Source of the DNA: Desulfosporosinus sp. FKB | GTDB lineage: Bacteria; Bacillota; Desulfitobacteriia; Desulfitobacteriales; Desulfitobacteriaceae | Assembly: GCF_002196705.1 (NCBI RefSeq) | Contig: NZ_NADJ01000007.1 | Location: 1-55,510, forward strand | Reading direction: 5' to 3' | Length of the DNA: 55,510 nt | Shown here: positions 1 through 55,510 of the stretch, in pieces | Position numbering within the stretch: the first letter of the stretch is position 1 | Layout: each line of letters begins with the position of its first letter | The notes under the pieces: model-generated | Database searches by the model: none | Seen by the model: the letters and a program-made list of their open reading frames with translations, nothing else | Told to the model about the DNA's origin: nothing | Translations under genes and position numbers: made by a program

Positions 1-4
1 GAGA

Positions 5-119
5 TCTGGTGATCATGCCGGAGGGGTTCCACCCGTTCCCATATCGAACACGGAAGTTAAGACCTCCAGGGCCGAGAATACTTGGGGCATTGCCCCTGGG
101 AAAGTAGGTCATCGCCAGG
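5..119 (+). rRNA. rrf: 5S ribosomal RNA
   Basis: This is the 5S rRNA of the large ribosomal subunit. The 5' end (CTGGTGA) pairs with the 3' end (TCGCCAG) to form helix I. The diagnostic internal segments are present: the loop with CCGTTCCCATATCGAAC, then GGAAGTTAAG, and the late GGGAAAGTAGG segment. Its length of about 115 nt is normal. It is probably the last gene of an rRNA operon whose 16S and 23S lie outside the window, because a terminator follows at once and no further RNA gene is seen. Confidence 0.96.
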
Positions 120-130
120 TAAAACAAACG

Positions 131-160
131 ATAGACTGCCAATAGGCAGTCTATCTGTGT
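131..160 (+). terminator. Intrinsic terminator after 5S rRNA
   Basis: A perfect 10-bp stem (ATAGACTGCC / GGCAGTCTAT) with a 4-nt loop is followed by a T-rich run (CTGTGTTT). It lies 12 nt after the 5S gene and probably ends the rRNA operon transcript. Confidence 0.75.
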
Positions 161-187
161 TTATGAAAGAAATGAAAGAAAGCTACC

Positions 188-203
188 GGGGTTCCACCCG
201 TTC
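188..203 (+). repeat. 16-nt duplicate of internal 5S rRNA sequence
   Basis: These 16 bases are identical to bases 23-38 of the 5S gene. The identity ends sharply on both sides. It sits between the two terminators that follow the rRNA operon, so it looks like the scar of a recombination or partial duplication of the rRNA tail. It is too short to be functional 5S. Confidence 0.5.
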
Positions 204-290
204 GATCCACGCTGCAGGAGAATGTGTCACAAGTTGCAATGTGGCGAAAAGCTCGTACATCGTCACGGGATGCCGTTTAGCTGGGTAACA

Positions 291-327
291 AACACGAGAC
301 TGTCAAAGAGGCAGTCTCGTGTTTTTA
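291..327 (+). terminator. Second terminator downstream of rRNA operon
   Basis: A perfect 12-bp stem (AACACGAGACTG / CAGTCTCGTGTT) is followed by a T tract. The inner stem bases GACTG/CAGTC recur in the first terminator, so the two may be related by duplication. It could also serve the leftward gerK operon, which ends at 355. Confidence 0.75.
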
Positions 328-354
328 TTCAGTGAAGTTGTAAACCGTTAGTAT

Positions 355-573
355 TTAAAGCAGTGAATGAATAACTGTGGCCAGGATTCGAAGGGGATTA
401 GGTAATTTAATACCGATAATAAGCAAAAAATTCAAGAGAAACCCAATACATAAGAGGCTTATTACCACGATAAGTTCTTTACGCTGTTTATTTTTTATTA
501 GGGGAGGAATTTGTGAAAGCGATATAAGTGTGAAGATAAAAATCAGGACCATGACATAAATAAAAACCTTCAT
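355..573 (-). CDS. Small two-segment membrane protein of the ger operon
   Basis: A 72-residue protein with no recognised family. Two long hydrophobic stretches (about residues 3-23 and 36-56) flank a short basic loop containing KNKQRKE, so it is probably a double-spanning membrane protein. It is the last gene of the leftward gerK-like operon, 18 bp after the GerC-type lipoprotein gene, behind a good ribosome site (GAAGGAG). Small fourth ger genes of this kind (GerD/GerKD-like) are known in some germination operons and can modulate the receptor. That role is inferred from position only. A TTG at 576 is an alternative start. Confidence 0.6.
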   Translation of the reverse strand: MKVFIYVMVLIFIFTLISLSQIPPLIKNKQRKELIVVISLLCIGFLLNFLLIIGIKLPNPLRILATVIHSLL

Positions 574-591
574 CAAGCCTCTTCTCCTTCA

Positions 592-1764
592 TTATGTAGT
601 TGGATGAACCGGCTTTTTAAGAAACCCGGACCAATGGAGCTTGGCATCGACAACGATATTGACTTGAATTTTTCTGAATTCCTCTGGCCAGTTCTTTTCT
701 AATTCAGGCCATTCTTGGGGATACTTGCGATGCACGTCTGGGCCGAATTTGAAGATGTCCACATCCCAATCTTGAGCTTTGCTAACGGCGCTGTTGATTT
801 CTTCTTCGATAACTGTGTCCAATCGTTTTTCGAGCTCATCAAAGGATTCAGGTTTCACTAAGTCGCTGCTCCCCATTTCTTCTCCAAGATTACCGTCCAT
901 ATGAACATTAATTGTCATTTTGAGATTGCCGTCAACCAACTCCGGTACAACGTTGCTGTTAGCTCTAATAATTTCAATTCCCGATTTTTTGCGTTCATCT
1001 CCTGGAGTTGCAATATCAATGATTCCGCTTTTTACCTTGCCAAGAACCCATAAGACGCCTCTAGTTTCTTGTGCATTGAACCAACCAACCATACGATCTC
1101 GTTTTAAGATCGCCGTTCCATCAAGCTTTAGGCTTTCTTCGTTTGTATTTTTGGTTTCCCCTTGGATTATGTCAATCCCGGGAACGATTGAATCATTGGT
1201 TCTGCTGGCAAAATTTTTGAGGAGATCAATTAATTGGACTTTGGGTACTTTAGAAGCTGCATATGTTGATTTTGCAAGTTTCTCGATTGCTTGGGCTGGT
1301 ATTTTCTCTTGTTCATAGTCACTTCTTATAATATCTTCAGCTTTTCTCCTGGTAATAAAAACATAAGTTGATTTACGAAATTCGGGATCACGAGTGAATA
1401 GATCCAGTTCGTCGCTGATTCCATTCCGGGCGAGTTCTTCAGATAAAACGTAAACAGTGTTATGAGAAAAATATGCTTTGCGATCCGTTTGCAGTGAAGC
1501 ATTTCGTACGGCATCAAATACTGTTTCTCCTTTGCTCGTGACGACCCAAACGCTTTTTGAGCCACTAGCTTTTTCTGATGTTGAAGATTTAATTGCGCTA
1601 GGTTTTAAAATCTGAAGGGAGACATCGATTTGTCCGTCTTCAGTCCGATCAACACCCACAGCTTCAACAATTGCCATAGTATTAAGTTCTCTTCGGTTCC
1701 AGCAACCTGGCAGAAGAAGTAATAGAAGAATAGCTAAGATTATTAAAGTAATTCTTCTTCTCAT
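592..1764 (-). CDS. gerKC: Spore germination receptor lipoprotein, Ger(x)C family
   Basis: A 390-residue GerAC/GerKC-type subunit of a nutrient germinant receptor in the inner spore membrane. It has a lipoprotein signal: basic MRRR, a leucine-rich core, then the lipobox LPGC near residue 21, so the mature protein should be lipid-anchored at Cys. The first mature residues, NRRELNTMAIVEAVGVD, match the conserved start of the Ger(x)C family, and the length is typical. Its start overlaps the stop of the permease gene by 4 bp (ATGA), which indicates translational coupling. The paralogue letter (K rather than A or B) is a guess; the family is secure. Confidence 0.92.
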   Translation of the reverse strand: MRRRITLIILAILLLLLLPGCWNRRELNTMAIVEAVGVDRTEDGQIDVSLQILKPSAIKSSTSEKASGSKSVWVVTSKGETVFDAVRNASLQTDRKAYFSHNTVYVLSEELARNGISDELDLFTRDPEFRKSTYVFITRRKAEDIIRSDYEQEKIPAQAIEKLAKSTYAASKVPKVQLIDLLKNFASRTNDSIVPGIDIIQGETKNTNEESLKLDGTAILKRDRMVGWFNAQETRGVLWVLGKVKSGIIDIATPGDERKKSGIEIIRANSNVVPELVDGNLKMTINVHMDGNLGEEMGSSDLVKPESFDELEKRLDTVIEEEINSAVSKAQDWDVDIFKFGPDVHRKYPQEWPELEKNWPEEFRKIQVNIVVDAKLHWSGFLKKPVHPTT

Positions 1765-2861
1765 ATGTTCTTTACACCTTGCTTCCTAAAGAAGGCTATA
1801 GCAAGAAGTAGATAGGGAATAACAATTATGAAAATGATATTAATCCAAATGGATATGGGATAAGACAAAAAATCATTGAGATCGGAAATGTTGCTTTGAA
1901 CGGATAGAGATACCGGAAGAAGTACGGTAAGGGTTGAGATAACAAGGGGCCTATAATCCTTTATCCCAACTAAGTGACTCAATCCGATCAGGATGATATA
2001 GAAATATAAGATGGTTTTCAGATAACCACTGAGGATCCATATTGAGAGATGAATAGATTCTATGCGTTCAATAAAATCACCAATGTTCACTAAACGAACG
2101 GCGCTAAAATAGGGAAACTGAAGCATCTTACTTAAATCAAGCCCTAGAGTTCCTAGAACAGTTACAGTTGTAATAAGCCACAAAAGTGCTATAAGAGAAT
2201 AGCTGGATATTAGGACAAGCTTTGCTTTCTCTTTCTTAGATTTTAAATGGGGAAGCAGCATAGCGAGCACTACTATCTCGGATGTTTTCAAAGCAATCGC
2301 GAATCCACCCATTCCTATAGATATCATGCTTTTTTCCATGAATGGCATAAAGACCTTTAGATCCATATCTTTGGCTAGCAGGAGAGATATGACCAGAATT
2401 CCACCGAAGACTAAAGGCGCTAAAAATTCAGCAAACCGTGAAATTACTTCAATGCCCTTGAGAACTGCATAAGCACAAAACGCGAAAAGAAAGAGAAGAA
2501 CGAAAAGAACTGGAGTTTCAGGCATAACGGCAGTTGTCAAGAAGGCGCTCCATTCGTACAAAAATAGCGACAGTCCATGAAAAAAATACAAGATATAAAG
2601 GAGGACAACGGCTTTACCAGTTTTACCAAGGAGTGTTTCAGCATATTCAAAGAGTGACTGTTCAGGAAAGCGCTTCCATAATAGATAAAATGGAACTGTT
2701 AACAATAGACTGGCAGGCAGACTTAAGATTTCCGATATCCATACATCCTGATTTCCTGGAGGTCCAGTGAAAACAGGGAAAAACGTAATCGAAACGATAA
2801 GCCTGCTTATTGCTACAAGGAAAATAAGTTGTTTGGGGGTGATTTTTGCATCTTCTAACAT
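1761..2861 (-). CDS. gerKB: Spore germination permease subunit, GerAB/GerKB family
   Basis: A 366-residue integral membrane protein of the GerAB family (APC superfamily). It is the B subunit that forms the germinant-binding part of GerA-type receptors. It has about ten hydrophobic segments spread evenly along its length. The N-terminal motif KITPKQLIFLVAISRLIV is typical of the family. The start ATG has a clear site (AAAGGAG). It lies between the A and C subunit genes, the usual order for a tricistronic ger operon. Confidence 0.92.
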   Translation of the reverse strand: MLEDAKITPKQLIFLVAISRLIVSITFFPVFTGPPGNQDVWISEILSLPASLLLTVPFYLLWKRFPEQSLFEYAETLLGKTGKAVVLLYILYFFHGLSLFLYEWSAFLTTAVMPETPVLFVLLFLFAFCAYAVLKGIEVISRFAEFLAPLVFGGILVISLLLAKDMDLKVFMPFMEKSMISIGMGGFAIALKTSEIVVLAMLLPHLKSKKEKAKLVLISSYSLIALLWLITTVTVLGTLGLDLSKMLQFPYFSAVRLVNIGDFIERIESIHLSIWILSGYLKTILYFYIILIGLSHLVGIKDYRPLVISTLTVLLPVSLSVQSNISDLNDFLSYPISIWINIIFIIVIPYLLLAIAFFRKQGVKNI

Positions 2862-2901
2862 AGGATCTCCTTTATGGAGAGGTATATTGATTAATTATGT
2901 C

Positions 2902-4479
2902 CTAATTGCCGGGATTTTCTGGGGGACTGGGGGCTAATGAATCGGCCTGTCTCGTTCTGTTTCTGCTTAAACTAAGAGGCCTTGAAGTCATAGCCCACCA
3001 AGGTTTACGAATAATGACATCATTAAGGCCGGCACCGTTAAGTGGTACAAGGGGAGACATATAAGGCACTCCAAAGGAGCGAAGCGAGAGTTGATGAATA
3101 ACAAACCCCGCGAATCCGAGCATTACTCCATACAAGCCGGAAAAGCTTGACAATATGAGAAGAACAAAGCGGGCGATTGTAGTGACATCTGTAAAAGCTG
3201 GGACGACAAAGGAGGAAATTCCTGTTAGGGCCACCACGACAACCATGGGAGCTCCAACTAATCCGGCGGATACTGCGGCTTCCCCAATGACTAGTGCGCC
3301 GACAATACTAACGGCCTGCCCAACTGCCTTGGGCAAGCGAAGGCCGGCTTCCCTTAAAATTTCATAAGCGATTTGCATCAAAAGTGCTTCGACAATCGTA
3401 GGAAAAGGAGAACCTTCGTTTGCACTGGCAATGCTAATCAAGAGTGAAGTCGGCAGCAACTCTTGGTGATAAGTTGTGATGGCAACATAAAGAGCGGGTA
3501 CGAATGTAGAAATAAAAAAAGCCAGCCACCGCAGCCAACGAATAAACGTTGCAAGATAAGGCCGTGAATAATAATCTTCACTATTTTGGAACGCTTCTAT
3601 GAATAAGTAAGGTACCGTTAAGGCCAAGGGAGTTCCATCAGTTAATATTGCAACTCTCCCTTCCAATAATTTCGCACTGACAATATCAGGCTTTTCGCTA
3701 TTACCAACGGTAGGAAATAAGGAATAAGGGGCATCCTCGATGAAGGACTCAATATAACCTGATTCGAGAACAGAGTCTGTCTCGATTCGGCATATTCTTT
3801 TCTTGACTTCCTGAACGACTTCGTCATTGGCAATACCCTGAATATGGACGATGGCTAATGAGGTTTTTGTCTGTCTGCCTACGGTCATTTTCTCAACCAT
3901 TAAATTTGGATTTTTTATTTTCCTGCGGATAAGAGAAATGTTTGTGCTCAGAGACTCAACAAATCCTTCTCTGGGACCACGAATAACAGATTCAGTACTC
4001 GGTTCTTCGACACTGCGTGCTGCAAAGCCGCGAATTGAAGCAATAAGTATACTATCTGTTCCATCAAGGAATAAGGCAGTATCACCTGACAAAATTCCTG
4101 TAACGGCATCTTCTAGGGTTTGAACTTCCTCAACACTGGAAACAGACAATATACTTTCCTTAACAATTTCTAAGGTAGTTCCTGTAAGATGATTATTGTG
4201 TACAGATAGTAATGGCTTAAAGAGATTTTCGTTAACGGAATCTTCATTAAACAGACCGAAGATCATAACTGCAAAGGCCTGAACGGGAGTTTCGGTTCCA
4301 ATAGTGAACTCTCGAATTACCAGATCGTCAGCCTTGGGAAAGATCTTTAGAATTGCCTGCCGGTTATCCTCTAGTTTTTTAGATAGAGTTGTAGGATTTT
4401 CCGAAGGATTTGGTAAGAGAGGCTCAGGGGATTGGCGGCGTTTCTTCCTAGTAGATGTTCTAATAATTTTTGTGAGCAT
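2902..4479 (-). CDS. gerKA: Spore germination receptor subunit A, GerA/GerKA family
   Basis: A 525-residue GerA-family subunit. The N-terminal half is soluble; the C-terminal half carries the membrane part, beginning near the segment YLATFIRWLRWLAFFIST and ending before a basic, Pro-rich tail. Signature stretches include LLEGRVAILTDGTPLAL and EGSPFPTIVEALLMQ, both highly conserved in GerAA/GerKA. It begins with ATG after a strong site (AGGAGGTGGATC). It is the first gene of the leftward operon and would be expressed in the forespore; no sigma-G promoter could be assigned with confidence. Confidence 0.94.
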   Translation of the reverse strand: MLTKIIRTSTRKKRRQSPEPLLPNPSENPTTLSKKLEDNRQAILKIFPKADDLVIREFTIGTETPVQAFAVMIFGLFNEDSVNENLFKPLLSVHNNHLTGTTLEIVKESILSVSSVEEVQTLEDAVTGILSGDTALFLDGTDSILIASIRGFAARSVEEPSTESVIRGPREGFVESLSTNISLIRRKIKNPNLMVEKMTVGRQTKTSLAIVHIQGIANDEVVQEVKKRICRIETDSVLESGYIESFIEDAPYSLFPTVGNSEKPDIVSAKLLEGRVAILTDGTPLALTVPYLFIEAFQNSEDYYSRPYLATFIRWLRWLAFFISTFVPALYVAITTYHQELLPTSLLISIASANEGSPFPTIVEALLMQIAYEILREAGLRLPKAVGQAVSIVGALVIGEAAVSAGLVGAPMVVVVALTGISSFVVPAFTDVTTIARFVLLILSSFSGLYGVMLGFAGFVIHQLSLRSFGVPYMSPLVPLNGAGLNDVIIRKPWWAMTSRPLSLSRNRTRQADSLAPSPPENPGN

Positions 4480-4536
4480 GATCCACCTCCTGTTCCTCAG
4501 TTGTTTACATAGTTTTTGCGCAAAGAGGTAGATTTA

Positions 4537-4590
4537 TTACGAAACAGGCAGGAATATCGGAAATATACGATATTCCTGCCTGTTTCGTAA
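4537..4590. repeat. Perfect 23-bp inverted repeat upstream of gerKA
   Basis: Bases 4537-4559 are the exact reverse complement of 4568-4590, separated by 8 nt. Neither side has a T tract, so a standard intrinsic terminator is unlikely. It sits between the 5' end of the gerK-like operon and a small leftward gene (4695-4829). It could be a cruciform or operator, an RNA processing hairpin, or the remnant of a small mobile element. Confidence 0.7.
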
Positions 4591-4694
4591 CATTATAAGG
4601 TAACTCCTGAAGTGATACATCCTGATAGGATTCTTCGCAAAAGGGAGGGGCTACAGATAAGGTGCTGCAGCCTCTCTTAGAAAGCAGGAAGGGG

Positions 4695-4829
4695 TTACTT
4701 CTTAGCTCGTAAAGCTTCCTCTTGAGAAAGGCCATGGTTATCCCTGGAATCCATGCTCGGCTGATGATTAGGCGGCGCTGGTTTTGTATTGGGGTTAGGA
4801 TTTTTTTCAGAAGGCATCTTTTTTATCAC
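4695..4829 (-). CDS. Small hydrophilic protein of unknown function
   Basis: A 44-residue reading frame starting with GTG at 4829, preceded by GAGAAAGGAT about 12 nt upstream. An internal ATG at 4817 is an alternative start. The product is rich in Pro, Asn, Lys and Ser in its first half and ends NHGLSQEEALRAKK, which looks like a short amphipathic helix. No family is recognised. It is leftward, like the germination operon, and could be a small spore protein, but that is a guess. It falls in a stretch otherwise lacking genes, and a chance frame is possible. Confidence 0.4.
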   Translation of the reverse strand: MIKKMPSEKNPNPNTKPAPPNHQPSMDSRDNHGLSQEEALRAKK

Positions 4830-4989
4830 AGTATTGTCACATCCTTTCTCAGATCATGGTTTAGGTTCTAATTTATTTTGTCCTTTTTCAGAAGTAATAC
4901 TACGGAATAAAAAAACAAGAAAGACGAAGATAGCAAGAAGAAACAAACAATGATTAGAAAGTTGGACTCAAAACATGACTAATGGCCAG

Positions 4990-5042
4990 TTGACATACTA
5001 CATATAGTGTGTTTAAATGTAAAAGCACACTATATATTGGGG
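4990..5042 (+). promoter_or_regulatory. nrdR-nrdJ promoter with two NrdR boxes
   Basis: A TTGACA -35 (4990-4995) and TTAAAT -10 (5013-5018) are separated by 17 bp. Two 16-bp NrdR-like boxes overlap them: 4995-5010 (core CTACATATAGTGT) and 5027-5042 (core ACACTATATATTG). Their starts are 32 bp apart, about three helical turns, which is the spacing known for NrdR sites. This implies autoregulation of nrdR together with nrdJ. Confidence 0.85.
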
Positions 5043-5050
5043 GTGAAGGG

Positions 5051-5539
5051 GTGCGTTGTCCATTCTGCGGAAACGAGGACACGAAGGTTTTTGATTCGCG
5101 TCAGGTTGACGAAGGAACAACTGTACGAAGACGCAGAGAATGTGATCGATGTATGCGTCGGTTTACTACCTTTGAGAAGTTTGAGGATTCACCGCTCGTA
5201 GTTGTCAAAAAAGACGGGAGACGTGATGTTTTTTCCCGTTCTAAAATGATGGCCGGCATGCGAAGAGCATGTGAAAAACGGCCAATTTCAACAGAACAAA
5301 TTGAAGAAGCCGCCTATAACATTGAAAAGACCCTGCGCAATACGCATGAGCGTGAAGTGACGAGTGCTGAAGTCGGGGAGGCAGTCTTAGAGCAATTATT
5401 CAGCTTAGATGAAGTGGCCTACATACGCTTCGCATCTGTATATCGTCAGTTTGGGGATATACAACGTTTTTTGGAAGAGTTACATGAACTTATAGAAAAA
5501 CGGGGAACGTTAACAGATAAGGAAAGAAAAGAGATATAA
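5051..5539 (+). CDS. nrdR: Transcriptional repressor NrdR
   Basis: A 162-residue NrdR, the nucleotide-sensing repressor of ribonucleotide reductase genes. The N-terminal zinc ribbon has CPFCG and CDRC pairs (residues 3-6 and about 31-34), followed by an ATP-cone domain (from about residue 49, VVKKDGRRDVFSRSKMM). The GTG at 5051 is chosen over an upstream in-frame ATG at 5009. It gives the conserved N-terminus VRCPFC, has a strong site (GGGGGTGAAGGGG), and the upstream ATG lies inside the promoter. NrdR boxes sit directly upstream and nrdJ follows 20 bp downstream. Confidence 0.96.
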   Translation: MRCPFCGNEDTKVFDSRQVDEGTTVRRRRECDRCMRRFTTFEKFEDSPLVVVKKDGRRDVFSRSKMMAGMRRACEKRPISTEQIEEAAYNIEKTLRNTHEREVTSAEVGEAVLEQLFSLDEVAYIRFASVYRQFGDIQRFLEELHELIEKRGTLTDKERKEI

Positions 5540-5559
5540 GGAAAGTTGGGGGATTCTAG

Positions 5560-7959
5560 TTGATTTTCGAAGGACAAGCACCAAAAAACTGGCCAAAGGT
5601 AAATTTAGCGCCTAATGCCCGTGTTGTTTTGGAAAAGAGATATTTAAAACAAGTCGATGGACAAGTTATCGAGACACCAGAGGATATGATTTATCGAGTC
5701 GCCAATGTAATTGCCTCCATCGAAGAGGAAAAGTATGGCAAAGGTGAGAAAGAAACACGAGCTTTGGCGAAGGAATTTTATACAATTATGGCCAATCTTG
5801 AGTTTATGCCTAATTCTCCAACCTTGATGAATGCGGGACGGGACTTGGGGCAGCTGAGCGCCTGTTTTGTCCTGCCGGTTGAAGACAGTATGGAGGATAT
5901 TTTTGATGCGATAAAAAATGCGGCAATTATTCATAAGTCTGGCGGAGGAACGGGTTTCAGTTTTTCACGTCTGCGTCCTAAAAATAGTATGGTTCGTTCA
6001 ACAGGCGGCGTGGCTTCGGGACCAATTTCCTTTATGAAGGTTTTTAATTCAGCTACGGAAGCCGTGAAGCAGGGCGGAACTCGACGCGGAGCCAATATGG
6101 GAATACTAAGAGTTGACCACCCGGATATTTTAGACTTTATCCAATGCAAAGAGGACAATAAGGAAATTACGAACTTTAATATCTCGGTTGGAATTACGGA
6201 AGAATTTATGAAGGCTGTCCGTGAGGGGCGGGATTATGACCTCATTAATCCCCATTCTGGGGAAGCAGCAGGTCAATTATCTGCTCGCGAGGTTTTTGAT
6301 AAAATTGTTGATCATGCATGGCAAAATGGAGAGCCGGGAATTGTCTTTCTTGATCGTTTAAATGAAAGCAATCCTACCCCCAAACTTGGTAAAATTGAAG
6401 CGACGAATCCCTGTGGGGAACAGCCTCTGCTTCCCAATGAAGCGTGCAACTTAGGCTCTATTAATCTTAAACTCATGGTAACTGAGAAAAATGGTAAAAT
6501 GGTCATCAATTGGGAGCGATTAAGTTATGTTACCCGTCTGGCGGTACGCTTTTTAGACAACGTAATCGATGCCAATCAGTATCCTTTAAAGATTATTGAT
6601 GAGGTTGTAAAAGGAAATCGTAAAATTGGCTTGGGAGTAATGGGCTTTGCTGATATGTTGATTTTGCTGCAAACGTCTTATGCTACGGAAGAAGCTGTTG
6701 ACTATGCGGAAAAAGTCATGAAATTTATTCAGACAGAGGCACGCATCGAATCCCAACGTCTGGCCGAAGAACGAGGAACTTTCCCCAATTATGAAAGTTC
6801 TATTTATGACGGAGTTATGAAACTGCGTAATGCCACACTAACCACAATTGCCCCGACGGGAACGATATCGATGATTTGTGCTGCTTCGAGCGGAGTCGAA
6901 CCTCTTTTCGCAGTGGCCTATACGAAAACTGTCATGGATGGAACTTCGTTAGTTGAGGTAAACCCTCTTTTTGAATCCTTCGCGAAAGACTACACTTTTT
7001 ATTCGCCGGAACTTATGCGCAAAATTGCTGAGAAAGGAACCGTTCTTGGACTACCGGAAGTCCCTAACTGGGTACAGGAGGTCTTTACGACAGCTCAAGA
7101 AATTTCTCCGGAATGGCATATTCGCATTCAGGCTGCTTTTCAAAAATATACCGATAACGCAGTTTCTAAGACGATTAATTTTGCTAATTCAGCAACGAGA
7201 GAAGATATTGCGGAAGCATATCGTTTGGCAGACGAGTTGAACTGCAAAGGGTTGACGGTTTACAGGGATGGAAGCAGGGAGGAACAAGTGCTTTCTACCG
7301 GAACTACAGTGCCGGCAGCCACCGATGCCTCCAAACAAGCTGCAGGTAGAGATCAAGGACAAGTCCAGACCTCTTCTGGTCAGATAACAGCCCCCATTAC
7401 CCCGTTTGTTCCTGAAGTGAATACCGTAATGCCTCGTCCGAGACCAACCACCACTATTGGGGTTACAGAGAAGATTAAAATTGGCTGCGGCAATCTTTAT
7501 GTTAGTGTTAATGCTGATGAAAAAGGAATATGTGAAGTATTTACAAATACCGGCCGGGCCGGAGGATGTTCTTCACAATCAGAGGCTACAGCTCGCTTGA
7601 TTTCTATCGCTTTACGTTCGGGTTTGTCTGTTGATGCCATTATTGAGCAAGTCAAAGGAATTCGCTGCCCTGCTTGTATGCGGCGTGAAGGGGTCAGCGT
7701 CACTTCCTGTCCGGATGCAATTGCCCGTGTCATTAAGAAATATAACGAAGTTGGCATCAATGTTACACAAGTACAGGCTGTTGAAGGGCAAAATGCAAGC
7801 GGACTTTTAAATGTTACGGGTCCCTCAGAAAAGATATCTGCAAAGAAACCCCTTCCGGGCGTAGCTCCAGCGAATGCCTGCCCAGAGTGCGGTATGCCGA
7901 TTAACCATGAAAGCGGCTGCGTAGTCTGCACCCATTGCGGATATTCGAAGTGCGGATAA
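5560..7959 (+). CDS. nrdJ: Adenosylcobalamin-dependent (class II) ribonucleotide reductase
   Basis: A 799-residue class II reductase that reduces ribonucleotides to deoxyribonucleotides with B12 and no oxygen requirement. The catalytic barrel carries SGGGTGFSFSRLRPKNS, GGTRRGANMG and NPCGEQ (about residue 282, radical-site loop). A Pro/Thr-rich linker (about 590-640) leads to the TSCPD accessory domain (CPACMRREGVSVTSCPDAI). The protein ends in a Cys-rich tail (CPECG, CVVCTHCGYSKCG) that probably re-reduces the active site. The start is TTG at 5560, because an in-frame TAG lies immediately upstream. It follows nrdR and shares its promoter. Confidence 0.96.
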   Translation: MIFEGQAPKNWPKVNLAPNARVVLEKRYLKQVDGQVIETPEDMIYRVANVIASIEEEKYGKGEKETRALAKEFYTIMANLEFMPNSPTLMNAGRDLGQLSACFVLPVEDSMEDIFDAIKNAAIIHKSGGGTGFSFSRLRPKNSMVRSTGGVASGPISFMKVFNSATEAVKQGGTRRGANMGILRVDHPDILDFIQCKEDNKEITNFNISVGITEEFMKAVREGRDYDLINPHSGEAAGQLSAREVFDKIVDHAWQNGEPGIVFLDRLNESNPTPKLGKIEATNPCGEQPLLPNEACNLGSINLKLMVTEKNGKMVINWERLSYVTRLAVRFLDNVIDANQYPLKIIDEVVKGNRKIGLGVMGFADMLILLQTSYATEEAVDYAEKVMKFIQTEARIESQRLAEERGTFPNYESSIYDGVMKLRNATLTTIAPTGTISMICAASSGVEPLFAVAYTKTVMDGTSLVEVNPLFESFAKDYTFYSPELMRKIAEKGTVLGLPEVPNWVQEVFTTAQEISPEWHIRIQAAFQKYTDNAVSKTINFANSATREDIAEAYRLADELNCKGLTVYRDGSREEQVLSTGTTVPAATDASKQAAGRDQGQVQTSSGQITAPITPFVPEVNTVMPRPRPTTTIGVTEKIKIGCGNLYVSVNADEKGICEVFTNTGRAGGCSSQSEATARLISIALRSGLSVDAIIEQVKGIRCPACMRREGVSVTSCPDAIARVIKKYNEVGINVTQVQAVEGQNASGLLNVTGPSEKISAKKPLPGVAPANACPECGMPINHESGCVVCTHCGYSKCG

Positions 7960-8274
7960 TAAATTTTCACTGATAATAAAGTCGGACACTATAGGATAAC
8001 CGACATCCACTATAAAAAATTAATAATTATTTGACTAACCAAAACGCACCTTAGCCAATAACTGAAATATTACGGTTATTGGCTTTTCCTTTATATTATG
8101 TCTCTGTAGCCGAGCCGTTTTGTCTATAACTGGAAGCTTAGATTAGCTTAGGCTAAGTTATAGTTAGTAGGATTAATGGAAGTTTGCTAAAAGCACCAAA
8201 CACTCTGAACCGTGAGAAGTCTATGTCTAAGGTTGCGATAGACCAGGAAAAAAGCTATTTCAAGAGGTGGTGTT
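7960..8274. other. Intergenic region after nrdJ
   Basis: A 315-bp gap. It holds the terminator listed at 8053-8088 and a short self-complementary stretch near 8145-8160 (TTAGCTTAGGCTAA). No further gene, operator or RNA family is recognised. Confidence 0.5.
8053..8088 (+). terminator. Intrinsic terminator after nrdJ
   Basis: A perfect 10-bp stem (AGCCAATAAC / GTTATTGGCT) with a 12-nt loop is followed by TTTTCCTTT. Nearly the same hairpin, including the loop sequence, recurs at 19755 and 22514. Confidence 0.8.
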
Positions 8275-8733
8275 TTGTTAAAGTTTTTTAAATGGCTCTC
8301 AATAATTGTTGTGTTTGTTCTCATTGCTGGGAGTCTGTTCCTATTTGCCAAAATTCATATAGCTTCAAATGGAGCGACTTTTCAGGATAAAAGTGCTTTG
8401 AATAGGATGAATACAATAATTGAGACTACAAACGCTTCAGCAAAAATAAACCCTATCGTTGCTATTGTGGATGCGGTAAAAACTTATCATATATGGGTAT
8501 TCAGCGAAGATAGAATAAATGTAGAGTATCAATTAATGACCGACCCGGCAGCAGGAGGCCATAGGCTTTCTAAGGAACCGGTATATATCGTTTCTTTTAT
8601 AAGTAATAAGGGATGGTCAGGTCCATCCGGCGGGCCAAAAGGGAGTCATGTCGTGTTACCTTTGCATCATGAATTTAATACTGTGGTTGATGCTAACACT
8701 GGTGAGGCACTATTCGCTTTTGCGTATCGATAA
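8275..8733 (+). CDS. Secreted or membrane-anchored protein of unknown function
   Basis: A 152-residue protein. A basic start (LKFFKW) precedes a hydrophobic helix (about residues 8-27), so it is a signal-anchor or signal-peptide protein with an extracytoplasmic remainder of about 120 residues. It has no Cys lipobox and no recognised family. The C-terminal half contains a Gly-rich turn (GWSGPSGGPKGSH) and an NTVVDANTGEAL motif resembling the NTG-type turns of PepSY-like beta domains, which is only suggestive. The TTG start at 8275 has AGAGGTGG upstream. It appears monocistronic, with a terminator after it. Confidence 0.7.
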   Translation: MLKFFKWLSIIVVFVLIAGSLFLFAKIHIASNGATFQDKSALNRMNTIIETTNASAKINPIVAIVDAVKTYHIWVFSEDRINVEYQLMTDPAAGGHRLSKEPVYIVSFISNKGWSGPSGGPKGSHVVLPLHHEFNTVVDANTGEALFAFAYR

Positions 8734-8777
8734 TGCTTGATTAAGTGTTGTGTAGCATTATTCCGATTATATTCAGT

Positions 8778-8820
8778 AAAAGACCTGTACTTGATATAAA
8801 AATCAAGCAGGCCTTTTATT
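8778..8820 (+). terminator. Terminator hairpin after the 8275-8733 gene
   Basis: An outer stem AAAAGACCTG / CAGGCCTTTT (one mismatch) encloses an inner stem CTTGAT / ATCAAG and ends TTTTATT. Confidence 0.6.
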
Positions 8821-8863
8821 GCACAGTAGACCCAAAATGTGCAGCAATAATATTTAAAGGAGT

Positions 8864-9340
8864 ATGATGAATTTGAGAAGAAAAGATAGAGAGATAACAG
8901 AACTAAAGGAATTAATGCAGATTATTGACCAGTGTAAAGTTTGTAGAATTGCTATGCACGATAAAGCAGGGCTTTATATTGTGCCAATGAATTTCGGCTA
9001 TACTTATGTAAATAGTCAATTGGTGTTATTTTTCCATAGTGCAAAGGAAGGAAGAAAAATTAGTGCATTGAGAGAGAACAGCGATGTATGTTTTGAAATG
9101 GATTGTGAACATAGACTTATTACAGCGGATATAGCCTGTAAATATGGATATTACTTTAAAAGTATTATTGGAAAGGGTAGGGTTGTCTTTATAGATGCCA
9201 TTGAAGAAAAGAAAACAGTGCTATCGTTGTTAATGAAACACCAGACTGGACAGGATTTTTCATTTGATGATGGAACAGTTAATAGCGTTTCTGTATTTAA
9301 AATTATCGTTCAAAATTATACTGGAAAAGACCATCATTAA
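8864..9340 (+). CDS. NimA-like flavin-binding split-barrel protein (PNPOx family)
   Basis: A 158-residue protein of the pyridoxamine-phosphate-oxidase-like FMN-binding split barrel, closest in pattern to the NimA/5-nitroimidazole resistance group. Matching features are an N-terminal helix ending in ELMQIIDQCKVCRIAM, the strand YIVPMNFGYTY, FFHSAKEGRKISAL (typical FMN phosphate-contact region), then FEMD and a late GKGRVVFID strand. Members bind FMN or heme and reduce small molecules; the substrate is unknown. The start is one of two adjacent ATGs after AAAGGAGT. It appears monocistronic. Confidence 0.8.
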   Translation: MMNLRRKDREITELKELMQIIDQCKVCRIAMHDKAGLYIVPMNFGYTYVNSQLVLFFHSAKEGRKISALRENSDVCFEMDCEHRLITADIACKYGYYFKSIIGKGRVVFIDAIEEKKTVLSLLMKHQTGQDFSFDDGTVNSVSVFKIIVQNYTGKDHH

Positions 9341-9419
9341 TTCACATTTTTCGGATATAGCGTCGCAAGGGAAATTTTAATGTAGGATAATCTAAAGCAT
9401 TTAAAAGGGGGGAATTTCC

Positions 9420-9557
9420 ATGGGTAATGACATCGCCGTTTTTGTTGTACCAATGATTATCCTGTTTATAATTTATTATAAAGTATTTCGAATTGCAGAC
9501 GATGTAAAGGAAATTAAAAAAATACTCAAAAGTAATGTTGAGTCGAAAAGAAATTAA
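9420..9557 (+). CDS. Small membrane protein of unknown function
   Basis: A 45-residue protein too short for most gene callers. ATG at 9420 follows a strong site (AAAAGGGGGGAATTTCC). A hydrophobic segment (about residues 5-22, IAVFVVPMIILFIIYY) is followed by a charged helix, ADDVKEIKKILKS. This matches the general plan of small DUF4083/YrzO-type membrane peptides, but no family can be assigned firmly. A longer frame on the opposite strand across the same bases has no comparable ribosome site or sequence character. Confidence 0.6.
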   Translation: MGNDIAVFVVPMIILFIIYYKVFRIADDVKEIKKILKSNVESKRN

Positions 9558-9685
9558 CTTAATAACAGCTAAATATTTATATCCATAGTATAAGTAATAC
9601 TTACGCATTTGGATTAAAGAAGTTTTCTCCTTCCTTAAACTGCCAATTATTCTTATTTTACGACGTATTATGTGAATATAAAAGC

Positions 9686-10513
9686 TTACCGGGACCTGAG
9701 TTGCCAAAAGGCCACGGCGCTGGCTGCAGCAACGTTCAGAGAGTCCACGTTATGGGACATGGGGATGCACGCGGTGTAATCGCAGTCAGCAATCGTGCAG
9801 GGCGCCAGTCCATTACCTTCTGAACCCAATACGATAGCAAGCTTTTCCTCTGCCATGAGCTGCGGATCGTCTATGCTGACAGCGTTATCATTTAAAGCCA
9901 TGGCAACGGTCTTAAAGCCCAGCTTGCGCAGACTCTTCATGCCCTGCTGCGGCCACTGCGAGGGTTCGCTGCCAATACGGGCCCATGGCACTTGGAAGAT
10001 GGTACCCATGCTCACCCTCACCGCACGCCGGCACAGTGGGTCACAGCATGAGGGGGTAAGCAACACGGTATCGATGCCTAGCGCCGCAGCCGAGCGAAAA
10101 ATGGCACCGACGTTGGTAGAGTCCGCAATACCTTCAAGCACAGCCACTCGACTTGCACCGGCACACGCCTCTTCAACGCTGGGTAGATGAGGACGCCGCA
10201 TGGCACACAGCACACCGCGGGTCAACTGAAAGCCAGTCAGCCCTGCTAGCAGGTTGCTATCGGCAGTATAGACGGGGACATCTCCACAGCGGGTGATTAT
10301 ACCGTGCGCCTGCCCTGCAATGTATTTGCGCTCCATCAAAAGTGAAATAGGCTCGCATCCAGCGTCGAGGGCAAGTCCAATTACCTTGGTACTCTCCGCA
10401 ATAAAGATGCCCATCTCCGGCTCCAACCGGTTGCGCAGCTGCGTTTCCGTCAGGCGAGCAAAGATATCCAAATTGGACGATGAAAAATCGCTTATCTCAA
10501 TGATATTTGACAT
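9686..10513 (-). CDS. TrmH/SpoU family RNA 2'-O-methyltransferase
   Basis: A 275-residue SPOUT-class methyltransferase that transfers a methyl group from SAM to the 2'-OH of a tRNA or rRNA nucleotide. The three SpoU motifs are clear: NVGAIFRSAAALGID with RRAVRVSMG, then LAIVLGSEGNGL, and finally IPMSHNVDSLNVAAASAVA at the knot. The N-terminal domain resembles the substrate-binding domain of the RlmB/TsnR group. ATG at 10513 is chosen because AAAGGAGATAAG precedes it; an upstream in-frame ATG lacks a site. Base composition is visibly GC-richer than its neighbours, suggesting recent transfer. The exact target RNA is unknown. Confidence 0.9.
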   Translation of the reverse strand: MSNIIEISDFSSSNLDIFARLTETQLRNRLEPEMGIFIAESTKVIGLALDAGCEPISLLMERKYIAGQAHGIITRCGDVPVYTADSNLLAGLTGFQLTRGVLCAMRRPHLPSVEEACAGASRVAVLEGIADSTNVGAIFRSAAALGIDTVLLTPSCCDPLCRRAVRVSMGTIFQVPWARIGSEPSQWPQQGMKSLRKLGFKTVAMALNDNAVSIDDPQLMAEEKLAIVLGSEGNGLAPCTIADCDYTACIPMSHNVDSLNVAAASAVAFWQLRSR

Positions 10514-10757
10514 CTTATCTCCTTTTATGTTCGAGGTTAGTGGTAACATATCAACCTTTATTTTTTTGCAACATAAAATTCTCTTTTTACCGTAAGTAAG
10601 AATTACACCACCATCAATATATGAATTTAAGTAGTATTTCGCACTTTCCTACCAATGCGTCACAGTGTTCTGCTCAATTATACCCCATAACATTGGTTTG
10701 TAGATACAAAAAGGGCCCAGCTCTTGCTGAAACCCTTGGTACCAAGGCTTCCGCTAA

Positions 10758-11126
10758 TTCTTAAACCTTCTAGTTGCAACTAAATCCTCATCCTTAAGCG
10801 TAGGCTGGCATCAACTTCAAAGCCACAAGGGAAAACTGATACTTGCTGTAATTAAAGAACCAAAAAGTGATTGTTCTGATATCCAGATAGATAACAGATT
10901 TAGGTTCTATGGATATGATTTAATTGATGACGTAAGAATAAGTGCTTTGACTAATTGTGGAGGGTTTGATAGGGCATTTTTACCTGATGATATTTCGGAA
11001 TATGGGTTAAAGAAAGATGTCGATAAAGCTAAACAAATTCAATCTATACTTGTTACTGAATATCCTGATGAAGCACATGCCTATTGTTCACTTTGGGCTA
11101 TCTGGAGGATGGAATTTGAAAGATAG
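10758..11126 (+). pseudogene. 5'-truncated gene remnant, possibly an immunity-type protein
   Basis: A 122-codon open frame with no usable start in its first half: an in-frame TAA at 10755 precedes it and no ATG or GTG follows until the last codons. The translation looks truly coding and ends DEAHAYCSLWAIWRMEFER. It contains RFYGYDLIDD and NCGGFDRAF, a style seen in small cytoplasmic immunity proteins of toxin systems. That resemblance is from memory and weak. The 5' end was probably lost by deletion. A 14-bp palindrome (CCTTGGTACCAAGG, 10734-10747) lies just upstream. Confidence 0.5.
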
Positions 11127-11355
11127 ATGTGAACAATTAACTTTCGCAAATTCTTAAACACGTAAGTAGATTGCATTTGCTAATCATCTCCTTGCAAGTA
11201 GTATTGACTTAATTTGCAGAAGACTACAAGTGCTTATAACCGGAAGTTGGAAGCTGCTTGCGTAATTATTTTCGCGGCAAAACATTGTTTAATAACGGTA
11301 ATCGAAATGAATCATTCAATTGTTGAGTCGGGCAGGAATCTTAGGAGTGGTTAAC

Positions 11356-11679
11356 ATGGGAAATTATAATTTGAACTACAAGTTGAATAGACTGTTGACC
11401 AATGCTAATTTTTTATTACTAAAGAGCTTACAAAGCAAAAGTAATTTGTTTGAAACACTAGCAGTATCACACCTAGAAATGTGGCATAGTGCATTTGTTA
11501 AATGGCTAATTGATCCAAGTTCTGATTTGGGATTATCAACCTTTCCAATAAAACGGTTTCTATACATGATAGCCTATCACGGGAAGATGAGTGAACGAAT
11601 TAATGAAAGTTTTAAGCTGGAATTGACCATTTTTATAACTAATCAGTGTTATAGTTTGGTGTGCCCGAAATCCGGATGA
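11356..11679 (+). pseudogene. N-terminal fragment of a PD-(D/E)XK nuclease-like protein
   Basis: A 107-residue frame from ATG 11356 with a good site (TAGGAGTGG). The middle, LFETLAVSHLEMWHSAFVKW followed by LIDPSSDLGL, matches the N-terminal pattern of the PDDEXK_4 group (FEILG...E.RHS.FLAWLLDP...HGLG). Known members are about 300-400 residues with the catalytic D...ExK further on, and none of that is present here. The frame breaks near 11640, and a different frame continues with protein-like sequence to about 11842 (including MIDIALYNKP), so a decayed continuation is likely. Probably a dead defence-type nuclease. Confidence 0.5.
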
Positions 11680-11920
11680 TATCCGTCTGAATTTGGAGTA
11701 CCCGGATCAAATTGATTGGTAGTGTAGGATTGGAGAAAGATAACAAAGATGCAGGCACAATCTTTATTGAGTACAGATGTAATCTCGATTTTGCTATGAT
11801 TGACATTGCACTATACAATAAACCATGCGTCCATATGATATAATTCTTGGTGCATGAATCTAATTTTTGAGGCATCAGGAAGTAGTAAAGGTGTTACAAA
11901 TACATAGTGGGAGATTTAAG

Positions 11921-14065
11921 GTGATTAGCGAGAAGGATTTCTTTGCAGAGATCAAGGCTAGAGGTTTTGATTTAACTGAACAGCAAAAACAGGCTGTGGT
12001 CCATAACCTGGGCCCTCTTTTGCTTTTAGCTGTTCCCGGTGCAGGCAAGACGACGGTTCTCACCGTTCGTTTAGCCTATTTGATTCTTGTTAAAAACATA
12101 GACCCTCGAAGGATTCTTTGTCTAACCTTCGGACGGGCAGCAGCCAAGGAAATGCGTGAACGGTTTATTGCGAATTTTGGGGCAATGGTCAGCAGTCAAA
12201 ATGAAGGCCGTGGGGAAATTAAATTTTCTACGATCCACAGCTTTGCTTATGAAGTAGTTCGAACCGCTTTTCGACAAAGGGGTACCAGATTTGAAATTAT
12301 TGAGGAACAAACAGGTGCTGAAAGCAAGATGGGAGTTCTTCGTAAAATCTACGAAAAGCATAATACTTCCGCAATTACCGATGAGCAGCTGGAAGGGTTG
12401 CAGAATTGCATTTGTTACGTAAAAAATACTTTAAGCAAACCTGAAGAGCTTTTGAATTGTGACATTAAGAATTTCCCACTTATTTATAAGGATTATGAGA
12501 ACCATAAGCAAAGCAGCCGGCCGCGTCTGATTGATTATGACGATATGCTTTCCCTTGCCTTTCAAGAGTTAATGGAAAATCCGATGTACTTAGCGTATTA
12601 TCGAAAGCGATTTGACTATATTCTTACGGATGAGAGCCAAGATACGTCTCTTCTACAGCATAAAATCATCGAAATGATCGTTAAACCCAAGAGTAATATA
12701 TTTGTAGTGGGGGATGATGATCAGTCTATTTTTGGGTTTCGAGCGGCTGAACCAAAGTATCTTTTAGAGTTTGAACTGACTTACCCCGGTGCAAAGATCC
12801 TTCGCATGGAGCAAAACTTTCGCTCGACTCCGCAGATTGTGGAGGTAGCCTGTGGTTTTATTCGTTCTAATAAACTGCGATTCTATAAAGATATGTTTAC
12901 TGAGAATCCCAAGGGAGACGTTCTTCGGGTTGGGCAATTTGAAGGAATTAAAGAACAAAATCAATTTATTATTCAGAAACTCAAGGGTCAAAAGGATTTG
13001 GCAAAGGCAGGGGTTTTGTACCGAAATAATTTATCCGCCATTTGTTTAGCGGATGCATTAGATCGGGCTAATATTTCCTTTTATATGCATGAATCAGGTA
13101 AACAGAGGTTTTTCACCCACTGGGCCATTAACGATATGTTAAATTTCCTTCGCTTTTCATTTAACGATAAAAGCTTGTCCGTTTTGGAGCGAATTTGGTC
13201 CAAGTTGAGTTGTCCTATACGTAAGCAACATCTTGATTTACTAAAGCAAATGCCAATCGATCGCTCAATCTTCGAAATCTTGGCTGAACAACCGGGAGTG
13301 ACCTTAAAGGGAAGATCAGAGTACTTAGACCTCAAAAAGTGGTTTAAGGAGCTTAATACTCTTTCACCTGCTCAGGCTATCCATTATATCCGAAACCAAC
13401 TGGATTATGATAAAGCAATGAAGAGAATATGTGAGACGTTAGGTTTTTCTGAAGAATATGTCAGAAATCTCTTGGAGCTTCTGAGTTCAATTGCACAGAA
13501 CGAATGTACAATTGTGGATTTTGCCAATCGTTTAACGTATCTTGAAGAGCAGATGACGTCTTCGCATAAAAATAAGCACAAAAATGCCGTGACCCTTTCA
13601 ACCATCCATTCTGCCAAGGGTTTAGAATGGGAACAGGTCTACCTAATTGATCTTGTCGAAGGGATTATTCCTGAACGGGAGACGATCAAAGCTGAACAAG
13701 GGGGAAAGAACGAATTATTGGAAGAGGAGAGACGTCTTTTCTATGTCGGCATGACCAGGGCTAAACGCCAGTTAACCTTATGCTCTATGAATTATTATCA
13801 TCATAAACGAGTGAAAGCTTCCCGTTTTATCCGTGAGGTCAATCTTGTGATGCAAGGTAAAAACCCTCAAGAGGTGATCCCCCAGGAAGTATCAGGCCCT
13901 ATGAGCGATTTAGTTGCAGGGTTGGTTATACAACATAAATCATTTGGAGAGGGAGTCATTGTTAACGATGAGGGAAATGTAATGGTAGTTCGTTTTAAGA
14001 ACGGATCACAGCGTTCGTTCATGAAAGATATCTGTGCCAAACAGAGGTTAATTTGGGCTATCTAA
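11921..14065 (+). CDS. UvrD/Rep-type superfamily 1 DNA helicase
   Basis: A 714-residue 3'-5' SF1A helicase. The motifs run in order: Q motif (LTEQQKQAV), Walker A PGAGKTT (about residue 39), motif II DESQDTS, motif III GDDDQSIFGFRAA, motif IV QNFRST, motif V STIHSAKGLEWEQVYL and motif VI RRLFYVGMTRAKRQL. The C-terminus (FGEGVIVNDEGNVMVVRF) resembles the small Tudor-like tail of PcrA, which binds RNA polymerase. GTG at 11921 is chosen because GTGGGAGA lies 7 nt upstream and the Q motif follows closely. It is one of several possible UvrD paralogues, and the exact role (repair or R-loop control) is unknown. Confidence 0.93.
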   Translation: MISEKDFFAEIKARGFDLTEQQKQAVVHNLGPLLLLAVPGAGKTTVLTVRLAYLILVKNIDPRRILCLTFGRAAAKEMRERFIANFGAMVSSQNEGRGEIKFSTIHSFAYEVVRTAFRQRGTRFEIIEEQTGAESKMGVLRKIYEKHNTSAITDEQLEGLQNCICYVKNTLSKPEELLNCDIKNFPLIYKDYENHKQSSRPRLIDYDDMLSLAFQELMENPMYLAYYRKRFDYILTDESQDTSLLQHKIIEMIVKPKSNIFVVGDDDQSIFGFRAAEPKYLLEFELTYPGAKILRMEQNFRSTPQIVEVACGFIRSNKLRFYKDMFTENPKGDVLRVGQFEGIKEQNQFIIQKLKGQKDLAKAGVLYRNNLSAICLADALDRANISFYMHESGKQRFFTHWAINDMLNFLRFSFNDKSLSVLERIWSKLSCPIRKQHLDLLKQMPIDRSIFEILAEQPGVTLKGRSEYLDLKKWFKELNTLSPAQAIHYIRNQLDYDKAMKRICETLGFSEEYVRNLLELLSSIAQNECTIVDFANRLTYLEEQMTSSHKNKHKNAVTLSTIHSAKGLEWEQVYLIDLVEGIIPERETIKAEQGGKNELLEEERRLFYVGMTRAKRQLTLCSMNYYHHKRVKASRFIREVNLVMQGKNPQEVIPQEVSGPMSDLVAGLVIQHKSFGEGVIVNDEGNVMVVRFKNGSQRSFMKDICAKQRLIWAI

Positions 14066-14182
14066 TTCGGGATGTCCGTTGTAAAATCATACCATAACCT
14101 TATTGGTTTCAAAAGGCGAATTAGAATTTGAATCAGCCCACACAATATTATATAAGCGTTGAGGGAAGGTGTTTTACTAAAA

Positions 14183-14419
14183 ATGGAAGACAGAGTACTA
14201 TTCACTTTAAATCATATTTTACAAAAGAAGAAGAGAAAGATAACCCTGGAGAGCCGTTTGCGGGAAGACTTATTTGTGGATTCTTTAGATATGTCGATGA
14301 TTATTGGGGACCTGGAGGATGAATTCGAGATAACCATTACTGATGACGAATTTGCAGATGTGGTTACCGTCAATGATATTGTAGAAAAACTGAAAGCTAG
14401 AGGTTTATCCGATTACTGA
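14183..14419 (+). CDS. Acyl carrier protein
   Basis: A 78-residue acyl carrier protein. The phosphopantetheine site is the Ser in VDSLDMSM (about residue 35), followed by the acidic recognition helix (LEDEFEITITDDEF) and a closing helix (TVNDIVEKLKARG). This matches AcpP-type proteins in length and order. It stands alone, with no fatty acid or polyketide genes nearby, so it may be a second, specialised carrier. ATG 14183 is taken as the start, with GAGGGAAGGTG upstream. It begins about 120 bp after the helicase gene and ends before a terminator. Confidence 0.88.
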   Translation: MEDRVLFTLNHILQKKKRKITLESRLREDLFVDSLDMSMIIGDLEDEFEITITDDEFADVVTVNDIVEKLKARGLSDY

Positions 14420-14778
14420 TCGATTATAAATTCGGAGTAATTTCATAACCTGTCGTTCCCGGTTCGATTGACGGCTAAAACCCATACGCATCAAGGCATA
14501 CTTCATCTTTTAGAGGGTATGCCTTGTTTTTTTGAAAATATACCATAAATTCCGTTATTAAAGTTTATTTCGTGAAACCTTAGGTTGAGTGGCGAAAAGA
14601 TGGAATGTAAGAGTAATGAAGGCATTAGTATTCGACAATAATGGTAAAATTGCTGGGTATTTTGTCTATATTTTCAGGTCAATATCCTATTATTTGGCTA
14701 TTTGATGGACGTAAAGGCACAAGAATATTGATAATGGGAGCCAAAGATTGTTAAATTTTGAATGGGGTTGCTGTTAAT
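14420..14778. other. Intergenic region after the acyl carrier gene
   Basis: A 359-bp gap containing a terminator (14493-14532) and, from about 14616, a 29-codon frame (beginning MKALVFDNNGK) that is too short and poorly signalled to call a gene. Nothing else is recognised. Confidence 0.4.
14493..14533 (+). terminator. Intrinsic terminator after acyl carrier gene
   Basis: A perfect 9-bp stem AAGGCATAC / GTATGCCTT (14493-14501 and 14517-14525) is followed by GTTTTTTTTG. Confidence 0.85.
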
Positions 14779-14988
14779 ATGAATAGGTTTATAAGTAAGA
14801 TTTTTGGGTATGTGACATTTTTCCTTTGCCTATTGGGACTAACCTATTTATTTAATGAATTGTGGGAATGGTTTCAAGGAGATGATCTCATTAGAAATGC
14901 AGCTGCATCAACAATAGCCATTATATTGATTGATTTGTGTAGATTATTGTTCGGGAAAATTTCTAAAATGCATGATAACTCGACTTAA
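14779..14988 (+). CDS. Small two-segment membrane protein of unknown function
   Basis: A 69-residue protein with two hydrophobic helices (about residues 8-27 and 43-58) separated by an acidic loop (ELWEWFQGDD) and ending in a short basic tail. No family is recognised. ATG 14779 is preferred to an upstream TTG at 14758, which has no suitably spaced ribosome site. It may be expressed alone. Confidence 0.55.
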   Translation: MNRFISKIFGYVTFFLCLLGLTYLFNELWEWFQGDDLIRNAAASTIAIILIDLCRLLFGKISKMHDNST

Positions 14989-15191
14989 CCACCTTAATCT
15001 GCTTTCTAACCTGGATCGGATTATTCATGGGCAATAATCTACGGCATTTGCAACACTTGTAAAGATGTAAGTTGATGGGACGTGCAGTAATCGTATGCTG
15101 CCCTTGTAAACAGGTTTACATAATTCTTAAACCGTTAATCAAATCGTTGTATACAGGGTATCCTAGATGTTTGCTGTTAGGTGGGATGTTA

Positions 15192-15728
15192 ATGATAAAG
15201 GATAAAGCAAAACTTCTAATACTATTAGTTGGTATTCTATTAATAATTGGGTCTTGTGGATTTTCCTTTTATACCAATAGTAAAGCATACATTGCTAACA
15301 AAGATTTAACACACGATGAACTAGTGAAATGTATTGACCAATACTGGTTTCAGGGTAAGCCAATAAACTTTACTATTGAGTTAGAAAAAGACATTGACAA
15401 TTTGCATTTACTGCTTTTAGCATACTCGCCAACCCCGGATTTTCCTCAAGTGACTGGATTAGCAGTATTTAAACGTCTGCCAAATAATAAATACAAATAT
15501 GATATCTTCTTTCAGGGGTCCCCTACGGTATTGGTTACTAATGAAGGGACTAATTCAGAGAAAGATTACGGCGTATTTTTCGGTATGATTACCGATGATC
15601 AACCAACCAAGTATTTAATTAAGGTTGATGGCGGTAAAGAGTTTACAGATACTATTGAAAAGAACAAGTATGTTATCCGGGTATATGATTTGAACAAGCA
15701 TAAAGGGTTTGGAATAGGACCAATTTAA
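15192..15728 (+). CDS. Membrane-anchored or lipoprotein-like exported protein, unknown function
   Basis: A 178-residue protein. Basic residues (KDKAKL) precede a hydrophobic core (about 8-22) that ends IIGSCGFSFY, so it could be a lipoprotein with a weak lipobox around Cys or a simple N-terminal anchor. The rest is a soluble extracytoplasmic domain with alternating beta-like stretches and no known motif. ATG 15192 is chosen because AGGTGGG sits 6-7 nt upstream. A longer frame from 15072 would place non-signal sequence before the hydrophobic core and is disfavoured. Confidence 0.65.
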   Translation: MIKDKAKLLILLVGILLIIGSCGFSFYTNSKAYIANKDLTHDELVKCIDQYWFQGKPINFTIELEKDIDNLHLLLLAYSPTPDFPQVTGLAVFKRLPNNKYKYDIFFQGSPTVLVTNEGTNSEKDYGVFFGMITDDQPTKYLIKVDGGKEFTDTIEKNKYVIRVYDLNKHKGFGIGPI

Positions 15729-15808
15729 GCAACTTATAAGCAACTTAGCATTAATTCTCACCTTTCTAAGTTAAGTAATTTATTATTGGTACACATTATT
15801 ACTAAACC

Positions 15809-15854
15809 TAGTAGTAAAAATGCCGTCCAACCTCTATGTAGTTGGACGGCATTT
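15809..15854. terminator. Bidirectional hairpin terminator
   Basis: A perfect 14-bp stem (AAATGCCGTCCAAC / GTTGGACGGCATTT; 15818-15831 and 15841-15854). The leftward transcript gains a T tract after the stem (TTTTTACTAC), so it most likely terminates the DUF3231 gene, and perhaps also the rightward gene before it. Confidence 0.7.
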
Positions 15855-16028
15855 GTAAAGGATTATGCTAAGTTCATTTGTAATTCAGTTATTTCGATTG
15901 TGGTAGAATGAAAGTTTTAACAAAGAAATTTCCTCAGTACGCTATTAACCGTGTTGCATCCTATTAATAAATATTATTAACTGTAATGATTTAGGTCTCA
16001 AGCAAACCAGTATTTTTATTTTGTTCAC

Positions 16029-17039
16029 TTACTTAATTACTTTCGAACACAGTCTTCTATCAAACGATAGTGGTGGCTGTTCCATCCAGCCCCGTTCAAT
16101 CAATATTTTCAAGCCTTCTTCACCATATTTCATTATTTCCATCATAAGTGTAGCATAGTGCAATGCTAAATCTTTTCTAAAAGAAAGAGACATTGCGTAC
16201 GCACATAAATAAAGTCCTGCGGTGACAGATGTGCTAACTAGAAACATAATTAACTTATCGGAAAAAGGTGAAACTGTTGTATCAGTTACTTCCATACTAA
16301 CTGGCAAGTTGCCCAAATGTTCTTCTTTCTTCAAAATTTTATTAAATATATCAATTTGCTTTTGTGCAAGGCCTTTTCCCCTAATGAGATAGTCTTTAAT
16401 TTCTTTATCATGCATTACTTGAATGAAACCCATTAACATAAGCAGTCCAATATAATTTCTTTCAATAATGTAAAATATCTCACCTAATTCCATAGCATTT
16501 AATGGTCTATGCTCACCAAACCATGTTTCTAATAGAGAACCTCTTTTTTGAATAAATTCGACTTGTCGAGGATAAGGCATTTTAGGGGGCCTGTCATAGA
16601 CACCTTTGGATAGCATTAGATTTAATGCTTTTTTAAATAACGCACCACTCAAATTTAAACATTCATAAAAAAATTCAACAATATCCTCACGAGCTACTTT
16701 TGTTATTATAGTAGCATAATCACTAAAAACCATTTGATTAAACCTATAGACATAGCTTAATCCATATAGGTCTGAGTAAAGGGCGGGTGCGGATAAAATT
16801 AAATCATCATCAGAAAATCCTTTTGGTATAGGGAAATTTTCGTTTGTAAATATTTGTTTAATTTTATCTATGAACTTTTGCGATAAATTTATTTGTTCTT
16901 TTACTAAAGGCATAATTTCCGAGTCCTGCATATTTTGCTGAAAATGTTTAAACACATATAAATTTGAGATATTTTGCATGTAAGCCTTCCATAAACTAGA
17001 AATTTCGGGAGTTGTTAAATTAATGTGATGCTGTTCCAT
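16029..17039 (-). CDS. DUF3231 family protein
   Basis: A 336-residue protein of the DUF3231 family found in spore formers. It shows two related all-helical halves (about 10-170 and 180-330), each starting with a TTPEISSLW- or NAMELGEIF-type helix and containing a long helix followed by DKEIKDYLIRGK-like or EDIVEFFYECL-like segments. This is the expected duplicated, ferritin/CotF-like four-helix arrangement. Function is unknown; related proteins are linked to spore coats. The ATG at 17039 has a strong site (GAAGGAGGGCTT). It is alone on the minus strand within a rightward region. Confidence 0.82.
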   Translation of the reverse strand: MEQHHINLTTPEISSLWKAYMQNISNLYVFKHFQQNMQDSEIMPLVKEQINLSQKFIDKIKQIFTNENFPIPKGFSDDDLILSAPALYSDLYGLSYVYRFNQMVFSDYATIITKVAREDIVEFFYECLNLSGALFKKALNLMLSKGVYDRPPKMPYPRQVEFIQKRGSLLETWFGEHRPLNAMELGEIFYIIERNYIGLLMLMGFIQVMHDKEIKDYLIRGKGLAQKQIDIFNKILKKEEHLGNLPVSMEVTDTTVSPFSDKLIMFLVSTSVTAGLYLCAYAMSLSFRKDLALHYATLMMEIMKYGEEGLKILIERGWMEQPPLSFDRRLCSKVIK

Positions 17040-17222
17040 AAGCCCTCCTTCAATTGAGAAGTTAAATCTGTTTAATATAATTCTTCATACACTATTTAAT
17101 TATTCAAAGAAACTTTAAAAGAAATAATTACTTCGGATAAAATTCTTATTCATGATCAAATGTAGGATAATGCGAGGTGGTTATTAAAATAGTTATTAAG
17201 GAAAGGGTAGGAGGTAACTAAA

Positions 17223-17687
17223 ATGATTATTAGGGAAATGGTTGCTGATGACATAGGTGACCTTGCAAAGTTATATAGACAATTCTGGAGTGAAGAATCC
17301 TGCGTTAAAACCATGCATAAGCAGTTTATTAAATTTCAAAAGAATAGTTCACATATACTACTAAGTGCTATTGAAAATAACAAGTTGATTGGTTCAGTTA
17401 TGGGAGTGATATGCGAGGAATTATATGGTGATTGTAAGCCCTTTTTAGTGCTGGAAAACATGATAGTTGATAAAGAACATAGGAACCAAGGAGTAGGAAA
17501 AGCGTTAATATCCGAGCTTGAGGAAATTGCAACTACAAGGAATTGTACCCAAGTGATACTTGTAACAGAAAGCAATAGAATTGATGCTTGTAAATTCTAT
17601 GAGTCAGCAGGATATAGCCCTCGAACACATAATGGTTTTAAAAAGAAGCTCAAAATGCGAAATAAGAGCCAAGGCTCATACAAGTAA
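17223..17687 (+). CDS. GNAT family N-acetyltransferase
   Basis: A 154-residue GCN5-related acetyltransferase that moves an acetyl group from acetyl-CoA to an amine. The acetyl-CoA-binding motif A is LENMIVDKEHRNQGVGKAL (about residues 79-97, with the Q/R-x-x-G-x-G/A core RNQGVG). Motif B follows as CKFYESAGYSPR near the C-terminus. Start ATG 17223 has GGAGGTAACTAAA upstream. The substrate cannot be predicted. The next gene (SnoaL-like) begins 56 bp later, and the two may be co-transcribed. Confidence 0.9.
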   Translation: MIIREMVADDIGDLAKLYRQFWSEESCVKTMHKQFIKFQKNSSHILLSAIENNKLIGSVMGVICEELYGDCKPFLVLENMIVDKEHRNQGVGKALISELEEIATTRNCTQVILVTESNRIDACKFYESAGYSPRTHNGFKKKLKMRNKSQGSYK

Positions 17688-17743
17688 AACCGTACGCGGG
17701 GAAACTATTGAAGTTTTTCTTATGTTAAAAGGGGATATTGAAA

Positions 17744-18121
17744 ATGAGATCATCACTCCATGAACAAATATACGATTTAGAAGACAGACTATTACAACCT
17801 GAGATTCGTCGATCAAGAGAGGAAATCTCAATGCTTTTAGCCGACGATTTTGTTGAATTTGGAAGCTCCGGGCGCATGTATGATAAAATACAAGTTGTTG
17901 AGGAATTGCCACATTCTCTTCCTGGTTCAACGATTATTGAGGGCTTTCAAATAAAAGTCTTATCGCCATATGTGGTACTAGCTACTTATCGTGCAGTAAA
18001 GACAAACGAATCTAGAGAAGAGATGAGGAGCTCATTACGCAGTTCAATTTGGAGGTTCACAGATGGACGGTGGCAAATTGTTTTTCATCAAGGAACTAGA
18101 TTAATGGAGTCCTGCAAGTGA
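17744..18121 (+). CDS. DUF4440 / SnoaL-like (NTF2 fold) protein
   Basis: A 125-residue NTF2-like protein: an N-terminal helix ([20 protein letters not shown]) leads to [18 protein letters not shown], the family hallmark. The C-terminus, [20 protein letters not shown], matches DUF4440 members closely. Such proteins are small cone-shaped dimers that bind or convert small ligands; the ligand here is unknown. ATG 17744 is chosen, with AAAGGGG 9 nt upstream; a TTG two codons earlier is possible. Confidence 0.85.
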
Positions 18122-18225
18122 CACTATTCTTGTTGCAAGATGGGTAAAGAATATTGATATAATCCCCACATTCGGTAGGTTTTCAAGTTTTAAATCAGAT
18201 AAATTTTGAAAGGAGGATTAGTGAA

Positions 18226-19011
18226 ATGTTAAAGAGTGTTCCAATACAAACTATTAGTGAATTACTCAGAACTGGGGTAAAGTCCACAGAACCAGCTAAT
18301 TTTACACGATTCCCTTACTTTGAATACTTTGAAAAATTCAATCCCTGCGATGTAATACTATCCAATAGTTATTTGCAGGTTTTAGTTGCTATGAGTTTTC
18401 ACAATGATTATTATTCAGTGAGTCACGTTCCCTTTCAAATGGAATTTATAACACCTATGTCTATAATAGAATTTGTGAGTTTACCAACAATACAACTCTT
18501 TCCAAGTATCTTTAAAAATCTCAGAATATTTACCAGAGATAAACTGATCACAGGAATTTGGGCCAAAGAACTTACTGATGGGACGGTAAAGGCTTACAGA
18601 TCGTTAACTGAGGAGGGAAAAATAGATAATTGTCTGACAACTCTTTTTCGCACAAACACAGCCCCTAGTCCATTATATGGAGAAGATAATCATGATAAGG
18701 TCAGCATTTATGAATTTGAATTAAATTCTGAACAAGAAACTATAGATATAAGTGAACCTAATGTTTTTAGAAATAAGTATTTTATGTATTTACTATCAGA
18801 GCTTTCGAGAAACAGTAACACTGTCGGAGGCTCATCTTTACAGGGCTGGTCTAAAGATGAGCTGGATTCCTGCAAATATTTTTGTGAATTAAAGAAGTTA
18901 TTTAAAAGGGTGTTGGTTGTTGGGCGGGGCAAACAATGGCAATCGGAACATCTCTTTGTTTCAGAACCTTTGTTATTCCGCAGTATTGATACGGCTTTAG
19001 GCAAACAGTGA
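18226..19011 (+). CDS. Protein of unknown function (261 aa)
   Basis: A 261-residue, apparently cytoplasmic protein with no signal peptide, membrane segment or known motif. The ATG has an excellent ribosome site (AAAGGAGGATTAGTGA), and the frame is long and coherent, so the gene is real. It is rich in aromatic residues (Phe, Tyr) in its first half (FTRFPYFEYFEKFNP) and has a basic patch near the C-terminus (KKLFKRVLVVGRGKQW). A hydrolase gene starts 13 bp after its stop, so the two probably form an operon. Confidence 0.8.
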   Translation: MLKSVPIQTISELLRTGVKSTEPANFTRFPYFEYFEKFNPCDVILSNSYLQVLVAMSFHNDYYSVSHVPFQMEFITPMSIIEFVSLPTIQLFPSIFKNLRIFTRDKLITGIWAKELTDGTVKAYRSLTEEGKIDNCLTTLFRTNTAPSPLYGEDNHDKVSIYEFELNSEQETIDISEPNVFRNKYFMYLLSELSRNSNTVGGSSLQGWSKDELDSCKYFCELKKLFKRVLVVGRGKQWQSEHLFVSEPLLFRSIDTALGKQ

Positions 19012-19024
19012 TGCAGGAGAGGGA

Positions 19025-19717
19025 ATGCTGATGATGAAATTTGTACTGGACCAAAAATATTGCTGGGCTGAGCAGTTGGGGCCGTCGGATCAGCCGGTGC
19101 CATTGGTGATTTTGCTGACCGGTGACGACAGCGTGCAGCAGTTGTCGGAAATCCGTGAAATGCTGTTGCTCCGGATCGAAGCTGGGGAGTGCCGGCCGTT
19201 TCTAATTACGGGATTTGGCCCCATCGACTGGGACCGTGACTTTTCACCATGGTATTTGGAAGGTACTGGCGGCCGGATTTTTGCCGGGAAAGCCGATAAA
19301 ACGCTGGGCTTTATGAAAAATGCCCTGCTGCCAATGCTGCAGAGCATTTTTTCCCTTAGCGGGGAAGTATATCCGGTAGGCTATTCTCTGGGAGGATTGA
19401 CTTCTTTGTATGCCCACTGCAGGTCGGGTTTTAGCGGTTGCGGCAGCTGTTCAGGATCGCTCTGGTTTCCAGGATGGCTGGAATTTTTGCAGAAGCACCA
19501 GCCTTCCGGCAAAGTCTACCTGAGTTTGGGCGGCAAAGAGGAAAAGGCCAAAGATCCTTTAATGTGTGAAGTGGGCAAAGCCACACAGAAGTCCAAAAAG
19601 TTGGTTGCAAAGTCGGCCAAAGTGATTTATGTAAAAGAGCCCGGCGGTCATTTTCGGGAAATATCCCAGAGAATCGGCAGGGCCATTTTATGGCTGCTGG
19701 AGCCGATTCAAAGGTGA
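19025..19717 (+). CDS. Alpha/beta hydrolase, esterase-like
   Basis: A 230-residue alpha/beta hydrolase. The nucleophile elbow is GYSLGG (about residue 121). An oxyanion region follows the strand PLVILLTGDD near the N-terminus, and the likely catalytic His is in PGGHFRE near the end. The middle, CSGSLWFPGW, resembles the esterase D/Fes-type fold (VSGSLWWPG...), in which enzymes cleave siderophore or carbohydrate esters. Base composition is GC-richer than the gene before it. The start has GCAGGAGAGGGA. It is probably co-transcribed with the unknown 261-residue gene, and a terminator follows. Confidence 0.82.
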   Translation: MLMMKFVLDQKYCWAEQLGPSDQPVPLVILLTGDDSVQQLSEIREMLLLRIEAGECRPFLITGFGPIDWDRDFSPWYLEGTGGRIFAGKADKTLGFMKNALLPMLQSIFSLSGEVYPVGYSLGGLTSLYAHCRSGFSGCGSCSGSLWFPGWLEFLQKHQPSGKVYLSLGGKEEKAKDPLMCEVGKATQKSKKLVAKSAKVIYVKEPGGHFREISQRIGRAILWLLEPIQR

Positions 19718-19754
19718 ATAGTGACTCGATCTCGACAAAGCAGATCGCATCTTT

Positions 19755-19789
19755 GCCGGTAACTGAAATATTTCGGTTATCGGCTTTTT
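19755..19789 (+). terminator. Intrinsic terminator after hydrolase
   Basis: Stem GCCGGTAAC / GTTATCGGC (one G-U pair) with loop TGAAATATTTCG, followed by TTTTTG. The same terminator family occurs at 8053 and 22514. Confidence 0.8.
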
Positions 19790-19844
19790 GCTAAGGATAC
19801 AGCAACATAGATAGAGTGAAACGACATTGAGGATGAAGAGCTAT

Positions 19845-20162
19845 CTACAAGAGCTTGAGAAGAAACATGACCGACATTCCGAAACCCAGGGTAGCGATAA
19901 TATTACGGCTTTTATAGGCAACAAAAGCAGCAACAATGCCCGCAATTAAGTAGTGATTGTTTAAACTAATATCCAAATGTCCTTTGGGTAAAAGTAATGA
20001 CGGTATGATTAAGGATGTCAGGATGGCAATGGGGACATATTTTAACCACCTGTTTAACCAGGTTGGCACCCCGGTAAACCGGAACAAAGCCAGAGCGCCA
20101 ATCCTGGTAAAATAAGTAACTAAAGCCATTCCGATAATGATATATAAAACTTCACTGCGCAT
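19845..20162 (-). CDS. azlD: Branched-chain amino acid exporter small subunit AzlD
   Basis: A 105-residue AzlD-family membrane protein with about four hydrophobic segments. The conserved LVTYFTRIGALALFR near the N-terminus and the central PIAILTSLIIPSLL mark the family. With AzlC it forms an exporter of branched-chain amino acids or analogues. Its start overlaps the end of azlC by 11 bp, indicating translational coupling. Confidence 0.92.
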   Translation of the reverse strand: MRSEVLYIIIGMALVTYFTRIGALALFRFTGVPTWLNRWLKYVPIAILTSLIIPSLLLPKGHLDISLNNHYLIAGIVAAFVAYKSRNIIATLGFGMSVMFLLKLL

Positions 20163-20877
20163 GTTTGCTGTCCCCCTCTAATAAACCTCCTATTAAACTG
20201 GCGGTAAGGCAGGCGATAATAATATACCACTTACCAGGTAAATTCAGGGCGGCAAGTACCGAAACCACTGCAGCCGCACCAAATACAATTAGGCTGATGC
20301 GGTTTGCCAAAAGGGGTATCAGCAATACCAGAAAAGTTGCCGGCATGGCAAAATCAAGCCCCCAGGTTAAGGGGTCGGAAATGTAGCTGCCCAAAACTAC
20401 CCCGGCTGCTGTAGCCAATATCCAAACCAGATAAAGCATTGTGCTCACGGTCAATTGATAAAGCACGCTGTATTTAGCTTTGTGAATTCGGCTTATAGTC
20501 AGGGCATAGGCTTCGTCGGTTAAAAAGAATGACAAAATTGCTTGAAGGGGAAACGGCAGTTCAATCATATAAGGAGACAGAGATGATCCCATAATTAAGT
20601 GGCGCATGTTTACCAACAAGGTAGTAAGTATAATCATTCCTGAGCCAGTTATGCCTGCGCCCAGCATGGTAATGCCAATGAACTGTGAAGCGCCTGCGAA
20701 AACAAAGACCGACATGGAAATAGTTTCGACTCCTGACATTTTAGCTGTAAGTCCCATAATTCCGCAGGTGATACCAAAGGGCACTACCCCGAGCATGACT
20801 GGAGTACAATCGCGAAGTGCCGTCCATGTTTCTTCAGCAAGTTGTTCCTTGCCGAAGAGGAGATTGGATTGCTGCAT
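20152..20877 (-). CDS. azlC: Branched-chain amino acid exporter large subunit AzlC
   Basis: A 241-residue AzlC-family permease. Conserved features include PVMLGVVPFGITCGIMG near the N-terminus, FAGASQFIGITML and VNMRHLIMGSSLSPY, and FFLTDEAYALT. Together with AzlD it exports branched-chain amino acids. ATG 20877 is preferred over 20883 because AGGTGG sits 7 nt before it. It is divergent from a MocR-type regulator gene, which may control it. Confidence 0.92.
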   Translation of the reverse strand: MQQSNLLFGKEQLAEETWTALRDCTPVMLGVVPFGITCGIMGLTAKMSGVETISMSVFVFAGASQFIGITMLGAGITGSGMIILTTLLVNMRHLIMGSSLSPYMIELPFPLQAILSFFLTDEAYALTISRIHKAKYSVLYQLTVSTMLYLVWILATAAGVVLGSYISDPLTWGLDFAMPATFLVLLIPLLANRISLIVFGAAAVVSVLAALNLPGKWYIIIACLTASLIGGLLEGDSKHAQ

Positions 20878-20895
20878 AATCATTCCACCTATCCC

Positions 20896-20975
20896 GTTAA
20901 TATTTCTCTAAATATTAACGAGTAGGCAAAGCATTGTAAATATCCAATTAATGATATAAGATGAAAATTGGATAT
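20896..20975. promoter_or_regulatory. Dyads between azlC and the MocR gene
   Basis: Two inverted repeats occupy the divergent intergenic region. One is GTTAATATTT-N4-AAATATTAAC (20896-20919). The other is ATATCCAATT (20940-20949) paired with AATTGGATAT (20966-20975), 16 nt apart. Their position suggests operators for the adjacent MocR regulator, acting on azlCD and on itself. Confidence 0.5.
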
Positions 20976-20995
20976 AAAATAAGGAGAAAATGAAA

Positions 20996-22507
20996 ATGGA
21001 CATATCCAATCACCTAAATAGTTCAGAGCTGAATACTTCGGATAAGCGGCCGCTCTATTTGCAAATTGCCTTAGTGATTGCAGACAAAATCCAAAAGCAA
21101 ATACTTCCTCCGGGTACTAAACTTCCCCCTGAGCGAGAATTAGCCGATCTTTTTGATGTAAGCCGTACAACTGCGATCAATGCCTATCGCAAGCTGGAGC
21201 AAGAGGGATTGGTCTGGACAAAAGTAGGCAGCGGGACTTATGTGGCGCAAGAAGGCGAGGGGGAGCTGGTCTCTGAAGTGCCCTGGCCCCAATTGTTTAC
21301 TGCCTTTCCCCAAAACCCTTTGGCCTCAATTTTAAGGAAAATAGTTGCTGCTCCTGCTCCAGGTACTATATCTTTAGCACCAGGCATGCCTGATCCGGCC
21401 TTTTATCCTATGGATGCCTTTGCCGAGTTGTTTAACGGTAATATTGGAAGGACTCCACCTTCCGATTTTGGACATATCCCTATAGAAGGTTACGACCCCT
21501 TTAGAAAGGCAATCACCACTATGTTGAGCGAGAGGGGCATATTTGCCTCGAAGGAGAATGTAATTGCTCTCTCAGGGTCCCAAGAAGGATTATATTTGCT
21601 TAGCAAGGTTTTGTTAGAGCCCGGCGATTATGTGGTGATGGAAGTACCAACGTTTATTGGTGCTATTCAGGCTTTTCAGGCTGCAGGAGCAAAGGTTTTA
21701 AGTCTGCCCTGCACAGGAAGGTTTTCATTAGAGCTGTTGGAGGACTTTCTGATTCGCTATCGGCCAAAATTGTTATATCTTATACCTACTTATCAAAACC
21801 CGACCGGCAGGGTTTTGTCTGAACAAGAGCGTAAAGATTTAATACAACTAGCAAAACGTTATCGTCTTGTTATCGTTGAAGACGATCCCTATAGTGATTT
21901 GTTTTACGGTGAGCAGCCTCCTCGGGCTTTAAAAGTTCTGGATTCCTATGGAGGAGTCGTTTATCTGGGGACTTTTTCGAAAATTTTATTTCCTGGTTTA
22001 CGTACAGGGTATCTTGTGGGTCCGCCTGTTTTAATCAACCGGCTGGCCTTGGAAAAACAGTTAGTTGACCTTCATTCAAACAATATAGCCCAATGGCTTT
22101 TGGCGATGTTTTTAAATGAAGGGAAGCTTGCTCAACATCTGACCATGGTGCGCAGGGAATATAAAAAACGCCGGGATACAATGGCTACGGCTCTCCGGCG
22201 TTTGTGTGCAAACGATATTGAATTTACTGTACCTGAGGGAGGTTTTTATTTTTGGTGCAAGTTAAAGCATGAGGCCACTTCCCATCAACTTCTACAAGAA
22301 GCTGCCAAAAATCGAATTTCTTTTGTACCTGGCCAAGCGTTCTATACAGTGCCCACTAATGATAATGAGTTTCGCCTCTGTTTTACGAGCCACAATGAAG
22401 CTGTTTTGCTTGAAAGCGTACAACGCTTGGCTAAAACCTTAGCCCAAATATCAAAAAGGAATAAAGAAAACGATGTAATGCCGAGTTCGTTATGGCCGAT
22501 TATTTAA
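20996..22507 (+). CDS. MocR/PdxR-type GntR regulator with aminotransferase domain
   Basis: A 503-residue two-domain regulator. An N-terminal GntR winged helix (about 20-85: KLPPERELADLFDVSRTTA) is linked to a fold-type I aminotransferase-like domain. This has NPTG in YLIPTYQNPTG, DDPYSDLFY, and the PLP-lysine segment GTFSKILFPGLRTGYL. Family members bind PLP with an amino compound and switch transcription of neighbouring genes. Of two ATGs, 20996 has better spacing from AAGGAG than 20990. Divergence from azlCD suggests it controls that exporter in response to an amino acid. Confidence 0.9.
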   Translation: MDISNHLNSSELNTSDKRPLYLQIALVIADKIQKQILPPGTKLPPERELADLFDVSRTTAINAYRKLEQEGLVWTKVGSGTYVAQEGEGELVSEVPWPQLFTAFPQNPLASILRKIVAAPAPGTISLAPGMPDPAFYPMDAFAELFNGNIGRTPPSDFGHIPIEGYDPFRKAITTMLSERGIFASKENVIALSGSQEGLYLLSKVLLEPGDYVVMEVPTFIGAIQAFQAAGAKVLSLPCTGRFSLELLEDFLIRYRPKLLYLIPTYQNPTGRVLSEQERKDLIQLAKRYRLVIVEDDPYSDLFYGEQPPRALKVLDSYGGVVYLGTFSKILFPGLRTGYLVGPPVLINRLALEKQLVDLHSNNIAQWLLAMFLNEGKLAQHLTMVRREYKKRRDTMATALRRLCANDIEFTVPEGGFYFWCKLKHEATSHQLLQEAAKNRISFVPGQAFYTVPTNDNEFRLCFTSHNEAVLLESVQRLAKTLAQISKRNKENDVMPSSLWPII

Positions 22508-22513
22508 TACATT

Positions 22514-22549
22514 AAAGCCAATAACCTAAAAATTACGGTTATTGGCTTT
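22514..22549. terminator. Bidirectional terminator
   Basis: A perfect 13-bp stem AAAGCCAATAACC / GGTTATTGGCTTT between two convergent genes. It is the third member of the hairpin family also found at 8053 and 19755. Confidence 0.8.
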
Positions 22550-22564
22550 GGCAGCAGAATCGGC

Positions 22565-22945
22565 CTATTTTTTTTCTTTGAGGAATTGACGAAGAGCAGT
22601 GTCACTGACGACATAGATATCGTCGAGGAGGTAATAATGCTGAGCGCCGGCGATTAATTCCTCGGCCTCTGCCCGCCCCATTTCTGTGTAGGCAGTTAAC
22701 TCATCATTTTTAATGGTGATCAGGATGAAGGTCTTCTCTGGGGAATCGTCAATATCCGAAAGCTGAGAAATCCCCTTCATGTTAAAGGCAAATAATTCAT
22801 TCTCCTGAGATACTGCTTCGACCTCCTTAAAGATTTTGCCCAGATCATCAACTCCTATATCTTCGCGTATGATAAGATTTCCTTCCTTGCCAGGATAAAA
22901 GATACAATACCTGGAACGTTCTGGCTTCGGCACTTTCTTCAACAC
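22565..22945 (-). CDS. Protein of unknown function (126 aa)
   Basis: A 126-residue soluble acidic protein with no recognised family. It starts with basic residues (LKKVPKPERSRY), then EGNLIIREDIGVDDLGKIFKEVE, and ends DTALRQFLKEKK. GTG at 22945 is taken as the start; a second in-frame GTG at 22933 has better spacing from GAAAGG and is equally possible. It faces the MocR gene and shares its terminator. Confidence 0.65.
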   Translation of the reverse strand: MLKKVPKPERSRYCIFYPGKEGNLIIREDIGVDDLGKIFKEVEAVSQENELFAFNMKGISQLSDIDDSPEKTFILITIKNDELTAYTEMGRAEAEELIAGAQHYYLLDDIYVVSDTALRQFLKEKK

Positions 22946-23152
22946 CTTTCTATGGTCCTTGAATTAATATATTATAGATCTAACTGCGGACAAACAAAAT
23001 ACAAAGCGATAAGATTCTTCTCAATCTATGTGACGCTGATATTGACCATTTACCTATTGATATTTTCTCATATATATGATTCACTCTTATTATAGAAAGA
23101 AGATAACTTTTTTAAAAGAAAAATTTTTAACAGATTTATTGTATTCAATCGT

Positions 23153-23295
23153 AAATCTTCCACTTCTACAAGTTGGAGTGGTTCCATACCTCGCTTCAGT
23201 GGGGGTAGAGTCTATCCTTTAGCGCGATCGCATTTTATGGGCTAGGCGCTTTCGTCTCCGAAGCCCCGATGTTCAGCTTTAGCTGAACGAGTTTA
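23153..23295 (+). repeat. Non-autonomous IS200/IS605-like repeat with conserved core (copy A)
   Basis: A 143-bp element without an ORF. It opens with a hairpin (CTTCCACTT...AAGTTGGAG), ends with a perfect hairpin GTTCAGCTTTAGCTGAAC (23271-23288) and a terminal GAGTTTACT, and carries a core with GGGGGTAGAGTCTATCCTTT and ATGGGCTAGGCGCTTTCG. The core and right end match the inverted copy at 30285-30438. Paired end hairpins with a short tail and no transposase fit a decayed or PATE-like IS200/IS605 derivative. The right-end hairpin with a CTTTAG loop resembles TnpB-associated (OMEGA RNA) ends. Confidence 0.75.
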
Positions 23296-23498
23296 CTTTT
23301 AAAATAAGCGTTTCGATTATTTTTATCATGATAAATATTGATTATCTTCGCATGGGAAATACATAATAACGGAATTGTGTAAAATATCACCTTTTGATGC
23401 CTCAAACTCTTTGCAGTATGGTTTAGAGTAAAGGGAGGAATTGTGGGGAGTCGTAAATGGCAAATAGCACAATTAATAAAAAAAGGAGGGACTAAGGA

Positions 23499-24029
23499 AT
23501 GGCTCGTAAAGCTAAAATATTAGGCTCCATACTGATATGTATCTTTTTTTTGCTGGGATGCAGTACTCAGAGTTCTGAATTGGCTAAGGAAAATTCTCAG
23601 CTTAAAACCGAAATACAATCGCTAAAACAACAAGTTGATACCGCGAATAACAAAGTTAAACAGCAGGAGGAACTATACAACTTAAGAAATAATTTGGATA
23701 ATAACCTTCATTTGATTTTAACATCCCTTATTAAGGGAGATTATACAACGGCGGAAAAGTACCTTGATTCCTCGATGCGCACTGAGAACCACAAATTGAT
23801 TACGAAATTAAGCTCCGGTGATTACGAATTTATTATTCCGGACCGTATGATGAACCTAAGGCAAAGAGTCTATTCGAGGAATGGAAATACCTATAATGCA
23901 ATCTATGAGATCTATGATGCGGGGTATACTTCGGGTAATAAATATGATGACAGGATATATACTCTAAATGTCACGTATACATTGATCAATAGCGAATGGA
24001 AATTAAGCAGTTTGATGATTGATGAATAG
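23499..24029 (+). CDS. Lipoprotein with coiled-coil N-terminus
   Basis: A 176-residue predicted lipoprotein: basic MARKAK, a hydrophobic core, and lipobox LLGC at about residue 21. A heptad-like coiled coil follows (about 27-65, ELAKENSQLKTEIQSLKQQV). The C-terminal domain (about 70-176) has the pattern of an NTF2-like or lumazine-binding-like extracellular domain (YNAIYEIYDAG, LNVTYTLINSEWKLSSL), where a DUF4878-style match would be expected, but no firm family. The start has AAAAAAGGAGGG upstream. It appears to be a single gene. Confidence 0.8.
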   Translation: MARKAKILGSILICIFFLLGCSTQSSELAKENSQLKTEIQSLKQQVDTANNKVKQQEELYNLRNNLDNNLHLILTSLIKGDYTTAEKYLDSSMRTENHKLITKLSSGDYEFIIPDRMMNLRQRVYSRNGNTYNAIYEIYDAGYTSGNKYDDRIYTLNVTYTLINSEWKLSSLMIDE

Positions 24030-24197
24030 ATTGATGAGTAATAACTGAAACTGCAATGATTAATTGGGAAAAAATGAAGAAATAATTATAAATAAAGAAG
24101 GTATTTGCCCTGAACACGGCGAATGTATCTATTAATGAGCGGAATGGCAGGCCAGAAGGCTTGCGGCTTGCGTTGCCGTAATTATTCAGCTACATTA

Positions 24198-24275
24198 TTA
24201 ATACTAACTATATTTTAATACTAAAATGAGACCATGGAGGTCTGACCCATATAGGGTCGCTCCATGGTCTTTTTT
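24198..24275 (+). promoter_or_regulatory. Leader of the nickel/cobalt import operon with terminator hairpin
   Basis: Two direct repeats of TTAATACTAA (24198-24207 and 24215-24224) are followed by a hairpin: an outer stem AGACCATGGAG / CTCCATGGTCT (24229-24239 and 24260-24270) enclosing an inner stem GACCC / GGGTC, then TTTTTATTT. It ends about 20 bp before cooT. It may be the terminator of an attenuation system for the transporter, or simply end an upstream transcript. No known riboswitch consensus is seen in the 24030-24296 interval. Confidence 0.6.
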
Positions 24276-24296
24276 ATTTAAAGAGGAGGATAAACA

Positions 24297-24509
24297 ATGT
24301 GCGAAGCTAATGCGTACTTTAACAGTGATGGTCAAGAGGTCTTGTTTATGGAAGCGGTTGATGTTATTGAACCTTATGAAGATGGCTTAAAGTTGGTGGA
24401 TATATTCGGACGACAAAAGTTTGTTAAGGCTAGGATCAAAGACATGACACTGCTTAATCACCGAATCGTCTTGGAAGAGACTGCCGGGTTTAAGCATGAT
24501 TCGGACTAA
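24297..24509 (+). CDS. cooT: CooT family nickel-binding protein
   Basis: A 70-residue CooT-type protein. The family starts MCEAN-Y, with Cys2 as a nickel ligand at the dimer interface, then a small beta barrel containing VDVIEPYEDG and VDIFGRQKFVKARIKDM. CooT was first known as a nickel accessory protein for carbon monoxide dehydrogenase maturation; homologues occur beside nickel transporters. It has a strong ribosome site (AAAGAGGAGG). It heads the operon of the ECF nickel/cobalt importer, which supports a nickel role. Confidence 0.88.
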   Translation: MCEANAYFNSDGQEVLFMEAVDVIEPYEDGLKLVDIFGRQKFVKARIKDMTLLNHRIVLEETAGFKHDSD

Positions 24510-24557
24510 GGAAAAAGAGAGAAAGCTCAGCGACATTAGCGAAGGGGGCTAACCTAA

Positions 24558-25493
24558 ATGGAACTGCCTGACTGGTTAAGCGAAGCAAGTCCTGCGTTAT
24601 GTCGCTGCGGTTGCGGTGGCAGACGGAAAGGAAACTTTATTGAGAAAACACTGCGAGACATAGTCAAGATTATTCAAGATGCGGTTTTTTCTGAGGAAAT
24701 TGCCCGGCGGCCAGGATTCCTACAAAGATTGGACGCGCGAATCAAAGTGATCTCCCTGATATATCTTTTAATTATTGTTAACTTATGTGCGCACCTTTCT
24801 CTATTATGGGGCTTTTACTTAGTTTTGCTGGCTATAGCGGTGTTATCTAAACTCCCCCTGCGTCAAGTGGTGGCTAGGGTATGGCTGGTCATACCATTGT
24901 TTACAGGGATTATGGTACTGCCTTCAATCTTTAACTGGGTACGTCCCGGCGACCCGCTATGGGTTATCGCTGACTTCCCTCACCCCCTTCACCTGGGTTA
25001 TTTATCGTTCCCTTCGGTTTTGGCGGTTACCAGGCAAGGATTGTGGGGAGGGATAATGCTGATCAGCAGGGTGGGAATCTCTGTTTCTTTAGCGGTGGTA
25101 CTTACGCTGAGCACCCGTTGGATGGACTTTTTGCGTGCCTTACGTACCTTCTTTGTTCCCAAAATTTTTATTATGACACTTGAGATGACCTATCGTTATA
25201 TTTTTGTTTTAGTAAGCGCCATGGAAGAAATGTTTCTTGCTCGAAAGGCCCGTGACGCTGGTCAATCTGCTCCTAAAGAAGAGCGGCGATTCGTAGCTTC
25301 AGCAGTGGGAGGATTGTTTGGCAAGTCGCTGCAAATGAGTGAAGAAGTCTATTGGGCCATGACTGCACGCGGTTATTCCGGAGAAATACGCCTCCTAAAA
25401 AGTGCCAGCCTATGTTGGTCAGATGTCTTAGTTTTGTCACTGGTTGTCTTAGCGGGACTTATCTTAATTGTTGCCAACAAAGTCATGGGCTGA
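24558..25493 (+). CDS. ECF transporter T component, NikQ/CbiQ family
   Basis: A 311-residue transmembrane coupling subunit of a group I ECF importer for nickel or cobalt. After an N-terminal soluble stretch there are about five membrane segments starting near residue 70. The coupling helices carry the family motifs: ARKARDAGQSAP and AMTARGYSGE (the A-R-G signatures that contact the ATPase). An unusual N-terminal Cys cluster, LCRCGCGGRRKG (about residues 14-25), precedes the usual domain. It lies between cooT and the ATPase gene and is followed by overlapping translation signals. Confidence 0.9.
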   Translation: MELPDWLSEASPALCRCGCGGRRKGNFIEKTLRDIVKIIQDAVFSEEIARRPGFLQRLDARIKVISLIYLLIIVNLCAHLSLLWGFYLVLLAIAVLSKLPLRQVVARVWLVIPLFTGIMVLPSIFNWVRPGDPLWVIADFPHPLHLGYLSFPSVLAVTRQGLWGGIMLISRVGISVSLAVVLTLSTRWMDFLRALRTFFVPKIFIMTLEMTYRYIFVLVSAMEEMFLARKARDAGQSAPKEERRFVASAVGGLFGKSLQMSEEVYWAMTARGYSGEIRLLKSASLCWSDVLVLSLVVLAGLILIVANKVMG

Positions 25494-25510
25494 TGAAAGG
25501 AGATCTCTGT

Positions 25511-26293
25511 TTGGACAAGATTTTCGATATTCTTGATGTATCTTACTCATATCTGCCCGGTTATCCCGTGCTTTCTGGGATTTCCTTAAGTATTAAGGAA
25601 GGTGAAGGTTTAGTAATTTTGGGGGCCAATGGAAGTGGTAAATCTACCTTGCTCAAAATGCTTTGTGGCCTTATCCATCCTGAGGAAGGTCAAATTTTGG
25701 CCTTTGGAAAGGAGCTGACCGAAGACGCCTTGCGTGATCCTAAGTTCTTGCAGGATTTTAGACAAAAGGTAGGTTTTGTATTTCAAAACTCGGACGCTCA
25801 GCTCTTTTCAGCCACTGTGCGGGATGAACTGGCTTTTGCTCCCTTGCAGGCCGGGTTATCTAAAGAAACTGTAGAAGAAAGAGTTGCAGACATTGCTCAA
25901 TTGGTTGGTATTGGTAATCTCTTAGACCGGGCTCCTTATAAACTGAGTGGAGGTGAAAAGAAAAAGGTTGCTCTGGCCTGTGTTCTCACGGTTAATCCGG
26001 AGGTATTATTTCTGGATGAACCGACGAACGGCCTTGACCCTCGCACCCAATTCTGGCTGGTTGAGTTCCTTCAGGCGCTGCAAGCAGCCGGCAAGACGGT
26101 CATTATGGCAACCCATGATCTATCAATTGTTGAAGAATTAGCCCAGCGTGTCATTATTTTTCGAGAGGATCACACAATTGCTGCGGATGGTGCGCCGCTT
26201 CAAGTGCTCTCGAATCGTCAACTATTGCTGGAGGTAAACTTGATCCATGAACGGTCTCATTTTCATTTGGGTGGCAGTCGGCAGCATGGTTAA
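25511..26293 (+). CDS. ECF transporter ATP-binding protein, NikO/CbiO family
   Basis: A 260-residue ABC ATPase that powers the nickel/cobalt importer. It has Walker A GANGSGKST (about residue 38), Q-loop FQNSDAQLF, signature LSGGEKKKVALA, Walker B VLFLDEPTNGLD and H-loop ATHDLS. FQNSDAQLF is typical of CbiO/EcfA proteins. TTG at 25511 is chosen because AAAGGAG lies 8 nt before it and the sequence then matches the family start. An in-frame ATG at 25493, overlapping the stop of the T component gene, is the alternative. A much longer frame reading back into the preceding gene is an artefact. Confidence 0.92.
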   Translation: MDKIFDILDVSYSYLPGYPVLSGISLSIKEGEGLVILGANGSGKSTLLKMLCGLIHPEEGQILAFGKELTEDALRDPKFLQDFRQKVGFVFQNSDAQLFSATVRDELAFAPLQAGLSKETVEERVADIAQLVGIGNLLDRAPYKLSGGEKKKVALACVLTVNPEVLFLDEPTNGLDPRTQFWLVEFLQALQAAGKTVIMATHDLSIVEELAQRVIIFREDHTIAADGAPLQVLSNRQLLLEVNLIHERSHFHLGGSRQHG

Positions 26294-26341
26294 TGTTGAG
26301 AGGAAAGAACACCTGACTTAATCGTGGGAGGAGGAATTTTT

Positions 26342-27367
26342 ATGCATATTCCGGATGGATATTTAAGTCCGCAAACCGATGCCCTTTTAGGTATTGCCAG
26401 TGTGATTGCTGCGGCAGGGGCGGCCTATAAAACGGCTCATACTCTGCGCGCCAAATATATTCCCATGCTTTCGATCGGAGCGGCTTTCTCGTTTACAATT
26501 ATGATGTTTAATATTCCCATTCCTGATGGGACAACGGCCCATGCAGTCGGAGGGAGTCTCTTGGCGATTCTGCTTGGTCCTTGGGCCGCAATGATCAGTA
26601 TTTCAATTGCGTTAATTATTCAAGCTCTCTTTTTCGGAGACGGCGGAATTTTGGCTTTAGGGGCCAATGTCGTAAATATGGCTGTTGTGCTGCCCTTTGT
26701 CAGCTATGGTATTTACCGGCTTGTTGCGGGAAAAAGCGTTGTTTCATCGAAGCGCCATTGGATTGGAGCGGCCATAGCAGGGTATGTCGGTCTATCAGCT
26801 GCAGCTCTTTGCGCCGGGATCGAATTTGGTTTACAGCCCTTGCTCTTTCATACTGCCAATGGCACTCCGCTGTATAGTCCCTATGGTTTGAACATTGCTG
26901 TACCGGCCATGCTTTTTGCTCATTTAACGATCGCAGGTCCGGTTGAAGGATTGGTTGGTGCCTTGGTCGTTACATACTTACAACGTACCAATCCGGCAAT
27001 GCTCCAACTAAAGTCGAATACGGAAAAATCGGCCGGCAGTTTCCGGTATAGAACATTGATTATCGGGTTACTGGTTCTGGCAGTACTCTCTCCTTTAGGA
27101 TTATTGGCTTCTGGGACTGCTTGGGGTGAATGGGGCGGTGAAGAATTGCAAGCCAAGTTTGGTTTTATTCCCAACGGTTTGCAAAAATTTGGAGATTTCT
27201 GGCATCATGCCTTTCTGAAAGACTATGGCATTTCGGGCTACGACCACACCTTTTGGCAACAAGCTCTTGGTTATCTTCTTTCGGCGTTTTTCGGCTTGTT
27301 GGTCATTGGCATGATTGCTTTAATCGTTCAGCGTTTCCTGGGCAGGTCTCAGGGACGGACAAGTTAG
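26342..27367 (+). CDS. Nickel/cobalt ECF substrate-binding protein, NikMN/CbiM fusion
   Basis: A 341-residue S component. The N-terminal domain (about 1-220) is NikM/CbiM: MHIPDGYLS at the start, where the free Met1-His2 end and a later His coordinate the metal. GDGGILALGANVVNMA is the family core. The C-terminal part (about 235-341) resembles NikN/CbiN (PLGLLASGTAWGEWG, then a hydrophobic helix), so M and N are fused. The start must be the ATG at 26342 for His2 to be in place; it has GGGAGGAGG upstream. Nickel rather than cobalt is favoured by the neighbouring cooT, but cobalt cannot be excluded. It ends 4 bp from a convergent gene. Confidence 0.93.
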   Translation: MHIPDGYLSPQTDALLGIASVIAAAGAAYKTAHTLRAKYIPMLSIGAAFSFTIMMFNIPIPDGTTAHAVGGSLLAILLGPWAAMISISIALIIQALFFGDGGILALGANVVNMAVVLPFVSYGIYRLVAGKSVVSSKRHWIGAAIAGYVGLSAAALCAGIEFGLQPLLFHTANGTPLYSPYGLNIAVPAMLFAHLTIAGPVEGLVGALVVTYLQRTNPAMLQLKSNTEKSAGSFRYRTLIIGLLVLAVLSPLGLLASGTAWGEWGGEELQAKFGFIPNGLQKFGDFWHHAFLKDYGISGYDHTFWQQALGYLLSAFFGLLVIGMIALIVQRFLGRSQGRTS

Positions 27368-27371
27368 TGAT

Positions 27372-28559
27372 CTAGCGTGCCGCGATGCGTTTCATACGGG
27401 CTGCAGGATGACTTTTCATAAAGAAGCCAAAAAGACCGGCCAGAATGGGAAGCAGAAAAATAACGGTAACAGCTGATGTTAGTCCCCATGTATCACCAAT
27501 ACGACCGATAAGTATGACGGCAAGGCCGCCTAATCCTCCGGCAAATCCCATGGTTAGTCCTGCGGCCAGGGCCTTGTTTTCCGGGATTGCTTCCTGAGCA
27601 GCTACAACTGTTACTGAAAAGCTAGACAATAACGCCGCTCCGGCAAGCCCCAAAAAGATTGTGCTTAACGTGCCTTGAGTGTAGAGAAAGCCAAAGAATA
27701 AAGGAGTTGAAAGGACCAGGGAACCAACAATCAGAGGTTTTCGTCCGTAATAATCGGAAATGAATCCGCCGATAACACCGCCGACTGCTCCGCAAGCAAG
27801 CATAATAGTTACGAGTTGACTTCCGGCAATATTTGATAGATGTTGAGCTTTAAAATACAAGGGGAGGATCGTTAACATTCCTGTATAGGCCAGAGATCGA
27901 ATTGCGATGACGGCAATAATAGCCGCAAGTTCCGGAGCCGCTGACTTAAGAGAGCGTAAAACGACAGAAAGCGGAGTATTTGAGCCGACTAGAACATTGT
28001 TTTTGGGTGCATAGAGCAGAAGCAAAATGGCCACGAGAATACCGGGAATCACAGTTACAAGGGTGGCGTGTAAACCATAGGTTTGAAATAAGGGAACCAG
28101 GAGGAGCGGACTTAAGGCAAAACCGAAATTCCCGAAGGCCACAAAACCAGACAGCAGAACCGCTTTGCGATCGCCGCTTAAAACATTGACCATCGTAGAT
28201 GCCTGGGGATGAAAAGCCGCTGTGCCAAGCCCGGCCAGGGCCGCAAGAATAACAAGCAGCAAGTAATTCTGGACTATTCCGGTTAAACTAAGCATGATTC
28301 CCATCCAGAGAGTTCCAACATAGACCAGCCAACGTTTTCCTTGACGATCAAGAAAATATCCGAAAAGCGGCTGAACTAAAGATGAGGTGATCGTGAAGGC
28401 TGAGACTAAAATGGCTGCCCGTGTAGCTGAAAAATCGGGCCTAAGAGCCACTAGAAAAGGGAGCATTTGGGGAAGATAGTTGCTGTATAAATCATTTAGC
28501 ATATGAGCTAAAGAAAGTACGCCGATTTTGGAATACTGGATTCTTTGATTCTCACTCAT
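27372..28559 (-). CDS. MFS efflux transporter, fosmidomycin-resistance (Fsr)-like
   Basis: A 395-residue major facilitator with about twelve hydrophobic segments. The first segment, SLAHMLNDLYSNYLPQMLP, and GLGTAAFHPQASTMV match the Fsr-like group of drug or metabolite efflux pumps. ATG 28559 is selected by GAGAGGAG 9 nt upstream. It is the second gene of a leftward padR-mfs pair (46-bp gap), a common arrangement for ligand-inducible multidrug export. The substrate is unknown. Confidence 0.88.
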   Translation of the reverse strand: MSENQRIQYSKIGVLSLAHMLNDLYSNYLPQMLPFLVALRPDFSATRAAILVSAFTITSSLVQPLFGYFLDRQGKRWLVYVGTLWMGIMLSLTGIVQNYLLLVILAALAGLGTAAFHPQASTMVNVLSGDRKAVLLSGFVAFGNFGFALSPLLLVPLFQTYGLHATLVTVIPGILVAILLLLYAPKNNVLVGSNTPLSVVLRSLKSAAPELAAIIAVIAIRSLAYTGMLTILPLYFKAQHLSNIAGSQLVTIMLACGAVGGVIGGFISDYYGRKPLIVGSLVLSTPLFFGFLYTQGTLSTIFLGLAGAALLSSFSVTVVAAQEAIPENKALAAGLTMGFAGGLGGLAVILIGRIGDTWGLTSAVTVIFLLPILAGLFGFFMKSHPAARMKRIAAR

Positions 28560-28604
28560 GGAAAGACTCCTCTCAAAATAGCTGTACATTTATTGGCGGA
28601 TAAG

Positions 28605-28946
28605 TTATTTTTCATTACGATCTTGGTTATGATCTTCGTAGTGCGATAGAAAGAATTCAAAATTGGCAAGTCGTTTACGAATGTCTTCGGCTTGTTCTCT
28701 CAGCTCCTGGTTTCCCTTAGACGTAATAGTGTACCATTTTCGAGGTGGACCGCTCTCAGTTATTTCCCAATAAGTTTCGAGGGAACCGTTTCTCTCCATG
28801 TCCTGCAGGCTGCGGTAAACATTTGAGCTATCACTAAAACAAAAAGGAAGCTCTTTCTGTAATCTTGCTAAGAGTAACGCCCCATAGCTAGGTCCTTCAG
28901 TTAAGAAGAGAAGCAAAAAGGCTGGAGTATGTCGTCCGTGTTTAAT
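28605..28946 (-). CDS. PadR family transcriptional regulator
   Basis: A PadR winged-helix repressor of about 113 residues: FLLLFLTEGPSYGALLLARL is helix 1-2, SSNVYRSLQDMERNGSLETY the recognition helix, and GPPRKWYTITSKGNQELRE the wing, followed by a C-terminal dimer helix. The expected N-terminus, KHGRHTPAF, lies upstream of the first standard start (TTG 28916). The only candidate including it is ATT at 28946, six bases after GGGGTGA; otherwise a one-base frameshift separates it from a GTG. It probably represses itself and the adjacent MFS pump through the palindrome at 29035-29071. Confidence 0.82.
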   Translation of the reverse strand: MKHGRHTPAFLLLFLTEGPSYGALLLARLQKELPFCFSDSSNVYRSLQDMERNGSLETYWEITESGPPRKWYTITSKGNQELREQAEDIRKRLANFEFFLSHYEDHNQDRNEK

Positions 28947-29034
28947 CGTTATTCACCCCGTTTCTCTGAATTTTACGCATTTAGCAGAAACACTTTAATA
29001 GGAAATTTGGAATTAGAGTAAATGTTAGACTGTT

Positions 29035-29071
29035 ATATTCAGTATACTGTTTTAAACAGTATACTGAATAT
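29035..29071. promoter_or_regulatory. Perfect 18-bp palindrome upstream of padR
   Basis: Arms ATATTCAGTATACTGTTT (29035-29052) and its exact complement (29054-29071) flank a single T. The palindrome lies about 90 bp before the padR start. AGTATACT-type dyads of this size fit PadR dimer operators, so it is a probable autoregulatory site for padR-mfs. Confidence 0.65.
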
Positions 29072-29123
29072 AATGTAACCATATGATGTTAAATAGTCAA
29101 GTCTAAATATTTGATTCAATCCC

Positions 29124-29163
29124 ACCGAAGCCCTAATGTTCAGCTTTAGCTGAACGAGCTCAC
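29124..29163 (+). repeat. Right-end fragment of the IS605-like repeat
   Basis: CCGAAGCCC, then the hairpin GTTCAGCTTTAGCTGAAC (29138-29155) and GAGCTCACT, nearly identical to the last 40 bp of copy A (23153-23295). The left end and core are missing. It falls between the PadR operator and the ferredoxin gene. Confidence 0.7.
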
Positions 29164-29242
29164 TGGCTTAATAACAACTGATTATCCAGTTGGTGGGCGA
29201 GTCTTGGAACGCGAAAGTGTTCAGATATGGGAACTAAAATTT

Positions 29243-29267
29243 AAGCCTCCGGCCAAACCGGGGGCTT
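29243..29267 (-). terminator. Hairpin after ferredoxin gene
   Basis: Stem AAGCCTCCGG / CCGGGGGCTT with one wobble pair, just after the stop of the leftward ferredoxin gene. The T tract on the minus strand is weak (AAATTTT), so termination strength is uncertain. Confidence 0.5.
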
Positions 29268-29272
29268 TGACA

Positions 29273-29458
29273 TTATTCTAAAGTAATTGCTTCCACAGGA
29301 CAGCTGTTCAGAGCGTCTTTAGCCAATTTTTCAATTTCTTGGGGAACAGGATTCAAATAGGCTTCGGCAATCCCGAAACTGTTCATCCTGAAAACCTGTG
29401 GGCAAATCGACTCGCAGGAAGCGCATCCAATGCAATCAGAATTTACAGAAGCATACAT
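29273..29458 (-). CDS. Single-cluster [4Fe-4S] ferredoxin
   Basis: A 61-residue ferredoxin. CIGCASCESICPQVF supplies three cluster ligands, and the late CPVEAI supplies the fourth, so it binds one [4Fe-4S] cluster. This is the compact Fer4_13/YfkM-like plan rather than the two-cluster clostridial form. It acts as a soluble electron carrier whose partner is unknown. It starts with ATG after AAAGGAGG and appears monocistronic. Confidence 0.93.
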   Translation of the reverse strand: MYASVNSDCIGCASCESICPQVFRMNSFGIAEAYLNPVPQEIEKLAKDALNSCPVEAITLE

Positions 29459-29624
29459 AGCGTTGCCTCCTTTCAGTAGTCTAATCGGACTGACTTATCA
29501 TTTTAACTAAGAATACTTGGGAATCCCTTCTTAGTCAATCATAGATTTTAGCTTAAGGCGGCTGTAAAAGATAAGGCTGATTTGAGTTTTTGTCTGGACA
29601 GGATAAGAGGTTCTTGAACCGAAG

Positions 29625-29653
29625 TTGAACTTGCTGAGGAAAATGGTTATAAT
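29625..29653 (+). promoter_or_regulatory. Promoter of the methyltransferase gene
   Basis: TTGAAC (29625-29630) and TATAAT (29648-29653) are separated by 17 bp, 59 bp before the ATG. This is a near-consensus housekeeping promoter. Confidence 0.7.
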
Positions 29654-29711
29654 CAATCCAATATTCCAACATTTTATAAAGGGCTATTTTTAAGACTAAG
29701 GAGAAAAAACC

Positions 29712-30287
29712 ATGGCACATAAATTTAATCCGGCAAACAAAAGAAAGCTTGATGACCAGTGGCGTCGACAGAATCTCCCTCCAAAACTTACATTAGAAAA
29801 ACTAGGTCTTAATTCTGATGATACTCTTGCTGATATCGGGTGTGGGATAGGATATTTTACTATTCCAGCGGCCAAAGTGATCAAATCAGCACATAAAGTT
29901 TTTGCATTGGACATTTCAGAAGAAATGTTGACTGAGGTAAAAAAAAGAGCAGATGCCGCCGGTATATCAAATATCGTCTCAGTCAAGACCGAAGAATACG
30001 ACTTAAAGCTTCCTGATCAATCTGTAAGTTTTGTACTTTTAGTCAATGTCCTTCACGAAATTGACAACCAAGGAAGATTTCTCGGCGAGGTGTATCGCAT
30101 ATTAAAAACTGATGGTAAAATAGCCTTAATTGATTGGGAGAAGAAAACAACGGAAATGGGCCCTCCCTTAGATCATCGGATAAGCAGTCAAGATGCTAAA
30201 GGTTTGCTGCAACCAGCAAGCTTTGAGCTCTTAAAAGAAATGTCATTCGCTGAAACATTTTATGGTTTAGTAGCTATCAAGAAGTGA
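29712..30287 (+). CDS. Class I SAM-dependent methyltransferase
   Basis: A 191-residue methyltransferase of the UbiE/Methyltransf_11 type. It has motif I LADIGCGIGYFTIPAA (about 39-54), the acidic residue in FALDISEEML, motif IV LLVNVLHEI and post-motif YRILKTDGKIALIDW. The substrate is unknown. ATG 29712 has AAGGAGAAAAAACC upstream. Its TGA stop lies within the terminal bases of an inverted IS605-like repeat (30285-30438), so the element inserted at the very end of the gene and may have replaced the original last codons. Confidence 0.9.
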   Translation: MAHKFNPANKRKLDDQWRRQNLPPKLTLEKLGLNSDDTLADIGCGIGYFTIPAAKVIKSAHKVFALDISEEMLTEVKKRADAAGISNIVSVKTEEYDLKLPDQSVSFVLLVNVLHEIDNQGRFLGEVYRILKTDGKIALIDWEKKTTEMGPPLDHRISSQDAKGLLQPASFELLKEMSFAETFYGLVAIKK

Positions 30288-30438
30288 ACTCATTCAGCAA
30301 ATGCTGAACATCGAGCTTCGGTAACGAGAGTGTCCTGTGGACACTTTCGCCGAAAGCGCCTAGCCCATAACAAATTCTAGCGGGCTGAAGGATGGACTCT
30401 GCCCCCGCCGAAGATGGTACGAGATACCATTACTCCAT
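30285..30438 (-). repeat. Non-autonomous IS605-like repeat, inverted (copy B)
   Basis: Read on the minus strand this matches copy A: a left part TGGAGTAATGGT, then GGGGGCAGAGTCCATCCTTC, ATGGGCTAGGCGCTTTCG (the best conserved run), an inserted hairpin with GTGTCC...GGACAC, CCGAAGCTCGATG, and the right-end hairpin (variant TTCAGCATTTGCTGAA). Conservation of the core in two divergent copies implies a functional sequence or structure. There is no ORF. Confidence 0.75.
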
Positions 30439-30503
30439 TTTAGAATTTGGAGCCTTGTGATTGGACAAAAGTCTTATACCGTAGTGGATAGAGCCGATTT
30501 TTT

Positions 30504-30520
30504 TGGGATACGGTATACCA
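30504..30520. promoter_or_regulatory. Candidate GntR operator upstream of the regulator gene
   Basis: TGGGATA-CGG-TATACCA is an imperfect dyad whose half-sites match the perfect dyad before the chromate transporter genes (31309-31332). It lies about 80 bp before the gntR start, suggesting autoregulation. Confidence 0.55.
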
Positions 30521-30596
30521 TTTTTCTCTTGCCTTTTAATGTATAATAGACTTATAATGAATTTCAGATGAAGATTTATTCTAAGGGGATAAAGCA

Positions 30597-31304
30597 ATGG
30601 ACTATCGATTTCCACCCATTAAATTTAATGATATGGGCAATATCCGTGATTCAGTGTTTTCCATTCTGAGGAATGCCATCCTTGAGAAGAAACTAGAACC
30701 AGGGGAGAGACTTGTGGAGCGGAACATTGCCGAACAACTGGGAGTTAGCAGAACCCCTGTGCGCGAAGCAATCCGTAAGCTTGAATTAGAAAAGTTAGTC
30801 ACTCATATTCCACGGAAAGGAGTTGTAGTTTCCGAATTTACGAAGGCCGATATTATTGAAATTTTACTTATCAGAGCCTCTTTAGAAGCGTTGATGGGCA
30901 GTATCGCAGCGACAAAAATCAAGCCCAAAGAGGTAGAGCGTTTAGCAATGCTTGCTCAGCAGATTTCCGATGAACAAAGGAAGGGAAACATTCAAAAATC
31001 GAATCAATTAAATGATACTTTCCACGAAATCGTCTATCGAGCCGCAGAGAGTCCGAGATTATACAACTTATTTAGTACGTTTAAAGAATATATAACAAAA
31101 TTTACCCAAGTTGCCTACTCTAAACCGGGGCGTCCGGAAGAAGTGTGGCAGGAGCACAATGAAATCATAGAAGCATTACGTTATCATGATAGTTCGAGAG
31201 CTGAAATTGCGGCAAAGCGTCATGTGCAAAATTCCAATAAGGCTTTTCTCGAGATGGCCTTTAAGGAAGACCACGAATCAAATATAACGATAAATTCCTT
31301 TTGA
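30597..31304 (+). CDS. GntR family regulator, FadR/FCD subfamily
   Basis: A 235-residue regulator. The N-terminal winged helix (about 12-80) has the recognition segment NIAEQLGVSRTPVREAIRKL. The C-terminal all-helical FCD domain (about 90-225) has the pattern DTFHEIVYRAA and a late RHVQNS with His, metal-binding positions in this family. Ligands are often organic acids. Matching dyads before this gene and before the chromate transporter pair 106 bp downstream suggest it controls both. Start ATG 30597 has AAGGGG upstream. Confidence 0.92.
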   Translation: MDYRFPPIKFNDMGNIRDSVFSILRNAILEKKLEPGERLVERNIAEQLGVSRTPVREAIRKLELEKLVTHIPRKGVVVSEFTKADIIEILLIRASLEALMGSIAATKIKPKEVERLAMLAQQISDEQRKGNIQKSNQLNDTFHEIVYRAAESPRLYNLFSTFKEYITKFTQVAYSKPGRPEEVWQEHNEIIEALRYHDSSRAEIAAKRHVQNSNKAFLEMAFKEDHESNITINSF

Positions 31305-31308
31305 ATTA

Positions 31309-31332
31309 TTTTGGTATAACCGTATACCAAAA
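31309..31332. promoter_or_regulatory. Candidate GntR operator before chromate transporter genes
   Basis: A perfect dyad TTTTGGTATA-N4-TATACCAAAA starting 5 bp after the gntR stop. Its half-site GGTATA also appears in the dyad upstream of gntR. Confidence 0.65.
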
Positions 31333-31409
31333 TATTGAGATAAAAAATAGGGTATGCTTGTATAAGCAATTATATTCTAAGGAAAAATTCAAAGGGCAGG
31401 AGAGATAGT

Positions 31410-31976
31410 ATGGGAATATATTTAGAGATGTTTATTACCTTCTTTAAAATAGGCTGTCTGGCTTTTGGCGGGGGCTATGCTGTCATTGCCATATTACAAA
31501 AAGAAGTAGTTGAATTAAAACAATGGGTTACCAATGATGAATTGACTGATATCATGGCTATTTCGCAAACTTTACCTGGGATTATTTTCGTCAATTCAGC
31601 GACGATGATTGGCTATCGAAAGAAAGGCCTTCTAGGAGCAACTGTTGCCACAATCACGTCCTGTCTGCCAACCTTCTTGCTGATTTTGCTTCTGACTTTT
31701 GTAATTTGGGGATTTACCGATAATCCTATTGTTCATAAGGCCTTTATAGGGATTCTTCTGGGTGTTACTGCTTTAATCCTCAATTCCGTTAAGAAAACCT
31801 GGAAAACAGCGGTTAAACATTATTCTGATGTAATCTTAGCACTTCTCTCTGCTGCCCTAATGCTCTTTACGAATATTAACGTTGTTCTTGTTCTTTTACT
31901 TCTTGCGGCACTGGGCTTTGCCAAGAATATTTACTTTTTAAAGAAGGAGGAAAAGCAACATGTCAACGTTCATTGA
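31410..31976 (+). CDS. Chromate transporter, half-size subunit 1
   Basis: A 188-residue single-domain CHR (ChrA) family membrane protein. The N-terminal FKIGCLAFGGGYAVIAIL and the QTLPGIIFVNSATMIGY segment are the family signatures, with about five to six membrane spans. It forms a pair with the next gene; two half-size CHR proteins work together, in place of one fused ChrA. The substrate may be chromate/sulfate or another anion. The next gene begins 17 bp before its stop. Confidence 0.9.
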   Translation: MGIYLEMFITFFKIGCLAFGGGYAVIAILQKEVVELKQWVTNDELTDIMAISQTLPGIIFVNSATMIGYRKKGLLGATVATITSCLPTFLLILLLTFVIWGFTDNPIVHKAFIGILLGVTALILNSVKKTWKTAVKHYSDVILALLSAALMLFTNINVVLVLLLLAALGFAKNIYFLKKEEKQHVNVH

Positions 31977-32514
31977 TTTGTTTCTTGTGTTTCTAAAAAT
32001 TGGGGCAATTAGCTTTGGCGGCGGCTACGCCATGATTCCTTTCTTTGAAACAGAAATGGTGTCTCATAATTGGGTATCATTAGCTGATTATGTAAAAGTT
32101 ATCGCCATTGCTCAGGTCGTACCGGGACCTTTTGCCGTAGATTCGTCGTCTTATATCGGTTTTAAAGTTGCTGGAATCGTCGGTGCCATAATTGCTACCA
32201 TAGCTCTTTGTATTCCTTCGTTTGTTGCCTCGGTTATTATTACTAAATTTTATACTCAGTTTAAAGCGAATAAGTACGTAAACGCTCTTTTGAAGGGAGT
32301 TCGACCTGCTGTTCTTGGTCTCCTTCTCAGTGCAGCTTACATTATTGGTCTTAAGCCATTATACCAAGCTACCCATACTTTCATGTCCTTAACAATGCTC
32401 AAAGCCGTTATCATGGCGGTAGCCGGATATTTTGTACTCAACCAGAAAAAGGTTAAAGTGGGGACCTTCACATTTATTGCTGCCACAGCAGTGGTTGGTA
32501 TTTTATTATTTTAA
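31960..32514 (+). CDS. Chromate transporter, half-size subunit 2
   Basis: A 184-residue second half-size CHR protein: LKIGAISFGGGYAMIPFFE and QVVPGPFAVDSSSYIGF are the paired signatures, with about five membrane spans. It overlaps the preceding partner by 17 bp and starts behind AAGGAGG. The neighbouring GntR/FCD regulator, rather than a chromate-responsive ChrB, hints that the natural substrate may be an organic or inorganic anion other than chromate. That is inference. Confidence 0.9.
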   Translation: MSTFIDLFLVFLKIGAISFGGGYAMIPFFETEMVSHNWVSLADYVKVIAIAQVVPGPFAVDSSSYIGFKVAGIVGAIIATIALCIPSFVASVIITKFYTQFKANKYVNALLKGVRPAVLGLLLSAAYIIGLKPLYQATHTFMSLTMLKAVIMAVAGYFVLNQKKVKVGTFTFIAATAVVGILLF

Positions 32515-32548
32515 GTTCCAATAAGCAAAACATTGAATTTATTTCATT

Positions 32549-32583
32549 AAAAAACGTGCGATTCAATCTTCGCACGTTTTTTT
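32549..32583 (+). terminator. Intrinsic terminator after chromate transporter pair
   Basis: Stem AAAAAACGTGCGA / TCGCACGTTTTTT with a short loop, and a T run of seven. Confidence 0.9.
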
Positions 32584-32640
32584 GTAGGTATCTGATAACA
32601 CTGTGTCAACTATTTACGTCTGAGAAAATGCTTAAGGGGA

Positions 32641-33306
32641 TCAATCAATTTGCCAGTCAATCGGTTCTCGGCCTTGGGAGACCAGGAACTTATTAGCTCG
32701 CGAAAAGGGCTTACTGCCAAAGAAGCCTCTGCTTGCTGATAAAGGGCTGGGATGAGCAGATTCGATGATTAAGTGACGGGGATTCGTTATTAGTCTTTTC
32801 TTGGACCGGGCATTGTTACCCCAGAGGATAAAAACCACAGGGTCCGTCTTTTCGTTAACTAAAGAAATAATTCGGTCAGTGAATATCTCCCAACCTTTAT
32901 TTTGATGCGAATTAGGTTTCCCTTCTTCTACGGTAAGCGCCGTATTAAGAAGCAGAACTCCTTGCTCTGCCCACTTCTTGAGCGAGCCATGATGAGGCAT
33001 GGTGCATCCGAGGTCTGTTTGGAGCTCGGTAAAAATGTTTTGCAGAGATTTGGGGAAAGGGACCCCAACATTTACAGAAAAGCTAAGCCCCATTCCTTGT
33101 CCGACATTGGGATAAGGGTCCTGCCCTAAAATCACGACCTTCGTGTTTTTATAAGAGGTGTAGACTAAAGCGTTAAATACGTCCTCCTTTTTGGGAAAAA
33201 CCCGTTTTGTGCGATATTCGTTTTTGACCCATTCCAGTAACTTAAGATAGTAATCTTTTTGTATCTCATCCTCAAGGAGTCGTTTCCAATCTGCTTGAAC
33301 TGCCAT
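32641..33306 (-). CDS. ung: Uracil-DNA glycosylase, family 1
   Basis: A 221-residue UDG that removes uracil from DNA. It carries the water-activating loop [17 protein letters not shown] (catalytic Asp in QDPYP, about residue 61), the Leu/His loop [13 protein letters not shown] and SKPFSRAN near the end. Length and motifs are normal. The start ATG has GAGAGGGG upstream. It is convergent with the chromate transporter genes and separate from them. Confidence 0.96.
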
Positions 33307-33419
33307 AATGATGCCCCTCTCTTCTTCTCTTACCCTTAGCTGCGTAGTTATTACTGATTATATTTTGCTATAATTTTAGGGCTCTATCAATGATAATATC
33401 TAAAAAAGAAAGGCGGCAA

Positions 33420-33462
33420 TTCATACCCCACCTAAAGAGGTGGGAGACTTCTTGCCTCACGA
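33420..33462 (+). repeat. IS200/IS605-type end fragment, second family
   Basis: ATTCATAC followed by the hairpin CCCACCT-AAAG-AGGTGGG (33427-33444) and GAGACTTCTTGCC. This layout is common at ends of IS200/IS605 (tnpB) elements and differs from the 23.2-kb family. No transposase is nearby, so it is probably a relic. Confidence 0.55.
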
Positions 33463-33570
33463 GGTTAAAAAAATATTTATAAATCGTTTAGGCAGCCTTT
33501 TGTCTGGGACATGATTTATAATAGGAATTGGAACCTAAAACGTTAAATATTAAAGGGGTGGATTCCATCC

Positions 33571-34914
33571 ATGAGAATTTTGCATACCTCAGATTGGCAT
33601 CTCGGACGAATGCTTGAAGGACGCAGCAGAATCGAGGAACAAATCAAGTTTATCGATGAACTTTGCCAAATCGTTGAAGACGAGAGAGTTGATCTTGTTC
33701 TGATTGCAGGAGATATTTTTGATACAGTGAACCCTCCGGCAATTGCCGAAGAGCTGTTTTATGATGCCTTAAATCGTTTAACATCAGGGGGAAGGCGAGG
33801 GGTCGTCGCAATTGCCGGTAATCATGACAACCCGGAACGGCTCTGTGCGGCGAGTCCTTTGGCAGGGCGGCAGGGGATAACTTTATATGGCTTTCCTAAA
33901 GATGTTTTGCAGCCGAGTTTTTCTGGGCATTCTAATAATAACAAAGTAGTACGAAGGGCAGCAGGCCAAGGATGGGTTGAGTTACATCTGCCTGAGTGCT
34001 CGGACCCCGTAGTATTAGCCCTTCTTCCCTATCCCTCAGAATCACGGCTCAATGAAGTTTTAAATTCCAGCCTTGACGAGGAAACTCTGAGGCAGGATTA
34101 TTCAAAACGTGTCCAAGAATTATTAGCTTTGTTCAGTAAACCTTTTCGACCTGATACTGTGAACTTGGCTATGAGTCATCTCTTTGTACGCGGAGGGATG
34201 CAATCAGAATCTGAGCGTCCCATTCAACTTGGCAGTGCACCGACCGTTGAAGCAGAGGCAATGCCTGGATGTGCTCAATATGTGGCCTTAGGTCATTTAC
34301 ACCGGGCTCAAGTTGTCAAAGGGTCACCGGTTCCGACTCGATATTCCGGGTCACCCCTGGCTTACAGTTTTTCCGAAACCGGGTATGCCAAATCTGTTAT
34401 TTTAATTGAAGGGTTTCCGGGGCAGCCGGTGGCAACTCGGGAGATTTTCCTTAGTTCGGGTTACCCCCTGGTAAAATGGAAAGCTAAAGAAGGTTTAGCT
34501 CAAGTACAGCAGTGGATTGATGAAGGGAAAGATGAGCAAGCATGGATCGATTTAGAGGTCCATGTAACGAATGTCCTCAATTCTCAGGATATTCACGGCT
34601 TGCGCCGTCAGAGAGAACGTCTTATTAATATTCGGCCGGTCTTTCCGGAAATGGAGCAGATAACCTTGGAGGCTCGTTCCAAGTTGCCTCTTGATGAACT
34701 TTTTCGCAGGTTCTATCAGGAAAAAACAGGTGGGGCTGAGCCGGATCAAGAGTTAGTCTCTATGTTTTTAACATTGATTGATGCTGATAAGAACGAAGAT
34801 AAAGGGAGCTGTTCCAAAGATCAGAACATCGAGGAACGGGTGGGCTACGAAATTTCTTTACGAGGCAGTACAGTGAAAGCGATGACCGACAGGGAGGGGG
34901 CAGAGACTGCATGA
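33571..34914 (+). CDS. sbcD: Exonuclease subunit SbcD (Mre11 family)
   Basis: A 447-residue Mre11-type metallophosphatase, the nuclease of the SbcCD complex that cuts hairpins and processes DNA ends. It has metal-binding motifs TSDWHLGR (residues 6-13), AGDIFDT, AGNHDNPERL, and later ALGHLHRAQ. The C-terminal capping region contacts SbcC. Start ATG 33571 has AAAGGGGTGG upstream. It overlaps sbcC by 4 bp. Confidence 0.95.
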   Translation: MRILHTSDWHLGRMLEGRSRIEEQIKFIDELCQIVEDERVDLVLIAGDIFDTVNPPAIAEELFYDALNRLTSGGRRGVVAIAGNHDNPERLCAASPLAGRQGITLYGFPKDVLQPSFSGHSNNNKVVRRAAGQGWVELHLPECSDPVVLALLPYPSESRLNEVLNSSLDEETLRQDYSKRVQELLALFSKPFRPDTVNLAMSHLFVRGGMQSESERPIQLGSAPTVEAEAMPGCAQYVALGHLHRAQVVKGSPVPTRYSGSPLAYSFSETGYAKSVILIEGFPGQPVATREIFLSSGYPLVKWKAKEGLAQVQQWIDEGKDEQAWIDLEVHVTNVLNSQDIHGLRRQRERLINIRPVFPEMEQITLEARSKLPLDELFRRFYQEKTGGAEPDQELVSMFLTLIDADKNEDKGSCSKDQNIEERVGYEISLRGSTVKAMTDREGAETA

Positions 34915-37900
34915 AACCGATCTGTTTAAGGATTGCCGGTTTAAATAGTTTTCGTGAGGTTCAGGAGATCAATTTTACCAAACTTTGTGAGACGGGAGTA
35001 TTCGGGATTTTTGGGTCGACCGGGAGTGGAAAATCTACAATTCTCGATGCTATGACCCTAGCCCTATATGGTACTGTGGAAAGAGCCGCCAATAATACCC
35101 AAGGGATACTTAATCAAGGGGAAGATAAACTCACGGTAGAATATACCTTTTCTTTAGCAGCAGGAAATCGAAGGATCACATACCGGGCAGAACGCGCTTA
35201 TCGGCGTTCAGGAGATCGTACTGTTAAAGCCTCAACATGTCGGTTCGTAGAAATTCAAGGGGATACGGAATTAGTTCTGGCCTCTAAAGCCGATGAGATG
35301 ACTAAAAAAGTTGAAGAAGTGTTAGGTCTAACGGTTGAAGATTTTACCCGGGCAGTCGTGTTGCCTCAAGGCAAATTTGCTGAATTTTTAACGATAAAAC
35401 CGAAAGACCGACGTTTAATGTTGGAACGATTGTTTTCCCTTGAAGCCTATGGACGAAATCTTACGGCCCGTCTTTCGGAACAAGCTGATAGTACCCGCTT
35501 CCATCTTAATGGTGTTGAGCAGCGGCTTCAAGGCTTGGGGGATGCCTCAGCAGAACAGGTTGCTATGGCTGAAAAGGAGTTTGAAACCGCGAGAATTGCC
35601 TCGGAGCAATCCCTTGGCTGCTTAGAGCGTATCAAGCAAGAGTTTGAACAGGCAAAAGAACTGTGGGGGCTGCAAGAACAATTACGTCAAGTTCAAGAAC
35701 GGGAATCTCGTCGTTCGGCTGTTAAACCTGAAATGGACAAGCTTTCGGAAAAGCTCGCCTTGGCAGAACGGGCGGAGACATTACGGCCCATTTTAGAAGA
35801 TTTGGGCCTGGCAGAAAAAAGGCTGAAAGAAGCCCAGGGCGATGAAGAAAAAGCAAGAAAAAGACTTGCAGAAGCAAGATTGAAAAAAGAACAGGCAGAG
35901 CAGCTTTGGCTGGAGATCAATCATCAGCGATTGGAGAAGGAGCCGTTCTTTCTTCGCCAATTAGAACAACTAGAACAGGCGAAACGTCTGGAAGCAGAGA
36001 TTCATAATCGCAGTCTGAAGTTATCTCAGACAAGGCAGCAGTATAGCGATCTTGATCGAAAGCGTAAAGGATTGGAACAAGGATTTCAAGAGGCTGTGGA
36101 AAAGAAAAGAGCCCTTGAAAAGCGGTTACAAGAGGGAAGGAGCAGGCTGAGTCAAATAACGGTTGACCCTGCACAGCGGGCAAAAGTCAATGCTTCAGTC
36201 CAAGCCTTAGAAGCTTATGAAATTGTCTCTAAACAAGTGAGCGATTTGCAAAGTGACTTTGCCGAAAATACGACGGAAATAAAGTCTGTAAAAACCCAGG
36301 AAGCTAATTTGGCTCTGGAAGTTAAAACGGCTCGGGAAGTCGTTACAGGACTTAAAGAAACTCTGACGATGAAAGCCGAACACCCTCCCATTCGAGAAGA
36401 GATGCTAAGCAGGCAAGCTCAAGACCTGGAACGCAGCCGCCATGGAATTATAAATGTCGGACGGGCTGAAGTGGAGAGACAAGAAGCCGAAGGACGTTTA
36501 CAAGCGATCTCTTTGGAGTGCCAAAGAGCCGGTGATGATTTAAATGGTTATGAACAGGAACAAAAACTGTTAGACGAAGAAATTAGCCGCCTGAAAGAAT
36601 CTGTGGAGGCTAAAAAGACCTATGTTAAAGAACTGGAGCAGAACTATCGGGCTAAAATACTTGCTGAGTTCTTAGCGGAAGGAGAGCCTTGCCCTGTTTG
36701 CGGTTCCCTTGATCATCCTTCCCCAGCTCTTAAAGTTCAGGATGTGATTATGGAAGAGGCCAATAAGGATCTTGAGGAAATCGGTAAACAATTGCATGCC
36801 CTCGAGAAACTGGAGGCCGAGAAGGCGACAAGACTTGCAGTAGCACGAGCTCAGTTGACTAGCAAACAAGATTTCGAAAAAAATCAGTCCCAGCTTTTAG
36901 CAGATAAATTAACTGAGGTGAAAAATTATCGCGAGGAGCTATCATTAGCTGATAAAAACCTGACTGTAGAAGAATTAAACCGATTGTTACAGAAACAGGA
37001 AGAGAATTTAGAGGTTCAGCGACAGTGTTTGAAAGATTGGAATCGAGAACAAGAGCAGCTTACGCATCAGTTAGAGAGTGCTCAGCATAATCTGGACAGT
37101 GTTGAAGAAGCATGGCATAAGCTTCAAGCTAGGATCGCTGCGGTTACGGGTATGGGTTCAGAGATTCAAAATAGGCTCAGTTATTTTTTACAAGAACAGA
37201 CTAAGCGGCAAAAGGACTTAGACCTTTTGCGAGAAAATATCCCCGCTTCGGAGATCCGATTATTGCAGGACCAATATTCTCGTTGGGATCAAGTCACCAA
37301 AAATTTAAGCCAAGAGTTAACACAAGTTGAAACAGAACTGGGAAAAATAAATGTGGATCAGGATAAACTTCTCGGTGAAAAGACAGCTTGTGAGCTTGAC
37401 CTGCAGAATCTTAGAACCTTAGGAAGTGAAGCTGTTCGAACCTTGGAAGAACTAAAACTTCAGTGTGATGCTATTACAGGAGGAAAACCGGCACAAGAGC
37501 GGTTAGAGATGGTTAAGGAGGAGTTAACTCAAGTTGTCACTGCTGAAGAACAACTTAAGAAGGACTATGAACAAGGGAAAGAGGCTTGGCTGCAATCAGA
37601 ACAAACTTGTGCAGTAAGCGGGAAGTCATTGGAGCTAGCCCATGAGGCAACAGCGTCAATTCAACTTAAATTAAAGCAGTCTCTTATAACGTCGCAATTT
37701 TTGTCAGTCGAAGCAGTTCAAAGTGCCCTTTGTGAACTCTCAGACAGAAGGAACATGGAACAGAGTGTTTCAGAGTTTCATCAGGAGGGATTGCTTCTTG
37801 AACAAAAGCGAGAAGATCTTGAAAAGCGTCTACAGGGACGAGGTCTTACATCTGAGGAATGGTTAGCTTGGCCGGCAGTGTTAAAAGAGGCAGAGAAAGT

Positions 37901-38525
37901 GCATACGGAAGCTGTTGAAAAGCGCGGTGCCAGTCTGCAGAAACTAAATAAGCTCAAAGAAGAACACGAAGAATGGCTGCGCTTAGAAGGCGAACGCCAA
38001 GCTTTGGCTCATCGTCTCAATTTGCTTAAAATCCTGCAGAATGTTTTCAAAGGAAATGGCTTTATTGAGTTCCTCGCTCAGGAGCAGCTGGCAAATGTCT
38101 CCCGGGATGCTTCAGAACGCTTGAAACAACTGACCAATCAGCGCTACGCTCTGGAAGTTGATACTGAGGGAGGATTTGTAATGAGGGACGATGCCAATGG
38201 GGGAGTACGCCGCCCTGTAAGCAGCCTTTCTGGCGGGGAAACCTTTCTTACCGCCCTTGCCCTGGCCTTAGCCTTATCTACGCAGATTCAACTGCGCGGA
38301 GAATCTCCCCTGGAATTCTTCTTTTTGGACGAAGGCTTTGGAACCCTTGATCCCCATTTGCTGGAAACAGTAATGAATACCCTGGAAAAACTGCGTTTTC
38401 AAAACATAGCTATTGGGATTATCAGCCATGTTCCGGAATTAAGGAATCGACTGGCAAGGCGTTTGCTTGTTTCACCCGCTGAGGCTGGCGGAGCCGGGAG
38501 CAAGGTCAAATTAGAGATAGAGTAA
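34911..38525 (+). CDS. sbcC: Exonuclease subunit SbcC (Rad50 family)
   Basis: A 1204-residue SMC-like ATPase. The N-terminal Walker A is GSTGSGKSTILDAM (about 34-47). Two long coiled coils flank the zinc hook CPVCGS (about residue 591). The C-terminal lobe has the signature SSLSGGETFLTALALAL (about 1103) and Walker B EFFFLDEGFGTLD (about 1133). This is the classic Rad50/SbcC order and length. It holds DNA ends and drives the SbcD nuclease. Translationally coupled to sbcD. Confidence 0.96.
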   Translation: MKPICLRIAGLNSFREVQEINFTKLCETGVFGIFGSTGSGKSTILDAMTLALYGTVERAANNTQGILNQGEDKLTVEYTFSLAAGNRRITYRAERAYRRSGDRTVKASTCRFVEIQGDTELVLASKADEMTKKVEEVLGLTVEDFTRAVVLPQGKFAEFLTIKPKDRRLMLERLFSLEAYGRNLTARLSEQADSTRFHLNGVEQRLQGLGDASAEQVAMAEKEFETARIASEQSLGCLERIKQEFEQAKELWGLQEQLRQVQERESRRSAVKPEMDKLSEKLALAERAETLRPILEDLGLAEKRLKEAQGDEEKARKRLAEARLKKEQAEQLWLEINHQRLEKEPFFLRQLEQLEQAKRLEAEIHNRSLKLSQTRQQYSDLDRKRKGLEQGFQEAVEKKRALEKRLQEGRSRLSQITVDPAQRAKVNASVQALEAYEIVSKQVSDLQSDFAENTTEIKSVKTQEANLALEVKTAREVVTGLKETLTMKAEHPPIREEMLSRQAQDLERSRHGIINVGRAEVERQEAEGRLQAISLECQRAGDDLNGYEQEQKLLDEEISRLKESVEAKKTYVKELEQNYRAKILAEFLAEGEPCPVCGSLDHPSPALKVQDVIMEEANKDLEEIGKQLHALEKLEAEKATRLAVARAQLTSKQDFEKNQSQLLADKLTEVKNYREELSLADKNLTVEELNRLLQKQEENLEVQRQCLKDWNREQEQLTHQLESAQHNLDSVEEAWHKLQARIAAVTGMGSEIQNRLSYFLQEQTKRQKDLDLLRENIPASEIRLLQDQYSRWDQVTKNLSQELTQVETELGKINVDQDKLLGEKTACELDLQNLRTLGSEAVRTLEELKLQCDAITGGKPAQERLEMVKEELTQVVTAEEQLKKDYEQGKEAWLQSEQTCAVSGKSLELAHEATASIQLKLKQSLITSQFLSVEAVQSALCELSDRRNMEQSVSEFHQEGLLLEQKREDLEKRLQGRGLTSEEWLAWPAVLKEAEKVHTEAVEKRGASLQKLNKLKEEHEEWLRLEGERQALAHRLNLLKILQNVFKGNGFIEFLAQEQLANVSRDASERLKQLTNQRYALEVDTEGGFVMRDDANGGVRRPVSSLSGGETFLTALALALALSTQIQLRGESPLEFFFLDEGFGTLDPHLLETVMNTLEKLRFQNIAIGIISHVPELRNRLARRLLVSPAEAGGAGSKVKLEIE

Positions 38526-38577
38526 CAGAATTGCTTTTTCATTTTACAAATCCATTGAATTATCCAGTATTTAATGC

Positions 38578-38639
38578 TTGACTATAATTTAAAGAAGTCA
38601 TACTATTCAAAGTAAGAAGATATTTTGAAACAAGGTTTC
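38578..38639 (+). promoter_or_regulatory. Promoter and candidate operator upstream of the IclR gene
   Basis: TTGACT (38578-38583) and TACTAT (38601-38606) with a 17-bp spacer, followed by the dyad GAAAC-AAG-GTTTC (38627-38639). The same promoter-plus-dyad layout precedes the FeS subunit and lyase genes. An IS605-like fragment at 38698 separates this site from the IclR start. Confidence 0.65.
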
Positions 38640-38697
38640 TCAATAATCGAAGTTGTTTCGAGATGTAGTCATAATTACAAATCTTTATCCAATCATA

Positions 38698-38746
38698 AGA
38701 CTTCCACTTTTATAAGTGGGAGTGGTACCCCGTACACAAGTTCACT
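38698..38746 (+). repeat. Degenerate IS605-like repeat fragment
   Basis: The left-end hairpin CTTCCACTT...AAGTGGGAG (38701-38722) is followed by GTGGTACCCCGTACACAAGT and TTCACT. The outer ends match copy A, but the core and right hairpin are lost. It lies in the leader between the iclR promoter and its start. Confidence 0.6.
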
Positions 38747-38850
38747 TAGTACGTGAGTATGTTGGTTCTTTGAAAATGTAATGTTTCGGAACCAAGAAAT
38801 GGTATCCCCTAATGGGTGATAGGAAAAGGTGTTCAGAAGGAGGACCTATA

Positions 38851-39627
38851 GTGGCAGAAAAATATGTGCAAACTCTCGAACGTTCGCTGGATGTTCTGGA
38901 GGTGCTTGCTCACGCGGAAGAGCCTTTGGGGGTAACAGAAATAGGCAACCGTATTCAGTTGCATAAAAGTACAGTTCATCGTATTTTACAGACATTATGT
39001 TACCGAGGTTATGTTGAGAGAACAAAAGGGAACGAACATTATCAATTAGGAATTAAAATTGTAGAACTGGGGATTCGCTTCTTTAATGATCTTGAGATTC
39101 GTAAAGTTGCAGGACCTGTTCTTAATGATTTAGCAAAATTATTGAACGAGGTTGTTCATTTAGTACTACCTGACGATGGTGAGATCGTATATATTGACAA
39201 AGCTGAGAGTTCTCATGTTGTAAGTATGCACTCTAAGGTAGGGCGAAGAGCACCTATGCATTGTACGGCTGTGGGTAAGGCTATTCTTTCTACACTGCCC
39301 GAGGAGGAGGTTCGACACATCTTAGAGGTCAAAGGAATGACTCGTTATACGCCGAATACAATTGTTGATCCGGAAGTTTTATTTAGGGAGCTGCAGTCGA
39401 TTAAGGAAAGTAAAATTTCTGTTGAGAAGGAAGAAAATGAGATCGGAATCATTTGTTTGGGAACACCTGTTTTTGATTATTCGGGACGAGCCATTGGAGC
39501 AATCAGTGTTTCAGGCCCTGCCAGCAGAATTCAGGAAAAGGGTATCGAGCGAATTGGGCAGGAAATGAAAAAAGCCGGCGAAGAAGTTTCCGCAAAATTG
39601 GGATTTAACTATTTCCAAAAACTATAA
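38851..39627 (+). CDS. IclR family transcriptional regulator
   Basis: A 258-residue IclR-type regulator. The N-terminal winged helix (about 6-65) includes LGVTEIGNRIQLHKSTVHRI. The C-terminal effector domain has GRRAPMHCTAVGKAIL (about 133-148), FDYSGRAIGAISVSGP and the late Cys-containing IICLGTPV. Small organic acids such as glyoxylate or pyruvate are typical ligands. GTG 38851 is chosen because AGAAGGAGG precedes it and MAEKYVQTLER-like starts are standard. It sits directly before the glycolate/glyoxylate genes and is their likely regulator. Confidence 0.93.
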   Translation: MAEKYVQTLERSLDVLEVLAHAEEPLGVTEIGNRIQLHKSTVHRILQTLCYRGYVERTKGNEHYQLGIKIVELGIRFFNDLEIRKVAGPVLNDLAKLLNEVVHLVLPDDGEIVYIDKAESSHVVSMHSKVGRRAPMHCTAVGKAILSTLPEEEVRHILEVKGMTRYTPNTIVDPEVLFRELQSIKESKISVEKEENEIGIICLGTPVFDYSGRAIGAISVSGPASRIQEKGIERIGQEMKKAGEEVSAKLGFNYFQKL

Positions 39628-39674
39628 CAACTTTTCTGATTTGACATTTAAACGAACTTTTCAGAAATTTACTC

Positions 39675-39734
39675 TTGACGATTTTAAACCTCAGGTAGAT
39701 AATAGAGTCATAAAATTGTGAAACATGGTTTCAC
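39675..39734 (+). promoter_or_regulatory. Promoter and candidate IclR operator of the dehydrogenase operon
   Basis: TTGACG (39675-39680) and GATAAT (39698-39703) with a 17-bp spacer, then a perfect dyad GTGAAAC-ATG-GTTTCAC (39718-39734), placed about 8-10 bp past the expected start of transcription. IclR-family dimers bind dyads of this kind. Confidence 0.7.
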
Positions 39735-39847
39735 TTGTAAAAACATGTGGCTAAGTCCTAGAGAAATCTAAACGAGCAAAGGGTGTTGCAAGTATCAGTC
39801 TATCCGTCATATGGTCTGATAATCTGGCAGAGAAGGGGGAAATATCA

Positions 39848-41098
39848 GTGGGGGTTTTGACAGAAGTATACGAAATGTTAAACACGTGTAACAAGTGTGG
39901 TGGTTGCCATACAGCCTGTAAGACCTATAAATTGACTGGTCAGGAAACAATGGTTGCACGCGGAAGAATTCAACTCATCAAAGCTGTTGCCGACGGTAAA
40001 TTAGAACCTAATCAAGAGTATGAAGATGCTATCATGAGCTGTCTGTTGTGTGGTGAGTGTGCAGTAGCTTGCGCAAACGGTGTACGAGGCAATGAGCTTG
40101 TCATGGCAGCGCGTCGAGACTTGAAATTAAGAAAAGGAATTAAGCCATTTGCTAAGTCTTTCGCTTTAAAAACATTAGCAAGTCCGAAGAGGTTGGGAAT
40201 GGGATTCAGTCTTTTCGGAGGAATGGGCAAAAGTGTTCTTAATAAAATCGATGGAATGGACTATTTCCGCGGTATTGATATTCGCAACTTCCCAACAGCA
40301 AAAAAACCATTTTTGGAGCAGGTTCCGGAGAGGATTACGGTGCAGCATCCGAAACACAAAGTCGGATTTTATGTGGGCTGTTTCCTGAATTACTCGTTAG
40401 ATCAAACTGCTCATTCTGTTGTTAAAGTGTTAACGAAAAATGACTGTGATGTTATTATTCCTAAAGATCAAGTGTGCTGCGGCCTTCCGCAATATGCTTA
40501 TGGCGACTTTGAAACAGCGAAGAAAAATGCCCGCAAAACTATTGATACATTTTTAGATAAATATAAAGATGCCGAAGTTGTTCTTTCAGCATGTGCGTCC
40601 TGTGCTTCAATGCTCAAGCATGACTATCTAAAGCTCTTTGCTGATGAGCCCTCATATCTTCCGAAAGTTGAATTATTTTGTGAAAAAGTGGTTGAGTTTT
40701 CAGAATATATGGCGAAAATTGGTGTTGATCAAAGCCAGCTTCATAATTCAAGCCCCGTCAGAGTTACCTATCATGATCCTTGCCACATGATCCGGGGCCT
40801 TAAGGTGACAAAACAGCCTCGGCAATTGCTGCAAATGATTCCACGGGTTGAATATAAGGAAATGTTTGAAGCAGGCCGCTGCTGCGGAGCTGCCGGTCTA
40901 ATACAAGCTTTCTATCATGAGGTATCAACAAATATCACGGATCAGAAGGTAGAAAACATCAAAGATACGAATGCAGATTTGGTGGCTACAAGTTGCCCAG
41001 CTTGCATGTTGCGACTTCAAGGCGGCATAAATAAAGCCGGTCAAAAACAAAAAGTTATGCATGTTGCCGATTTAATGGCCAACGCTTACAAAGACTAA
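39848..41098 (+). CDS. glcF: FeS/CCG-domain subunit of glycolate/lactate-type dehydrogenase (GlcF-like)
   Basis: A 416-residue FeS protein. Two [4Fe-4S] motifs lie at the N-terminus, CNKCGGCHTACK (about 14-25) and CLLCGECAVACANG (about 60-73). Two cysteine-rich CCG domains follow (CCGLPQYAYG with CASCASML; CCGAAGLIQ with SCPACMLRL). This is the GlcF/LldE/HdrD plan that passes electrons from the FAD subunit to quinone or another acceptor. GTG 39848 has AGAAGGGGG upstream. First of three genes encoding the dehydrogenase. Confidence 0.9.
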   Translation: MGVLTEVYEMLNTCNKCGGCHTACKTYKLTGQETMVARGRIQLIKAVADGKLEPNQEYEDAIMSCLLCGECAVACANGVRGNELVMAARRDLKLRKGIKPFAKSFALKTLASPKRLGMGFSLFGGMGKSVLNKIDGMDYFRGIDIRNFPTAKKPFLEQVPERITVQHPKHKVGFYVGCFLNYSLDQTAHSVVKVLTKNDCDVIIPKDQVCCGLPQYAYGDFETAKKNARKTIDTFLDKYKDAEVVLSACASCASMLKHDYLKLFADEPSYLPKVELFCEKVVEFSEYMAKIGVDQSQLHNSSPVRVTYHDPCHMIRGLKVTKQPRQLLQMIPRVEYKEMFEAGRCCGAAGLIQAFYHEVSTNITDQKVENIKDTNADLVATSCPACMLRLQGGINKAGQKQKVMHVADLMANAYKD

Positions 41099-41184
41099 TT
41101 AACCAAAAGAATCACATTGACTTTGTATATTTGCGGAACATGCTGACCGCAAGTTCTAGTAAATTAGTGGAAGGGCGGGTAGTC

Positions 41185-42489
41185 ATGAGTAACGTCAATA
41201 TCAGTAAGCTGAAGGCGATTGTCGGTGATAATAATGTCATTGATTCGCCTTCCGAAATGGCAAAATACCTAAAAGGTAAAGGTAAGCCTGCAGTCGTTGT
41301 CTTACCAGGAAATACATCAGAAGTTTCGAGCATCGTTAAACTAGCAAATGAGCAGAATGTAAAAATAGCAGTAGGCGGGACAGTCGCCGGGACCAAGGGT
41401 CTTAATGGCGGAATTGCGATGGTTATGTCCCGGATGAACCGTATTTTAGAAATGGATCATCTAAACCTTGTGGCTCACGTCGAACCTGGACTTCTTCATA
41501 AGGAATTTCTGCTTAAGGTTGGGGAAGCCGGCTTAAACTTTCCTCCTGAGCCCTATGAAGTCGAAACCAGTTCCATTGGCGGCTGCTTTGCGATTGGGGA
41601 TTCTGATTCAAAATCTTTCGAATATGGCCCTACCAGAACGTTTCTTTTGGGATTTGAAATGGTTCTTCCGACAGGGGAGATCCTGGAAATCGGAAATAAA
41701 TGCATTAAGAACGTTTCAGGTTTAGACTTCATTCACTTCGCTGTGGGGAGCCAAGGAACGTTTGGGATTTTCACCAAACTTTTGGTGAAGCTCCTGCCTG
41801 TACAGGAAGCTAAAAGAGCAGTAATTGGCACATTTACATCAATCCACAAGGCTAATGCAACGTTCAATACTTTGATTAAGCGTAATGTACAGCCGACCCG
41901 AATGAACCTCCTTAATGCCTCCCTTGCCAAAAATGCCATATCTGGAACTGAAGGGCAACTGGTAATTATTGATTTACAGGGCTTTAAAGAGTCGGGCAAA
42001 AATATTGCTAATGAAATTGCTGCAGTTCTCACATTGGGCGGAGGGACTGATGTCAAAATCATTGAGGATGAGGCTGAGTATGATCAAGTGATCAACGGTT
42101 GGCTTAAGGTCCGTGCCGAGCTCAATGGGAAACCGGAGCAAACCTTGGAGTTTCTGGTTGGCCCGGCGAAAATGCCCCAAGCCTTAACTCAGCTTGAAGC
42201 GCTCACGGGAGATCTGGGAGCTTACCCCGGTGTAGTTGTCGAAGGACTTCTCGGATATGTTTGTTTGGCTCTGCCCGAGGGAACCGATAAACTTGCCTTA
42301 GCCGCTAAAGTGAATAAACTGGCAATGTCCCTGGGCGGAAATATAAAGGGCCTCTTGGGTCACAAGCTCAAAGCTGAAGCTTATAATGATGCGGAAATGT
42401 GGCAGCAAACTATAGGTTTGCTTCAGGAACTGCGTCAGCAATTTGACCCCAAAGGGATTCTCAGTCCTGGGGTAAGTCTAGAGGCTTAA
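41185..42489 (+). CDS. FAD-binding subunit of glycolate-type dehydrogenase (GlcE-like)
   Basis: A 434-residue FAD-linked oxidoreductase of the VAO (PF01565) family. The FAD-binding part has VVLPGNTSEVSSIVKLANE, VAVGGTVAG-type glycine turns (AVGGTVAGTKGLNGG) and LDFIHFAVGSQGTFGI. The C-terminal cap is divergent and lacks the classic GlcD end motif. This matches GlcE, the smaller accessory FAD subunit of glycolate oxidase. ATG 41185 is chosen for its site (GGAAGGGCGGG); an upstream in-frame ATG at 41131 is disfavoured. It lies between glcF-like and glcD-like genes. Confidence 0.82.
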   Translation: MSNVNISKLKAIVGDNNVIDSPSEMAKYLKGKGKPAVVVLPGNTSEVSSIVKLANEQNVKIAVGGTVAGTKGLNGGIAMVMSRMNRILEMDHLNLVAHVEPGLLHKEFLLKVGEAGLNFPPEPYEVETSSIGGCFAIGDSDSKSFEYGPTRTFLLGFEMVLPTGEILEIGNKCIKNVSGLDFIHFAVGSQGTFGIFTKLLVKLLPVQEAKRAVIGTFTSIHKANATFNTLIKRNVQPTRMNLLNASLAKNAISGTEGQLVIIDLQGFKESGKNIANEIAAVLTLGGGTDVKIIEDEAEYDQVINGWLKVRAELNGKPEQTLEFLVGPAKMPQALTQLEALTGDLGAYPGVVVEGLLGYVCLALPEGTDKLALAAKVNKLAMSLGGNIKGLLGHKLKAEAYNDAEMWQQTIGLLQELRQQFDPKGILSPGVSLEA

Positions 42490-42507
42490 GAAGAAGGAGG
42501 TCTGAAT

Positions 42508-43884
42508 ATGTTAAGCCAAACGGTTGTTAATCGGTTGAAGGAGATAGTTGGAGAAAAAAACGTAGTTACAGACAAAGTCGGCTTGCTGACCTATGGCTAT
42601 GACGGCACGTTATTATCTGGTGAGGCCTTAGGAGTCGTTTCTCCTCATACGACGGAAGAAGTTGTTGAAATCGTCAAATTGATGAACGAGCATAATATTA
42701 AACTTGTGCCTCGGGGTGCTGGGACGAATGAAAGTGGCGGAACAATTCCAACTCAAGATTCTGTGGTCATTAGTTTTACTAAAATGACTAAAATTCATGA
42801 AATAGATACGGAAAACTTTGTGGCAGTTGTTGAGCCTGGAGTAATCAACTTTGACCTTCAAGTCGAACTCGAAAAGAGAAACTGCTATTTTCCTCCCGAT
42901 CCGTCGTCCTATAAAGCTTCAACAATCGGAGGAAACGTTGGTGAATGTTCCGGCGGTCCGAAATGTTTTAAGTACGGGGTTACCCGGGATTATATTCTGG
43001 GTTTGGAAGTCGTTCTCCCCAATGGCAAAGTTATCCAAACGGGTGGACGTAATTTCCAAAGTGAGCCAGCCTATGATTTAACTCGAATTATTGTTGGCGC
43101 GGAAGGAACCTTAGGATTAGTTACTAAAGTCTTCGTCCGTATCATACCCTTGCCCAGAGCTAAGAAAACAATGCTGGCAATTTACGACAAGGTTGAAGAT
43201 GCTTCACAAACTGTTGCTGATATAGTTGCTGCCGGTATTATTCCCACTACTTTGGAATTGATGGATAATTTGCTTATCAATACGACTGAGGATTTTAGTC
43301 ATGCCGGGCTCCCTCGTGACGCTGGAGCTGTTCTCATTATTGAGGTTGACGGATATCCCGAAGATATGGATCCTCAAGTTAAGACAATCAGTGAAATTTG
43401 CAATAAAATTGCCAAAGAGTTTAAAATTGCTCAATCGGCAGCTGAAGTTGATCAAATTTGGACTTCCCGTCGCTGTGCTTTCGGATCTGTTGCTCGTGTT
43501 AGACCGTCATATGGTGTTAATGATATTACGGTTCCGAGGAGTAATTTCCCCAAAGCAATTCAGGGAGTTCTTAAAGTTGCCAAAGAGTATGGTGTCACCA
43601 TCGGAGTTGTGGCTCATGCCGGTGACGGAAATCTACACCCTCTCGTTCTTTTCGATCAACGGAATAAAGAGGAAGTTGAAACCGTTCATGCTGCAGAAAA
43701 GGCACTTTGCATGATGGCTCTTGATCTTGATGGTACAGTAAGTGGAGAGCATGGAATCGGGCTCGTTAAGAAGAAGTATCTCGATTCGGAGTTTACGCCT
43801 GCTGCTATGGGAGCCTTTAGAAAGATTAAGAGAAGCTTTGACCCAAGCAATCGCTTTAACCCAGGAAAGGTCTTTGAATTATAA
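42508..43884 (+). CDS. glcD: Glycolate/D-lactate dehydrogenase FAD subunit (GlcD-like)
   Basis: A 458-residue 2-hydroxyacid dehydrogenase. The FAD domain (about 30-215) has TTEEVVEIVKLMNEHNIKLV, RGAGTNESGGTIPT and RIIVGAEGTLGLVTKVFVRI. The FAD-oxidase C-terminal domain has VAHAGDGNLHPLVLFD and ends DGTVSGEHGIGLVKKKYL, then the family tail FDPSNRFNPGKVF. It oxidises glycolate (or D-lactate) to the 2-oxoacid. ATG 42508 has AGAAGGAGG upstream. The partner genes and the downstream lyase and malic enzyme favour glycolate. Confidence 0.92.
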   Translation: MLSQTVVNRLKEIVGEKNVVTDKVGLLTYGYDGTLLSGEALGVVSPHTTEEVVEIVKLMNEHNIKLVPRGAGTNESGGTIPTQDSVVISFTKMTKIHEIDTENFVAVVEPGVINFDLQVELEKRNCYFPPDPSSYKASTIGGNVGECSGGPKCFKYGVTRDYILGLEVVLPNGKVIQTGGRNFQSEPAYDLTRIIVGAEGTLGLVTKVFVRIIPLPRAKKTMLAIYDKVEDASQTVADIVAAGIIPTTLELMDNLLINTTEDFSHAGLPRDAGAVLIIEVDGYPEDMDPQVKTISEICNKIAKEFKIAQSAAEVDQIWTSRRCAFGSVARVRPSYGVNDITVPRSNFPKAIQGVLKVAKEYGVTIGVVAHAGDGNLHPLVLFDQRNKEEVETVHAAEKALCMMALDLDGTVSGEHGIGLVKKKYLDSEFTPAAMGAFRKIKRSFDPSNRFNPGKVFEL

Positions 43885-44225
43885 TGGCCTATGGAAGGGT
43901 ATTCAACAACTAAATAGGTAGTCTTAAAATAATTCGCAATTATAGAATTATGAAAGAAGGTGAAAGCAGGATGTTGGTTAAAAAATTCTAACGCCTGCTT
44001 TCATATTTACTACGAACATTCCAATAGTGACAGATGTTAACTTAGAAGGGCTAATTCTTAAAAGTATGGTTATTTCGGCGAAAGCTGGGGAAACTTATGC
44101 CATATTTATCTAGATCATAATCATCCTGAGATATATTACGATTCAAGACTTGAAAGAATTAAAACCTTGTTTCATTCCATAAATTAATTTTATTGTAAGT
44201 CTTGGCGGGAGAGCTAATTAAATGG
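43885..44225. other. Gap after glcD: weak hairpin and protein-like remnant
   Basis: The first 341 bp of a 677-bp gap. It contains the stem TGAAAGCAGG / CCTGCTTTCA (43961-43970 and 43994-44003), a weak terminator for the dehydrogenase operon. From about 43986 to 44187 two overlapping frames translate into protein-like sequence (one with NIPIVTDVNLEGLIL, the next with LDHNHPEIYYDSRLERIKTL) but neither has a start, so this may be a decayed short gene. Confidence 0.35.
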
Positions 44226-44284
44226 TTGACTAATCAGGAGATACGTATGATAATGAAATAGGGATAATAATGAAACCAAGTTTT
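44226..44284 (+). promoter_or_regulatory. Promoter and candidate IclR operator of the lyase gene
   Basis: TTGACT (44226-44231) and GATAAT (44249-44254) with a 17-bp spacer, followed by GAAAC-CAA-GTTTT (44272-44284), a one-base variant of the dyad at 38627 and 39720. It sits at almost the same distance from the -10 box as in the dehydrogenase promoter. Confidence 0.65.
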
Positions 44285-44557
44285 GAAGAATGAAACGAAA
44301 CCGATAACAGTTGAACCAAAGACATTGCTTATTTGAAGTACTATACATAGCAAGCCCTGATGCCAGTGACGTAACTGCGGAGAAGGGAGGGGACTTCGAT
44401 AAGTGTAATTGAGCAGCTATTCCGGTCTAGGTTTCGATGGTTGGTCTAAGATTCTCTCGTGCATTGCGGAGATAACCGCTGTTAATTTTCTTCGTTGATC
44501 TTTCCTGGATATCATCTGGGAATCAATAATAAATTATATTTATTAGGGGGTATAAAA
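44285..44557 (+). promoter_or_regulatory. Long untranslated leader of the lyase gene
   Basis: The predicted transcript start (about 44261) leaves roughly 300 nt before the lyase ATG without a convincing ORF. The stretch includes CTGCGGAGAAGGGAGGGGAC and the small hairpin-like GCGGAGATAACCGC near 44468. It does not match any riboswitch consensus that I can recall. It could be a structured leader, or simply non-functional sequence. Confidence 0.4.
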
Positions 44558-44561
44558 CGTT

Positions 44562-45455
44562 ATGGCTATCATGAGATCAATTCTGTATATTCCTGGTAAC
44601 AATCCAAAAATGGTGGCAAAGGCTCCGGAGTTTGTTGCCGACATCATTACTCTTGACCTCGAAGATTCCGTACCACCTGCTGAAAAAGAAGCTGCCCGGA
44701 AATTAGTTGCTGAAAACCTCAAATATGCTGGCTCTAACGGAGCACAAGTATTTGTTCGTATTAACAACTGGGAAACTGAATTAACCAATGATGACCTCGA
44801 AGCTATCGTTTATGAAGGACTTGCAGGTGTAACCTTAGCTAAAACCGGATGTGCTGCAGACGTTCAACGTCTCGATTGGAAACTTGAAGAACTCGAGCGT
44901 CGTCGCGGATTAGAAGTAGGAAGCGTGAAAATCTCCATGCTTCTGGAAACTGCTAAAGGGATTATACATGCTGCAGAATGCTGCTTAGCAAGTAAACGTA
45001 ATGTAAATGCTATCTTCGGTGCTGTAGACTATTGCCGCGATATGCGAGTAAAATTAACCAATGAATCCGTTGAGCAACAATATGCTCGGGCTCACATGGC
45101 TGTTGCCTGCCGCGCAGCAGGAATCGTCGCTATCGACGCTCCTTTCGTAGATTTCAAAAATATCGAAGCCTTTGAGAAAAACGTTGCCGAAGGCCGTCAA
45201 ATGGGTTATGAAGGCCGTATGATTATCCACCCAGGACAAATCGAACCTTCCAACCGTATGTATGCACCAGATCCGGCTGACGTAGAATGGGCACGCGGTG
45301 TTGTAAAAGTCTTCGAAGAAGAAGGAATTGCCAAAGGCAAAGCTTCCGTTTCTTACAATAACAAAATGGTTGATACCCCGGTTTATCTCAATGCTAAAGA
45401 TATCTTAGCAGCACAAGCCGAGATCGACGCCAAAAACGCATCCAAAAAAGCCTAA
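44562..45455 (+). CDS. CitE-like / malyl-CoA lyase type lyase (HpcH/HpaI family)
   Basis: A 297-residue TIM-barrel lyase of the citrate lyase beta/malyl-CoA lyase group. It has LYIPGNNPKM near the start, then ITLDLEDSVPPAEK (Asp and Glu for Mg and substrate), ISMLLETAKGI (catalytic Glu), FGAVDYCRDM and MIIHPGQIEPSN. Free-standing CitE-like proteins without CitF/CitD usually act on malyl-CoA or methylmalyl-CoA. Here a role in joining glyoxylate and acetyl-CoA is inferred from the glycolate dehydrogenase upstream and the malic enzyme downstream. Beta-methylmalyl-CoA or citramalyl-CoA are alternatives. Strong site (AGGGGG) before the ATG; a terminator follows. Confidence 0.88.
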   Translation: MAIMRSILYIPGNNPKMVAKAPEFVADIITLDLEDSVPPAEKEAARKLVAENLKYAGSNGAQVFVRINNWETELTNDDLEAIVYEGLAGVTLAKTGCAADVQRLDWKLEELERRRGLEVGSVKISMLLETAKGIIHAAECCLASKRNVNAIFGAVDYCRDMRVKLTNESVEQQYARAHMAVACRAAGIVAIDAPFVDFKNIEAFEKNVAEGRQMGYEGRMIIHPGQIEPSNRMYAPDPADVEWARGVVKVFEEEGIAKGKASVSYNNKMVDTPVYLNAKDILAAQAEIDAKNASKKA

Positions 45456-45463
45456 GGTAAGTG

Positions 45464-45500
45464 AAGCCTGGTCACTTATTTGAGTGGCCAGGCTTTTTCT
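45464..45500 (+). terminator. Intrinsic terminator after the lyase gene
   Basis: Stem AAGCCTGGTCACT / AGTGGCCAGGCTT (one G-U pair) with a short loop, then TTTCTT. Confidence 0.8.
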
Positions 45501-45703
45501 TACAAGTTATTTATTATAGACTGCATGCAACAACGACTTCGCTTTCGCTAAGGCTCGGAGAAGCCGGTTTTTCTTTATACTATCAGAAAGTATAGGCCTA
45601 CGGTTGATACTTTCCTTTAGCATAAATGCAGCTAACCTGTTCCTCCTTCGCCAGTTAAGTTTGTTATAAAAAATAATCTTATGTTGAAAGGATTGGTGTA
45701 GAT

Positions 45704-46933
45704 ATGGGCCTTCGTGAAGATGCTCTCGCTCTCCATAAAGACAATAAAGGCAAAATTGCTGTTGTAAGTAAAGTACCTGTTCGTAATGGAGAAGATTTAA
45801 GCCTCGCTTATTCCCCAGGAGTTGCTGAACCCTGTTTGGAGATTGCTAAAGATCCTGCAGTAGTTAATGTTTATACAAATCGTGAAAATTTAACAGCTGT
45901 TGTCTCAACTGGTTCTGCAGTTTTAGGCCTGGGAAACATTGGCGCCCGCGCTGCCATGCCGGTAATGGAAGGAAAGGGAATTCTCTTCAAGACCTTCGGC
46001 AATGTAGATGCTTTCCCCATTTGCTTAGATACTCAAGACAGTGACAAAGTGGTTGAAGCCGTTAAGCTTCTCGAGCCAACATTTGGTGCTATTAACCTGG
46101 AAGATATTAAGGCTCCTGAGTGCTTTTATATCGAAGAAAAACTTAAAGAAATTTATGATGGACCGATTTTCCATGATGATCAACACGGAACAGCTGTCGT
46201 GACTATGGCTGGATTGGTCAATGCCCTGAAAGTAGTCAAGAAAGAACTGAAGGACGTTAAGATCGTGGCCAATGGCGCAGGCGCAGCTGGCATGGCCATT
46301 GTTAAACTCTTAATGAGCATGGGACTTCAAAATGTCATTATGCTCGATACAAAGGGTACGATATACGAAGGCCGTAAAGAAGGCATGAATAAGTACAAAG
46401 AAGAGATTGCTGCTAAAACAAACCGTGAATTACTCAAGGGTAATTTAGCAGATGCCTTAAAAGGCGCTGATGTCTTTATTGGCGTATCTGGTGCAAATCT
46501 TGTCACCAAAGAAATGGTAAAATCCATGGCACCGAATCCGATCGTGTTTGCTCAAGCAAATCCTGTTCCGGAAATTTGGCCTGCTGATGCTAAAGAAGCA
46601 GGTGCTGCAGTTGTAGGAACAGGCCGTTCTGACTACCCGAACCAAGTCAATAACGTATTAGCTTTCCCGGGGATTTTCCGTGGTGCTATTGATGCCGGTG
46701 CTAAAGTGATCAATGAAGAAATGAAAGTTGCAGCGGCTTATGCTATTGCCAGCATCGTCAGTGCCGAAGAACTCAATGCCGATTACGTAATACCTAAGTC
46801 CTTTGATTTACGTGTTGGACCTGCCGTTGCTGCTGCTGTTGCTAAAGCAGCTATGGATACGGGAGTTGCAACTCACAAGGTTGATCCGGAGCAAGTTGCA
46901 GCTAACCTGCGTAAATATTACGAAAGTAAATAA
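45704..46933 (+). CDS. NAD(P)-dependent malic enzyme
   Basis: A 409-residue malate dehydrogenase (oxaloacetate-decarboxylating), converting malate to pyruvate, CO2 and reduced cofactor. Present are the SLAYSPGVAEPCLEIAKDP motif near the start, PICLDTQDSDKVVEAV, the conserved FHDDQHGTAVVTMAGL, and the Rossmann segment VANGAGAAGMAIVKLL. The length (about 400) is typical of the small bacterial form. The ATG follows GAAAGGATTGG. It closes the gene set from glycolate to pyruvate. No IclR-like dyad is seen before it, so it may be regulated separately. Confidence 0.94.
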   Translation: MGLREDALALHKDNKGKIAVVSKVPVRNGEDLSLAYSPGVAEPCLEIAKDPAVVNVYTNRENLTAVVSTGSAVLGLGNIGARAAMPVMEGKGILFKTFGNVDAFPICLDTQDSDKVVEAVKLLEPTFGAINLEDIKAPECFYIEEKLKEIYDGPIFHDDQHGTAVVTMAGLVNALKVVKKELKDVKIVANGAGAAGMAIVKLLMSMGLQNVIMLDTKGTIYEGRKEGMNKYKEEIAAKTNRELLKGNLADALKGADVFIGVSGANLVTKEMVKSMAPNPIVFAQANPVPEIWPADAKEAGAAVVGTGRSDYPNQVNNVLAFPGIFRGAIDAGAKVINEEMKVAAAYAIASIVSAEELNADYVIPKSFDLRVGPAVAAAVAKAAMDTGVATHKVDPEQVAANLRKYYESK

Positions 46934-47002
46934 TGCAGGCTTTTATTAATAGCGATTAAATAATGTTAGTACCTTCTAATGGTTCATTAAAATATGAAGA
47001 AC

Positions 47003-47036
47003 AAGCGGGATCTGCTCAAAAGCGGGTCCCGCTTTT
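47003..47036 (+). terminator. Terminator after malic enzyme
   Basis: Stem AAGCGGGATC / GGTCCCGCTT with one wobble, ending TTTTG. The T tract is short, so the confidence is moderate. Confidence 0.6.
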
Positions 47037-47053
47037 GAAGTTTAACCAATTGT

Positions 47054-47117
47054 AAGACACCAACTTCTACAAGTGGGTGTGGTCCCGATGTTCAGGCTTT
47101 AGCTGAACAAGTTCACT
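47054..47117 (+). repeat. Internally deleted IS605-like repeat
   Basis: The left-end hairpin (CACCAACTTCTACAAGTGGGTG) runs almost directly into the right-end segment CCCGATG and hairpin GTTCAGGCTTTAGCTGAAC, ending TTCACT. The core of copy A is absent. This is an internal-deletion derivative that keeps both ends. Confidence 0.7.
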
Positions 47118-47182
47118 CATTGACCGAACTATAGGCTAACTGATAAGATGGGGAAAATTAAATAATTAGGGGAGGAACTTGC

Positions 47183-47686
47183 GTGTTTTCGTCAATTGCT
47201 TCATTTCTGGAAACTTGGAAAAGAGAATCAGAGTTAACCCTGGAAATTTTCAAAGCCTTAACGGATGACTCACTGGATCAAAGAGTCACGAAGGAGGACC
47301 GTACCATAGGACGATTGGCATGGCACATAGCCATAACAATCCCTGAGATGATGTCTAAGACGGGGCTGGTATTTGAAGGATTTCTGGAAGATGCTCCGGT
47401 ACCAAGCTCAGTTAAAGATATTATAAACTATTATGAAAATGCAAGTGAGAGCATGAAAATGGGAATTATACATCAGTGGAATGATCAAACACTCTTAGAG
47501 GACCGTAACATGTATGGGGAGAGCTGGACAATTGCCATGATTTTAAACGTTCTTGTTAACCACCAGATCCATCACCGCGGGCAAATGACCGTTTTGATGA
47601 GGCAAGCAGGTTTAAAAGTACCGGGTATTTACGGCCCTGCGCGGGAAGATTGGAGTAAATTCGGCATGGAGCCTCCCTTAATATAA
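47183..47686 (+). CDS. DinB family protein
   Basis: A 167-residue DinB/YfiT-like four-helix protein. The family metal-binding His residues are visible in RLAWHIA (about residue 48) and in VLVNHQIHHRGQMTVLMRQAG (about 128-148). DinB-like proteins include thiol-S-transferases and metal-dependent enzymes, often induced by stress. The substrate here is unknown. GTG 47183 has AGGGGAGG upstream. It is followed about 100 bp later by a YgbA-type gene. Confidence 0.88.
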   Translation: MFSSIASFLETWKRESELTLEIFKALTDDSLDQRVTKEDRTIGRLAWHIAITIPEMMSKTGLVFEGFLEDAPVPSSVKDIINYYENASESMKMGIIHQWNDQTLLEDRNMYGESWTIAMILNVLVNHQIHHRGQMTVLMRQAGLKVPGIYGPAREDWSKFGMEPPLI

Positions 47687-47787
47687 AGAGAATAGAAGTC
47701 TAATTTTCCTAAAACAAGATTTATAACATCATTAAAGAACAATAGCATTGAGTCTAAATTCAAGATGGGTTAAGCAAGGAGTTGAGG

Positions 47788-48108
47788 ATGATGTCAAAAA
47801 TGCTGGATCAGGAGAAGAAAACAGTAAGAACAATGCTTAGACTCTATTGTAAAGATCATCATCATACTCAAGAGGGTCTCTGTCCGGAATGTCAGGAGCT
47901 TGAGAGATATGCTATGACTCGTCTGGATCACTGCAGGTTTGGAGATCAAAAAACATCCTGCGGGAAATGCCCCGTACATTGCTATAAACCGGATATGCGA
48001 GAAAGAATGATTGAGATTATGCGTTATGCAGGACCTAAGATGGTGTTTTCTCATCCTCTCATGGCCTTTAGGCATTTAATCACCGGTATTAAAAAGCCGT
48101 CAAAATGA
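47788..48108 (+). CDS. YgbA_NO family protein (nitrous oxide-stimulated promoter family)
   Basis: A 106-residue protein of the family named for YgbA of E. coli, whose gene is induced by nitric oxide. Seven cysteines and several histidines fit a metal or cluster site: CKDHHH, CPECQEL, CRFG, CGKCPVHCYKPDMRERM. The final segment, RYAGPKMVFSHPLMAFRHLI, is the family signature. The role is probably in nitrosative stress response. ATG 47788 has AAGGAG 6 nt upstream. Its 3' end overlaps the convergent MFS gene by 9 bp. Confidence 0.88.
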   Translation: MMSKMLDQEKKTVRTMLRLYCKDHHHTQEGLCPECQELERYAMTRLDHCRFGDQKTSCGKCPVHCYKPDMRERMIEIMRYAGPKMVFSHPLMAFRHLITGIKKPSK

Positions 48109-49320
48109 GCTTGCGCTTCGTTCCATGAGCATAGAACGAATATACTTACCGTAGAAGAAAAACATAACTATAGAGATCGCCATGAATGTGAGAGCAAGGA
48201 TCCAAACGTAGGAGCCTCCCCCGTGGTCAAAAAACACACCACCGAGGAAAGGACCTAACATGCGTCCGCCGGCAGAAGCCCCTCCAACAATACCCTGATA
48301 TACGCCGGTTTTTCCCTGCGGGGCGAGTTGAGCAGAGGCTGCAGGAACTGCCGGTAAAATTAACATTTCTCCCAGTGTTATGATGAGTATTGCGATAATA
48401 TAGGATACATAGGGCAGTCTCGCCCAAATAATAATAAAACCAATCGATATAAGCATCGCCGAAAGATAAAACTGTCGCTGAAAGGATTGAGCATAGGTTC
48501 TAATCACCCAATTAATGAGGGGTTGTAATGTAACGATAAAAACGCCGTTCAGCGTCCAAAGAATGCTGTAAGAAAAGAGGGAAAAACCTAATTGATTCAT
48601 GACCACCGGCAAAATTGATACAAGTTGGATGTAAGCCCCCCAGACAAAGAAAATACCTCCTCCTAAGGTAAGGAGTACCTTAAAGCCACGGTCTTTATAC
48701 AAACTTCCCGAGTGATGTTTTGCAGGCGTCGAGGAAATGGATGTCTTATGCTCTGAAATCCCAAAGGACACGAGAAGAAAGTAAATGAAAAAGGCTGCGG
48801 CATTTAAGGAAAAGGTAAGCCGGAATGATACTTGAGCAATTATCCCTCCAATTGCTGTTCCGATTGCAACGCCGGCGTTGTTAGAAACATAGAGCATATT
48901 AAAACCGCGCCGTCCGCCTTCAGGCCAGACGGCATGAATAAGCGCGTTTAAAGGGACCAAAATAAATGCTTGGGCTAAGCCAAAAAGGACAAATCCGGGC
49001 ATATAAACTCTCCAGACAGGGAAAACTCCGATGGATCCTATGGATAAAACGGCACCTACAAGACCGATAATCATTATTTTTTTGGAACCAAAGCGATCTG
49101 CTAAAAACCCACTTAAGAATTGTCCCAGCAAAGAGGCTGCTGACTGGAGGGCTAAAAGGGTGCCTGCCTCTGTTAAAGTACGACCTAAACTATTATGCAT
49201 AAAAAGGCTATTTAAAGGCCACAGCAGAGAATTCCCAATGGATTGGATGAATCCTCCGATAATTAAGATCACAACGGCTTGGGGGATATCCGGACGTTTA
49301 AACCACAAATGAAAAACCAC
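48100..49320 (-). CDS. MFS transporter (multidrug-efflux type)
   Basis: A 406-residue major facilitator with twelve hydrophobic segments. The loop between segments 2 and 3 carries the MFS motif GFLADRFGSKKIMIIG. An overall YfmO/MdtH-like pattern suggests drug or metabolite efflux, but the substrate is unknown. The ATG at 49320 has AGAAGGTGG upstream. It is convergent with and overlaps the end of the YgbA-type gene. Confidence 0.88.
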   Translation of the reverse strand: MVFHLWFKRPDIPQAVVILIIGGFIQSIGNSLLWPLNSLFMHNSLGRTLTEAGTLLALQSAASLLGQFLSGFLADRFGSKKIMIIGLVGAVLSIGSIGVFPVWRVYMPGFVLFGLAQAFILVPLNALIHAVWPEGGRRGFNMLYVSNNAGVAIGTAIGGIIAQVSFRLTFSLNAAAFFIYFLLVSFGISEHKTSISSTPAKHHSGSLYKDRGFKVLLTLGGGIFFVWGAYIQLVSILPVVMNQLGFSLFSYSILWTLNGVFIVTLQPLINWVIRTYAQSFQRQFYLSAMLISIGFIIIWARLPYVSYIIAILIITLGEMLILPAVPAASAQLAPQGKTGVYQGIVGGASAGGRMLGPFLGGVFFDHGGGSYVWILALTFMAISIVMFFFYGKYIRSMLMERSASSF

Positions 49321-49497
49321 CTTCTAAGAGCTAGTAGGTAATTACTTCGACAAACGAATAAAAAAACCCTTTACTCGGAAACCTCGAGCAGCCCATCCTC
49401 CCTTAACTATCAGAAATTATAGTTTATCGTATTGGAAATATTGAGAATAGGATATAATAAAGGAAAGATGTCCATTTTATGTAAGGGAGTGATAGGA

Positions 49498-49926
49498 TTG
49501 TTTAAAAAAATTCTCGTCCCTACGGATGCCTCTGAATTTTCGCGGCGTGCTCTGAAGGCCGCCATAGACTTAGCCCAAACTGTTCAGGCTGAGATAGAAC
49601 TTCTTCATGTTAATTTTACCCCCCAGGCTTTTTGGGGGTATACGATTTCATACGGTATTACGGTAACGCAGGATCAACTGGACAAAAGTGGAGACTTGGC
49701 TCTCGAAGCAACTCTGACGGGTATCGAGACTTCAAATGTTGTAATCAAGAAGACGCTGAAATCAGGTCACCCCGTGACGGTGATTCTCGATGAGATTAAA
49801 AATGAAGACATCGATTTGATAATCATGGGGAGTCATGGTTATGGGGCTATCACAGGGTCAGTATTAGGAAGCGTTAGTCAACGGGTGCTCCAAAGGGCCG
49901 GATGTCCAGTTCTGATCATTAAGTAG
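49498..49926 (+). CDS. Universal stress protein UspA family
   Basis: A 142-residue Usp protein: KKILVPTDASEFSRRAL at the start and the ATP-binding signature GSHGYGAITGSVLGSVSQRVL (G-2X-G-9X-GS) near the end. The ATP-binding type is implied. TTG 49498 is chosen because GGGAG sits 8-9 nt upstream and the protein then begins right at the family start. A longer frame from 49432 adds non-conserved sequence. A terminator follows. Confidence 0.92.
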   Translation: MFKKILVPTDASEFSRRALKAAIDLAQTVQAEIELLHVNFTPQAFWGYTISYGITVTQDQLDKSGDLALEATLTGIETSNVVIKKTLKSGHPVTVILDEIKNEDIDLIIMGSHGYGAITGSVLGSVSQRVLQRAGCPVLIIK

Positions 49927-49999
49927 AATTTGGGAGGTATTGTGAACCTTTGGCGCAAATTATGCTGCAATTCCATGATTTATAGCGAGCCAGAAAGAC

Positions 50000-50029
50000 A
50001 AAATCCCTGCATTCATAGCAGGGATTTTT
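50000..50029 (+). terminator. Intrinsic terminator after uspA-like gene
   Basis: A perfect 11-bp stem AAAATCCCTGC / GCAGGGATTTT with a 7-nt loop and an extending T run. Confidence 0.85.
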
Positions 50030-50148
50030 AGTCTAAGGGCGAATAGCAGAATTGGAGAAGTAATTACACAGATCTTGGGCAACTAACTTACGATTTGGAG
50101 GTGCCAAGCGGGGGCCCTTTGTAAGAAAGGGTTTATCGCTTTACGTTC

Positions 50149-50433
50149 ATGAAAGAGCATAATATTTGGCTGAGTCAAGAAGAACTCCAAAGTATGTTGC
50201 ATGGCTCCTTACTTTGGATGGATATTGCATCCCGCACGTCGACGTCTCGGATCGGCATGCGAAGGTCAGAAGAACCAGCTCAATTTCTGGAACCGAAAGT
50301 TATTAATAACACAGACGGGAAAAACAGAGATGAAAATAAGCCCTTAGAAGGGCAGCCTGTTGTATGGCTGCTTGGCAGTATTGGCTTGTTAACGTTGTCA
50401 TCTTGGTTTTATTTTGTCTTGTTTTCGAAATAA
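50149..50433 (+). CDS. Tail-anchored small protein of unknown function
   Basis: A 94-residue protein with a soluble, charged N-terminal part (residues 1-70) and one C-terminal hydrophobic helix (about 71-91) ending FSK. It has no signal peptide and no known domain. The ribosome site is poor, which lowers confidence. It is followed by a weak hairpin (50459-50476) before the ctsR promoter. Confidence 0.5.
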   Translation: MKEHNIWLSQEELQSMLHGSLLWMDIASRTSTSRIGMRRSEEPAQFLEPKVINNTDGKNRDENKPLEGQPVVWLLGSIGLLTLSSWFYFVLFSK

Positions 50434-50564
50434 TTGTAAACAATGAAGCTTATCTAAGGACTGTCTATTGACGGTCTTTAATTATTTTTGGCAGACCATT
50501 CAACTAATAAGTTTACCATTAAGCTTTTGATTTTTAAGAGTTTAAAGTTTTTTAGAAAAATCCT

Positions 50565-50619
50565 TTGCAAATTTTGAGGAAAATGGGTATCATATAGTTA
50601 GAAGGTCAGAGAAGGTCAA
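50565..50619 (+). promoter_or_regulatory. ctsR operon promoter with CtsR box
   Basis: TTGCAA (50565-50570) and TATCAT (50588-50593) are separated by 17 bp. The heptad repeat AAGGTCAGAGAAGGTCAA (50602-50619) overlaps the expected start of transcription and fits the CtsR operator consensus (GGTCA direct repeats). This implies heat-shock autoregulation. Confidence 0.88.
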
Positions 50620-50672
50620 TGTTTGTTGGGGCTGGCTTAGGCAAAGAATATTTGACAAGGAGTACATCAAAT

Positions 50673-51143
50673 ATGGGAAATCTTGCGGACCGCATTGAAG
50701 AATATCTTAAAAGAATTCTGGAACAAACGCCAGATGGTTATATTATATTACAACGTAGCGAGCTGGCGGGAGAATTTGACTGCGTTCCATCTCAGATTAA
50801 CTATGTATTGGATACTCGGTTTACCGTAGAACGGGGTTATTTAGTGGAAAGCCGCCGAGGGGGCGGAGGATACTTGCGTATTGTCCGTTTGGGATTAGGC
50901 ATGGAAGGTCAATATCAACAGATCATGCGTCAATTAATTGGTGAGCAGCTTACACGGGTGCGCTGCAATGGGCTGGTCGAGCGATTGCTTGATGAACAGC
51001 TGGTGACGGTTCGCGAAGCGGCTCTAATTAAAGGAATTCTCTCAGGGGGCGCTTTGAGCGGCGAATTTACCGATTGGAATGTACTTCGTGCTCAATTAAT
51101 GAAGAGTATTTTAACCACGTTGAGCAGGGATGATTTGCTTTAA
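50673..51143 (+). CDS. ctsR: Transcriptional repressor CtsR
   Basis: A 156-residue heat-shock repressor of clp genes. The N-terminal winged helix has NLADRIEEYLKRIL and ELAGEFDCVPSQINYVLDTRF. The glycine-rich wing RRGGGGYLRIVR, which senses heat and reads the operator, follows. A C-terminal dimer region comes after. ATG 50673 has AAGGAG upstream; a frame from 50619 would extend into the operator and is rejected. First gene of the ctsR-mcsA-mcsB-clpC operon. Confidence 0.96.
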   Translation: MGNLADRIEEYLKRILEQTPDGYIILQRSELAGEFDCVPSQINYVLDTRFTVERGYLVESRRGGGGYLRIVRLGLGMEGQYQQIMRQLIGEQLTRVRCNGLVERLLDEQLVTVREAALIKGILSGGALSGEFTDWNVLRAQLMKSILTTLSRDDLL

Positions 51144-51156
51144 GGGGGGATTTGAT

Positions 51157-51672
51157 ATGCTTTGTCAACATTGTCAGCAAAGAGAAGCTAAAGTACAGAT
51201 AATGAAGACAGAAAATGGGGAGACCCGTGAAGTTTATCTTTGTGAAGTTTGTGCAAAACAAACTAAGGAAGTCAGTTTTATTTTTCATCCTGTTATTGTC
51301 CCGGAGTTTCTTCAAGCTTTATTTGGTTTAAATCCCAAATTACCGGAACAACCTTCTGAGAAGGTCTGCCCGAAGTGCGGCATATCTTTCTCCAGAATAA
51401 CTCAGGCCGGTAAGCTTGGCTGCAGCACTTGTTATGAAACTTTCGAAACACAGCTTGAGCCATTGCTTCGCAGGATACATGGCGGAGGGCAAAATGTAGG
51501 TAAGGTTCCTGTCAGACGAGGAAGTGCTATTAAAAACCGTTTGGAAGAGCGAAAGCTTAAAGAAAAGCTCCAACTATTAATTCAGCAAGAAAATTTCGAA
51601 GAGGCCGCCCTGGTCCGGGATCAAATTCGCGAGATCGAACAACTCATGGGAGGGGAAAACCATGACACGTAA
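51157..51672 (+). CDS. mcsA: McsA, activator of protein arginine kinase
   Basis: A 171-residue McsA. There are two zinc-finger-like halves: CQHCQQREAKV with CEVCAKQ (residues about 3-40), and CPKCGISFSRI with CSTCYETF. The C-terminal UVR motif (about 138-165) includes LQLLIQQENFEEAALVRDQI. McsA binds and activates McsB, and links it to ClpC. ATG 51157 is selected by AAGGGGGG upstream. It overlaps mcsB by 11 bp. Confidence 0.95.
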   Translation: MLCQHCQQREAKVQIMKTENGETREVYLCEVCAKQTKEVSFIFHPVIVPEFLQALFGLNPKLPEQPSEKVCPKCGISFSRITQAGKLGCSTCYETFETQLEPLLRRIHGGGQNVGKVPVRRGSAIKNRLEERKLKEKLQLLIQQENFEEAALVRDQIREIEQLMGGENHDT

Positions 51673-52702
51673 AGAACTTCTTTTGCAAACTAGTGCCTGG
51701 ATGGCTGAATCGGATTCCCCTGTCGTGATTAGCAGTCGTGTACGGCTGGCCCGCAACCTTGAAAACTATCCTTTTCCTCACGTTTTAAATATTGAAGGGG
51801 CTAGTCAGGTCGAACAGATTTTGGCCCAGACTCTTACAACGGTTCAGGCGGATCAAGACCCTTTACAGTATATGTCTCTGACGAATCTGACCAGTATTGA
51901 GCATCAGGTGCTGATTGAAAAGCATTTAATCAGTCCAAGTTTAGGAGGGTCTTCTGGATCAAGTGGGGTAGCCCTTGCCAAGGATCATAAATATGCCGTT
52001 ATGGTTAATGAAGAAGATCATTTAAGAATTCAAGTTCTTCTGCCGGGAAGACAATTGCTGGAGTGCAATCGTTTAGCAATGGCCTTAGATGATGCTCTGG
52101 AGGAAAAACTCGATTTTGCTTATCGGGAAAACCAGGGATATCTTACGGCCTGTCCGACCAATGTGGGAACAGGTCTAAGAGCTTCGGTTATGGTCCATTT
52201 GCCCGGTTTGGTAATGACTAAACAGGTACAGCAGGTTTTAGGGGCTTTGACGAATTTAGGATTAGCTATCCGAGGATTGTATGGGGAAGGATCTCAAGCC
52301 TATGGGCAGATGTTCCAAGTCTCTAATCAGATTACCCTGGGAAAAAGCGAAGAGGATATTCTCACTCATTTAGAAGCAGTGACCGGACAAATTTTAGAAC
52401 ACGAACTTCAGGCCCGTGAATATCTTCGCAGACAGATGCCCTTATTCTTAGAGGATAAAGTCTGGCGGGCCCGGGGGATCCTGAAAAATGCCCGTCTGCT
52501 TACTTCTGAGGATGCAATGCAACTATTATCCCAAGATCGTTTGGGAACAGATATGGGAATATTGCCTAAGAACAAAGAGAGCTTTGCAACGCTGCTTGTC
52601 AATACCCGTCCGGGATGTTTGCAATACATTCTTGATCGGGAATTGGATCCCAGTCAGCGAGATAGCGAAAGAGCCCGTTTGATTCGCGAACAGACAACAT
52701 AA
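51662..52702 (+). CDS. mcsB: McsB protein arginine kinase
   Basis: A 346-residue protein arginine kinase that tags proteins with phosphoarginine for degradation by ClpCP. It is a phosphagen-kinase homologue: ISSRVRLARNLENYPFP near the start (ATP-binding Arg residues), LLECNRLAM in the middle, and CPTNVGTGLRASVMVHLPGL as the kinase core. The C-terminal RDSERARLI corresponds to the RDxxRA pArg sensor. Overlaps mcsA, so they are translationally coupled. Confidence 0.95.
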   Translation: MTRKELLLQTSAWMAESDSPVVISSRVRLARNLENYPFPHVLNIEGASQVEQILAQTLTTVQADQDPLQYMSLTNLTSIEHQVLIEKHLISPSLGGSSGSSGVALAKDHKYAVMVNEEDHLRIQVLLPGRQLLECNRLAMALDDALEEKLDFAYRENQGYLTACPTNVGTGLRASVMVHLPGLVMTKQVQQVLGALTNLGLAIRGLYGEGSQAYGQMFQVSNQITLGKSEEDILTHLEAVTGQILEHELQAREYLRRQMPLFLEDKVWRARGILKNARLLTSEDAMQLLSQDRLGTDMGILPKNKESFATLLVNTRPGCLQYILDRELDPSQRDSERARLIREQTT

Positions 52703-52777
52703 TCCGGGCATGAACAAGCAGCGAGAAAACAAAAAAACTAGAATTTCTATTTTAATGTTAATGAAAGGATGAACGCA

Positions 52778-55219
52778 ATGAAAGGACGCTATACAGAACG
52801 TGCAGAAAAGGTTTTAATGATAGCTCAGAGCGAAGCCAAACGCATGGGACACAAGGTTGTAGGTACTGAGCACATTTTGCTGGGGCTTATTCAAGAAGGG
52901 GAGGGAATTGCTGCCCAAGCCTTGAGAAATTTGGGCCTGGATCTTGAAAAGGTCCGGACTATGGTTGAAGAAATTACAGGTGTAGGCCAACCCAATATGG
53001 GAGCTGTAGAACTGACACCGCGGGTAAAAAAGGTCTTAGAGTTAGCCAATGAGGAAGCCCATCGCCAGGACGTCAATTATATTGGTACAGAACACCTTCT
53101 TTTAGGTCTTATCATGGAAGGGGAGGGAATTGCCGCTCGAATCTTGGCTAATCTAAACGTCAATCCGGAAAGAGTTTGGAAACAAGTGGTTAAGTTGTTG
53201 GGTGGAGAATTAGACGAATCTGCTGTTCCGCCTTCCAACTCGGTTCCAGTCGGCAAAAACGCTGGGCCAGCCAATACTCCTTCCTTAAATGAATTTGGAC
53301 GGGATCTCACGCAGCAAGCCCGCGAAGGCAGATTGGATCCCGTTATTGGCCGAGAGCAGGAAATAGAACGGGTAATTCAAGTCTTAAGCCGCCGAACAAA
53401 AAATAATCCGGCTTTAATTGGCGAGCCGGGGGTAGGAAAGACGGCAATTGCCGAAGGTTTAGCTCAGGGAATTATCAACAACCGAGTACCGGAGATCCTC
53501 AGCAACAAGCGGGTAATAACGCTGGATCTTTCGGCTATGGTTGCAGGCAGCAAGTATAGGGGCGAGTTTGAAGAACGTTTGAAAAAAGTGATGGATGAAA
53601 TCCGGGCAGACGGGAATATCATTCTCTTTATTGACGAGTTGCACACTCTTATTGGAGCTGGTGCAGCTGAGGGGGCCATTGATGCAGCTAATATTTTAAA
53701 ACCTGCTTTAGCTCGCGGAGAATTGCAGTGTATAGGTGCTACGACTTTAGAAGAGTATCGTAAATATATTGAGAAAGACTCAGCCTTGGAACGCCGTTTC
53801 CAACCTATCACGGTCAGCGAACCAACGGTAGAGGAAGCAATCTTGATTCTGCGCGGCTTACGAGATCGTTATGAAGCCCACCATAGGGTTAAAATTACCG
53901 ATGAAGCCATTGAAAGCGCAGTACGGCTGTCTGATCGCTACGTATCAGATCGTTTCCTGCCGGATAAGGCTATTGACTTAATGGATGAGGCTGCGTCAAG
54001 AGTTCGGCTTACCAGTTATATTGCTCCCCCTGATTTAAAAACGCTTGAAGGGGAAATTGAACGACTGAAGAAGGAAAAAGAGGCTGCTGTTACGGGTCAG
54101 GAATTTGAAAAGGCCGCTCAATTAAGAGACCAGGAACACAAACTGAAGGAAGAGCTTGCCAAACAACGGGAAGAATGGGAAAGCAAGCGCCAGAAAGAAA
54201 ACTCAACAGTTACAGAGGATGATATTGCACAGATTGTAGCCAGCTGGACCGGAATCCCTGTCAAAAAATTGGCTCAAGAGGAAAGTGAACGGCTTCTGAA
54301 CCTCGAGGAAATTCTTCACCAAAGGGTTATAGGACAAGACGATGCAGTGACCGCTGTCGCGCGGGCAGTTCGACGGGCACGGGCAGGCTTAAAGGACCCC
54401 AAACGGCCAATCGGTTCCTTTATTTTCCTGGGACCCACAGGCGTCGGAAAAACAGAACTTGGTCGTTCTTTGGCTGAAGCTATGTTCGGGGACGAGAAAG
54501 CATTAATTCGCATTGACATGTCGGAATATATGGAGAAACACGCTGTCTCCCGTTTAGTGGGAGCTCCTCCCGGTTATGTAGGACATGACGAAGGCGGACA
54601 ACTCACAGAAGCGGTCAGAAGAAAACCTTACAGCGTTGTCTTGTTAGATGAAATTGAAAAGGCGCATCCTGAGGTGTTCAATATTTTGCTTCAAGTTCTT
54701 GAGGATGGGCGTTTGACGGATACGAAAGGCAGAACTGTTGATTTCCGCAATACAGTTATTATCATGACCTCCAATGTTGGTTCGTCCTTCTTGCGTAAGG
54801 ATGCCATGGGCTTTGCCGCTCAGAAGGATGAGAAAACAGAATATAAAAATATGCGCGGTCAGGTCATGGAAGAATTAAAACGAACTTTCCGTCCTGAGTT
54901 CCTGAATCGTATCGACGAACTGGTGGTTTTCCATTCTCTGAAGAAAGAGCATCTGGCGAAAATCACGGAAATTCTTGCTCTGCAGATGAATAAACGCCTG
55001 AAGGAGGTTGGCCTGGAGCTTCAGATCGATCCAAGTGCCATTGAACTTATTGCCAAAGAAGGCAATGATCCGACCTTTGGAGCTCGACCCTTACGCAGGG
55101 CAATTCAACGATTAATTGAGGACGCATTGTCTGAGAAGATCCTTCAAGGTGAGTTTAAAGTTGGAAACAAAATTTGTGTACGAGCAGATGAGGATAAAAT
55201 AGTTTTCTCGCAGTGCTAA
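52778..55219 (+). CDS. clpC: ATP-dependent Clp protease ATP-binding subunit ClpC
   Basis: An 813-residue AAA+ unfoldase for ClpP. It has two N-domain repeats ([20 protein letters not shown] and [20 protein letters not shown]). The first AAA+ module has [13 protein letters not shown] (about 214) and the second [14 protein letters not shown] (about 550). Between them is the M-domain/UVR segment (about 435-465, [17 protein letters not shown]). SIF-like C-terminal helices follow. Length and order are typical. ATG 52778 is preferred over 52769, since AAAGG directly abuts the earlier ATG. Last gene of the operon. Confidence 0.97.
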
Positions 55220-55231
55220 TTGATTTATGAG

Positions 55232-55269
55232 AAACGGGGTTGTAACTTTGATTACAACCCCGTTTTTTT
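55232..55269 (+). terminator. Intrinsic terminator after clpC
   Basis: A perfect 14-bp stem AAACGGGGTTGTAA / TTACAACCCCGTTT with a 6-nt loop and a run of seven T. Confidence 0.95.
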
Positions 55270-55510
55270 AAAACAGCAGTCGGAAACAGTGACAAAAAAA
55301 CAAGAGGCACTGTAAAATAGCAGCTAAATTAACCAGATTATTACTAAATGATTATTAAGAAAGTGAACATACTAAAAATTAATAAGGAGCATTCCTGTGA
55401 GTAACAAAAAATGAGCTTTGAAAAAAAGACGACCTCACGTTAAGCTTTGAGAGGATGCACTGTTGGCCAACAGAATCCAATCAAAAAATAACGGAGGTCA
55501 CCCAGGTGAA
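55270..55510 (+). other. Gap after clpC; possible start of the next gene at the edge
   Basis: No gene in 55270-55505. CGGAGG (55492-55497) followed 8 nt later by GTG (55506-55508) could start the next rightward gene, which would lie outside the window. Too few codons remain to judge. Confidence 0.3.

Follow-up and report, generated by a model that had tools for sequence, protein, structure and literature searches.

Is a short repeat that has the ends of an IS200/IS605-type transposon and no transposase gene a stand-alone guide-like RNA, or is it a DNA element moved by an enzyme encoded elsewhere? The question arises in a window of 55,510 nucleotides (the whole stretch of DNA that was analysed, from Desulfosporosinus sp. 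FKB), in which an earlier note had described copy A at 23153-23295 and an inverted copy B at 30285-30438, and had suggested an OMEGA- or HEARO-type RNA in their core. Both copies are real and lie at these places. Setting their limits from copies that have nothing but the element in common refined A to 23145-23297 (forward strand) and B to 30283-30464 (reverse strand). For B, the place was right and the left end was not, the earlier limit being 26 bases short.

A and B follow one plan, in which AAGAC or a variant stands before the left hairpin, the core comes next, and the right hairpin is followed by a tail, GAGTTCACT or a variant of it. On the forward strand, A starts behind the target pentamer TGTAT (23140-23144; consensus TTNAT) and comprises the left-end hairpin CTTCCACTT/AAGTTGGAG (23157-23178), the 5' strand of P1 (CTTCAGTG, 23194-23201; consensus CTTCGGTG), the conserved segment GGGGTAGAGTC (23202-23212), which holds the loop of the middle hairpin in compact forms, hairpin C (AGCGC/GCGCT, 23221-23250), which covaries between species in an alignment without A itself, the 3' strand of P1 (CTCCGAAG, 23256-23263; consensus CACCGAAG), the right-end hairpin GTTCAGC TTTA GCTGAAC (23271-23288) and the tail GAGTTTACT (23289-23297). 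B lies on the reverse strand behind the pentamer TTTGT (30465-30469) and is a long form with hairpin D (30324-30351), while A is a long form without it; the two differ mainly by an internal gap of 26 nt in A, through which this hairpin is lost. Core and right hairpin are kept in both, as had been noted. The model R1, which covers the core and right end (39 of the 67 collected core references, 35 pairs), matched A with 95.6 bits and B with 129.8 bits, B having been used in building R1 and A not.

Three deletion derivatives on the forward strand of the window, like the genome-wide copy number given below, go beyond what the earlier note saw. At 29116-29164, behind TTGAT (29111-29115), a left-end stub is joined to the right end; at 38689-38746, behind TTTAT (38684-38688), the left-end hairpin is joined to the tail GTTCACT (tail assigned by eye); and at 47046-47117, behind TTTAA (47041-47045), a terminal-only derivative of 72 bp consists of the left and right hairpins. 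R1 matched the first and the third, not the second. Directly before the terminal-only derivative, at 47020-47045, lies an apparent terminator hairpin, AAAGCGGGTCCCGCTTT (by eye).

We then analysed the ends in 102 copies collected by pattern and pooled from several genomes, 9 of which were dropped as their left start could not be placed. Among the remaining 93, the pentamer before the left end was TTTAT in 47, TTCAT in 14, TTGAT in 9 and another sequence in 23, so that 70 fit the consensus TTNAT; the tail GTTCACT was found in 80. Outside the pentamer there was no strong preference, the flanks being merely A+T-rich. Since the right end was sought only up to 380 bases from the left end, a full-length parent could not be seen in this analysis. 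Hairpins stand at both ends. Each has conserved bases on its 5' side, AAGAC or a variant at the foot of the left hairpin and CGATG at the right one, whose positions suggest that they are the guide sequences of the ends. The two ends differ, and there are no terminal inverted repeats (by eye). An empty site was found for B: in genome G008 the flanks are continuous (query 4-298 in one piece, 78% identical), and the site is filled in G014 and here. No target duplication is visible there, the exact junction bases having diverged. A second empty-site comparison (L131 versus L013) was unusable, the region being rearranged. That is, the ends and the mode of insertion are of the IS200/IS605 type.

Insertions in the source genome are intergenic or nearly so. 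None of 30 copies lies inside an ORF of at least 120 amino acids, and an ORF end overlaps the element in 6 of the 30, five times by 2-9 bases and once by 32. Read in reverse, the right end (AAG TGA ACT C) provides the stop codon of the gene beside it, or borders on that codon, at B (30283-30287), where the methyltransferase ORF 29712-30287 takes its stop codon from the element, and at L167, where the overlap was also seen by eye. The right hairpin of A together with its T-rich flank scores as terminator-like (1 site versus 0.3 expected).

Copies are numerous. BLAST of A against its own genome, in which 40 of 243 candidates were scored, returned 45 pieces, namely A, 39 other places (E of at most 1.6e-18) and 5 short second pieces; B was not among the matches listed. 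With 39 other places at such E-values, the match is far beyond chance. Of 1627 candidates for R1, 150 were scored, and 149 of these matched at E up to 1e-3; as one place was matched on both strands, they correspond to at least 148 places. The copies occur in at least three forms: one of about 155-183 bp, a subfamily in which P1 and hairpin D are different, and one that is compact.

The DNA search, which the earlier note had proposed along with the own-genome comparison, matched 36 of 60 relatives and 8 of 19 genera. Within the class, R1 matched 44 of 82 genomes (41 of 45 in family f1, 3 of 3 in f2, 0 of 25 in f3 and 0 of 9 in f4), and in a sample of the phylum 16 of 398 genomes including the source, ten of them outside the class and in nine families. 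From the source genus, f1 would be Desulfitobacteriaceae and the phylum Bacillota. Strict filters were applied in the class and phylum searches, so that absence is weaker evidence than presence; G032, with weak DNA matches, gave no R1 match under the strict filter. Long forms were seen in f1 only, and the f2 copies seen were compact. Matches listed from outside the class are 62-67 bases long and of the compact form, in which a hairpin with the loop TAGAGT precedes the right hairpin; this form thus occurs in nine further families of the phylum. Most of the places inspected have the left hairpin (by eye), and several are shortened or altered there. In G127 (L273, L274, L276 and L277), the left hairpin of several compact elements is split by a common insert (AAGGAAAGGGACACACCTGTGAG...), perhaps another repeat.

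A core pattern run against a named genome collection gave two exact matches, both in Desulfosporosinus acididurans. Plasmid and phage collections contained no match to the long or the compact consensus, and four patterns found nothing in viral contigs. One further pattern detected the compact element in five viral contigs (L305-L309), beside a recombinase-like ORF and, in four of the five, also near an ArsR-like ORF (translated ORFs were read, without a family search); a motif scan found no tnpA/tnpB motif near the element in these contigs. As it has the same place in all five and the same flank in G303 (L284), the compact element seems to travel with the recombinase/ArsR-like region.

We next asked whether the core has a conserved structure. 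In the alignment of long forms (A1, with P1 as CTTCGGTG/CACCGAAG, hairpins C and D and the right hairpin), 93.0% of the cells were paired versus 87.3% in shuffled alignments, both-sided changes occurred in 81 cells versus 27.1, and the covariation score was 0.203 versus 0.102, with structures slid along the alignment reaching at most 0.068. Two measures were not beyond shuffles: 9 pairs with both-sided changes (reached by 117 of 500) and 34 pair types (reached by 130 of 500). P1 showed no both-sided change within A1; a second subfamily of the source genome has CTTCAG/CTGAAG there. The inner part of hairpin C is weakly supported (65% paired), and its loop is more variable than the conserved segment GGGGTAGAGTC. 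As the R1 references are all long forms, statistics for the compact form were taken from A2 and R2, which comprise 29 compact sequences selected from R1 hits in the source genome, f2 and nine other families. Here 95.1% of the cells were paired versus 81.0% in shuffles, the score was 0.412 versus 0.172 (slid structures at most 0.129), and 11 pairs had both-sided changes (reached by 8 of 500 shuffles); pair types were not beyond shuffles. The fifth base of the TAGAGT loop is variable (G in 21, A in 6 and C in 2 of the 29). At least 26 of the 29 sequences agree at each of the other five loop positions, in the linker CGATG and in the tail GAGTTCACT. That is, the core folds with covariation, in the long as well as in the compact form. 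The ends, the covariation and the 210 loci around copies bear out the original proposal of an IS605-like repeat that has no transposase and whose structured core and right end are conserved.

Folded as single sequences and compared with shuffles, A reached a z of -2.58 as RNA and B a z of -3.75 as DNA. Structure prediction cannot separate RNA from single-stranded DNA. The initial fold alignment (RNAalifold) excluded six truncated copies. Its pairing AGTCCAT/ATGGGCT was rejected, as it is not kept in other subfamilies (by eye), and a pairing GGGG/CYCC across P1 was set aside because loop lengths of zero make the pseudoknot implausible. In G030, G013 and G028 (L074-L077, L082, L083 and L310) we observed extra hairpin modules, which resemble an inverted duplication of the core around GGAGGTAGACTCC.

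Covariation can also arise without selection, as template switching within inverted repeats keeps hairpins intact, and the internal covariation may be such a mutational by-product. We consider this unlikely, though a serious candidate. Compact stems are perfect or near-perfect (CTTCGGTGGGGG/CCCCCACCGAAG), but the five kept TAGAGT loop bases, CGATG and the tail have no pairing partner through which they could be maintained. G030 has two copies of the core in opposite orientation (by eye), R1 matches both strands of L310, and in the long form G-U and A-C imperfections are about equally frequent once the usual G-U column is left out; against this stands the loop of hairpin C, which varies more than the conserved segment. 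Such an origin of the covariation can be reconciled with mobilisation of the element in trans, the explanation that we favour below.

To see whether copies are under selection in place, we compared four insertions common with G014, in which the elements had 535 of 613 identical columns and the flanks 936 of 1034. Pair by pair, the elements (165/186, 132/160, 121/131 and 117/136) and flanks (166/182, 222/265, 265/293 and 283/294) were about equally diverged in three cases, and the element was more diverged in one; the flanks contain some coding sequence, which may slow their divergence. Internal deletions also distinguish three of the four pairs. Since elements diverge at least about as fast as flanks, resident copies look like decaying transposon copies. 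Over all main helices of A1, G-U pairs outnumber A-C mismatches (54 versus 21), an excess that disappears without one column that is usually G-U (22 versus 21). In A2 the ratio is 25 versus 11 (p 0.03), and 15 versus 11 (p 0.56) without one variable pair. With decay at about the rate of the flanks and a G-U excess that is lost with one column, these data do not clearly indicate that hosts maintain resident copies as RNA genes. Conservation, if it acts, must act on lineages that are still moving, or come from template switching inside hairpins.

These results bear directly on the OMEGA-type guide RNA that the earlier note had considered. In that case, core and right end would be transcribed and bound in trans by a TnpB encoded elsewhere, which we judge improbable; equally improbable in our view is the associated role, in which the flank behind the right end would be the guide and TTTAT the TAM, protecting the element from loss after excision. 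The G-U excess over all columns would fit a transcribed RNA, but it is not robust, and copies decay at about the rate of their flanks. Covarying structure does lie directly upstream of the right end, with TTNAT at the TAM position, in analogy to ISDra2, whose TnpB uses a right-end RNA and the TAM TTGAT as described (PMC8612924). However, no TnpA/TnpB locus examined has the core or the right end as its own. In scans of TnpA/TnpB loci with R1 and R2 (44, 42 and 85 sources, partly identical), the sole convincing match was L095/L219, a single place in G021 with a copy immediately upstream of an IS; scores elsewhere were 10.9-11.3 bits, with E-values near 1. The TnpB-only elements L035, L037 and L038 of the source genome share the target TTTAT, the sequence AAGACTCCCA with a similar left hairpin and the tail GTTCAC (ends by eye), so that a related tnpB element does exist as far as target and left end are concerned, but without the core. 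In addition, no PF07282 match was found in G008 or G024, which are rich in copies (40 and at least 33 R1 matches, respectively), and inside A there is no promoter-like site, one weak site beginning 80 bases upstream.

In a related proposal, the TAGAGT hairpin and the right end would form a minimal guide-like RNA, standing alone throughout the phylum and used by a nuclease or another protein in trans, with the f1 insert as an added domain. To this we likewise give little credence. A guide role may apply to ancestors or in unsampled hosts.

A HEARO or IscB omega RNA is the least credible of the alternatives, with nothing in its favour beyond a resemblance of the core. At the gathering score, neither the window nor 20 representative loci gave an RF02033 match, and Rfam had no hit to the element there at all. 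At a relaxed score around A and B, only chance-level hits appeared, none of them RF02033. The layout differs as well, since HEARO systems as described (PMC9755519) have their RNA within the 5' UTR of the nuclease gene and the spacer at the 5' end of that RNA. A search for an RRXRR/IscB gene (PF14239) found no match in the source genome; the control genomes gave none either, so that this search lacked a positive control.

We also looked for the enzyme that could move the element. In a tblastn search, 17 TnpA, TnpB and Y1 proteins of the class found no match (E 1e-3) in the 210 loci around copies, which amount to 520 kb and partly cover the same places. Outside these, at L310 in G030, a tnpB remnant lies 51 bases beyond the left end of the element and runs away from it. 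Over 48 residues it shares 94% identity with the TnpB of L218, and we read the locus as a tnpB gene hit by an insertion of the element. At L311, a compact copy of the source genome and a tnpB remnant are 1.5 kb apart. IS200-type TnpA genes are present in many, not all, hosts, but among 30 and 12 further such loci examined none had the ends of the element; 30 of 57 listed TnpA matches and 30 of 52 TnpB matches had been taken up as loci, and at these no autonomous element with such ends was found. A similarity to the left end at L107/L216 was discarded, as it is not repeated in the homologous locus L220. The ends common to the element and to the TnpB-only elements of the source genome suggest that the same kind of TnpA serves both. 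5S rRNA genes open both the window (5-120) and the contig on which the intact TnpB element L037 lies. At 33571-38525 the window has, by Pfam, a large SbcC/SMC-like ORF behind one for a metallophosphoesterase, a pair of the SbcD/SbcC type. Proteins of this type act on DNA hairpins, and here they are encoded in a genome full of hairpin repeats.

The only PF01797 (Y1) matches in the source genome are two proteins of 266 and 185 amino acids (L031 and L032) with the motifs NHVH and YIHxNP, unlike the motifs DH[VI]H and Y[IV]ENQ described for IS200-class TnpA (PMC6006769). Similar genes occur in several other hosts. A REP/REPIN-type element moved by such a RAYT-like Y1 protein would account for a palindrome-rich, intergenic repeat of high copy number, but the 1.5 kb on either side of L031 and L032 contain no copy, and no Y1 match was found in G003 (a single contig with 19 R1 matches) or G022 (21 matches), both of which have copies. 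The label 'RAYT-like' is moreover our own, and the published classification lists the class closest in motifs as lacking REPs; REPs as described there measure 21-65 nt (PMC6006769). As in IS200/IS605, the two ends of the element differ, its target is fixed (TTNAT) and its tail reads TTCAC. We consider a REP/REPIN origin quite improbable, slightly more so than a guide RNA.

Taken together, A and B are likely to be old copies of a non-autonomous, PATE-like element of the IS200/IS605 type that is moved in trans by TnpA. A mobile element is supported by the ends, the target preference, one empty site, the copy number and the covarying hairpins. A HuH/Y1-type TnpA from another element would recognise both end hairpins in single-stranded DNA, cut the element out and integrate it 3' of TTNAT; both the action in trans and the single-stranded route are what we infer. 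Counting against this view, the TnpA and TnpB loci examined yielded no autonomous element with such ends, neither Y1 protein of the source genome belongs to the IS200 class by motif, and G003 and G022 gave no Y1 match in spite of their 19 and 21 R1 matches. Besides the two end hairpins, the element carries a third conserved one, the loop of which reads TAGAGT or differs slightly from it. In Desulfosporosinus and relatives (f1), a larger structured insert (P1 and hairpins C and D) opens this third hairpin, and in some genomes the insert seems to be duplicated in inverted order. A transposase that recognises only the ends does not explain a middle hairpin and loop conserved across nine other families, nor is such a hairpin predicted by the ends-only model of IS200/IS605 transposition. 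In our reading, the third hairpin and the insert matter for, or arise in, DNA mobilisation, rather than having an RNA function that the host maintains locus by locus. The case also calls for caution, since a structured right-end relic of an IS605-type element need not be a guide RNA, and covariation is found here alongside decay of the individual copies that were compared, at about the rate of their flanks.

How does the element relate to known systems? We found no description of the repeat in the papers searched, where of four literal strings of it only one occurs, in an unrelated plant paper, and neither there nor in Rfam did we find the middle hairpin and its spread over many families described. 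With REP/REPIN sequences and their RAYTs it shares intergenic position, palindromes, high copy number and shortness; it differs in being longer, in its two distinct IS200/IS605-type ends and in not lying beside the two Y1 genes of its genome. The TnpB omega RNA or reRNA, as described for ISDra2 (PMC8612924), likewise combines structure beside the right end with a TTNAT-like pentamer on its left boundary, whereas our element has no nuclease gene, no nuclease locus was found with its scaffold, and the compact forms keep only one hairpin besides the ends. Closer to home, the TnpB-only (IS1341-like) elements L035, L037 and L038 have the same target and similar ends, but carry tnpB or its remains and match neither R1 nor R2.

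The PATEs of Haloquadratum walsbyi are described as transposase-free, with near-terminal palindromes, without target duplication and with terminal-only forms (PMC3119063). The element, too, is transposase-free, has near-terminal palindromes of the IS605 type, no terminal inverted repeats, a short 5' target that is not duplicated, terminal-only forms and many copies. In contrast to PATEs, several of which are described as resembling known IS605-type transposons, it came without a matching autonomous relative; it is bacterial and has a third covarying hairpin and, in one family, an elaborate core. PATEs are the closest described kind, and the middle hairpin and the spread over many families appear to be new. 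Extending over at least 11 families of one phylum, the element is a bacterial counterpart of the archaeal PATEs.
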